From positions 1 through 35,643 of the forward strand of contig JAIDWS010000027.1 of the NCBI GenBank assembly GCA_029059055.1: a DNA stretch of 35,643 nt, in the 5' to 3' direction. How positions within the stretch are numbered: the stretch's first letter is position 1; every line of letters starts with the position of its first letter. The position numbers were made by a program, and so were the translations under genes. The DNA comes from Alphaproteobacteria bacterium. GTDB taxonomy: Bacteria > Pseudomonadota > Alphaproteobacteria > Rs-D84. The notes below the pieces were generated by a model that did not search any database, was not told the origin of the DNA, and saw nothing but the letters and a program-made list of their open reading frames with translations. This document shows positions 1 through 35,643 of this stretch, piece after piece.

Positions 1-438
1 ATGACAATGGGGATAAAGAGCCTGGAATTTCAACACCCTTGTCATTGCGAGCAAGCGCAGCGCGCGCGGCAATCCAGGAAAGTGGCAATGTTCATCATTT
101 GACTGGATTGCTTCACTGCGTTCGCAATGACAATGGGGATAAAGAGCCTGGAATTTCAACACCCTTGTCATTGCGAGCAAGCGCAGCGCGCGCGGCAATC
201 CAGAAAAGTGGCAATGTTCATTATTTACTGGATTGCTTCACTGCGTTCGCAATGACAAAGGGGATAAAGAGCCTGGAATTTCAACACCCTTGTCATTGCG
301 AGCAAGGCGGAATGCCGCCGCGCGGCAATCCAGGGAAAGTAGCGATGTTCATTATTTTCTGGATTGCTTCACTGCGTTCGCAATGACAAGAGAGATGAAG
401 GGCCCGATTACACTCGCAATGACAAAGGGGATAAAATA
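1..438. repeat. Tandem array of ~126-bp palindromic intergenic repeat
   Basis: Three near-identical units begin at 1, 127 and 252, followed by a degenerate partial unit from 383; the window opens inside the array. Each unit holds an imperfect inverted repeat: arms at 41-77 and 103-131 (GTCATTGCGAGC... against ...GTTCGCAATGAC) around a ~25-nt variable middle. The third unit differs in the first arm, with an extra GGCGGAATGCCGC-type insertion. Short reading frames through it are translations of the repeat. Palindromes of this CATTGCGAGC/GCAATCCAG type are familiar intergenic repeats in several bacterial genomes; that is general knowledge, not a search result. No other gene is seen before the ccrM terminator. 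Confidence 0.9.
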
Positions 439-440
439 AA

Positions 441-464
441 AAAATCCCCCGGATGGGGGATTGA
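441..464 (-). terminator. Rho-independent terminator of ccrM
   Basis: Perfect hairpin AATCCCCC-GGAT-GGGGGATT directly after the stop of the minus-strand methyltransferase gene, followed on that strand by a T-rich run. Confidence 0.85.
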
Positions 465-468
465 TATA

Positions 469-1569
469 TTATGCGGCGCGTTTCATATCACGCTTAATCC
501 CGCGGACATATTTGCGTAATTCGTCGATTGGGACCAATGTGCCGTCGCGCTTTTCCGCGGACCAATAATCCCATCCGTTGTAACTGACGCTGCGTTGCAT
601 GCGGGCCGCCATGACGTGAATGGATGCCTTGCCGTGCAGACTGTGTGTCAATTGCGCGTCGCGCGTAATCATCACGCGTTCGCCGCGCGGGCTGACCAAT
701 GTTTGGCCAACGTACAATGCGCCCGCATCAATCAATTCGGAAAATGCGACGCGGATTTCTTCGCGTTTGGGGGCGGCGACTTCGACATCTGACAAGTCGA
801 TTGGGACAACCCGTTCGACCCGTTCGCGGGCGGCCGCGACGTATGATTCTTCGCGTTCCATGCCGATAAAGTTGCGGCCCAATTCGCGCGCGGCGGCGGC
901 GGTGGTGCCACTGCCCATGAATGGGTCCAGAATAATGTCGCCCGGCTTGGTCGATGCCAAAATCACACGGCGCAATAAATCCATCGGCTTTTGCGTGTTG
1001 TGCAGACTTTTGCCGTCCGCCCCCTTAATCCGTTCATCGCCCAGGCATATGTTGATGTTCCAATCCGAACGCATTTGTTTGCCACCGTTCAGCTTCTTCA
1101 TCGTTTCGTAATTGAATGTGTATTTGCCGGTCTTTTGCGGGGTCGCCCATATCAATGTTTCGTGCGCGTTGGTAAATCGCGTCCCGCGGAAATTCGGCAT
1201 CGGGTTGGTCTTGACCCAGACAATGTCATTTAAAATCCAAAATCCCAAATCCTGTAAAATGGCACCGACGCGGAAAATGTTGTGATAACTGCCGATGACC
1301 CACATGGCACCGTCGGGTTTTAAAACACGCCGGCATTCTGTCATCCATGCACGTGTAAATTCGTCGTATGCGGCGGGACTGTCGAACGCGTCCCAGGCAT
1401 CACGCACGGCGCGCGCGGCGGTTTGATCTTCGGGTCTGTATAAAGTCTTGGCCCCCAGTTGCAGGTTATATGGTGAATCTGCAAAAACCGCGTCGACCGA
1501 TGCGTCGGGCAATCCGCGCATTAATTCGATGCAATCGCCGGCCAAGATTTTATTCAGGTATTTGTTCAT
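469..1569 (-). CDS. ccrM: CcrM-type adenine-N6 DNA methyltransferase
   Basis: Predicted to methylate adenine in GANTC and so couple the methylation state of the chromosome to the cell cycle, as CcrM does in Alphaproteobacteria. The 366-aa length fits the family (Caulobacter CcrM is about 358). The beta-class motif order is visible: catalytic DSPY at residues 31-34, then the SAM-binding DPFMGSGTT at about 217-225, then a C-terminal domain of ~80 residues typical of CcrM (LVSPRGERVMI, SYNGWDYW). The start codon directly follows AGAGAG. The gene diverges from nrdR. A promoter-like TTTTCA-16-TAAAAT lies on its strand, with a GACTC (GANTC) site at 1603-1607 just after the expected transcript start. 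That resembles the methylation feedback of Caulobacter ccrM, but is inference here. Confidence 0.93.
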   Translation of the reverse strand: MNKYLNKILAGDCIELMRGLPDASVDAVFADSPYNLQLGAKTLYRPEDQTAARAVRDAWDAFDSPAAYDEFTRAWMTECRRVLKPDGAMWVIGSYHNIFRVGAILQDLGFWILNDIVWVKTNPMPNFRGTRFTNAHETLIWATPQKTGKYTFNYETMKKLNGGKQMRSDWNINICLGDERIKGADGKSLHNTQKPMDLLRRVILASTKPGDIILDPFMGSGTTAAAARELGRNFIGMEREESYVAAARERVERVVPIDLSDVEVAAPKREEIRVAFSELIDAGALYVGQTLVSPRGERVMITRDAQLTHSLHGKASIHVMAARMQRSVSYNGWDYWSAEKRDGTLVPIDELRKYVRGIKRDMKRAA

Positions 1570-1617
1570 CTCTCTGCTGTGATGCGGGGGTTGAAATCCC
1601 GCGACTCCGATACTGGT

Positions 1618-1645
1618 ATTTTACCATATTTGGGGCCGCTGAAAA
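1618..1645 (-). promoter_or_regulatory. Candidate ccrM promoter
   Basis: On the minus strand, TTTTCA (1640-1645) and TAAAAT (1618-1623) are 16 nt apart. A GANTC site at 1603-1607 falls a few bases into the predicted transcript. Confidence 0.5.
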
Positions 1646-1734
1646 AGTTACGCCCCGCCGGGCGTCATGAAAAAATGTCTTGATTTTTATAAAAACACAC
1701 ATTTTTTGGAAAATTTTTCAAATGCGATTTCTGC

Positions 1735-1763
1735 TTTACAGCGTCATTTTTGATTGCTACCCT
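1735..1763 (+). promoter_or_regulatory. Candidate nrdR promoter, leaderless
   Basis: TTTACA (1735-1740), 17 nt, then TACCCT (1758-1763, within GCTACCC). The -10 ends 7 nt before the nrdR ATG, so the transcript probably starts at or next to the start codon. The -10 match to TATAAT is weak. Confidence 0.45.
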
Positions 1764-1770
1764 GTGGGGA

Positions 1771-2271
1771 ATGAGATGTCCATACTGTAATTCCACAGAC
1801 AGTCGGGTGACGGATTCACGCCCCGATATCGAAGATGCGATTATTCGCCGCCGCCGCGTATGCAATCAATGCGGGGCGAAATTCACAACCGTTGAACGCG
1901 TCCAGATGCGCGATTTGTTAATCCGCAAAAACAGTGGAAAATTGGAACAGTTTGATCGTGAAAAATTGCGGCGCAGCATTAAATTGGCGTGCCGTAATCG
2001 CGATGTCAGTGATGAACAAATTGAAAAATTGGTGACATCTATTCACCGGCGCCTGGAAACGGAAACGACGGACGATTCCGTCAGCAGTGCGTTGGTCGGA
2101 CAAATGGTGTCGGATTCGCTGTTGAATCTGGACCCGATTGCGTTTGTTCGGTTTGTGTCGGTTTATCGCAAGTTTTCTAAAATTGCCGACTTTAAAAAAA
2201 TTATTAATCAAATCCCAGAAGCGGAAACGGACGCCGCCGTGTGCGCGTTGCCGAAAACGTCGCTTTTCTAA
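1771..2271 (+). CDS. nrdR: Transcriptional repressor NrdR
   Basis: NrdR represses ribonucleotide reductase genes in response to (d)ATP bound by its ATP-cone. The 166-aa protein starts MRCPYC and has the family's N-terminal zinc ribbon, Cys3/Cys6 and Cys31/Cys34, with the basic RRRRVCNQCG segment between. An ATP-cone follows from about residue 48 (IRKNSGKLEQFDREKL) to ~138. I chose the ATG at 1771 over the upstream in-frame 1750 because family members begin at MRCPYC and because a promoter-like -10 ends 7 nt before it. It is followed 10 nt later by the lytic transglycosylase gene, probably co-transcribed. No ribonucleotide reductase gene is in the window. Confidence 0.95.
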   Translation: MRCPYCNSTDSRVTDSRPDIEDAIIRRRRVCNQCGAKFTTVERVQMRDLLIRKNSGKLEQFDREKLRRSIKLACRNRDVSDEQIEKLVTSIHRRLETETTDDSVSSALVGQMVSDSLLNLDPIAFVRFVSVYRKFSKIADFKKIINQIPEAETDAAVCALPKTSLF

Positions 2272-2281
2272 TACAATAAAT

Positions 2282-4003
2282 ATGAAAAAAATAATCTTTC
2301 TTTTAATTGCGTGCGTGATGCCAGTGATGACGTTTGCGTCTGAATTGCCCAGCATTCTGACCGATGCCGACGCCAGTATTTATGCCCAGATTTTTGACCT
2401 GCAATCGCGGGAAAAAATTGATGCCGCCATGCGCCTGGAACGGCAATTGACGGATTCACTGTTGATGAACGAAGTGCTGTATCAGCGCTATATTTCCAAA
2501 ACATATCACACCCGTGGCAAAGAAATTGCCGCATGGATGAATAAATATTACGATATGCCCGGTGCCGAACGTATGGTCGCGTTGGCCAAAATTAAAAAGG
2601 CCACCGTCCGCAGTGCGAAATTACCCCGTACCGTTACCGGCACATCCATCGAAACGGCCCAGTCCGAAACATGGACCCAGAAAAAATATACCGGCGATAC
2701 CGATAAAAAAATTACTCAATTTAAACGGGCGATTCGCAGTGGCAGTACCAAGACCGCGCGTCTGATTTTACAGGATTCTGCGTTTCGGCGGAAATTGACG
2801 GAATCTGATTATGGCCGGTTGGCGGGTCGGTTGGCGTACATTTATTACACAAACGGTGAATATGAATTGGCGAAAAAATGGGGCTTTGTTGCGTCCGACG
2901 CGGATTCTGAATACGGGTTGTGGACGATGGGATTGCTGTATTTCAAAGAAGAAAAATTCCGCGAAAGCCAAAAATATTTCAGTGCCATTCTGGATTTGCC
3001 CCAGATTAACAATGCCCGAAAGATAGAGGCCGCATTCTGGGCCGGTCGCGCCGCCGACGCCAACGACGACCGCAAAAGTGCCAAGAAATATTGGTCCATT
3101 GCCGCCGCCCACCCGATGGCGTTTTATGGGGCTTTGTCGGCGACCATGCTGGGGGAACGGCCGCGCTATGAATTCTTTGAACAGGATTGCAGCGACGAAG
3201 ACATGGACGCATTGCGCGAAACCAAATATGGGAAAATGGCACTGGCACTGTTACAGGTCGGGCAAAAGGGCCGGGCCGAAGAATATTTGAAATTGTTAAT
3301 TACATCGCGGGCGTCCGACCGGACTTTGCACGCCGTCAATTCCGTCGCGACGGTGTACGGGTTGCCGCGCGTATCTATCCAGGCATCCGGGGTTATCAAA
3401 GACCGCGGTATCTTGGAAATTGATGATGACATCATTTATTCCGCGCAATATCCGTTGCCGGATTGGGAACCGATGGGCGGATGGTCGATTGACCGCGCGT
3501 TGTTGTTGGCCATTACTAAACAGGAAAGTGGATTTAAAACAAACGCCAAATCCACCGCCGGTGCAAACGGATTGATGCAGTTGATGCCGGGGACCGCCAA
3601 ATTGGTCGCGCGCCAGAATAAAATGAAATTGTCCGATATTGATATGTCCAAACCGGAACATAACATGTTCTTGGGGCAACAGCATATTGTGGATTTGTTG
3701 GCGCATCCCAATATCAATAATAACATTATCAAAATGTTGGCGTCGTATAACGCGGGGATGGGGACCGTGGTGAAATTTGAAAAAAGCTTTGAAACATCCG
3801 ACCCGTTGCTGTATATCGAAAGTTTTCCGGCGTATGAAACCCGCGGGTATATCAAGCGTGTGATGTCAAACCTGTGGCTGTATCGCGCCCGATTGAACCA
3901 ACCGTTGACATCGATGGAAGAATTGGCGGATGGGCATTGGCCGCTGTATAACAGCGAAGATGAATATGTGCAAAAGCAAATTGCCGACCGTATGTCGATT
4001 TAA
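2282..4003 (+). CDS. slt: Soluble lytic murein transglycosylase (Slt70-like)
   Basis: Periplasmic enzyme predicted to cleave the MurNAc-GlcNAc bond of peptidoglycan, releasing 1,6-anhydro-muropeptides. The 573-aa product has a signal peptide (MKKIIFLLIACVMPVMTFA), a long alpha-helical TPR-like superhelix (about residues 30-380) and a C-terminal SLT domain. Catalytic Glu is near residue 415 in KQESGF, followed by the family's NGLMQLMPGTA and ASYNAG motifs. Starting at 2282 keeps the signal peptide at the N-terminus, although the frame stays open upstream inside nrdR. A strong terminator follows. Its last nine codons plus terminator are duplicated 3.6 kb downstream at 7617-7676. Confidence 0.93.
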   Translation: MKKIIFLLIACVMPVMTFASELPSILTDADASIYAQIFDLQSREKIDAAMRLERQLTDSLLMNEVLYQRYISKTYHTRGKEIAAWMNKYYDMPGAERMVALAKIKKATVRSAKLPRTVTGTSIETAQSETWTQKKYTGDTDKKITQFKRAIRSGSTKTARLILQDSAFRRKLTESDYGRLAGRLAYIYYTNGEYELAKKWGFVASDADSEYGLWTMGLLYFKEEKFRESQKYFSAILDLPQINNARKIEAAFWAGRAADANDDRKSAKKYWSIAAAHPMAFYGALSATMLGERPRYEFFEQDCSDEDMDALRETKYGKMALALLQVGQKGRAEEYLKLLITSRASDRTLHAVNSVATVYGLPRVSIQASGVIKDRGILEIDDDIIYSAQYPLPDWEPMGGWSIDRALLLAITKQESGFKTNAKSTAGANGLMQLMPGTAKLVARQNKMKLSDIDMSKPEHNMFLGQQHIVDLLAHPNINNNIIKMLASYNAGMGTVVKFEKSFETSDPLLYIESFPAYETRGYIKRVMSNLWLYRARLNQPLTSMEELADGHWPLYNSEDEYVQKQIADRMSI

Positions 4004-4035
4004 ATAAAAACCGCCCGACTGGGCGGTTTTTATTT
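3976..4035 (+). repeat. Direct repeat copy A (slt 3' end plus terminator)
   Basis: Sixty nucleotides covering the slt C-terminal codons (QIADRMSI), stop and terminator. They recur at 7617-7676 with 57/60 identity, the first 35 nt being identical. Confidence 0.95.
4006..4034 (+). terminator. Rho-independent terminator of slt
   Basis: Perfect stem AACCGCCC-GACT-GGGCGGTT followed by TTTATTT. Confidence 0.9.
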
Positions 4036-4061
4036 GAATCCACGGAATTTTGTGATAAGAT
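4034..4061 (+). promoter_or_regulatory. Candidate promoter of the three-gene operon
   Basis: TTGAAT (4034-4039), 16 nt, TAAGAT (4056-4061). The predicted start near 4068 lies just before the first hairpin of the structured leader. Confidence 0.55.
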
Positions 4062-4067
4062 ACATAT

Positions 4068-4246
4068 TGATGTGATGAATTGTCACATTGGGGCGTCACA
4101 ACCCGATGAATACGCAGTGTCCGTGGGGACAAAAAATACCTCCAACAATTTCAGGTTGGAGGGCGGCGAATATATTGAATAAGCCCGCTATTTTCTGCGT
4201 ATGATAGTTGTGAACCTCCAACCGCCTGATTCTTGGCGGATTTTTT
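4068..4246 (+). ncRNA. Structured leader RNA element, copy 1 (candidate riboswitch/attenuator)
   Basis: In order: hairpin TGTGA/TCACA (4071-4087); hairpin GGGG..CCC with loop containing CGTC (4090-4104); hairpin TGTCC-GTGG-GGACA (4118-4131); C-rich strand CCTCCAAC (4139-4146); switch strand GGTTGGAGG (4154-4162); P2 GGC/GCC with loop containing ATATATT and GAATAA (4165-4185); P3 CTAT/ATAG (4188-4207); CCTCCAACC (4215-4223); terminator CCGCC/GGCGG plus six T (4222-4246). The switch strand can pair perfectly with either C-rich strand. The downstream partner shares 2 nt with the terminator arm. AGGAG and the ATG follow. The structure was read by eye; the ligand or signal is unknown. Three other copies are in the window. 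Confidence 0.75.
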
Positions 4247-4271
4247 GTAATTTGCAAAGCAGGAGATTATT

Positions 4272-5198
4272 ATGCCAGAAACAAAAAAAATGCCCGGATA
4301 CGATCAGAAACTGGCCCAGGACGCTGCCGCACGGCGGGCCCAAGATGATGCGGCCCAGGCCCAACAACAATGGCGCCAGGCCGCCGCGAATGCACAACAG
4401 TTGTTGAAACTGAAAAAAGACAAAATGGCTGCAATTGATAATATTGTGCCGCCAACCCAATCTGAAATACGCAATTTCAAAGCTCGATTGGGGGCAATTG
4501 CATCGGGGATAAAGGTTGCGGGTATCTGCCAGCTGATATTTTTCACACTGGGGTCGGCCGCGCATTATTTTGATGTTAATGACGCATACGATGAAATGGA
4601 TGTTGACGGGGTGACAAATGTCCATATACCAAACGATTTTTATCGTGGGGTATCGTACGGCCAGGCGGTAAAAAACGCATATCTGTTTGATGATTTTATT
4701 CATGGTAACCCCGGTGGCACATGGCAGGCGATTGCCGGATTGATTGCGATACTGGTGACATTGGAATTGGCCCGCCGAAAAACCAAGGACAAATTTGATG
4801 ACATCCCAAGTGTCAAACGTGAAAAGGATGCCCGCAACAAATATATTCATGACATATATTCACAATTGGAAATGTTAAAGGATTATGGTGTTCGCACGGA
4901 TGATGTCATCAGTTCGTTGCGGGGGTATGCCGTAAAATTGGTGACCAAAATGTCTGAAATGGACCGTGGGTATTTGCAAAACCTGTTAAATGGGGGATTG
5001 GAAAATGCAAACTGGGATGTGGCCAATGCGATTGTTGCGGGGCATCTGAAATCGCATCCCGATGATTACAACGAAATTATCAAGATTATTGATGCGGCAA
5101 CAATGGACCCGGCGATTGTCAAAAAATATGGACGCGACGGAATTATGTCTTGGGGCGCGGCACGCGCAATGATGCAGACCCAGGGGCACGAAAAGTAA
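4272..5198 (+). CDS. Unknown membrane protein, first gene of operon
   Basis: I do not recognise this 308-aa protein. It has a charged, Gln/Ala-rich probable coiled coil at residues ~10-60, a likely membrane segment at ~75-100 (GIKVAGICQLIFFTLGSA), a ~50-residue acidic loop, a second hydrophobic segment at ~150-168 (WQAIAGLIAILVTLELA) and a C-terminal helical region of ~135 residues rich in Asp and Lys. There is no signal peptide; both ends may be cytoplasmic with the loop outside. The start follows AGGAG with a 6-nt spacer. Its stop overlaps the next start (TAATG), so the two genes are translationally coupled. Expression probably depends on the structured leader and terminator immediately upstream. 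Confidence 0.85.
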   Translation: MPETKKMPGYDQKLAQDAAARRAQDDAAQAQQQWRQAAANAQQLLKLKKDKMAAIDNIVPPTQSEIRNFKARLGAIASGIKVAGICQLIFFTLGSAAHYFDVNDAYDEMDVDGVTNVHIPNDFYRGVSYGQAVKNAYLFDDFIHGNPGGTWQAIAGLIAILVTLELARRKTKDKFDDIPSVKREKDARNKYIHDIYSQLEMLKDYGVRTDDVISSLRGYAVKLVTKMSEMDRGYLQNLLNGGLENANWDVANAIVAGHLKSHPDDYNEIIKIIDAATMDPAIVKKYGRDGIMSWGAARAMMQTQGHEK

Positions 5199-6190
5199 TG
5201 GGAATGTATATGTGGCGATATTTAATGTTGGGGTGGGGCATGTTGATGCCGTTTACAGTGTTGGCGGATGACCCCGCGCTGGATATGGCGATACGCAATG
5301 CGCGGATATATTGTCTGGGGTTGTCGGACGAATTAAATCATTTGAAAACCATGGCCGGCATTAATACCGCCGTGACCGGTGTTGGAACCGCGGTGGGCGT
5401 GGGTGCGACCGCGGTCGGCATTGCCAAATCTGCCCGTGACCGGGAAATAGAAGAACTGGAAAAATACATCGACGGGTTGCGCGCGTCTGCCGCACAACAG
5501 GAAAATGTGGATGATATCCCGCCGCTGACCGACGAAGAAATGCGATTGTTGGCCCCGGGTGTGGTGGGCGGTGCCGGCCAGCGCGCCCCGGTGCATGCGG
5601 ATGATTCCGTTGCGCAGGCCCAAGAACGGTTGGACCGGGAAACCGCTAAATCCAAGAATTTGGGAAATTGGCGTACGGGATTGATGGCTGCGAACACGGC
5701 GACAAACGTGGCCGGCACAATTATTGCCGCAAACAACACTGTCGATGATGAATTACAGGAACGCATCGATATGTGTGTTCGTTATGTCCGGGAATTGTCC
5801 GTCGCGCGCATGTCGGCACACGTGTCGGGTGGGGCGGATGCGCGCCAGATTGATACGGCCGACAAAATTGTTCGCCAATGCGGTGCATGGGAAACGGCCA
5901 ATCTGGCCCAGATAAACGCCCGTGCCCGTGGGGCCATGATTTCCAGTGGCGTGGGGACGGGTATCGGTTTGGCCGGCACGATAACCAGTGCGATTGCCAA
6001 CACCAACAAAACCCGCAACGACAACACCGACCACGGCCGGAAAAAGGAACAAAATCTGAACACCGCCGCAAATGTTCTGGCCGGGGGCGCCACGGTCGCC
6101 AGCGGGGTTGCGACAATATTTAATGCGACGCAGATTGGGGCCGTGCGGCGGGCGGTTGAAATCGCCAGTTCCTGCGAAGGAGTTTTGTGA
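5198..6190 (+). CDS. Unknown secreted protein with Gly-rich hydrophobic segments
   Basis: A 330-aa protein with a signal peptide ending at TVLADD (cut near residue 24). Family unknown. It alternates charged helical stretches with three or four Gly/Ala/Thr-rich hydrophobic segments with GxxxG spacing (TAVTGVGTAVGVGATAVG; SSGVGTGIGLAGTITSAI; AGGATVASGVATIF), which could be membrane-associated or helix-packing. Three or four Cys are scattered. The start overlaps the previous stop; ATG codons at 5204 and 5210 are alternatives that keep the signal peptide. The end overlaps the next start by TGATG. Similar Gly-rich segments occur in the 22689 protein, suggesting a lineage-specific family. Confidence 0.82.
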   Translation: MGMYMWRYLMLGWGMLMPFTVLADDPALDMAIRNARIYCLGLSDELNHLKTMAGINTAVTGVGTAVGVGATAVGIAKSARDREIEELEKYIDGLRASAAQQENVDDIPPLTDEEMRLLAPGVVGGAGQRAPVHADDSVAQAQERLDRETAKSKNLGNWRTGLMAANTATNVAGTIIAANNTVDDELQERIDMCVRYVRELSVARMSAHVSGGADARQIDTADKIVRQCGAWETANLAQINARARGAMISSGVGTGIGLAGTITSAIANTNKTRNDNTDHGRKKEQNLNTAANVLAGGATVASGVATIFNATQIGAVRRAVEIASSCEGVL

Positions 6191-7614
6191 TGAAGCAGTT
6201 TTGGTTTATGATGGTTTCCGTGAATATTTTGGCGACGGCGGGCGCGTGGGGTAATGACGCCAATGCGGAACTGGACCGGAAATACCGGTGGTCGTTGGCG
6301 GCGATGGCTGACACGATAGATTATTATTACAAAAATCGGTGCAAGGTTCGCATGCCCGAATTAGCCAAGATGGGCAATTTCCTGTATGAAAACCAGTTGC
6401 GCAGCAAGCGGGAAATTCTGGAAGAATGTCGCAATGAATCCGTTAAAATGAATGCGCAGCTGGCAGTGTGGAACGCGGCGGATGCGGGGGGAAATGACAA
6501 TATTATGTGCCACGGTCAAGTCTTGACCAGTGAAACCCAAGATGGGTGTAACCTGTTCTTGAAAGATTTGATTAAAAATAACGCGAAATACACGTACCAG
6601 GGTAAATTGTATTCTATGCCGGGAACGTATGTCAAAAAGACCGGCCTGTGCAACGGCCAGGCGTACCGGGTGGTAAATGTCGTATCGGGCGCAGCCGGGG
6701 ACAACCAAATTTATCTGTTGGATGCAGATAATAAATATGTGGGGCGAATGTCACACCGCACCCAATACAATGCCACGTTTATAAACGAAGCCGCGGAATT
6801 TACCAACAAGAAAGATAAAAATGATTACCGCCGGGCGGGGGACAAGCTGGGGGTGTATAACAACAGTTATATATTCTTTCACGATGTGACGGGGATGATT
6901 GATGCTTTGTATTCCCGGGGGCGCGGCACCAACCGATACAGTGTGGGCACGTTTGCGTCGTTAATGCCCGCCGACAAGATACCGCATACATCAATCCGTG
7001 TTCCCGATTGGTTGGCTGATATGGGATATGGTGCATATGATTTCAAGGTCAGCTGGACCCGCCATGAATGTGACCCCGAAAATTACGGATTTCGCGTGCC
7101 GGGCCAATCCGACGTGGCCGCGCACACAAATGGCGTGTTATACAATGGTGCGGTTGTGACGCTGGAACAATTGGGGCATATTATCACCGGCATGCACACC
7201 CCGGATTCCGTCGCCCCCGATGCGGTCATTGAAACCGCGGTCACCAGGTTACAGGGGGGCGCCGAATCACCATATGCCAACGAACTGCGGGCGGCGGCAC
7301 AAACCAACACCGCCGCGTCCAAGGATGATACGACGTTTGTCAAAACCAAGACCCGGGATGAATCAACGGCATTTGCGCTGGCCCGGCGTCACATGGCGCA
7401 TAAATACGGATTGGATGAACGTCAAATCCGCTGTTCCGGCACGTGTAATACGGGACTGGATTCGTTTTATATTACAATTGCGGGTGGTATCCGTGATACA
7501 AACGATTTTGTGTCATGTAATTACACCGATGGTGCCACTGGCCGCCATACCAAGGTGATTTATCAATTTGATAGTATCTGCAACGGTAATGATAAAAACA
7601 TCCCGGATGTATAA
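6190..7614 (+). CDS. Unknown secreted protein, third gene of operon
   Basis: A 474-aa protein with a signal peptide (MKQFWFMMVSVNILATAGAWG, then NDANAEL), so probably periplasmic or exported. No domain is recognised. Several Cys (for example CKVRMPE, EECRNE, IMCHGQ, DGCNLF, CSGTCNTG, SICNGN) may form disulfides. The chosen ATG follows GAAGGAG at good spacing and overlaps the previous stop; a GTG one codon earlier is less likely. It is the last gene before the second copy of the slt 3' end and a terminator. With its two neighbours it probably makes one exported or envelope-associated complex; this rests only on operon structure. Confidence 0.85.
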   Translation: MKQFWFMMVSVNILATAGAWGNDANAELDRKYRWSLAAMADTIDYYYKNRCKVRMPELAKMGNFLYENQLRSKREILEECRNESVKMNAQLAVWNAADAGGNDNIMCHGQVLTSETQDGCNLFLKDLIKNNAKYTYQGKLYSMPGTYVKKTGLCNGQAYRVVNVVSGAAGDNQIYLLDADNKYVGRMSHRTQYNATFINEAAEFTNKKDKNDYRRAGDKLGVYNNSYIFFHDVTGMIDALYSRGRGTNRYSVGTFASLMPADKIPHTSIRVPDWLADMGYGAYDFKVSWTRHECDPENYGFRVPGQSDVAAHTNGVLYNGAVVTLEQLGHIITGMHTPDSVAPDAVIETAVTRLQGGAESPYANELRAAAQTNTAASKDDTTFVKTKTRDESTAFALARRHMAHKYGLDERQIRCSGTCNTGLDSFYITIAGGIRDTNDFVSCNYTDGATGRHTKVIYQFDSICNGNDKNIPDV

Positions 7615-7616
7615 CT

Positions 7617-7676
7617 GCAAATTGCCGACCGTATGTCGATTTAAATAAAAAACGCCCAACCGGGCGGTTTTTATTT
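7617..7676 (+). repeat. Direct repeat copy B (slt 3' end plus terminator)
   Basis: 57/60 identical to 3976-4035. It is non-coding here, starting 2 nt after the stop of the upstream gene. One substitution (CCGCCC to ACGCCC) breaks a terminator stem pair that is intact in copy A, so A is probably the functional original. Confidence 0.95.
7646..7676. terminator. Bidirectional terminator
   Basis: Stem CGCCC-AACC-GGGCG flanked by A-run and T-run. It serves the upstream operon and, on the other strand, the small membrane protein gene whose stop lies at its edge. Confidence 0.75.
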
Positions 7677-7886
7677 CTGATTCTGGTTATGATTTTCGCG
7701 CCAGATATCCTGAATCCGCTTAATCGTATACAGGCCCGCGCCCGCGGTCATAATTGTGGGCAACAGTAAATCGTCGTCGTAACCATTGTCGCGCATATAC
7801 CGCAAAAAAGATACCAGCTGACCGGTGGCCATGCCATTCAACAGAACATATGGAATTAATAAAAAATGATAACTGGGTTTCTTCAT
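7671..7886 (-). CDS. Small unknown membrane protein
   Basis: A 71-aa protein from the ATG at 7886 (MKKPSYHFLLIPYVLLNG). Two hydrophobic stretches, about residues 6-25 and 38-52 (LLPTIMTAGAGLYTI), are separated by an Arg/Asp loop and followed by a charged C-terminus ending NQNQK. Family not recognised. Starting at 7886 rather than further upstream is favoured by a strong promoter (TTGACA, 17 nt, TACAAT) whose -10 ends exactly 7 nt before this ATG, implying a leaderless mRNA with no Shine-Dalgarno sequence. Upstream starts would lie inside the promoter. It diverges from rnhB. Confidence 0.72.
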   Translation of the reverse strand: MKKPSYHFLLIPYVLLNGMATGQLVSFLRYMRDNGYDDDLLLPTIMTAGAGLYTIKRIQDIWRENHNQNQK

Positions 7887-7893
7887 GTTGGAT

Positions 7894-7922
7894 ATTGTAT
7901 AGACAAAATATATGGTTGTCAA
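7894..7922 (-). promoter_or_regulatory. Promoter of the 71-aa membrane protein gene
   Basis: On the minus strand: TTGACA (7917-7922), 17 nt, TACAAT (7894-7899), then 7 nt to the ATG. Confidence 0.75.
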
Positions 7923-7979
7923 CAACAGGGTAAAAAAATTATGTTTTATTGTTTTGTGTAACGTGATATGGTCACAGGT

Positions 7980-8600
7980 ATGAAATCAAAGCCGGATTTT
8001 TCATTGGAATGCGAATGTGGCGGTTTGGTCGCCGGATGTGACGAAGCGGGCCGTGGGCCGCTGTGTGGGCCGGTGGTGGCCGCGGCGGTGATTTTCCCGT
8101 CGTATGATATGGATATCCCCGTTGTCATTACGGATTCCAAGCAAATGTCGGCGCGGGCCCGCGCGGCGGCATATGATTGGATAACGCAAAATACCATTTG
8201 GGCGGTGGGACAGTGCAGTCCGGCCGAAATTGACGAATTAAATATTTTATGGGCATCTATGTTGGCCATGCGGCGTGCGGTGGATGGATTGGCGCGCCGG
8301 CCGGATATCACGTTGGTTGATGGAAATCGTGTCCCGCCCGATATGACGGGACGTGCGGTGGTGCGCGGCGACGCCAAATCATTGTCCATTGCGGCGGCAT
8401 CCATTATTGCCAAGGAAACGCGTGACGCCATCATGCGGGATTTGGCGGCGCGGTTCCCGCAATACGGGTGGGATAAAAATGCGGGATATCCCACGGCATC
8501 CCATTTGCAAGCGATTGAAAAGTATGGTATAAACGAGTGTTATAGAAAAAGTTTCAGACCGATTAAGGAAAGGATGGAAAATGAAATTACGGACAATTGA
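7980..8600 (+). CDS. rnhB: Ribonuclease HII
   Basis: Endonuclease that cuts RNA strands of RNA/DNA hybrids and nicks at misincorporated ribonucleotides. The 206-aa product carries the family signature GCDEAGRGPLCGPV near residue 19 with the first catalytic Asp-Glu pair, DSKQMS for the next region, and later catalytic acids in LVDGN and RGDAKSLSIAAASIIAK. Two ATGs are possible, 7968 and 7980; I chose 7980 because TATGGT ends 7 nt before it, matching the leaderless pattern of neighbouring genes, and no good Shine-Dalgarno favours 7968. The end overlaps pgk by 20 nt, so the pair is co-transcribed. Confidence 0.93.
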   Translation: MKSKPDFSLECECGGLVAGCDEAGRGPLCGPVVAAAVIFPSYDMDIPVVITDSKQMSARARAAAYDWITQNTIWAVGQCSPAEIDELNILWASMLAMRRAVDGLARRPDITLVDGNRVPPDMTGRAVVRGDAKSLSIAAASIIAKETRDAIMRDLAARFPQYGWDKNAGYPTASHLQAIEKYGINECYRKSFRPIKERMENEITDN

Positions 8601-9750
8601 TAATCTGGATTTGCGTGGGAAATACGTTTTGTTGCGCGATGATTTTAATGTTCAGATTGTGGACGGAAAAATCACAGACGCGTTTCGTATTGAACAAAGC
8701 ATGCCGACCATTAACAAATTGCGTGATGCCGGCGCGCGCGTTGTCATCGTGTCGCACCTGGGCCGGCCAAAGGGGACACGCAACATGGAATATTCGCTGA
8801 AACCGATTGCGGATTATATGGGCGTGCCGTTAATCAACGATTGTCTGGACAAAGACTTCTTGGGCGGGATGCGTGACGGCGATATGGTTTTGCTGGAAAA
8901 TGTGCGCTTTTACCCGGGCGAAGAAAAAAATGATGCCGAATTTGCAAAGAAATTGGCGGCGGGTTATGACATCTTTGTCAATGATGCGTTCGCGGTGTCC
9001 CATCGCGCACACGCCAGTACGGTTGGTGTTGCCGAAATCTTGCCGGCGTATGCGGGTCAATTGTTGGCGTCGGAAATTGAACATCTGTCGCATGTGATGG
9101 AAAATCCAAAGCGGCCGTTGTTGGCGATTGTCGCCGGCAGCAAGATTTCCACAAAAATCGATGTGTTGAAATCGTTGGCACGTTTGGCGGACCGTGTGAT
9201 TGTTGGCGGTGCGCTGGGGACGACATTTAATTATGCGCTGGGGGATCGGGTTGGTAATTCTTTGTACGAAGCCGACCAGAAAGACACCGCCCTGGGGATT
9301 ATTGAATATGCGCGTGAAAACAATTGCGAATTGTTGTTGCCGCTGGACAAGGGTGTTGCCAAAGAATTCAAGCGTGATGCCGCGCGTGAAAACAAGACGT
9401 TTGACACCATCGCGGACGATGACGTGATTTTGGACGCGGGTCTGGATACGACCGCGCGCAATATTGACGCGGTTAATAACAGCGCGACCGTCATTTGGAA
9501 CGGCACCGTCGGCATGGCCGAATGGGAACCCACGTGGAGTTATGGTACATTTTCCCTGGCGCATGCGATTGCGGATGCGACGCGCGCCGGCAAATTGGAA
9601 AGTATTGTCGGCGGCGGGGATACCGTTGCCGCATTGGAAGCCAGCCATACAAAATCCGACATGACATATGTGTCGACGGGTGGGGGCGCATTCCTGGAAT
9701 TTGTCGAAGGGCGCGTTTTACCCGGCATCGCCATTTTGGAAGATAAATAA
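8581..9750 (+). CDS. pgk: Phosphoglycerate kinase
   Basis: Glycolytic/gluconeogenic enzyme transferring phosphate between 1,3-bisphosphoglycerate and ADP in the cytoplasm. The 389-aa length is normal. Visible are the N-terminal substrate-binding RDDFNV (usually RVDFNV), SHLGRPKG, the LLENVRFYPGEEKND motif, the hinge region, WNGTVGMAEW, and the C-terminal nucleotide loop GGGDTVAALE with STGGGAFLEFVEG. The start follows AAGGATGGA and overlaps the end of rnhB, indicating coupling. The Val-to-Asp change in RVDFN (RDDFN) is a small departure from the common motif. A bidirectional terminator follows. Confidence 0.97.
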   Translation: MKLRTIDNLDLRGKYVLLRDDFNVQIVDGKITDAFRIEQSMPTINKLRDAGARVVIVSHLGRPKGTRNMEYSLKPIADYMGVPLINDCLDKDFLGGMRDGDMVLLENVRFYPGEEKNDAEFAKKLAAGYDIFVNDAFAVSHRAHASTVGVAEILPAYAGQLLASEIEHLSHVMENPKRPLLAIVAGSKISTKIDVLKSLARLADRVIVGGALGTTFNYALGDRVGNSLYEADQKDTALGIIEYARENNCELLLPLDKGVAKEFKRDAARENKTFDTIADDDVILDAGLDTTARNIDAVNNSATVIWNGTVGMAEWEPTWSYGTFSLAHAIADATRAGKLESIVGGGDTVAALEASHTKSDMTYVSTGGGAFLEFVEGRVLPGIAILEDK

Positions 9751-9753
9751 GAA

Positions 9754-9783
9754 GAAAAAATCCCCCAATCGGGGGATTTTTTA
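9754..9783. terminator. Bidirectional terminator between pgk and lptB
   Basis: Perfect AAAAAATCCCCC-AATC-GGGGGATTTTTT, reading as a terminator for both converging genes; it touches the lptB stop codon. Confidence 0.9.
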
Positions 9784-10509
9784 CATAACGAAATCTTCGC
9801 CCAGATAAACTTTTTTCACCATTTCGTCTTTGACGATTTCGGCGGTGGTGCCGTGCTTTAATATTTTTCCGTCGTGCAAGACATAGCTGCGGTCGGTAAT
9901 GCCCAGTGTTTCGCGCACATTATGGTCGGTGATGATAACGCCCAAACCGCGGTTTTTCAATTGCGACACCAGACTGCGGATTTCATTCACGGCAATGGGG
10001 TCAATCCCGGCAAACGGTTCGTCCAGCAAAATGAATTTCGGGTCGTTGGCCAATGCGCGGGCGATTTCCACGCGGCGGCGTTCACCCCCCGACAGGGCGG
10101 TTGCCGGACTGTTGCGCAGACGGGAAATCGAAAATTCTTCTAATAATGCGTCCAGTTTCTTTTTACGCTTTTTCTTGTCGGGTTCGACGACTTCTAAAAT
10201 TGCCATGATGTTTTGTTCGACGGTCAATCCACGAAAAACACTGTTTTCCTGGGGCAGATATCCGATGTGCAGACGTGCCCGCTGGTAAAACGGCAAATGG
10301 GTGATGTCCTGGGAATTTAAAAAGATTTGACCACCGCTGGCGCCCAGCTGGCCTGTGATGCAATAAAACGCCGTGGTTTTGCCCGCCCCATTCGGTCCCA
10401 ACAGGCCGACCGATTCGCCCTGGTGGGCTTCCAGTGAAATGTCTTTGATAACCACACGGTTGCCGTATGATTTGGACAGATGCTGAACACGCAGAACGGA
10501 TTGTTTCAT
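9781..10509 (-). CDS. lptB: LPS export ABC transporter ATP-binding protein LptB
   Basis: ATPase of the LptB2FG complex that extracts lipopolysaccharide from the inner membrane. The 242-aa protein shows Walker A GPNGAGKTT near residue 37, the Q-loop in LPQENSVF, signature LSGGERRRVEIARAL, Walker B FILLDEPFAGID and the H-loop ITDHNV; the ERRR signature and DEPFAGIDP are typical of LptB. The start overlaps the end of lptC by 4 nt (ATGA). In many Proteobacteria lptA sits between lptC and lptB; here it is absent, so LptA must be encoded elsewhere or replaced. Confidence 0.95.
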   Translation of the reverse strand: MKQSVLRVQHLSKSYGNRVVIKDISLEAHQGESVGLLGPNGAGKTTAFYCITGQLGASGGQIFLNSQDITHLPFYQRARLHIGYLPQENSVFRGLTVEQNIMAILEVVEPDKKKRKKKLDALLEEFSISRLRNSPATALSGGERRRVEIARALANDPKFILLDEPFAGIDPIAVNEIRSLVSQLKNRGLGVIITDHNVRETLGITDRSYVLHDGKILKHGTTAEIVKDEMVKKVYLGEDFVM

Positions 10510-10985
10510 AATTTTATCACCAATTCTTCTGTTAAAATTTTATCGCCGTTGCTGGAATCCACGCGGACATTCCCCCGCAGCGTGATGTTACGACCCGTGC
10601 GGTTATATTGGCCGGTTCGGGCGGAAATATTATCTGTGATTTTCTGGGGGCCGGATTTCCGACTGATGGTGCCGGATACATGGTCCATGTAAATGATGTC
10701 GGGGGTGTCATATTCTTGGCGGGCGGTGGTGGCGCGTAATCTGAACGGTTCGCCGTTTTTGTCCGTCCCGGCAAATACCGCCCCCGACATTTTGAATTGA
10801 TTGGCAACAATATCCTGCATATTAATGGCGGTGATGGGGGTCCACAATAATTGCTGGGTAAACAGGGCGCCCGCCACCAGCGCGGCCACCATAACCAGCC
10901 CCCATCCGGTAAAGAAAAACTGCCACAGGCGTTTCCACCGGCGATGCTTGGAAAAGATGATAAAGTTGCGTTTATCTTGTTGCAC
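10506..10985 (-). CDS. lptC: LPS export protein LptC
   Basis: Bitopic inner-membrane component of the LPS transport bridge. The 159-aa product has one transmembrane helix at about residues 28-48 (WGLVMVAALVAGALFT) and a periplasmic LptC/OstA-like beta-jellyroll with the repeated pattern FRLRATTA, ISRKSGPQKIT, TGRNITLRGNVRV. Identity rests on this pattern and on coupling to lptB. The start is GTG with no Shine-Dalgarno; TTGCTT-17-TAAACT on this strand ends 7 nt before the GTG, again implying a leaderless message. The upstream region is shared with the divergent 11071 gene. Confidence 0.85.
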   Translation of the reverse strand: MQQDKRNFIIFSKHRRWKRLWQFFFTGWGLVMVAALVAGALFTQQLLWTPITAINMQDIVANQFKMSGAVFAGTDKNGEPFRLRATTARQEYDTPDIIYMDHVSGTISRKSGPQKITDNISARTGQYNRTGRNITLRGNVRVDSSNGDKILTEELVIKL

Positions 10986-10992
10986 GGGAATA

Positions 10993-11021
10993 AGTTTAGA
11001 ATACTATTCATCAAAAAGCAA
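10993..11021 (-). promoter_or_regulatory. Candidate leaderless promoter of lptC-lptB
   Basis: On the minus strand: TTGCTT (11016-11021), 17 nt, TAAACT (10993-10998), then 7 nt to the GTG start. Confidence 0.55.
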
Positions 11022-11051
11022 TTTTTATATTTCTTTGGTCGTTTTTTATGA

Positions 11052-11070
11052 TATAATCAATCCCAGAGAG
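11052..11070 (+). promoter_or_regulatory. -10 box and six-base AGAGAG leader
   Basis: Perfect TATAAT (11052-11057), then 13 nt to the ATG. The expected start at about 11064 leaves a leader of only about AGAGAG. The -35 region (TTTCTT-like) is weak. Confidence 0.55.
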
Positions 11071-11874
11071 ATGAAGAAAACTATTCTGTTTTTAACCGGG
11101 ATATTATCCTGTGCGCCCATGATGGGGGCACATGCGGCCGTCGCCGTGAAAAAGGCGGCGCCCGTCGCCACCCAGGAATCGGCCGGCACCGCCGGTGCGG
11201 CCAGTTTGATACCGACGGTTTTAAACCTGGTCAGCGGGGTCCAGGCATTAAATGCCCAGCAAAAGGCGTTGACCGCCGAATGTATCCCAACCACGGCGGA
11301 AATCAATTTCGTCAACACCACGATGCAGGAATGGGCCAAAACCGGCGCCGCCACCGCTGCGGATGTTCAACGGTCGTTGCGTCGTAAACGGTGTCAATCG
11401 GCCACCGGTGGGTACCAGGCGGCGGTTCGTATCGCGGCCGCGACCGACGGGGCGGATATTTGCTTTGATTGGTTCGGGGATAACCCCGAAATGGTTTGGT
11501 ACCAATTCCCCAAGGCGTCCAAGGCCACATATTGTCCCGACGGCAGTATTGATACCACGTGTTCAGATATGAAAACGGTGTCGGATATTTATGAAATATT
11601 CAATCTGATTGATTTTTCCGCCGAAGATTATACCGCAACCGAAGCCACCATGGCCGCCAAGTTGTTAAATAAAATTGAATCTTGTTCCAGTGCAAAGTTA
11701 AGTGCGAAAAAGAAAGCCATGTGGGGCGAATTCTTAATCGACACGGTTGGCAATCTGGGCCAGTCGACCAACACCGGCGCCATCATGCAACAGGTGCAAA
11801 GTATGTCCGGCATGGGGGGCATGGGGGCGATATCATCGCTGGGCAGTATTGTCGGCCAGACATTTGATAAATAA
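11071..11874 (+). CDS. Unknown secreted protein
   Basis: A 267-aa protein with a signal peptide (MKKTILFLTGILSCAPMMGAHA). Family not recognised. After the signal it has an Ala/Val-rich segment, a mixed region with several Cys (AECIPTT, KRCQSATG, DICFDWFG, TYCPDG, TTCSDMK, ESCSSAK), then a Gly/Met/Ser-rich C-terminus (SGMGGMGAISSLGSI). The chosen start preserves the signal peptide; the longer upstream frame runs through the promoter. A terminator directly follows, so it is monocistronic. It is probably periplasmic or outer-envelope, judged from signal peptide and Cys content only. Confidence 0.82.
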   Translation: MKKTILFLTGILSCAPMMGAHAAVAVKKAAPVATQESAGTAGAASLIPTVLNLVSGVQALNAQQKALTAECIPTTAEINFVNTTMQEWAKTGAATAADVQRSLRRKRCQSATGGYQAAVRIAAATDGADICFDWFGDNPEMVWYQFPKASKATYCPDGSIDTTCSDMKTVSDIYEIFNLIDFSAEDYTATEATMAAKLLNKIESCSSAKLSAKKKAMWGEFLIDTVGNLGQSTNTGAIMQQVQSMSGMGGMGAISSLGSIVGQTFDK

Positions 11875-11879
11875 AACAA

Positions 11880-11907
11880 AAAATCCCCGGCACCGGGGAT
11901 TTTTATT
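11880..11907 (+). terminator. Rho-independent terminator
   Basis: Stem ATCCCCGG-CA-CCGGGGAT followed by TTTTATTT. Confidence 0.88.
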
Positions 11908-12003
11908 TGGCATAAAAACACAATGCGCGGATACATGCCCCGGTTGGGGTGATGGGAATTCGTCCCGGCGCGATTTTCCGGGCGGGGCCGGTTCACTTTT
12001 CAC

Positions 12004-12032
12004 TTTACTCAATGCCTTGAAATTCGTATAAT
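12004..12032 (+). promoter_or_regulatory. Promoter of the OmpA-domain lipoprotein gene
   Basis: TTTACT (12004-12009), 17 nt, perfect TATAAT (12027-12032). An in-frame ATG at 12031 lies inside the -10 box, so it cannot be the start; translation begins at 12061 after AAAGGGA. Confidence 0.75.
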
Positions 12033-12060
12033 GTCAGGTAAAGAGATTAAAGGGATTCTT

Positions 12061-13629
12061 ATGAACAAAAAATCTGGAACATCGGGTCTGGTCATTGTGC
12101 GCATCATGGCGTTGACGTCGTGCGTGGCGTTGGCGGCGTGCGCGGGTTCGAAATCGGACAATGCGTATTATGACGTGGCGACACCGACGGTGGATTATGT
12201 GGAATCTCTGGACGTTTATTCCGCCCCACACCAGGATTCTTTTTTGAATCAGTTGGCGATGAATTATCGTTCGTATGCGATTTATAATGCCCGCACCAGC
12301 GGATATCCGGAATTGGGTGAATTGTTCGCCCAGAAAGCGGTGGCGGCATTTTCCGGTGAATTGCCGTTCCCGGAAACATTGAATAATTGGCAAATTGGCG
12401 ACGAACAGACTGCATTTGAATTGCACACGGCGTACAACGAATTGCTGGATGAATTAAAGAATGATGCCAGTGATATCAACCCCGAATTGGCGGCCGAAGC
12501 CCAGGCGAAATTTGATTGCTGGGTATCGGCGACGGCATCCGGGCAAACCGCCACCGCGCAACAGTGCCAGGCACGCTTTCAACGGGCGTTGACGGCATTG
12601 CGTGACTGCAAGGGGGGCAAGGTTGTAAACAAACGCACACGCAAAACAACAACCGTCACCGAACAGGTAACCAACGGTGAAATGGCCGTCGCCGTCGAAG
12701 AAAAACGGTCCAGTGCCGGTAATTATTATCCCGATACGCGCAACATGAATGCGATGAACGGGGCGGGGCGCAACCGTGATGGGGTTATCATTGTCAACAA
12801 TGTGAATATTCCGGAACATCTGATTAATCCGGTTCCGGTTCAGCCGATGGTTTTCAACCAGAATATTTATGGCGGGGACAAAACCGTCACCAACAGCAAT
12901 AATAACAACGGCAACGACAGCAGCAGTCGTGAATACGCCGATGTTGTCGGTGAACCGGCGGGGGCGGCCCCGGTCGTGAATCAATCGGCGACCACTGCGG
13001 TTGCGCCGGCCGCCACGGTCCAGCCGGAAATTCCGATGATTGGCGAAGAATTGGTCACCCGCGAAGAATTTATCAACATGATGATGGCGATGCGGGCGGA
13101 ATTGTCGGCGATTAATGCGCGTCTGGATAAATTACAGGCCGCCGCCGGTGAAAAAACCATGATAAAGGTTCAACAGATTCCGTTGGAACCGAAACAGCAT
13201 GTGATGGAAGAAATCTTTGAAATTCGTTTTGATTTCAACCAGGCGACCATCAAACCCGAATACGAAGAATTGATTTACAAACTGGCCACCGCCACCCAGA
13301 ATAACAAGAATATCAAGGTTTCCGTTGTCGGTCACACCGACACCATGGGCAGCAAGAATTATAACTATGCCCTGGGGGGGCGTCGCGCCGAAGCGGTCCA
13401 GAACATGTTGGTCAAATACGGCATCCCCGCCAGCCAGATTGTCGCAGTTTCCGCCGGCGAAGAAGGGTTAAAGGTCCCGACCCCCGACGGTGTTGCCAAT
13501 GCGGAAAATCGTCGTGTTCGCGTGGTTAAGGAAGTTCATTATACCGAACAACCCACCGCCCAACCGATGGCCATCGCGGTCGAAGAATACGCCGTGGGTG
13601 ATTGCGGCCCGTATGGTTGCGGTCAATAA
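12061..13629 (+). CDS. OmpA-domain lipoprotein (Pal-like, extended)
   Basis: A 522-aa outer-membrane lipoprotein predicted to bind peptidoglycan. The signal peptide ends in the lipobox LAAC (Cys27). A long N-terminal region of ~330 residues follows, with four Cys and no recognised domain, then an Asn/Ser-rich linker (around residues 280-300), a short coiled coil (~340-375, FINMMMAMRAELSAINARL) and a C-terminal OmpA/Pal domain from ~385 with FDFNQATIKPEY, GHTDTMGSKNYN and the peptidoglycan-contacting NRRVRV. A tail with three Cys (GDCGPYGCGQ) follows. It is much larger than classical Pal (~170 aa), and no tol genes are adjacent, so it is not called pal. Confidence 0.88.
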   Translation: MNKKSGTSGLVIVRIMALTSCVALAACAGSKSDNAYYDVATPTVDYVESLDVYSAPHQDSFLNQLAMNYRSYAIYNARTSGYPELGELFAQKAVAAFSGELPFPETLNNWQIGDEQTAFELHTAYNELLDELKNDASDINPELAAEAQAKFDCWVSATASGQTATAQQCQARFQRALTALRDCKGGKVVNKRTRKTTTVTEQVTNGEMAVAVEEKRSSAGNYYPDTRNMNAMNGAGRNRDGVIIVNNVNIPEHLINPVPVQPMVFNQNIYGGDKTVTNSNNNNGNDSSSREYADVVGEPAGAAPVVNQSATTAVAPAATVQPEIPMIGEELVTREEFINMMMAMRAELSAINARLDKLQAAAGEKTMIKVQQIPLEPKQHVMEEIFEIRFDFNQATIKPEYEELIYKLATATQNNKNIKVSVVGHTDTMGSKNYNYALGGRRAEAVQNMLVKYGIPASQIVAVSAGEEGLKVPTPDGVANAENRRVRVVKEVHYTEQPTAQPMAIAVEEYAVGDCGPYGCGQ

Positions 13630-13678
13630 TATTGTCGCGGCCCGCGAAAAAAAATCGGTCTGGGGGCGCGAAATAGAC

Positions 13679-13707
13679 TTGACAAAAAAGTTTGGTTAGT
13701 ATACACT
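13679..13707 (+). promoter_or_regulatory. Promoter of the small 57-aa protein gene
   Basis: Consensus TTGACA (13679-13684), 17 nt, TACACT (13702-13707). The expected start is near 13714, about 12 nt before GAGAGATG. Confidence 0.75.
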
Positions 13708-13749
13708 CGGCCTTGTGTCAGAGAGATGTTTTTGAAAGAGGCATTTGAA

Positions 13750-13923
13750 ATGACGAAAGTTAATACATTCAAAGCAGCCGGCGCCACACTGGATTCACAC
13801 CCGGGCGTCAGCGGATATAAAAAGGGTACAGCCCAGGTTGTAAATTTGGTCAAGGCATTCCAGGACCGTGGTGTTACATTCAGTGCAATGGACGGTTTGA
13901 CCGCCGGTCAGAATGAAAAATAA
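13750..13923 (+). CDS. Small unknown protein
   Basis: A 57-aa protein beginning MTKVNTFKAAGATLDSHPG, with no signal peptide, no Cys and no recognised family; it is soluble, with mixed charge. I chose the ATG at 13750 because AAAGAGG lies at good distance. An in-frame ATG at 13726, immediately after GAGAG, would add eight residues (MFLKEAFE) and fits the AGAGAG-ATG pattern at 11071 and ccrM, so the start is undecided. A consensus promoter and strong terminator suggest a short, well-expressed monocistronic message. Function unknown. Confidence 0.7.
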   Translation: MTKVNTFKAAGATLDSHPGVSGYKKGTAQVVNLVKAFQDRGVTFSAMDGLTAGQNEK

Positions 13924-13942
13924 GGGCTGCATAATTCAGTTT

Positions 13943-13970
13943 TAATCCCCGCATTTGCGGGGATTTTTTT
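13943..13970. terminator. Terminator after the small protein gene
   Basis: Stem AATCCCCGC-ATTT-GCGGGGATT followed by a T-run on the plus strand; it may also stop the converging XRE-like gene. Confidence 0.88.
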
Positions 13971-14009
13971 GTGTGGAATGCGGGCCCCAGGGAAATGGGC
14001 GGGCGGGGG

Positions 14010-14237
14010 TTATAAATTTGCGCGGCTGCGCTTTATCACCAGCATTGCGAATGCCCCGTGGAAAAAGCGACGCAGGGTGCCGTCACTAAACAAATCATCC
14101 CCGCGTTCGCATCGCTGATAATCTTTCTTGCTCATCTTCAACAATGCGGCGGCGTCCGCCACACTGATGCGCAGGTGTTGCCGCGCGCACCGCATAATGT
14201 TGCCATAATAATTTGCGTCGATTAATAATTTAGCCAT
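14010..14237 (-). CDS. Small XRE-like helix-turn-helix protein
   Basis: A 75-aa protein (MAKLLIDANYYGN...) with an XRE/Cro-type pattern at about residues 16-50: RQHLRISVADAAALLKMS for helices 1-2 and KKDYQRCERGDD where these proteins recognise DNA and turn. The tail is basic (VIKRSRANL). It is likely a DNA-binding regulator, but so short that only the HTH is present. AAAGGAG seven bases upstream fixes the start at 14237. A structured leader and terminator (copy 3) lie immediately upstream, so the regulator itself may be controlled by attenuation. Confidence 0.75.
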   Translation of the reverse strand: MAKLLIDANYYGNIMRCARQHLRISVADAAALLKMSKKDYQRCERGDDLFSDGTLRRFFHGAFAMLVIKRSRANL

Positions 14238-14253
14238 AGTTTTAACTCCTTTA

Positions 14254-14421
14254 TAAAAAATACCACCCAAGACATTCGGGTGGTTGGAGGTTAGAAACTA
14301 TACAAACCATAGCACTGCTTATTCAGATATATCGCAGTCCTCCAACCAACGGGTTGGAGATATTTTGTGTCATCACTGACAGTTTGTTCAGGTTTCTAAG
14401 CCTACACCGGTTTCCCAATGC
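14254..14421 (-). ncRNA. Structured leader RNA element, copy 3
   Basis: Read on the minus strand: weak hairpin AGG/CCT (14403-14390); TGTCA-GTGA-TGACA (14381-14368); C-rich CTCCAACC (14359-14352); switch strand GGTTGGAGG (14347-14339); P2 CTGC/GCAG with loop containing ATATAT and GAATAA (14337-14315); P3 CTAT/ATAG (14312-14298); CCTCCAACC (14290-14282); terminator ACCACCC/GGGTGGT with ATTTTTT (14284-14254). The 3' arm of the enclosing helix shares 3 nt with the terminator. AAAGGAG and the ATG of the XRE-like gene follow. It has the same architecture as copy 1, most clearly from GACA-AAAATA to the terminator. Confidence 0.75.
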
Positions 14422-14427
14422 GAATCC

Positions 14428-14456
14428 AGTATATCGCATTATGCGCGAATGTTCAA
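14428..14456 (-). promoter_or_regulatory. Promoter of leader copy 3 / XRE-like gene
   Basis: On the minus strand: TTGAAC (14451-14456), 17 nt, TATACT (14428-14433), with the predicted start near 14421. The spacer contains ATTCGCG, which recurs in the palindrome ATTCGCGAAT (14534-14543) upstream of clpP. Confidence 0.65.
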
Positions 14457-14533
14457 GAATTATGTCGCACAGGGTGTGTTTGATGGGGGGATGCTTGTAT
14501 TTTACGGGCGCGCCCCTTATATATCTATCATAA

Positions 14534-14564
14534 ATTCGCGAATCGGGTTTTTGTATGGTATAGT
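14534..14564 (+). promoter_or_regulatory. Candidate clpP promoter with palindrome ATTCGCGAAT
   Basis: TATAGT at 14559-14564 is a plausible -10. The perfect 10-bp palindrome at 14534-14543 covers the -35 position and could be an operator or activator site. The rest of 14457-14599 holds nothing else I can name. Confidence 0.4.
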
Positions 14565-14599
14565 TTCATATGACAAAAAAATAAAAAGGTAGATTTATT

Positions 14600-15181
14600 A
14601 TGGCTTTAATTCCAATGGTTATCGAAGAATCGCCCCGCGGGGAACGGTCCTTTGACATTTATTCCAGATTATTGCGCGACCGCATCGTGATGATCAGCGG
14701 TCCCATCGAACCCAATATGGCCAACACGGTCGTGGCCCAGCTGTTGTTCTTGGAATCGGAAAATCCCAATGCGGATATTTCCCTGTATATCAACAGCCCG
14801 GGCGGTGATGTTTCCGCCGGGTGGGCAATTATGGACACTATGCAGTATATCAAGGCCCCCGTTTCCACCATCGGGATGGGATTGGTGGCGTCCATGGGGT
14901 CTGTATTATTGGCGGCCGGGGAACGGGGCAAACGCTTTGTTCTGCCGAATACCCAGATTATGATTCACCAGCCCCTGGCCGGGGCCGAAGGCCAGATTAC
15001 CGATATGGAAATCCGCATGAATCAATATCAGAAAAATAAAAAGACTTTGATTAAACAAATGGCTGAATTTACCGGTCGCACGGAAAAAGAACTGTTTAAT
15101 GCGATGGAACGTGATAACTGGATGTGCCCGGACGAAGCCAAGGATTTCGGTTTAATCGATGGCGTCTTGGTCAGAAAATAA
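14600..15181 (+). CDS. clpP: ATP-dependent Clp protease proteolytic subunit
   Basis: Serine peptidase forming the tetradecameric chamber fed by ClpX. The 193-aa length is standard. The catalytic triad is visible at the expected positions: Ser98 in GLVASMGSV, His123 in IMIHQPLAG and Asp172 in [18 protein letters not shown] and the handle region ([13 protein letters not shown]) are also present. The start follows AAAAGGT with a long spacer. clpX begins 46 nt after the stop, so the two form the usual clpP-clpX pair. In alphaproteobacteria this protease degrades cell-cycle regulators, which fits with ccrM on the same segment; that link is inference. Confidence 0.97.
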
Positions 15182-15227
15182 GACACAACATATTGACCAT
15201 ATCCAAACAGGGAATCAGGGGATAGTG

Positions 15228-16499
15228 ATGAGTGACGATAAAACAAATTCCACCACACCAGACAAGGCAAACGCAGAACAGTTTTGCAGTTTCTGTGGCA
15301 AGGCCGTTTATGAAGTAAAAAAATTGGTCAGTGGTCGCAATGTTTGCATTTGCGATGAATGTATCAATCTGTGTAACGATATTATGGCCGACGACCGCGC
15401 GACGGAAATCACCCAGGATGCGGCCAAATTGCCCACCCCGTCCAAGATTTTTAATTTCTTGAACGAATATGTCATCGGCCAGGATGACGCCAAACGCACA
15501 TTGGCGGTGGCGGTGTATAATCATTACAAGCGGATGCAGGCATCGGCCGCGTCAAACGTGGAAATTCAAAAATCCAACGTGTTGATGATTGGGTCAACCG
15601 GGACGGGTAAAACATTGTTTGCCCAGACATTGGCGCGGGTTCTGGATGTGCCGTTCGCCATTGCCGACGCCACCACATTGACCGAAGCCGGCTATGTCGG
15701 TGACGACGTGGAAAGCGTTTTGACACGGTTACTGCAAAATGCGAATTTTGACGTGGAACGCGCGCAAAAGGGGATTATCTATATCGACGAAATTGACAAG
15801 ATTTCGCGTAAATCCGAAAACCCGTCACTGACCCGCGACGTATCCGGCGAAGGCGTCCAACAGGCATTGCTGAAATTAATCGAAGGCACCGTTGCCAACG
15901 TTCCGGCCGGCGGCGGCGGGCGTAAGCACCCGGGCGAAGCCACCGTTCAATTGGACACCAGCAAGATTTTATTTATCTGTGGCGGGGCGTTCGATGGTTT
16001 GAACAAAATTATCGGTGCGCGCACAAACGCGCGACCCGGCATTGGATTTGGCGCGACGGTCGAATCCAAGAAAGAACGGGCGGAAAAAAATTATCTGACC
16101 GATGTCCAACCCGAAGATTTGGTGAAATTCGGTATTATCCCGGAATTAATCGGACGTTTGCCGATTATTACGACACTGCGCGAATTGGACGAAGATGCGT
16201 TGGTCAAAATCTTGACCCAGCCGAAAAACGCGGTTGTGAAACAATTGGCCGCCATGTTGGAAATGGATGGGGTCAAATTAACGATTACCGACGATGGTCT
16301 GCGCGCGGTCGCGGCATTGGCGGTGGCGCGTAAAACTGGGGCGCGTGGTCTGCGCAGTATTTTGGAACGCGTTCTGTTGCAACCGATGTTTGATGCCCCC
16401 GACAAAGAAGATTTGGCGGAAATCGTCATTGACCAAGATGTGGTTAACGGGAAAAAGCAACCGGTTGAAATCTTTGCCGACGCGAAAAAGGCCGCATAA
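15228..16499 (+). CDS. clpX: ATP-dependent Clp protease ATP-binding subunit ClpX
   Basis: AAA+ unfoldase that recognises and threads substrates into ClpP. It is 423 aa from MSDDKTN. An N-terminal C4 zinc-binding domain lies at about residues 20-55 (FCSFCGK ... [10 protein letters not shown]). Walker A is GSTGTGKT, the pore loop GYVGDDVES, Walker [12 protein letters not shown], and the RKHPGEA/RSILERV regions are conserved. The start was chosen because AGGGG sits 8 nt upstream and the protein then begins as other ClpX do; an earlier in-frame ATG overlaps clpP. A terminator follows directly. Confidence 0.97.
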
Positions 16500-16500
16500 A

Positions 16501-16529
16501 AAATCCCCGCCATCGGCGGGATTTTTTTA
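16501..16529 (+). terminator. Terminator of clpP-clpX
   Basis: Stem ATCC-C-CGCC / GGCGGGAT, with one bulged C, followed by seven T. Confidence 0.85.
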
Positions 16530-16592
16530 TGAATATTCGTTTTCCATAACAATATGAAATCCGTCGCCAAATGGCCGGTGGGGATTTTTTGT

Positions 16593-16620
16593 TTGAAAAA
16601 CATACCGCACATGATATCAT
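16593..16620 (+). promoter_or_regulatory. Candidate promoter of leader copy 2
   Basis: TTGAAA (16593-16598), 16 nt, TATCAT (16615-16620), with the predicted start near 16627 just before the first hairpin of the leader. Confidence 0.6.
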
Positions 16621-16626
16621 TATTGC

Positions 16627-16842
16627 GATTCCAACACGGATTGTTGGTTTCGGGACGTCGAAAATCCCGTATTAGTCCGGCATATTATTGCCGTAATCCA
16701 TTACATGGCCATGGGCCATGCCCCGACGCATTGGGTCGGGTTGTCGCAGTTATACAACAGGGCTTTGCCCAAAGGCTGCGGGGTCATTGACTAATATGAT
16801 TTTTCGAACTTCCCGACCACCAAATACTGGTGGTTTTTGTTT
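16627..16842 (+). ncRNA. Structured leader RNA element, copy 2 (divergent form)
   Basis: Hairpins: CCAAC/GTTGG (16631-16647); CGGGA/TCCCG with loop CGTCGAAAA (16651-16669); CGGC/GCCG (16678-16693); CATGGCC/GGCCATG (16704-16720). Then C-rich CCCGAC (16722-16727), switch strand GGTCGGG (16734-16740), P2 CGCAG/CTGCG with inner GGGC/GCCC (16745-16780), P3 TCAT/ATGA (16784-16799), TTTTCGAAC, CCCGACC (16812-16818), and terminator CCACC/GGTGG plus five T (16817-16838). Helix positions match the other copies, but the paired bases have changed together. The Cys-rich protein gene follows after AGCGGGGG. Confidence 0.7.
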
Positions 16843-16868
16843 AATAAATTAAGCGGGGGAAAACGAAA

Positions 16869-17471
16869 ATGAAATGTTTAATTGTCATCAATTGTGCGCT
16901 GATATTGTTGATACCGAATGTGGGGTGGGGCGCATGCCAGGTATATTCTTATTGTGATGGGAACTGTGTCAATGCCGGACTGCCGACATTAGCACTGGAA
17001 GAGGGATGTTTAAACAACACGTGGGATTACAAATACATCGGCGTATCGGAATCCAGTGTCAGCGGCCCGTTGTATTCCATCCCGACATGTCCGCAATGCG
17101 AAACCGGATATAAACAGGTCACGCAAGAGGTAATGTTGTCCCCGTCATGCACGGTGCAATATTACGCTTGTGAATTAATTTGCACCGGGTGCAGTAATTG
17201 CAGCAGTGACAGCACATGGTCCGCGCACAGCACCGGATATGAAAAAAAGGTCAGTCGATCATGTAACTGTGGCACATGCAATGCGTCGACATCGTATCGA
17301 TGTGCCGCCGGTTATTATGGCAGTTCCACCAACGGAACATCCGGGTGTACCCGTTGCCCAAACAACGGCAGCAGCAGTGCCGGCACCACATCTGTCACGG
17401 GCTGTTGTATTTCAAGCGGGTCGGATGCCGCCGGGACATATTCTTATTCCCCACAATGCTGCTATCAATAA
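16869..17471 (+). CDS. Cys-rich secreted protein, paralogue 1
   Basis: A 200-aa protein with a signal peptide (MKCLIVINCALILLIPNVGWG) and about 30 Cys in the mature part, in patterns such as PTCPQCETGYK, CTGCSNCSS, SCNCGTCNAS, GCTRCP and the C-terminal PQCCYQ. The regular CxxC spacing suggests a disulfide-stabilised surface or extracellular protein; Gly, Ser and Thr are also abundant. The last ~85 residues are nearly identical to the 20331 protein, while the N-terminal halves differ strongly. No family recognised. It lies behind structured leader copy 2 and has its own terminator. Confidence 0.85.
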   Translation: MKCLIVINCALILLIPNVGWGACQVYSYCDGNCVNAGLPTLALEEGCLNNTWDYKYIGVSESSVSGPLYSIPTCPQCETGYKQVTQEVMLSPSCTVQYYACELICTGCSNCSSDSTWSAHSTGYEKKVSRSCNCGTCNASTSYRCAAGYYGSSTNGTSGCTRCPNNGSSSAGTTSVTGCCISSGSDAAGTYSYSPQCCYQ

Positions 17472-17506
17472 AAAAATCCCCCAAACGGGGGATGCTTTAT
17501 TTTGAC
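17180..17506 (+). repeat. Inverted repeat arm 1 (3' half of Cys-rich gene plus terminator)
   Basis: The coding 3' half and terminator match the reverse complement of about 20300-20625. The last ~50 nt of coding sequence and the terminator through GGGGGATGCTTTATTTTG are virtually identical. Confidence 0.88.
17472..17503. terminator. Bidirectional terminator
   Basis: Stem ATCCCCC-AAAC-GGGGGAT preceded by an A-run and followed by CTTTATTTT; shared with the converging grpE. Confidence 0.85.
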
Positions 17507-18057
17507 ACAACAACCATCGCAGGTCGCAGAACGCTGTCGCCGAACATGTATCCGGCCTGCATTTCTGTGATAACCGTGTTGGGGGCCGGTGGCGGTGTCA
17601 TATCCGCCGGGGCGGCCATAACCTGAATCGCGTTGTGGAATTGCGGATTCAGCGGTTGGCCAACGGATTCAATCTTGACAATGCCAACCTGGGCGAATGC
17701 CGATTCCATTGCGCGCGCCATCGATTGAATACCCGCATCATCGGGACTGTGGGTTAATGCCGCCGCAATTGCATCCATCACCGGCAAAAAATGACCCGCA
17801 ACCGACATCGCCCGATTGCGCGCCGCGGATTCACAGTCCAGCGCACTGCGCCGGCGTGTGTTTTCCAATTCCGCCGCCAGACGTAAATATTTGTCGTTCA
17901 AAGCCTGGGTTTCCGCAATCAGTGCGTCAACCTGGGTGCCACAGTCTGCGGACGCATTTTCCGTATCCGTAACGTCATGGGTGGCGTCGGTCGGCGTGGT
18001 GTTCGTTTCGGCGTCTGTGACGCTGACTGTTTCAATGGTTGTTTCTGTATCTGGCAT
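17497..18057 (-). CDS. grpE: Nucleotide exchange factor GrpE
   Basis: Co-chaperone that releases ADP from DnaK in the cytoplasm. It has an acidic, Thr-rich N-terminal tail (~50 residues), a coiled-coil helix (ALNDKYLRLAAELENTRRRS), the NRAMSVAGHFLPVMDAI segment and a C-terminal beta domain with NPQFHNAIQVM and PNTVITEMQAGYMFGDSVLRPAMVVV, all typical. The start is uncertain: 18057 (MPDTETT, 186 aa) is chosen for length and composition, but the frame is open to an ATG at 18120 immediately after the tpiA stop (TAAATG). It is probably co-transcribed with tpiA. No dnaK or dnaJ lies nearby. Confidence 0.92.
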   Translation of the reverse strand: MPDTETTIETVSVTDAETNTTPTDATHDVTDTENASADCGTQVDALIAETQALNDKYLRLAAELENTRRRSALDCESAARNRAMSVAGHFLPVMDAIAAALTHSPDDAGIQSMARAMESAFAQVGIVKIESVGQPLNPQFHNAIQVMAAPADMTPPPAPNTVITEMQAGYMFGDSVLRPAMVVVSK

Positions 18058-18120
18058 ATTTCCGTATCCCGTTTGTTTCTTTGCTTGACCGGGGGGATAC
18101 CCCCGGGTCGTATCATACAT

Positions 18121-18825
18121 TTATTTCACACTGGTTATTATAGGTATGAAATCGTCCGGTTTCAAGGACGCCCCCCCAACCAATACGCCATCAACATGCG
18201 GGATGGACATAATTTGGGCGGCATTGCTGCCTTTGACACTGGCACCGTACAGAACCGGTGTGCCCGCCATGCCCATCGATGCCAGCGTATCTGCAATCAA
18301 TGTGTGGGCGCCGGCAATTTCATCCGATGTCGGGGTCAAACCTGCGCCAATTGCCCAGCGGGGTTCGTATGCAATAATAACGCGGCCGGCGGCATTGTCG
18401 GGGACGCATTCGCGGACACCGGATTCAATGATGGCCATTGTTTTGCCGGCTTCTTTTTCCGCCATGGTTTCGCCAACGCAGATAATCGGGGTCAAACCGT
18501 TGGCCAATGCCGCGGCAGCCTTGGCCCGGACATCGTCATTTGTTTCGCCATGGTATTGACGACGTTCACTGTGGCCGACAATCGCGTATTTGGCACCGGT
18601 GGCCGCAACCATTTTTGCCGATACTTCGCCGGTGTATGCGCCGGATTCGTGGGCGCTGACGTCTTGGGCGCCGATGGCGACGCGCGCAGAACCCGCGTTC
18701 AGCATTGTAAACGGTGGGCAAATGATAACGGTGTTTTCAGTTTCAACCGCATCCAGCGCGCCCAGCATTGTTTGCAACGCGTCCGGGGTGCCGTTCATTT
18801 TCCAGTTTCCTGCGATTATTTTCAT
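18121..18825 (-). CDS. tpiA: Triose-phosphate isomerase
   Basis: Interconverts dihydroxyacetone phosphate and glyceraldehyde 3-phosphate. The 234-aa TIM barrel is slightly short for the family. Substrate Lys lies in GNWKMNG, catalytic His in IVGHSERRQYHGET, catalytic Glu in AYEPRWAIGAG, and the phosphate loop is VLVGGASLKPDDF. The start at 18825 follows AGGGGAAA and gives the standard MKIIAGNWKMNG; an ATG seven codons upstream is less likely. It lies upstream of grpE with adjoining ends. Like pgk, it supports a working lower glycolysis. Confidence 0.96.
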   Translation of the reverse strand: MKIIAGNWKMNGTPDALQTMLGALDAVETENTVIICPPFTMLNAGSARVAIGAQDVSAHESGAYTGEVSAKMVAATGAKYAIVGHSERRQYHGETNDDVRAKAAAALANGLTPIICVGETMAEKEAGKTMAIIESGVRECVPDNAAGRVIIAYEPRWAIGAGLTPTSDEIAGAHTLIADTLASMGMAGTPVLYGASVKGSNAAQIMSIPHVDGVLVGGASLKPDDFIPIITSVK

Positions 18826-18893
18826 GGAATTTCCCCTTTTTTTCATTGATTTATTTCACTTCGATTTGCTATGGTAACGCAAAAGGGGATTAA

Positions 18894-20306
18894 ATGCTAG
18901 AATATTTACGTAATGCGGCGGATAAACCCGTTGCGAAAGTTTTAATTGGAATTTTGGCTTTTTCGTTTGTCGGATGGGGCGTCGCGGAATGGGTGTTCGG
19001 CGGCGGCGTGCGTGACAATACGCTGATACGGGTTGGCGGCCAATCCATTACTGTGGAACAGTTTAACATGGAACGCGCCCGCCAGATGGCCAATCTGACC
19101 AAGGAACAACAGAAACAAATCTATACCGATGCGGCGGCGGCGGGTACATTTATGAACACGGTGGCCGCGACGCTGACCAATAACCAGTTGGTGGAAAATC
19201 GGGCCGATGATTTGGGCTTTGTCGTGACCGACCGCCGAATCGCCCGCGAAATCCGCGAATTCCCAGAATTTCAGGTCAATGGTCAGTTTTCATCGCTGTT
19301 GTTCGACACGGTGCTGAACAATTCCGGATACAGTGAACAGGCATTCGCGGCATTCCTGCGGGGCCAAGTGCTGCGTTCCATGGTTCTGGGGTCGATGTCG
19401 GTCCCGTTCGCAGTGCCGGATTTCGCGGTGCGCGCGGCGTACAATGCCCGATATGCCCAACGGAAAATCGAATATGTCGCATTGCCGTTTTCTGATTTCC
19501 AGGTTGGAACACCGACCGATGCCCAATTGGCGGAATTTTATGCCCAGAATCCGCATGTTATCCCGGAAACCCGAACTGTATCATATGTTTTGATTCCGGC
19601 CCAGATGGACAAACCGGACGCATATGATGCGGCATACGCCACCGCCCAACGCGTCGAAGATGATATCATCGGTGGCGAAACATTGGCCGCGGCGGCATCC
19701 CGCCATCGTGCGAAACATGTATCGCTGGGGGCGTTTTCCGCGGATAAACGTCCGGTGGATGCGGTTTTGACGGACGCCATGGTCGCAAAAATTTTCGCCA
19801 TGGACGAAGGATTGGAAAGCGAACTGATGGAAACCAAATCCGGATTTGTTATTGTTCGCGTGGACAAAGTTGTCCCGGCGCACAATGCGGAAATGGCGGA
19901 TGTCAAAAAGAATCTGGTTGCAGATTGGAAACGTGACCAACAGAAAAAGCAGGCATATGTGCGCGCCAATGAAATTGTGGTGGATGCACGTGATGGTGGT
20001 GCGATGCCGGGCCAGAAAACAGCCACCGTGTCCCGCACATCCGGTGCGCCGACCGATGTCTTGGTCGCGGCGTTTAACGGCAACACCGGCGACATTTCGG
20101 TTGTTCCGGGGACAAATGCCTTTTACGCGGTGCGCATCGTCGACGAAATCGCCCCCCAGATGGACACCACAAAAATGGCCGCTGTTCGCAAAGAATTACA
20201 GAACATGGCCACCCGCAATGTAATGGATGATTACAACGCGTTTCTGGTGCGGGAATATCCGGTAAAGATTAACCAGAAAACATTTGACAAGATGTTTGCA
20301 AAATAA
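18894..20306 (+). CDS. ppiD: PpiD-like periplasmic folding chaperone
   Basis: Membrane-anchored parvulin-family foldase or chaperone at the Sec exit. The 470-aa protein has an N-terminal anchor (VAKVLIGILAFSFVGWGVAEWVF, about residues 14-36) after MLEYLRNAADKP, a SurA-N-like region (IRVGGQSITVEQFNMERAR, LTNNQLVENRADDLGFVV), and a central parvulin-like part (LIPAQMDK ... SLGAFSADKRPVDAVL ... ETKSGFVIVRVDKVVPA). A second PPIase-like segment follows. The order matches PpiD rather than SurA, and the catalytic parvulin residues look degenerate, so the role may be chaperone only. AGGGG precedes the start; it diverges from tpiA. Confidence 0.85.
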   Translation: MLEYLRNAADKPVAKVLIGILAFSFVGWGVAEWVFGGGVRDNTLIRVGGQSITVEQFNMERARQMANLTKEQQKQIYTDAAAAGTFMNTVAATLTNNQLVENRADDLGFVVTDRRIAREIREFPEFQVNGQFSSLLFDTVLNNSGYSEQAFAAFLRGQVLRSMVLGSMSVPFAVPDFAVRAAYNARYAQRKIEYVALPFSDFQVGTPTDAQLAEFYAQNPHVIPETRTVSYVLIPAQMDKPDAYDAAYATAQRVEDDIIGGETLAAAASRHRAKHVSLGAFSADKRPVDAVLTDAMVAKIFAMDEGLESELMETKSGFVIVRVDKVVPAHNAEMADVKKNLVADWKRDQQKKQAYVRANEIVVDARDGGAMPGQKTATVSRTSGAPTDVLVAAFNGNTGDISVVPGTNAFYAVRIVDEIAPQMDTTKMAAVRKELQNMATRNVMDDYNAFLVREYPVKINQKTFDKMFAK

Positions 20307-20625
20307 AGCATCCCCCGTTTGGGGGATTTTTTATTGATAGCAGCATTGTGGGGAATAAGAATATGTCCCGGCGGCATCCGTCCCGGATGAAATACAACAA
20401 CCCGTAACCGATGTTGTGCCGGCGACACTGGTTCCGTTATCGGGACAACGGGTGCATCCGGATGTGCCGTTACTGGAACTGCCATAATAACCGGCGGCAC
20501 ATCGGTATGATGTTGTGGCGTTGCACGTGTTGCAATTGCATGTGCGGTTGACTTTCTTTTCATATCCGGTGCTGTGCGCGGACCATGTGCTGTCACTGCT
20601 GCAATTACTGCACCCGGTGCAATTT
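20300..20625 (-). repeat. Inverted repeat arm 2
   Basis: Reverse-complement partner of 17180-17506, covering the 3' half of the second Cys-rich gene, its terminator and the last codon and stop of ppiD. The two arms enclose grpE, tpiA and ppiD. Confidence 0.88.
20308..20336. terminator. Bidirectional terminator between ppiD and Cys-rich gene 2
   Basis: Stem ATCCCCC-GTTT-GGGGGAT with a T-run on one side and an A-run on the other; same hairpin as at 17476-17493 in opposite orientation. Confidence 0.88.
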
Positions 20626-20906
20626 TCTGTGCATATATAATATTCAATTTTGTTTTGACATCCGGGAATGCTGATTGTGGCGGCGGATCTGGTATATCCG
20701 GTTTTACATGCATTGCATGTTTCAATTCCGTAATCGTTATAATAATATGTTGTGACCATCTGGCAATTGGATGCCGTAACTGTTGTTTCGCATCCGGACA
20801 TATTGTTGCACATTCTGGTGCCGACGCAGTTAACGCCCACCGCCACCGCGGGGCCGGTTATGCCGACCGTCACCACAGCACAAATGAATAAAGACAATTT
20901 TTGCAT
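20331..20906 (-). CDS. Cys-rich secreted protein, paralogue 2
   Basis: A 191-aa protein with a signal peptide (MQKLSLFICAVVTVGITGPAVA) and about 30 Cys. The N-terminal half (VGTRMCNNMSGCETTV, ETCNACKTGYTRS, CTENCTGCSNCSS) diverges from paralogue 1 except for shared C-x-A/Q-C-x-TGY and CTGCSNC patterns. The C-terminal ~85 residues are nearly the same (GYEKKVNRTCNCNTC, RCAAGYYGSS, SGCTRCPDNG, TGCCISSG, SPQCCYQ). Probably a disulfide-rich surface or secreted protein; function unknown. It lies behind structured leader copy 4, and AGGGG precedes the ATG. Confidence 0.85.
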   Translation of the reverse strand: MQKLSLFICAVVTVGITGPAVAVGVNCVGTRMCNNMSGCETTVTASNCQMVTTYYYNDYGIETCNACKTGYTRSAATISIPGCQNKIEYYICTENCTGCSNCSSDSTWSAHSTGYEKKVNRTCNCNTCNATTSYRCAAGYYGSSSNGTSGCTRCPDNGTSVAGTTSVTGCCISSGTDAAGTYSYSPQCCYQ

Positions 20907-20929
20907 TGTTCAACCCCTGTTTGCTGATA

Positions 20930-21100
20930 AAAACAAAACCACCCAAAATTCAGGTGGCAGGAGGTTCGAAACTATCGTAAAGAATAGCAGTGTGTTTTCG
21001 ATATATGACACACTCCTCCTGCCCAGGTAGACAGGAGATGTTTAACGTCCAGCGACGCTTTACGAAGGGTTTCGACGCCCCAACACCGCAATCCACGGTG
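20930..21100 (-). ncRNA. Structured leader RNA element, copy 4
   Basis: Read on the minus strand: CACCG/CGGTG (21100-21084); GGGGCGTCGAAACCC hairpin (21081-21067); GCGTC-GCTG-GACGT (21058-21045); C-rich CTCCTGTC (21037-21030); switch strand GGCAGGAGG (21023-21015); P2 GTGTGT/ACACAC with loop CATATATCGAAA (21013-20990, antisense readings ACACAC and GTGTGT); P3 CTAT/ATAG (20987-20972); TTTCGAAC; CCTCCTGCC (20964-20956); terminator CCACC/GGTGG with TTTTGTTT (20957-20931). The AA-to-TG change against copies 1 and 3 is present in the switch strand and in both its partners. That is the best evidence for both pairings. Confidence 0.78.
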
Positions 21101-21195
21101 TCATGGCCATTATTTCATACTTTCACATTGTTTGCCAGTGATTTGTTTCAGGGCGGGGGATTTAAAATCTGTCAATGGTGTAAATTGTTTTGCGC

Positions 21196-21224
21196 GATAA
21201 AAAAATCCCGCCGGTGGCGGGATT
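21196..21224 (-). terminator. Terminator of rpsF-rpsR-rplI
   Basis: Stem ATCCCGCC-GGT-GGCGGGAT, followed on the minus strand by seven T, just after the rplI stop. Between it and leader copy 4 (21101-21195) I see only a possible TTGACA on the minus strand without a convincing -10. Confidence 0.85.
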
Positions 21225-21244
21225 TAAAATCGAAACCGAAAAGA

Positions 21245-21832
21245 CTATTCGGCGTCGGCTGCATCGGCGGCAACAGTTTCTTCTGTTGCAACTTCGGCGG
21301 CCGGGGCTTCTTCTTCGACGACTTCTTCGACCTTTTTGGTGCCGAATGTCAGAACTTTGCCGGCGACCAACGCGTCGATTTCGTCCTGGGTCTGGGCCAC
21401 ATAAATCTTGACCGGGACAATAACATCCGGGTGCAGGGCGATTTTTGTGTCAAAGCAACCAACGGATTTAATCGGGCTGCCCAACATGACCTGGGCCGAT
21501 TCGACGGAAACGTTCGCGATTTCTTTCAGCATGCGTGCAATATCGCGGCTGGACACGGAACCATACAGTTGGCCGGTGTCACCCGCCTGGCGAATCATGT
21601 GCAGTTTTGCATTCTTGACCGCGTCAACGTTGGATTCGGCAGATTTCTTGGCCGCTTCTTGGCGGGCCTGTAATTCAGCCTTTTTCGCTTCGAATACAGC
21701 GACGTTTTCTTTGGACCAACGCATGGCCTTGCCGTTGGGCAACAGGAAATTGCGGGCGAAACCTGTCTTTACTTCGACGGTGTCGCCGATGTTGCCCAAG
21801 TTTGTGATTTTTTCTGTCAAAATGACTTTCAT
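21245..21832 (-). CDS. rplI: Large ribosomal subunit protein bL9
   Basis: Binds 23S rRNA near the L1 stalk base with its N-domain. The N-terminal RNA-binding domain (MKVILTEKITNLGNIGDTVEVKTGFARNF, shortened here) and LLPNGKAMRW are typical, then a long connecting helix and the C-domain. The 195-aa length exceeds the usual ~150 because of an acidic Ala/Glu/Val tail from about residue 165. Last gene of the rpsF-rpsR-rplI operon. Confidence 0.96.
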   Translation of the reverse strand: MKVILTEKITNLGNIGDTVEVKTGFARNFLLPNGKAMRWSKENVAVFEAKKAELQARQEAAKKSAESNVDAVKNAKLHMIRQAGDTGQLYGSVSSRDIARMLKEIANVSVESAQVMLGSPIKSVGCFDTKIALHPDVIVPVKIYVAQTQDEIDALVAGKVLTFGTKKVEEVVEEEAPAAEVATEETVAADAADAE

Positions 21833-21881
21833 TGTATCTGTCCTTTGTTACAAGTTAGGGATAAATCCCAGATGTTATTAA

Positions 21882-22109
21882 TTAACCCAAATTGTTGCGT
21901 ACGAACGGCAACAGACCCAAATGACGGGCGCGTTTGATGGCGGTTGCCAATGCGCGTTGATCTTTCTGGGAAACACCGCTGATACGGGACGGGACGATTT
22001 TGCCGCGTTCCGTGATGTAATGACCCAAAGATTTTACATCTTTGTAATCGATAACTTTGCCCTTTAACGGGTTGGATTTTTTACGATAAATTGCTGCGCG
22101 GACTGCCAT
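21882..22109 (-). CDS. rpsR: Small ribosomal subunit protein bS18
   Basis: Partner of bS6 on the 30S platform. The 75-aa product has the hallmark basic region [23 protein letters not shown] and ends [19 protein letters not shown]. Its start overlaps the rpsF stop by one base (TAATG), so translation is coupled. Confidence 0.97.
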
Positions 22110-22447
22110 TATTCAACCTCTTCGCTGTTCTTTTTCATCATGATAGACGGTGTGGTCGCCAATTTTTCGACGCGCACGTTCAAGAAACGGATAACGTCTT
22201 CGTCAATGCGGCTGCGACGTTCCAGTTCTGTAATCTGGTCACCCGGCAATTCGATGTTCAGCATGACATAGTGTGCCTTGCGATTTTTACGGATGATGTA
22301 CGCCAGGTTTTTCAAGCCCCAGAATTCTGTGGACTTTACACTGCCGCCCAGTTCTTTGATAATATCGGTAAATTTTGCCGCTTTTTCTTTGACCTGCGGT
22401 TCGGTCAGGTCCTGGCGGAAAACCAAGACGCTTTCGTAATAAGCCAT
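22109..22447 (-). CDS. rpsF: Small ribosomal subunit protein bS6
   Basis: A 112-aa protein with the bS6 fold: [62 protein letters not shown]. First gene of rpsF-rpsR-rplI. The leader contains a 7-bp hairpin, AATAACA/TGTTATT (22469-22486), before an AAAGGAAAT ribosome site; it could be a bS6:bS18 feedback target, as in other bacteria, but I cannot confirm the specific motif. Confidence 0.96.
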
Positions 22448-22507
22448 TTTATTTCCTTTGGTCTTATGCAGCCAATAACACCATTGTTATTAGCAGGAAC
22501 ACCGCAC

Positions 22508-22535
22508 ATTATGAAGATTTTTTCCATAAAATCAA
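22508..22535 (-). promoter_or_regulatory. Candidate rpsF operon promoter
   Basis: On the minus strand: TTGATT (22530-22535), 16 nt, CATAAT (22508-22513), giving a leader of about 55 nt. Confidence 0.6.
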
Positions 22536-22573
22536 GTCTTTTGTTGATGCCGGCAATGGGCGGAAAATTGTCG

Positions 22574-22602
22574 TTGAATGAAATCTTGTAATTTGCTATT
22601 AT
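22574..22602 (+). promoter_or_regulatory. Candidate promoter of the 22689 gene
   Basis: TTGAAT, 17 nt, TATTAT. The transcript would start near 22607-22609, at an ATG of a different frame. Confidence 0.5.
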
Positions 22603-22629
22603 ATCAATGATATATGTAAAAATAACGTC

Positions 22630-22732
22630 GCCGAATCCAAACGGCCGATTAATTTCAAGGTTTTTATTCCTGTATTTTTTCCGAAATTGTGCATGTTTTC
22701 CCCCGGGATTTATTGCCGAATCCAAACGGCCG
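22630..22732 (+). repeat. 18-bp direct repeat in the 5' region of the OmpA-domain gene
   Basis: GCCGAATCCAAACGGCCG occurs at 22630-22647 and 22715-22732. The 85-bp offset is not a multiple of three, so both copies encode PNPNGRL but in different frames. Confidence 0.9.
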
Positions 22733-24152
22733 TTTGCATCTGGGATTTATTCTGGTGTGGGGCATGGGGGGCGGGGCGTATGCATCTGGTATCGCCGTTG
22801 CTGAACAATTGGGCGGCACGTCCAAGGCCAAGTTGTCCGAAGAAGATCCCAAAAAACAAATTGAAGAGCTGAGCCAGAATGCCCAAAACATGCGGGCCAA
22901 GGAACAGTCCATCGAAAACAAAACACTGGGCGCGGCATCCATGGCGACGACCGGTATTGGTGCCATGAATCTGATGTCGGGGATGGCGGAACAAAATGCC
23001 GATGATGACGCCGAACGCGCAATGAAGGCGTATCTGGAAACATTTCGCTGTAATTACGGCGGCGGGTCGAATTTCAAGGGCGGCGAAGTCAATATCGAAT
23101 TGCCCGGCGGTAACGATTTGGCGGCATTACGCCGGGAATACATGGCGTTGGCCGCCGATTTGAAACAACGCAAAGAACAATTGGGCATCGCCCCCGGCAT
23201 TGAATCCGAAGTCATTTTGGACCAGGCCGCCACCGGCCTGTACGACGATGTTGGTACCGGCATCACGGGCGGTGCGTATACATCGGTTGCGCGTGCGTTG
23301 ATGAATCCGGCCGGCGATGATGCCGCCGCATGGAACGCGCAAAAGGCCGATGCCGCATCCAAAACAAAAACCGGATTGATTACCGCCGCCGCGGGTGTGG
23401 CGATCGGGGTGGTGGGTGATATTGCATTAAACCGGAATAACACCGACCAATCGGCCCAGTTGGTTGCCAAATATAATGCCATGCGCCAGCAAATCCGTGA
23501 AGATTTGACCGAACTGGAAACAGGGTCCCACCAAGACGCCATCACCAATCCGGCGGATGAACCGTTCAAGGAACCCGTTGCCGCGGACCCGGACCCCCAA
23601 CGTCGCCCCGTCGCCCCGTTAATCGATGGCACGCCGCAGTTGGTAAAGATTCCCGGAAATTTGACCATACCGACCCAATTGCCGTCGGTACAGGTTCCGG
23701 CAGTGTATAAACCCGTTCTTACACTGTTTGACAAATCGTTGTTTGACAGCGGTAAATACACCGTCCGCCAGCCGGCCGATCAACTGGATAAAGCAATTGA
23801 CGCGTTAAAGAAAGCCGGGGCAGATAATCCTGATTTTAAAATCTTGCTGATTGCGCATACCGACCGCGATGCGATTATCCAGACCGCCCCCCTGTGTCGC
23901 CAGGAAAAAATTTGCACCAATGAACAGCTTAGCCAGGCGCGCGCCGATGCCGTTGGGACATATATCCGTGCCAAATGGACGGGATTGGACCCCAATCGGA
24001 TTCTGTTGCGTGGGGTGGGGGCAAAATGTGCCGTGGGGACAACGACCGCGGAAAAAACATTGGACCGGCGTGTGGCGTTCTATGTCATTTTTGGGGACGA
24101 AGACGCCAATCAAATCCCCGATTGCACAGAAAATAACGGTTCAGGAAAATAA
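22689..24152 (+). CDS. Secreted OmpA-domain protein
   Basis: Up to 487 aa from a GTG at 22689 without a Shine-Dalgarno sequence; the real start is unsettled (see the 85-bp duplication). A signal-like hydrophobic stretch (LHLGFILVWGMGGGAYA) lies at about residues 16-32. Then come a coiled-coil/Gly-rich region (LGAASMATTGIGAMNLMSG), a middle with GLITAAAGVAIGVVGDIAL, a Pro-rich linker and a C-terminal OmpA-like peptidoglycan-binding domain from ~345 (SLFDSGKYTVR, LLIAHTDRDA, LSQARADAVGTYI, RVAFYVIFG). The Gly-rich segments recall the 5198 protein. It precedes the MotA-like/OmpA-like pair and may work with it at the cell wall. Confidence 0.82.
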   Translation: MHVFPRDLLPNPNGRLHLGFILVWGMGGGAYASGIAVAEQLGGTSKAKLSEEDPKKQIEELSQNAQNMRAKEQSIENKTLGAASMATTGIGAMNLMSGMAEQNADDDAERAMKAYLETFRCNYGGGSNFKGGEVNIELPGGNDLAALRREYMALAADLKQRKEQLGIAPGIESEVILDQAATGLYDDVGTGITGGAYTSVARALMNPAGDDAAAWNAQKADAASKTKTGLITAAAGVAIGVVGDIALNRNNTDQSAQLVAKYNAMRQQIREDLTELETGSHQDAITNPADEPFKEPVAADPDPQRRPVAPLIDGTPQLVKIPGNLTIPTQLPSVQVPAVYKPVLTLFDKSLFDSGKYTVRQPADQLDKAIDALKKAGADNPDFKILLIAHTDRDAIIQTAPLCRQEKICTNEQLSQARADAVGTYIRAKWTGLDPNRILLRGVGAKCAVGTTTAEKTLDRRVAFYVIFGDEDANQIPDCTENNGSGK

Positions 24153-24167
24153 AGCCAATAATCACTA

Positions 24168-24197
24168 TTGACTTTGTTTGCATAAATCGACTATCAT
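24168..24197 (+). promoter_or_regulatory. Promoter of the MotA-like/OmpA-like pair
   Basis: TTGACT (24168-24173), 18 nt, TATCAT (24192-24197). AAAGAGAG then precedes the ATG at 24218. Confidence 0.65.
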
Positions 24198-24217
24198 TTA
24201 TTAATAAAGAGAGATTT

Positions 24218-24982
24218 ATGCCCAGTCATTTTCACAGAAATCTTAACCGAATGGCCCTGTTTACCGCACTGGTGGCGGTGGTGGTCATGCTGTTTTGGCG
24301 TGATTTTATGGCCATTGCGGTGTCCAATATTTATCTGAACGGGATTATTATCGGGACGGCATTGTTCGGTATTGGGGCGTGCTTTGTCGATATATTCCGT
24401 CTGTTGCCGGAATACAAATGGTTGCGCCGGTTGGCGCGTGGGGAACGTGAAAACGCGTTGCCGCCACGGCTGCTGCGGCCGGTCGCGATTATTTTGCAAA
24501 ACCACAATGCCCAATTGTCGACACATACGTTACAGGGATTCTTGGACATGATTTTGTTGCGTTTTGATGAACAGCGTGAATCCGTGCGCTATGTCACCAA
24601 TACGCTGATATTCCTGGGGTTATTGGGGACGTTTTGGGGATTGATTTTGACCGTGGGCGGCTTTGCCGAATTAATCGGAAATCTGAATTTCGAAGATGAA
24701 AGTGTTTTGACCGCGATGCAGGCGGGATTGTCCCAGCCGCTGTTTGGGATGACAACTGCGTTTACCAGTTCACTGTTGGGATTGGCGGGCAGTTTGGTTG
24801 TCGGATTTTTGGGGTTACAGGTGCAATTGGCCCAAAACGCCATCTTTCGCGAATTAGAAGAAACATTGGCCGATCGCACGCGTGTGGTCGATGCCGATAA
24901 TGCCGCGCAATTAAATGCGGCAACACAAAATCTGGGGCGTGCGATGCGGCGCCTGGATAAAACGATTTCCCAGTTGACCTGA
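24218..24982 (+). CDS. MotA/TolQ/ExbB-family proton channel protein
   Basis: A 254-aa inner-membrane protein, probably the channel-forming partner of the next gene. There are four hydrophobic segments: about residues 12-28, 38-58, 125-150 (TLIFLGLLGTFWGLILTVGGF, split here for length) and 180-202 (SSLLGLAGSLVVGFLGL). The third and fourth carry the Thr/Gly/Ala pattern of MotA/TolQ/ExbB channels. A ~65-residue cytoplasmic stretch separates the TM pairs, and a helical tail ends in RRLDKTISQL. With an OmpA-type MotB-like partner it most resembles stator-like pairs of unassigned role; no flagellar, tol or exb genes are nearby. Confidence 0.82.
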   Translation: MPSHFHRNLNRMALFTALVAVVVMLFWRDFMAIAVSNIYLNGIIIGTALFGIGACFVDIFRLLPEYKWLRRLARGERENALPPRLLRPVAIILQNHNAQLSTHTLQGFLDMILLRFDEQRESVRYVTNTLIFLGLLGTFWGLILTVGGFAELIGNLNFEDESVLTAMQAGLSQPLFGMTTAFTSSLLGLAGSLVVGFLGLQVQLAQNAIFRELEETLADRTRVVDADNAAQLNAATQNLGRAMRRLDKTISQLT

Positions 24983-25034
24983 AACAATTGGTTGCGGGGG
25001 GATTGAATCAAATGGAAAAAGGGAGAGAGCCAAA

Positions 25035-26168
25035 ATGTTAAACATTCGCTTTCGTGAAAAGACAAATTCATGGCCGGGGTTCGTGGACCTGTTTTCGAAC
25101 CTGGTTATCATATTGATTTTTCTGCTGATTGTGTTCGTGTTCTTGTGGACGACGACCAGTGTGTTTAACAAAAGCACCGGTGCCAAAGCCGTGGCGGAAT
25201 TGAAAAAGACCAACGAAGAACAGGCCATGACCATCGCGCAGATGACCGCGGATGAACAGGAAGCCAAACGGTTGCTGTTGATGGCGCGTACGGAATTGGA
25301 AAATCTGGAAAATGACAAGGCCGCATTGTCCAACGAAATCACTGCGCTGGATGATGAATTACAGGAAATTGATATGAGTATCGAAGACCTGATTGCGGCA
25401 TACGAAGCCAAGGTTTTGGAATTGCAATCCGCCGGCCAGGAAATGCAGGCGACCGTCGCGGATTTATCGGCCCAGTTGAACCAGATGACCATTGACAAGG
25501 AAAAGACCGCCGAATTGGAACAGCAGCGTCGTGAATTACAGGAACAAATGGACGCCCAACGTGCATCTTTGTCGGACCAGCTGGCCAGTTTACAGGCCGC
25601 CCTGGACGCAGCCGAAGCCAAGGCCAACGCCCAGGAAATCCAGTATGTTGAAATGTCCAATCGTCTGAACAAGGCATTGGCGGACAAGGTTGCGGAATTA
25701 AACGCCATGTCCCAGTATCAGTCGGATTTTTATAAATCGATTAAAACGGCGCTGGGCGACCGCACGACTATCCAGCCCGACGGTGACCGGTTTATTGTGT
25801 CCAGCGATATTTTGTTTGCCAGTGGTGCGTACAATTTAACCGCCGAAGGTAAAAATCAGCTGCGTCTGATTGCCAATGTGATCAAGGATTTGGAAAACAA
25901 AATCCCGTCCGATGTGAACTGGATTATTCGTGTTGACGGCCATACCGACCGCAGTGCCGTTATCCCCGGCACCCGTGGGTACAGCAATAACACGGAATTG
26001 TCCCTGCGGCGGGCGACGGCGGTGGCGGATGAATTGGCCCGCGCCGGTGTGTCCAAGCGGCGCCTGGTCCCCAGTGGGTTTGGCGAAATGCATCCGGTGG
26101 AATTGGGGTCAGATGCGGCCAGTATGCAGAAAAATCGCCGCATCGAATTGCAATTGACCAACAGATAA
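25035..26168 (+). CDS. MotB-like protein with coiled coil and OmpA domain
   Basis: A 377-aa inner-membrane protein with a single N-terminal TM helix (about residues 18-40, FVDLFSNLVIILIFLLIVF) whose Asp near the start (PGFVDLF) matches the proton-carrying Asp of MotB-type proteins. A long Gln/Glu/Ala-rich coiled coil spans ~55-235, and a C-terminal OmpA/MotB peptidoglycan-binding domain ~255-377 (FASGAYNLTAEGKNQLRLIA, VDGHTDRS, LSLRRATAVADELARAGV, GFGEMHPVE, NRRIELQLT). GGGAGAGAG precedes the start, 52 nt after the channel gene, so they form one operon. Predicted to anchor the channel to the wall. Confidence 0.85.
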   Translation: MLNIRFREKTNSWPGFVDLFSNLVIILIFLLIVFVFLWTTTSVFNKSTGAKAVAELKKTNEEQAMTIAQMTADEQEAKRLLLMARTELENLENDKAALSNEITALDDELQEIDMSIEDLIAAYEAKVLELQSAGQEMQATVADLSAQLNQMTIDKEKTAELEQQRRELQEQMDAQRASLSDQLASLQAALDAAEAKANAQEIQYVEMSNRLNKALADKVAELNAMSQYQSDFYKSIKTALGDRTTIQPDGDRFIVSSDILFASGAYNLTAEGKNQLRLIANVIKDLENKIPSDVNWIIRVDGHTDRSAVIPGTRGYSNNTELSLRRATAVADELARAGVSKRRLVPSGFGEMHPVELGSDAASMQKNRRIELQLTNR

Positions 26169-26171
26169 CGC

Positions 26172-26203
26172 AAAAAAAATCCCGCCGAACGGCGGGGTTT
26201 TTG
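26172..26203. terminator. Bidirectional terminator
   Basis: Stem CCCGCC-GAAC-GGCGGG with an A-run before and TTTTTGTT after, between converging genes. Confidence 0.85.
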
Positions 26204-26620
26204 TTATCGCGCGCAACGGGTGCACGGGGCCGGTTGATATTCAACGCGGCGACGGGAATATGTGCCGGCCGGTTCGTATACGGTCACCGGTTGGTACATC
26301 TGGTAATGGTCAATGATTTCGGTGTGGGTTTTGACGTGAACCGGTTCGCCCGATTTGTGCGGGCATGGGCGACGAACGTCACCACCGCGATGCGGTGTGG
26401 CCGCGCGTGCCAAATCGCGCGATGAACGATATGCCGGCGCCGGTTTTGCCGCCGCCGGGCGGGGCGCAACATACGCATCGTCAACAAATGTCACCGTTTC
26501 AACATTAACCGTTTCGTAAATTGTCCATTCGGTTGTTTCTGTGAAATGCAGGCCGTCCGACGCATGCGCGGTCGCGCAAATAATCCCGGACATCAGACCC
26601 AACAACAGTACTTTTTTCAT
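26204..26620 (-). CDS. Small secreted protein of unknown function
   Basis: A 138-aa protein with a signal peptide (MKKVLLLGLMSGIICATAHA). The mature part has Thr/Val/Glu-rich beta-like stretches (WTIYETVNVETVTFV), a Pro/Ala-rich linker, a basic middle (HRGGDVRRPCPHKSG), VTVYEPAGTYSRRRVEY and a C-terminal PCTRCAR; three Cys. Family unknown. AAGGAC precedes the ATG at 26620. The frame is open to 26674, but that ATG lies in the -35 box of the promoter, so 26620 is the start. Confidence 0.78.
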   Translation of the reverse strand: MKKVLLLGLMSGIICATAHASDGLHFTETTEWTIYETVNVETVTFVDDAYVAPRPAAAKPAPAYRSSRDLARAATPHRGGDVRRPCPHKSGEPVHVKTHTEIIDHYQMYQPVTVYEPAGTYSRRRVEYQPAPCTRCAR

Positions 26621-26645
26621 GGTTGTCCTTTTGTTGTTTGCTGGG

Positions 26646-26674
26646 ATATTAGTACAATATTTTTCGAATGTCAA
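26646..26674 (-). promoter_or_regulatory. Promoter of the small secreted protein gene
   Basis: On the minus strand: TTGACA (26669-26674), 17 nt, TAATAT (26646-26651). Confidence 0.75.
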
Positions 26675-26721
26675 CTTTTGCGGAATAAATCCGGCGCCGC
26701 CCCGGAATTTATGGAAAAGGA

Positions 26722-26750
26722 TTGACTTTGGCGGATTTCTGATATAAAAT
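26722..26750 (+). promoter_or_regulatory. Promoter of rpoA
   Basis: TTGACT (26722-26727), 17 nt, TAAAAT (26745-26750). rpoA thus has its own promoter, separated from the usual upstream ribosomal protein genes. Confidence 0.65.
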
Positions 26751-26824
26751 GTCCCGGCGCGTATGGAATTCCTATCGCGCGGCCAAGTGGCGAAAATGAT
26801 AAACTAAGCCTGATGGAGTATATT

Positions 26825-27853
26825 ATGATTGAAAAAAACTGGATGACCCTGATTAAGCCGAAAAAGCTGACAATCAAGGTCGATGAACATAATCCCAATA
26901 TTGCAACATTGATTGCCGACCCGTTGGAAAAGGGTTTCGGATTGACACTGGGGACCGCATTGCGTCGCGTTCTGTTGTCGTCTTTGCAGGGTTGCGCCCC
27001 GATTTACATTAAAATTGACGGGGTTCAGCATGAATTTTCCAGCATTTCCGGTGTCCGCGAAGATGTTACCGATATCATCTTGAATTTAAAGGGCGTTTAT
27101 TTCAAAGCCCTGACGGAAGGGCAGCACAAGGCTGTTCTGAAAGTCAAAGGTCCCGCCGTTGTCACAGCCGGTATGATTGAAACCGGTGGCGGCGTCGAAG
27201 TCATGAACAAAGACGTCGAAATCTGCACACTGGACAAGGGTGCAAATCTGGATATGGAAATCACATTGGCAAGCGGCCGTGGCTATGTACCGGCGTCTGC
27301 GCATGCCGATGGTTTGCCGCTGGGCGTGATTCCGGTGGATTCTATCTTTTCGCCGATTTTGAATGTCGCCAGCACTGTTTCCGCCACCCGCGTGGGCCAG
27401 TCGACCGATTATGACAAATTGGAATTGACCGTTAAAACCAACGGTTCCGTTTCCCCCGAAGATGCCATCGCGTTTGCCGCGCGCATCTTGACCGACCAAT
27501 TGGTTGTCTTTATCAATTTCGAAGACCCGGCGCAGATTAATGCCCCGGCCGAAGAAGAAAAGGCCAAAGACGCATTGCCGTTTGATCCGAAATTGTTAAA
27601 GCATGTTGACGAACTGGAACTGTCGGTTCGTGCAAACAACTGCTTAAAGAACGATAAAATCAACTGGCTGGGTGAACTGGTCCAAAAGACCGAAGCCGAT
27701 ATGTTGAAAACGCCGAACTTTGGGCGTAAATCCTTGAACGAAATCAAGGTTCAACTGGAAGCCATGGGTCTGGGCCTGGGGATGGAAGTCCCGGGTTGGC
27801 CGCCGGAAAATATCGCCGAATTGGCCAAGAAGTACGAAGACCCGTACAAATAA
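26825..27853 (+). CDS. rpoA: DNA-directed RNA polymerase subunit alpha
   Basis: Scaffold of RNA polymerase; its C-terminal domain contacts UP elements and activators. It is 342 aa. The N-domain is visible from KPKKLTIKV through [18 protein letters not shown] and the conserved [16 protein letters not shown], the second insert region through [13 protein letters not shown], an acidic linker ([13 protein letters not shown]), and the alpha-CTD with [12 protein letters not shown] and [28 protein letters not shown] upstream gives the ribosome site for the ATG at 26825; an in-frame ATG at 26813 overlaps that site. rpsM and rpsK are not upstream, and rplQ is separated by 229 nt, so the usual alpha-operon order is broken. 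Confidence 0.97.
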
Positions 27854-27958
27854 AATTATTATAGCACGTCATCTGGCGCGTTTGCCGGTGGACTCATGTA
27901 TGTCAAATACACTTCGCCACCGTCAAATGTCGCCATTTGGCGCACTCTAATAATTTTC

Positions 27959-28077
27959 TTGCTATGCGCAAGAAGTTGTGTAAAATAACACGAATTTTAT
28001 CCCGTGATGCTGGGGATGGCCCCAGGTTACGGCGTCTCACAAAATCCCGGGGAACCCCGGGCAGAAACCAAAAGGAG
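27959..28077 (+). promoter_or_regulatory. rplQ promoter and structured leader
   Basis: TTGCTA (27959-27964), 16 nt, TAAAAT (27981-27986), then a leader with two perfect hairpins, CTGGGG-ATGG-CCCCAG (28010-28025) and CCCGGGG-AA-CCCCGGG (28046-28061), before AAAGGAG. The hairpins lack T-runs, so they are not terminators. A ribosomal-protein or translational control site is possible. Confidence 0.5.
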
Positions 28078-28082
28078 TAATC

Positions 28083-28634
28083 ATGAGACATATGAGAGCA
28101 GGTCGTACATTCAATCGCGACACCAACGCCCGCAAGGCCCTGTTTATCGGTCTGGCGAAGAACTTGATTGAAAAAGAACAAATTAAAACCACTTTGCCCA
28201 AGGCAAAAGATTTGCGCAGTGTCGTTGAAAAATTGATTACCCGCGCCAAGGTTGACACCGTTGCCAACCGTCGCTTGACCGCCGCTGAATTGGGCAACAA
28301 TTCGGATGCCGTGGTGAAAAAGCTGTTTACGGTTTTGGGCCCGCGCTATGCCAAACGTCCGGGCGGTTATACCCGCGTGTTAAAGGCCGGCTTCCGTTAT
28401 GGTGACGCTGCGCCGATGGCGATTATTGAATTGGTTGACCGCGACGAAAACGCGAAAAAGGTTGTAAAACCGACCGCCGCCACAGAACAGGCCACAGAAG
28501 AAAAGCCGGCAGAAAAAGCCCCGGCCGCCACAAAGGCCCCCGCGACCAAGGTTGCAAAAGATGCACCGAAAGCCGCCAAGGCGACAACCGCGAAAAAAGA
28601 AGTTGCAGTAAAACGTCGTGCAACCGGCAAATAA
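28083..28634 (+). CDS. rplQ: Large ribosomal subunit protein bL17
   Basis: The core of ~125 residues is typical: [75 protein letters not shown] ~55-residue Ala/Lys/Thr-rich tail ([18 protein letters not shown]) extends it to 183 aa, as some alphaproteobacterial bL17 do. AAAGGAG precedes the start. Confidence 0.97.
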
Positions 28635-28637
28635 AAA

Positions 28638-28663
28638 AGTCCCGCCCCGGCGGGATTTTTTTG
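28638..28663 (+). terminator. Terminator of rplQ
   Basis: Stem TCCCGCC-CC-GGCGGGA followed by seven T. Confidence 0.88.
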
Positions 28664-28665
28664 TT

Positions 28666-28935
28666 GGGTAATCCGTCGTACGGGGTACCATGCCGGGGTG
28701 GGGAATATGCGATGTCATCCGGCATAAATCCACGGCATTTTCCAAAAAACAATATCTGTGAAAACATATCTGTGGCGCGACCCATGCGCCATGGGTGTGT
28801 ATGCGTATGGAATGGGTCGGGCCGGGGCGTGATTGTAACGCGGGCCCGTAACCGGTGCCAAAGCCGTGGCGGCGGCCGACGGGACGGTTGATGCGACCCA
28901 AAACGGCGTCATATCATTCGGGGCCAAAAAACAGG
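28666..28935. other. Non-coding region with nested hairpins
   Basis: No convincing gene on either strand. Structures: GGCGC-GACCCAT-GCGCC (28774-28790), whose 7-nt loop is complementary to ATGGGTC at 28812-28818, and a two-level hairpin CGGGCC/GGCCCG with inner GCGT/ACGC (28818-28848). The stretch 28845-28930 reads in one frame like a short protein C-terminus (AVAAADGTVDATQNG) but has no start codon context and an in-frame stop just upstream. It is either a gene remnant or a structured RNA. Confidence 0.45.
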
Positions 28936-28940
28936 AAACA

Positions 28941-28966
28941 AAAATCCCCGCAATTGCGGGGATTTT
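28941..28966 (-). terminator. Terminator of rpsU
   Basis: AAAATCCCCGC-AATT-GCGGGGATTTT, symmetric, directly after the rpsU stop. Confidence 0.85.
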
Positions 28967-28971
28967 GATTC

Positions 28972-29178
28972 TTAGAATCCAAAGACCATTCGTTGTTTCG
29001 ATTGACGTTTCTTTTCGTTACGAACAGCTTCTTCTTTCAAACGCTTGCGCTTGGTTGTCGGTTTTTCATAACGCTGACGTTCTTTCATTTCGCGATACAG
29101 ACCTTCTTTCTGCGATTTGCGTTTTGCAACACGCAATGCCTGTTCGACGTTATTGTCGCGTACCAGAACTTTGACCAT
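28972..29178 (-). CDS. rpsU: Small ribosomal subunit protein bS21
   Basis: A 68-aa very basic protein: [57 protein letters not shown], matching the bS21 family. AAAGGGGG lies upstream of the start. It is read in the same direction as tRNA-Ala 39 nt upstream, perhaps co-transcribed. Confidence 0.96.
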
Positions 29179-29217
29179 CGGTTATTCACCCCCTTTACAC
29201 ATTCGTTTGCATTATTT

Positions 29218-29293
29218 TGGTGGAGCCAATCAGACTCGAACTGACGACCCCCTGCTTGCAAAGCAGGTGCTCTACCAACTGAGCTATGACCCC
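29218..29293 (-). tRNA. tRNA-Ala (anticodon TGC)
   Basis: On the minus strand: acceptor GGGGTCA pairs with TGGCTCC, including G-U pairs. D-arm AGCTCAGTTGGTAGAGC, anticodon stem-loop CTGCTTTGCAAGCAG with TGC, and T-loop TTCGAGT in the T-arm are all present. The 3' CCA is encoded. A 76-nt cloverleaf. Confidence 0.97.
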
Positions 29294-29361
29294 AAAACTT
29301 TGCTATAAAGCCCTGGCATTTTATACAGAATTGATTCCATTGTCAATTTAAATCTTTGCAC

Positions 29362-29390
29362 TGGACAGAATTTATTCAGAACTCTATAAT
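29362..29390 (+). promoter_or_regulatory. Promoter of the ABC exporter gene
   Basis: TGGACA, 17 nt, perfect TATAAT (29385-29390). The ATG is 9 nt downstream, so the message is leaderless or has a leader of 1-3 nt. Confidence 0.75.
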
Positions 29391-29399
29391 ACGGGCGCT

Positions 29400-31205
29400 A
29401 TGTTGAAAAATTTAAAACAAAAAACCAAGACCCTGATTAAGGGCGACGAATCAAACGGACGTATTAAATGGTCCCTGTATATCCGCGTATGGAATGAAAT
29501 TGGACGGTCTTATTTTAAATGGCTGGTCGCGGGGATTGTCTTTACCATTCTGGCCGCGGCGGCCGAAGCGTATACGATTACACTGGTCCAACAGGTCGTA
29601 GACAAGGCGTTCATTGAAAAAAGTATGGAAGCCATTTATTTATTGGGGATTCAGGTCATCCTGGCATTCGGGGCCAAGGGAACATTTACATATGCCAAGG
29701 CACTGATTATGTCCAAGGGTGGGTTACAGGCATATGTCCGGTTACAGGAAAAAATTTACCGCCATATGACCCACATGAATCTGGCGCGATTTTATGGCGA
29801 CGGAATTGGCAAAAATCTGAACTATTTTAATGTCCAGGCCGGGGCGGTTTTATCGCTGGTGACGGATAACATCATTAAATTGGTTCAAAATGTCGCGACA
29901 TTGACCATGACATTGGCGTTAATGTTTTATTACGCGCCGCAAATGTGCGTGGTGTTGTTGTTCTTGGCACCGATGATTATGATTCCCATGATTTTAATTA
30001 TGCGCAAACGGCGTAAATTGTCCCGGCAATCGTTTACCATCGCCAATAACGTGACCCAGCAATTGAACCAAACGCTGTTGGGGATTAAGACCATCCAGGC
30101 ATTCGCAACCGAAGAACGCGAAGCCAAAAACTTTTCGCGCGTATTAAATACGTCGGTTACCAATTCGTATAAAAGCACCCAGGCCAACGCATTGCGGTCC
30201 CCGCTGATGGAATTCATGATTTCCATCGGGTTGTGCGTCGCAATGATTATGGGGGGGCACTTTATTTCGTCGGGCGCGATTTCCACCGGGGATTTCACGG
30301 CGTTTCTGTTGGCGTTGACCGCCGCGTACAAGCCGGCCAAAAGCATCACCGGTACGGGCGATTCGTTACAGCATGGATTGTTGGCGGCGGAAATTCTGTT
30401 CGCGTTCCTGGACAGCAAGCCCGACATTGTTGACGACCCCGATGCCAAGGTATTGGATGCAGACAAAATGTCCGTGGCGTTTGACAACGTGTCATTTGAA
30501 TATAACCCGGGTGAACCGGTCTTGACCGATATTTCGTTAAAGGTGCCGGCCGGCAAAGTCTGTGCGTTGGTTGGGCCGTCGGGCGGTGGTAAAACCACGA
30601 TGTTCAATCTGTTGGAACGTTTTTACGAACCCCAGATGGGCAAAATCACCATCAACCGGACGGATATTAAAAAGTATACGTTGAAATCGCTGCGTGAAAA
30701 TATTGCAGAAGTGTCCCAGACGGTTTTCTTGTTCAACGGGTCCATCGCAGACAATATTAAATACGGTAATCCCAACGCCACCCACGACCAGGTTGTTGCG
30801 GCGGCGCGTGCGGCCAATGCACACGATTTCATCATGGAATTCCCGAAACAATACGATACATCGGTCGGCGAAGGCGGGGCATTATTGTCGGGTGGCCAGA
30901 AACAGCGTATCGCCATTGCGCGTGCGATTTTAAAAGATGCGCCGATTTTGTTGCTGGACGAAGCCACATCCGCATTGGATACGCAAAGCGAAAAATTGAT
31001 TCAGGCGGCCCTGGGGGATTTGATGCAGGGACGTACAACATTCGTTATTGCCCACCGTTTATCAACGATTTTGGATGCGGATATTATCTGTGTCATCAAA
31101 AATGGCCGGATAATAGAGCAGGGAACCGATGCCGAATTGGTCGCGTTGGGCGGGGAATATAAGAAGCTGCGCGATATTCAGTTCAAAACAACCAAGCAGA
31201 AGTAA
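29400..31205 (+). CDS. ABC exporter, MsbA-like (fused permease and ATPase)
   Basis: A 601-aa half-transporter. Residues ~40-330 form a six-helix type I exporter domain (FKWLVAGIVFTILAAAAEAY, MVLLFLAP-like and LCVAMIMGGHFISSG segments). The ATPase domain runs from ~360: Walker A GPSGGGKTT, Q-loop EVSQTVFLFNG, signature LSGGQKQRIAIARA, Walker B ILLLDEATSALD, H-loop VIAHRLST. It is predicted to flip lipids or export hydrophobic substrates as a dimer; overall pattern resembles MsbA, but substrate cannot be told from sequence, so msbA is not assigned. No Shine-Dalgarno precedes the ATG. A hairpin region (31228-31275) follows. Confidence 0.9.
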   Translation: MLKNLKQKTKTLIKGDESNGRIKWSLYIRVWNEIGRSYFKWLVAGIVFTILAAAAEAYTITLVQQVVDKAFIEKSMEAIYLLGIQVILAFGAKGTFTYAKALIMSKGGLQAYVRLQEKIYRHMTHMNLARFYGDGIGKNLNYFNVQAGAVLSLVTDNIIKLVQNVATLTMTLALMFYYAPQMCVVLLFLAPMIMIPMILIMRKRRKLSRQSFTIANNVTQQLNQTLLGIKTIQAFATEEREAKNFSRVLNTSVTNSYKSTQANALRSPLMEFMISIGLCVAMIMGGHFISSGAISTGDFTAFLLALTAAYKPAKSITGTGDSLQHGLLAAEILFAFLDSKPDIVDDPDAKVLDADKMSVAFDNVSFEYNPGEPVLTDISLKVPAGKVCALVGPSGGGKTTMFNLLERFYEPQMGKITINRTDIKKYTLKSLRENIAEVSQTVFLFNGSIADNIKYGNPNATHDQVVAAARAANAHDFIMEFPKQYDTSVGEGGALLSGGQKQRIAIARAILKDAPILLLDEATSALDTQSEKLIQAALGDLMQGRTTFVIAHRLSTILDADIICVIKNGRIIEQGTDAELVALGGEYKKLRDIQFKTTKQK

Positions 31206-31227
31206 TTTTTATTTGCATTTACCGTAC

Positions 31228-31273
31228 GGGCGCCCGGGCCGAGAGAGAAGCGCCCCCATCGGTATTTTTTATC
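31228..31273 (+). terminator. Possible terminator or leader hairpin
   Basis: GGGCGC and GCGCCC are separated by ~16 nt and followed about 10 nt later by GGTATTTTTT. It lies between the ABC gene and the next gene and could terminate the former or attenuate the latter; the T-run is offset from the stem. Confidence 0.4.
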
Positions 31274-31287
31274 AGGGGATATAAATC

Positions 31288-32799
31288 ATGACAACACCAA
31301 AAAAACAAAAGCGCCCGGTTGAATTAAAATGCGTTAAAACCGCCACCGGGAAATATCGTCTGTGTGTCCGGGGGGACGATGGGGAATTAACAACCGTCGC
31401 CGGTATCGGGTTCAGTGCGAAGCCGTTTGCCGTTATGGATATATCGCCAACGTCGCCGTATTTGGTCGTGCGTAAGTATGGAAATGTCCAGACGGCGTCG
31501 CGGCAACGTGCGCGCGGTGCATTGTTCTTGGTCCATCGGCACAGTGGCAAAGTTCCCGAAAACATGGGGGGCTATGGCGCGGCCCGGATTGCATTTGATT
31601 CATTGACCAGATATGTGTATTTTATGCCGTTGCTGATGGGGGGACAGACGCCAAATTTCTTTTATTGCCAGCAGCCAAACGGCAAACAGCACCAGACCGT
31701 AAGTGTTCCCACGCATGCCCAGCGTATTGTTGCCAATATGGTGAAACAAGATGCCATGACCCCGATTGATATTGTTAACGATCGTTATGTGATAACGGGC
31801 CGCCGGGGGGCGGTGCGTCCTGGGGCCAAACATGCCGACATCAGTGATATGGCGTTACGTGCGGCATATCAGTATCACCATAAACGTTATGGTCGTGTTC
31901 CCGATGATTTAAATGCTGCGCTGGGGGCGCGCTTTGCCGGGTATGATATGGACACCCAGACATTTGGCCATGGGGTGCGTCGGGTCCGGTCTGTGGAACA
32001 ATCGGACAAACCGTCTGCGCCGCGCGATTTTACAAAATTGACGGATGCATCGCTGCGTGCAACGTACAGTTTGCATCGTCGCAAGAAAAATAATATCCCG
32101 GATGCCCTGAATGCGGAATTGGGGCGTCGCTTTGCCGGGTACGATATGGTCAGTCGCACATTCGGCCATAAAAAATCCGGTCCCATCGCCGCAAAGTCCA
32201 TGCCGAAACCGTCGGCCCAGTCAACCGTTGTGACCCATGCGACCCCCGCGACCGGGGGGGCGGCCGACAAACAACCGACTGTGGCTGTGGCCGCCGGTAA
32301 AAAATCCGAAACGCCGGTCATCGCCCCGGTGCGTCCGGTTGTACCGGAACGGGTTGCGGCAAAAACGCCGGTTGCATCACCGCGTTCACCCAAAATTACA
32401 GAACTGTCCGTTACGTTAAAGCCGGTAAAAATGACATTGGATTCGGTTTATAACGATGTATATGTCAATGGCAAGCGCATTTTGCATAACCATGTTGATA
32501 CAGAATTACACACATTCCTGGGGGGGGCCATTTTGGCGGTTCGCGGCATTGTGACCGATAACCCCAGATTGCCACAGCGGCCGATGTGGATGATTTATGG
32601 CACGGATTTGATGCCGAACAAATGGTTGGGGACCAATAAATTTTCCGGTTATGATGTGTATATTGCGAATGTCAATGCGAATGCGTCGTTATTGACCCTG
32701 TATGCCAGCAATCGTATGCAATTGTTGTTGGATTATGAAAAATACCGGCGATTGGCCGCCGGCCGCGTCTTTAAAATCAAAGATGAAAACACAAAATAA
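31288..32799 (+). CDS. Unknown protein with two internal repeats
   Basis: A 503-aa protein of no recognised family, without signal peptide or membrane segment. Two ~45-residue repeats, at about residues 184-230 and 248-295, share the pattern D-x-x-LRAxY-x-x-H-x-K/R...PD-x-LNAxLGxRFAGYDM...TFGH. A Pro/Ala/Lys-rich linker (~300-375) leads to a C-terminal domain (~378-503, VKMTLDSVYNDVYVNGKRI ... NRMQLLLDYEKYRRL). The N-terminal ~160 residues are beta-rich. The repeats might bind DNA, RNA or protein; nothing decides this. AGGGG precedes the start. Monocistronic, with a terminator after it. Confidence 0.82.
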   Translation: MTTPKKQKRPVELKCVKTATGKYRLCVRGDDGELTTVAGIGFSAKPFAVMDISPTSPYLVVRKYGNVQTASRQRARGALFLVHRHSGKVPENMGGYGAARIAFDSLTRYVYFMPLLMGGQTPNFFYCQQPNGKQHQTVSVPTHAQRIVANMVKQDAMTPIDIVNDRYVITGRRGAVRPGAKHADISDMALRAAYQYHHKRYGRVPDDLNAALGARFAGYDMDTQTFGHGVRRVRSVEQSDKPSAPRDFTKLTDASLRATYSLHRRKKNNIPDALNAELGRRFAGYDMVSRTFGHKKSGPIAAKSMPKPSAQSTVVTHATPATGGAADKQPTVAVAAGKKSETPVIAPVRPVVPERVAAKTPVASPRSPKITELSVTLKPVKMTLDSVYNDVYVNGKRILHNHVDTELHTFLGGAILAVRGIVTDNPRLPQRPMWMIYGTDLMPNKWLGTNKFSGYDVYIANVNANASLLTLYASNRMQLLLDYEKYRRLAAGRVFKIKDENTK

Positions 32800-32826
32800 A
32801 AAACGGGGCGTTTGCCCCGTTTTTTG
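32800..32826. terminator. Bidirectional terminator
   Basis: Perfect AAAACGGGGC-GTTT-GCCCCGTTTT between converging genes. Confidence 0.9.
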
Positions 32827-32836
32827 TCGCATCACA

Positions 32837-34894
32837 TTATTTGACGGTCAATTCTTTGCCGTGGACATCGACGCGGATGGTGGACCCTTCGCCGACGGCG
32901 CCGGACAAAATCAAATCGGCGATTTTATCTTCGACCGCGGTCATAATCAAACGCTTTAACGGGCGCGCGCCAAAGACCGGGTCGTATCCGTGGTCGCCCA
33001 GCCATTTGATGGCTTTGTCCGAAACGTCCAATGTCATGCGGCGTTCCGCCAACCGTTTTTCCAGGTTGCGTAATTGAATTTTGACGATGCCGGCCATCAC
33101 ATCTTTGCCCAGCGGGTTAAAGAACACGATGTCATCAATACGGTTGATGAATTCCGGGCGGAAATGTTTTTTTACCGCTTCCATATCCGGCAGATTGCTG
33201 GTCATGATGATGATGGTGTTCGCAAAGTTCACAACGTGACCCTGGCCATCGGTCAATCGACCGTCGTCCAAGATTTGCAGAAACACGTTGAACACGTCGG
33301 GGTTGGCCTTTTCGATTTCGTCGAACAGCAATACCTGGTACGGTCTGCGGCGCACACTTTCGGTCAAAACGCCACCCTGTTCATATCCGACGTACCCGGG
33401 GGGGCTGCCAATCAGGCGGGCGACCGAATGCGGTTCCATATATTCACTCATATCAATTCGGGTCATGGCGGTGTCGTCATTGAACAGATATTCCGCCAAT
33501 GCTTTGGCCACTTCGGTTTTGCCGACGCCGGTCGGTCCCAAGAACATAAAGCTGCCGGCGGGGCGATGCGGGTCCGACAGGCCCGCGCGACTGCGTCGGA
33601 TGGCGCGCGCAATAACCCCCAGGGCCAAGTCTTGGCCGACGACGCGATTGCGCAGTTCATCTTCGATGTTCAACAGTTTGGCCTGTTCTTCGCCGGTCAA
33701 TTTGTCGGCCGGAACGCCGGTCCATTTGCTGACGACGGTGGCGATATGTTCCGGCAGAACCGTTTTATATTCGCGTGCATCGGCATTCATCTGTTTGATT
33801 TTTTCTTCCAGTTCGGGAATCTTGCCGTATTGCAGGGCGGATGCCTTTTCGTAATCGCCGGCGCGGGTTGCACTGGCGACTTCGGCCTTGGCCGCGTCCA
33901 GCGCCGCCATCGCATCCGACAGACCGCGCATTTTTTGTTGTTCATCCTGCCACTGTTTGGTCAATGTCCGGGATTCAGATTCGGTGTCCCGGATGATTTT
34001 TTCCAAATCTTTCAGGCGTTTTTTAGATTCTTCGTCTTTTTCTTTTTTCAGTGCCTGTTGTTCAATTTTCAACTGCATCAAATGGCGGTCGATTTCATCC
34101 AGTTTTTCCGGCTTGGACGCGACTTCGATACGGACGCGTGCGGCGGCTTCGTCAATCAGGTCAATGGCCTTGTCCGGTAAAAATCGGTCGGTGATGTATC
34201 GGTCGGACAACTTGACCGCGGAAACCAGGGCTGCATCCGCGATGCGGACACCGTGGTGACCTTCGTATTTTTCTTTTAACCCGCGCAGAATGGAAATCGT
34301 GTCGTCGACCGTCGGTTCATCGACATAGACGGGCTGGAATCGCCGCGCCAGGGCGGGGTCTTTTTCAATATATTGACGATATTCGTCCAGTGTTGTCGCC
34401 CCCAAGCAGTGCAATTCACCACGGGCCAACATGGGCTTTAACAAATTGCCCGCATCCATGGATCCTTCGCCTTTGCCGGCACCGACCATGGTGTGCAATT
34501 CATCGATAAACAGAATAATTTGTCCGTCGGAATCTTTGACCGCCTTTAAAATCGCTTTCAGGCGTCCTTCGAATTGGCCGCGGAACATCGCGCCGGCCAT
34601 CAATGCCCCCATGTCCAGCGACAATAATTTTTTGTTTAATAAATTTTCCGGGACGTCGCCTGCGATGATGCGGTTGGCCAATCCTTCGACGATGGCGGTT
34701 TTACCGACACCGGGATTACCGATTAATACGGGATTATTTTTTGTACGCCGGGACAGCACCTGGATGGTGCGGCGAATTTCTTCGTCGCGTCCGATGACCG
34801 GGTCCAATTTGCCGTCGGCGGCCAATTTGGTAAAATCAGTCGTATATTTTTCAATTGCCTGTTGTGGCGTTTCCTGCATTTCTTCTGGATTCAT
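32837..34894 (-). CDS. clpB: Disaggregase ClpB lacking the N-terminal domain
   Basis: Hexameric AAA+ chaperone that rescues aggregates with DnaK/GrpE. At 685 aa it lacks the ~150-residue N-domain of standard ClpB (~860 aa); the protein starts just before D1 ([21 protein letters not shown], split in the family consensus). D1 has Walker A GNPGVGKT and Walker B ILFIDELH. The coiled-coil middle domain spans about residues 255-370. D2 has [17 protein letters not shown] and pore GYVGYEQGG. The TSNL[12 protein letters not shown] stretch of D2 is ~18 residues shorter than usual. The 180 nt upstream contain no N-domain coding, and a promoter-like TTGAAG-16-TATATA is present, so the truncation looks native rather than a start-site error. 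Confidence 0.93.
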
Positions 34895-35016
34895 GATTAA
34901 ATCACCCTTGGTTCTTTTGCCATATATATAGTACCATTTTGTCGGTCTTCAAGACACAGGAATCAAAGCCCCCGGCGCACGGGAAACGCGCCGAAATTAA
35001 AAAAGTGAAATTCATC

Positions 35017-35043
35017 TTGACTTTTGTCATTTTTTGTTATAAA
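35017..35043 (+). promoter_or_regulatory. Candidate rpmB promoter
   Basis: TTGACT (35017-35022) and TATAAA near 35038, a short spacer of about 15 nt, upstream of AAAGGATT and the ATG. Confidence 0.45.
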
Positions 35044-35074
35044 TTGTGGCGCAGTTATCAAAGGATTATTAATT

Positions 35075-35446
35075 ATGCCACGCGTATGTAAAGTTACCGG
35101 TAAGAAAACACAGGTTGGGATGAATGTTTCCCACTCTATGCGCCATACCAAGCGCACGTTCTTGCCAAATCTGCAAAAATTGAAGTTCCACAGTGATATC
35201 TTGGGTCGTGATTTCTCGCTGCGTATTTCGACGGCGGGTCTGCGTACATTGACCAAACATGGCGGCTTGGACGCGTATGTTATGGCGAAACCGGTATCAC
35301 GTTTGACCGAAGAAATGGCCGCCATTAAAAAGGCCATTGAAAAGAAGCAGGGTAAAGCCCCGGCACCGGAAAAGAAACCGGTTCGCAAGCCGACCCGCAG
35401 CGCCCGCTTGGTCAAAAAGGTCGAAGCAAAGGCAAAGGCCGCTTAA
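35075..35446 (+). CDS. rpmB: Large ribosomal subunit protein bL28
   Basis: A 123-aa protein. The bL28 core is MPRVCKVTGKKTQVGMNVSH, RHTKRTFLPNLQ, FSLRISTAGLRTLTKHGGLDAY (quoted in parts). A ~40-residue Lys/Pro/Ala-rich tail extends it beyond the usual ~80-100. The start at 35075 gives the family's N-terminus; an earlier in-frame ATG lies in the promoter. tRNA-Leu follows 15 nt after the stop and may share the transcript. Confidence 0.96.
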   Translation: MPRVCKVTGKKTQVGMNVSHSMRHTKRTFLPNLQKLKFHSDILGRDFSLRISTAGLRTLTKHGGLDAYVMAKPVSRLTEEMAAIKKAIEKKQGKAPAPEKKPVRKPTRSARLVKKVEAKAKAA

Positions 35447-35461
35447 TCGCCGCATGGTTTT

Positions 35462-35546
35462 GGCCCCGTGGCGGAATTGGTAGACGCGCTTGACTCAAAA
35501 TCAAGTTCTGCAAGGAGTGTCGGTTCGAGTCCGACCAGGGCCACCA
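35462..35546 (+). tRNA. tRNA-Leu (anticodon CAA)
   Basis: 85 nt with encoded CCA. Acceptor GGCCCCG / CAGGGCC has a C6-A67 mismatch; D-arm GCGGAATTGGTAGACGC; anticodon arm CTTGA-CTCAAAA-TCAAG with CAA; a long variable arm as expected for Leu; T-arm GTCGG-TTCGAGT-CCGAC. Confidence 0.95.
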
Positions 35547-35551
35547 GAATA

Positions 35552-35579
35552 AAGCACCCGCGAATGCGGGTGTTTTTTT
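35552..35579 (+). terminator. Terminator after tRNA-Leu
   Basis: Stem CACCCGC-GAAT-GCGGGTG followed by seven T. Confidence 0.88.
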
Positions 35580-35582
35580 ATG

Positions 35583-35637
35583 TGGCCCCGGGACGCAGAA
35601 CCGACGGTTCGGGTCCGACCAGTAATCGGGCCCCGCC
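35583..35637 (+). pseudogene. tRNA-Leu remnant
   Basis: Contains GGCCCCG like the tRNA-Leu 5' end, then GACGGTTCGGGTCCGACCAG (18/20 identical to the T-arm at 35519-35538) and GGGCC..GCCA like its 3' end. The D- and anticodon arms are missing, so it looks like an internally deleted copy. Confidence 0.55.
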
Positions 35638-35643
35638 AAAATG

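Follow-up and report, generated by a model that had tools for sequence, protein, structure and literature searches.

The window analysed in this study is a stretch of 35,643 nt from the genome of an alphaproteobacterium of the order Rs-D84 (contig JAIDWS010000027.1), which carries four copies of a structured leader. Copy 2 spans positions 16631-16838 of the + strand, between a clpX-like gene and a gene (16869..17471, +) encoding a 200 aa Cys-rich protein with a signal peptide; there is no Pfam match for this protein, and a protein search of named genomes found no relative of it. A sigma-70-like promoter, recognized purely by its match to the consensus (10/12), precedes the leader at 16593..16620 (+; TTGAAA, 16 nt, TATCAT, with TG before the −10 element). 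Its placement relative to the first hairpin of the leader, H1 (CCAAC...GTTGG, 16631..16647, +), is alike in all copies as judged by eye, and the transcript of copy 2 is expected to start just 5' of H1; a hairpin of variable sequence occupies this place in each copy inspected by eye. Leu_leader, nse_sRNA and similar families match weakly near 16500-16610, where they trace the terminator hairpin of clpX; we took these matches as chance.

The remaining parts of copy 2, all on the + strand, are arranged as two upstream segments and a three-way junction core that carries their complements. The loop of a second hairpin, H2 (CGGGA-CGTCGAAAA-TCCCG, 16651..16669), contains a1 (TCGAAAA, 16658..16664), the complement of a' (TTTTCGA, 16801..16807) in the J3/1 segment of the core; b1 (TATTAGTC, 16670..16677), immediately 3' of H2, is the complement of b' (GACTAATA, 16789-16796) in the P3 loop. 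A predicted hairpin, H3 (CGGCA...TGCCG, then TAATCC, 16678..16693), comes next. The 5' strand of P1 (GGTCGGG, 16734..16740), a helix identified by covariation, can pair either with the 3' strand of P1 (CCCGACC, 16812..16818) or, through GTCGGG, with an upstream CCCGAC in an alternative helix that we call P1alt (16722..16740). The final ACC of the P1 3' strand doubles as the start of the stem of a predicted intrinsic terminator (16815..16838), located between the RNA and the gene. A GG is found at the start of P1 in most copies, and the first G of GGTCGGG would be a putative RNase P cleavage site, by analogy with the GGW motif of the C4 precursor (PMC5320573; Hartmann 1995).

Everything that a preliminary description had stated about the sequence of copy 2 is borne out. 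P3 is TCAT/ATGA (16784-16787/16796-16799) where the other copies of the window have CTAT/ATAG; P2 is longer (CGCAG...CTGCG with a distal GGGC/GCCC, 16745..16780); and the ATATAT-GAA loop is missing, with an internal loop ATACAACA / AAAGG instead (written TTATACAACA/AAAGG in our feature list). The loop of the hairpin then called the 5' hairpin, CGTCGAAA (16656-16663), and the segment TTTTCGAAC (16801-16809) do match CGTCGAAA and TTTCGAAC of copy 4. What had been overlooked is that CGTCGAAA is complementary to TTTTCGAAC, and that the segment 3' of the same hairpin is complementary to the P3 loop.

Copies 1, 3 and 4 have a short P2. In copy 1 (4090..4246, +) H2 is at 4090-4104 and the core with its terminator at 4154-4246, before a gene at 4272-5198. 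Copy 3 (14255..14399, −), with core and terminator at 14255-14347 and a1-b1 at 14382-14399, precedes a 75 aa HTH-like ORF; copy 4 (20929..21075, −), with core and terminator at 20929-21023 and a1-b1 at 21058-21075, is followed by a Cys-rich ORF (20331-20906), a homologue of the gene behind copy 2. In general, the short-P2 form has a hairpin loop such as GAATATATTGAATAA and a P3 of CTAT/ATAG or CAAT/ATTG, while the long-P2 form, to which copy 2 belongs, has the AAAGG internal loop, a distal stem and TCAT/ATGA as P3. The P2 loop is kept within each form (GAATA..AATAA is well conserved among short-P2 copies) and swapped for another between forms. A covariance model of the short-P2 copies recovers copy 2 in the window (E 9.9e-5), and a model of seven long-P2 copies from which copy 2 was excluded scores it at 88.3 bits (E 4.6e-17 genome-wide), in agreement with the earlier view that copy 2 keeps the fold as a variant; its homologues also retain the pairing of P1 and P3. 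Covariation in P1, P2 and P3 was seen across 39 and 84 distinct sequences. In the long-P2 type both sides have changed in 12 of 22 pairs and 96.1% of the cells are paired (86.5% after shuffling), in the short-P2 type the corresponding values are 18 of 22 and 96.9% (83.2%); the observed values were reached by no shuffle and slid controls were far lower, in alignments that, being fitted to covariance models, are biased towards structure.

The family is large. In the genome (998 kb, 38 contigs) the short-P2 model (R1) finds about 68 copies and the long-P2 model (R2, the seven copies without copy 2) gives 24 matches at E below 1e-6; our working set consists of 72 distinct copies, and we put the number of related leaders in this genome at no fewer than 70. 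Of 142 genomes from this order, 121 have R1 matches. Among named genomes the short-P2 core pattern occurs mostly in alphaproteobacterial gut and rumen MAGs, several of them Candidatus Enterousia, a lineage of the order Rs-D84 with genomes near 1 Mb (PMC12306168) and the likely source of the window. Viral contigs and a phage record that carry the core look like host sequence and are uninformative on origin. At three loci (L037, G000:C11:20321-21293; L141, 1019-1594; L143, 1020-1594), three to five leader elements stand in tandem, spaced by about 190-280 nt and with no intervening ORF, and several of these elements have lost the a/b complementarity. Repeats of other kinds occur in the window as well: a 125 nt repeat (CAATGACAATGGGGATAAAGAGCC...) with GGATTGCTTCACTGCGTTCGC motifs in three tandem copies at 1-435, and a 70 nt repeat, 90% identical between 3966-4035 and 7607-7676, that takes in the end of a gene and its terminator, for a different gene at each place.

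The complementarity of a1-b1 to a'-b' was evaluated with an ordered two-site test, in which a and b must each form at least 6 bp, in the right order and with a gap of at most 8, in a search region reaching to 9 nt from P1; a statistic based on a single free upstream helix was set aside as not discriminating (5/72 above the 99th percentile). Upstream sites were found in 67/72 copies of the genome (7.4% with partners swapped), in 52/54 copies of its relatives (10.0% swapped) and in 91/107 copies of a hold-out set (9.9% swapped), which consists of named genomes retrieved by a pattern that leaves out the a/b segments. The same test applied downstream rejects a target at the ribosome binding site of the gene: a2-b2 sites are at chance level in the genome (9/72, 9.1% expected), in the relatives (2/54, 10.4%) and in the hold-out (10/107). 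Since the upstream sites are kept and the downstream ones are at chance, the family of the window has a1-b1 and no a2-b2.

These pairing segments are also the most variable part of the leader. All 67 of the 67 b words in the genome are distinct. When 21 near-identical leaders from genes for 75 aa HTH-like proteins are compared, the promoter shows an identity of 0.89, H1 of 0.98, the stretch from P1alt through P1 to P2 of 0.79 and that from the P1 3' strand to the terminator of 0.86, against 0.35 in b1, 0.49 in b' and 0.55 in a1. The closest pair of leaders (C38:5186 and C38:23935) differs in 7/24 b columns versus 3/199 others, and the changes are compensated on both sides (GAGAC/GTCTC versus GACGT/ACGTC); among the 20 closest pairs, b sites differ at a rate of 0.45 per site and other sites at 0.12. 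This diversification is beyond what plain structural drift would give, and suggests selection for insulation between leaders. The preliminary description had proposed that loss of the P2 loop could mean altered specificity; this is not upheld, as the P3 loop, J3/1 and their upstream complements vary most, not P2. Because b differs in every copy even though near-identical leaders agree at about 88% of the remaining sites, specificity is to be sought in P3 and J3/1 rather than in P2.

The 3' end of the leader appears to offer a choice between two structures. In 107/125 copies 3-4 nt of the P1 3' strand are paired in the terminator stem. P1alt covaries with P1: a helix of at least 6 weighted bp forms in 83% of the 126 copies examined, but in 12% after an exchange of P1s that differ. 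Nested folding gives two exclusive states: fold A, with a1:a', b1:b', P1alt and the full terminator, and fold B, with P1. As calculated with ViennaRNA, which ignores pseudoknots, proteins and co-transcriptional order, fold A lies below fold B in 112/113 copies (median gap 14 kcal/mol), and in 100 it has the lowest energy of all folds; P1alt is formed in 108 and the terminator complete in 110. As an example, the predicted energies for copy 2 are −81.0 for fold A and −59.7 for fold B. In the computed structures, therefore, a terminator and a mutually exclusive alternative helix precede the gene, as in an attenuator.

The genes behind the leaders encode Cys-rich secreted, OMP-like or HTH-like products, with no common pathway and no phage antirepressor operon among them. 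Some 20 of these genes, near-identical to one another, encode HTH-like proteins of 75 aa; the member in the window (MAKLLIDANYYGNIMRCARQHL..., 14010-14237, −) has about 20 paralogues in this 1 Mb genome (G000), each with its own leader copy and a differing b segment. Words like those of the repeat at 1-435 recur upstream of many leaders of HTH-like genes. Homologues were grouped by P2 form and downstream gene, as proposed in the preliminary description, with a mixed outcome. In the genome the long P2 is mostly associated with signal-peptide genes (13, versus 2 HTH-like genes; 17 versus 27 for the short P2; Fisher p 0.002, with heuristic classes and paralogy ignored), but the genes behind copies 2 and 4 encode homologous proteins (75% identical over 134 aa) although one leader is of the long-P2 and the other of the short-P2 form, so the identity of the gene does not follow from the P2 form.

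The reading that we prefer, and regard as probable if only just, is that in copy 2 an antisense RNA leader of the C4 type has been turned into a cis-acting transcription attenuator. Its anatomy, that is the parts and their complementarity, is well supported on sequence grounds; from it we infer transcription from the promoter adjacent to H1, termination, switching, a trigger and action in trans. By default a1:a' and b1:b' would pair, with the P1 5' strand held in P1alt, so that the terminator would be complete and transcription would stop before the gene (OFF). If a1-b1 were kept from a'-b', whether by another RNA, a protein, cleavage by RNase P or kinetics, P1 could form, take the base of the terminator stem and let the gene be read (ON). 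As a and b are unlike in every copy, the at least 70 leaders of one genome would avoid acting on each other, and the length of P2 would be a side variation with no role in specificity. Some points weigh against the attenuator: the gap of 14 kcal/mol raises the question of what would turn the gene ON, and P1 overlaps the terminator by just 3-4 bp, which gives it little grip. Tandem copies that are decayed or have no ORF occur as well, and thus some copies may do nothing.

The main rival, a possibility to be taken seriously although we think it rather unlikely, is a trans-acting C4-like RNA: the core, either excised by RNase P or released as a small RNA by termination, would hit a1-b1 of new transcripts of its own locus, in a self-limiting or incompatibility-like control, and the gene would be expressed through leaky read-through. 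The C4 RNA of phage P1 acts in trans and C4 loci share the layout; sRNA-Xcc1 is a stable RNA of 88 nt whose ends coincide with the core (PMC2996969); and C4-like RNAs of Acinetobacter baumannii appear to be processed at GGW (PMC5320573). The ORF-less tandem copies also fit, as does the diversification of b, which is compatible with selection against cross-talk and, being so extreme, makes more sense for an RNA with additional action in trans. Against this stand the chance level of a2-b2 at the downstream start site and the fact that the exact a-b pair of copy 2 has a single site in the genome, in its own leader and with no trans target elsewhere, where pairing in cis should win. Action in trans may coexist with the cis switch.

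The preliminary description had thought of an aptamer, and a ligand-binding riboswitch with the P2 loop as its binding site would account for a leader with a terminator and alternative pairing, and for the conservation of the P2 loop in short-P2 copies. We find this improbable, given the two unlike P2 forms before homologous genes, the lack of a shared pathway downstream, and hypervariable complementary segments that are unlike an aptamer and follow the layout of phage C4 antisense RNA. It is also quite improbable that the leader is recognized by a regulatory protein, such as one of the many small HTH-like proteins whose own genes have such leaders: their match to HTH_31, a DNA-binding fold, scores below the curated cut-off, and the a/b complementarity would be left unexplained, even though the many near-identical HTH-like genes behind leaders point in this direction and the conserved internal loops of P2 could be protein sites. 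A simple DNA repeat was rejected on account of the covariation. Repeated DNA or a mobile cassette devoid of RNA function would agree with the high copy number, the tandem copies and the paralogous gene-plus-leader units, yet it is highly improbable in view of the compensatory changes in P1, P2, P3 and a/b, the fixed places of promoter and terminator, and the persistence of a/b complementarity in the hold-out genomes.

Taking the attenuator reading further, we tentatively suggest that this order of gut alphaproteobacteria with reduced genomes has tens of RNA switches, each self-specific and insulated from the others, which derive from a phage-type C4 immunity RNA, are subject to diversifying selection on the pairing segments, and would turn many genes for secreted Cys-rich proteins, outer-membrane proteins and small regulators on and off independently. 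If true, a phage-type antisense RNA would have become a genome-wide set of cis switches, with at least 70 copies per Mb, a density far above any that we know of for riboswitches. The leaders would also serve as a natural library, some 70 orthogonal RNA pairs strong, whose specificity can be read directly.

These results can be compared with the known systems. Phage P1 uses the C4 antisense RNA for immunity. Its record (AF234172) annotates a1, b1, c4, a2 and b2 before icd-ant, and we read in its C4 the same P1-P2-P3 core, whose P3 loop contains b' (TCACTAAC) and whose J3/1 contains a' (CTGTCAA); this logic agrees with the literature (PMC5320573), where c4-a1b1 is also listed (PMC2864571). The window leaders share with C4 of P1/P7 (RF01695, c4-a1b1 leader) the order of promoter, a1, b1 and three-way junction core, the location of b' and a', and the GG at the start of P1. 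They differ in that they have no a2-b2 at the start site of the gene, that their terminator is located after the core and not between b1 and the core, and that host genes for secreted or HTH-like proteins take the place of icd-ant.

Rfam at the gathering score finds tRNAs alone in the window and no riboswitch, and riboswitch families had no match to the copies up to E 5. The C4 model does not match the copies either (its sole match in the genome is elsewhere, at E 0.19). With a relaxed threshold, sRNA-Xcc1 (RF02221) matches copies 2, 3 and 4 with 32.5, 30.1 and 36.7 bits, and there are 23 such matches genome-wide, the best of 40.4 bits, none reaching the cut-off of 53 bits; the alignment covers the P1-P2-P3 core end to end (model 1-87 of 87). 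Since both score tests fail, the family is not to be filed under RF02221 or RF01695.

sRNA-Xcc1, known upstream of symE in integron cassettes (PMC12444791), is itself C4-like as far as its layout tells, even if Rfam does not place RF02221 in the C4 clan, and a literature search found no paper linking the two. In 30 RF02221 loci of other Pseudomonadota (L089-L118) a hairpin loop a1 is complementary to a' in J3/1 and the next segment, b1, to b' in the P3 loop, as in the window leaders; in many of them both words recur around the Shine-Dalgarno sequence of the next gene (for example CCGAAAAGGAGCAACAAGACCATG in L115 and CTAAGAAGCGACCAGAGGTAATGG in L101), whereas the window family has no such repeat. 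Complementarity scores in these loci are 41.4 native versus 30.7 swapped upstream, and 33.1 versus 29.1 downstream. The genes that follow encode phage antirepressor or SymE proteins (Bro-N, KilA-N, P22_AR_N, Rha, SymE). These loci display the full C4 layout, with an upstream terminator like that of P1 (TGCGGTATTTTTGTG) and a2-b2 at the start site, so that an unexplained integron RNA would be tied to the C4 mechanism, its predicted targets being the start sites downstream of it.

The position of the terminator separates the two groups: a terminator-like hairpin lies 3' of the core in 71/72 copies of our genome and in 1/30 RF02221 loci, where a crude scan places it between b1 and the core in 19/30. 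The same scan flags a hairpin between b1 and the core in 21/72 of our copies, mostly long-P2 ones that combine a GC hairpin with a run rich in T; these may be remnants. A related family (f4: L069, L070, L081, L082; G015, G019) has terminators in both places, and is apparently a likely intermediate between C4/Xcc1 and the form seen in the window.

Group 1 C4-like sRNAs of A. baumannii (PMC5320573) resemble the window family in their chromosomal expansion and variable a' region; they are stand-alone RNAs matched by the C4 model, while ours are leaders with a terminator before the gene, whose a1-b1 was tested by swapping. The c4-2 RNA (RF02944), a member of the C4 clan, has no match in the window; a sub-threshold match to it (34.8 bits; L096, 2890-2958, −) lies about 1.3 kb from an RF02221 locus. 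To judge from its pairing layout the window family works like C4: it is an RNA of the C4 kind, present in tens of copies, that lacks the classical second target and has its terminator relocated.
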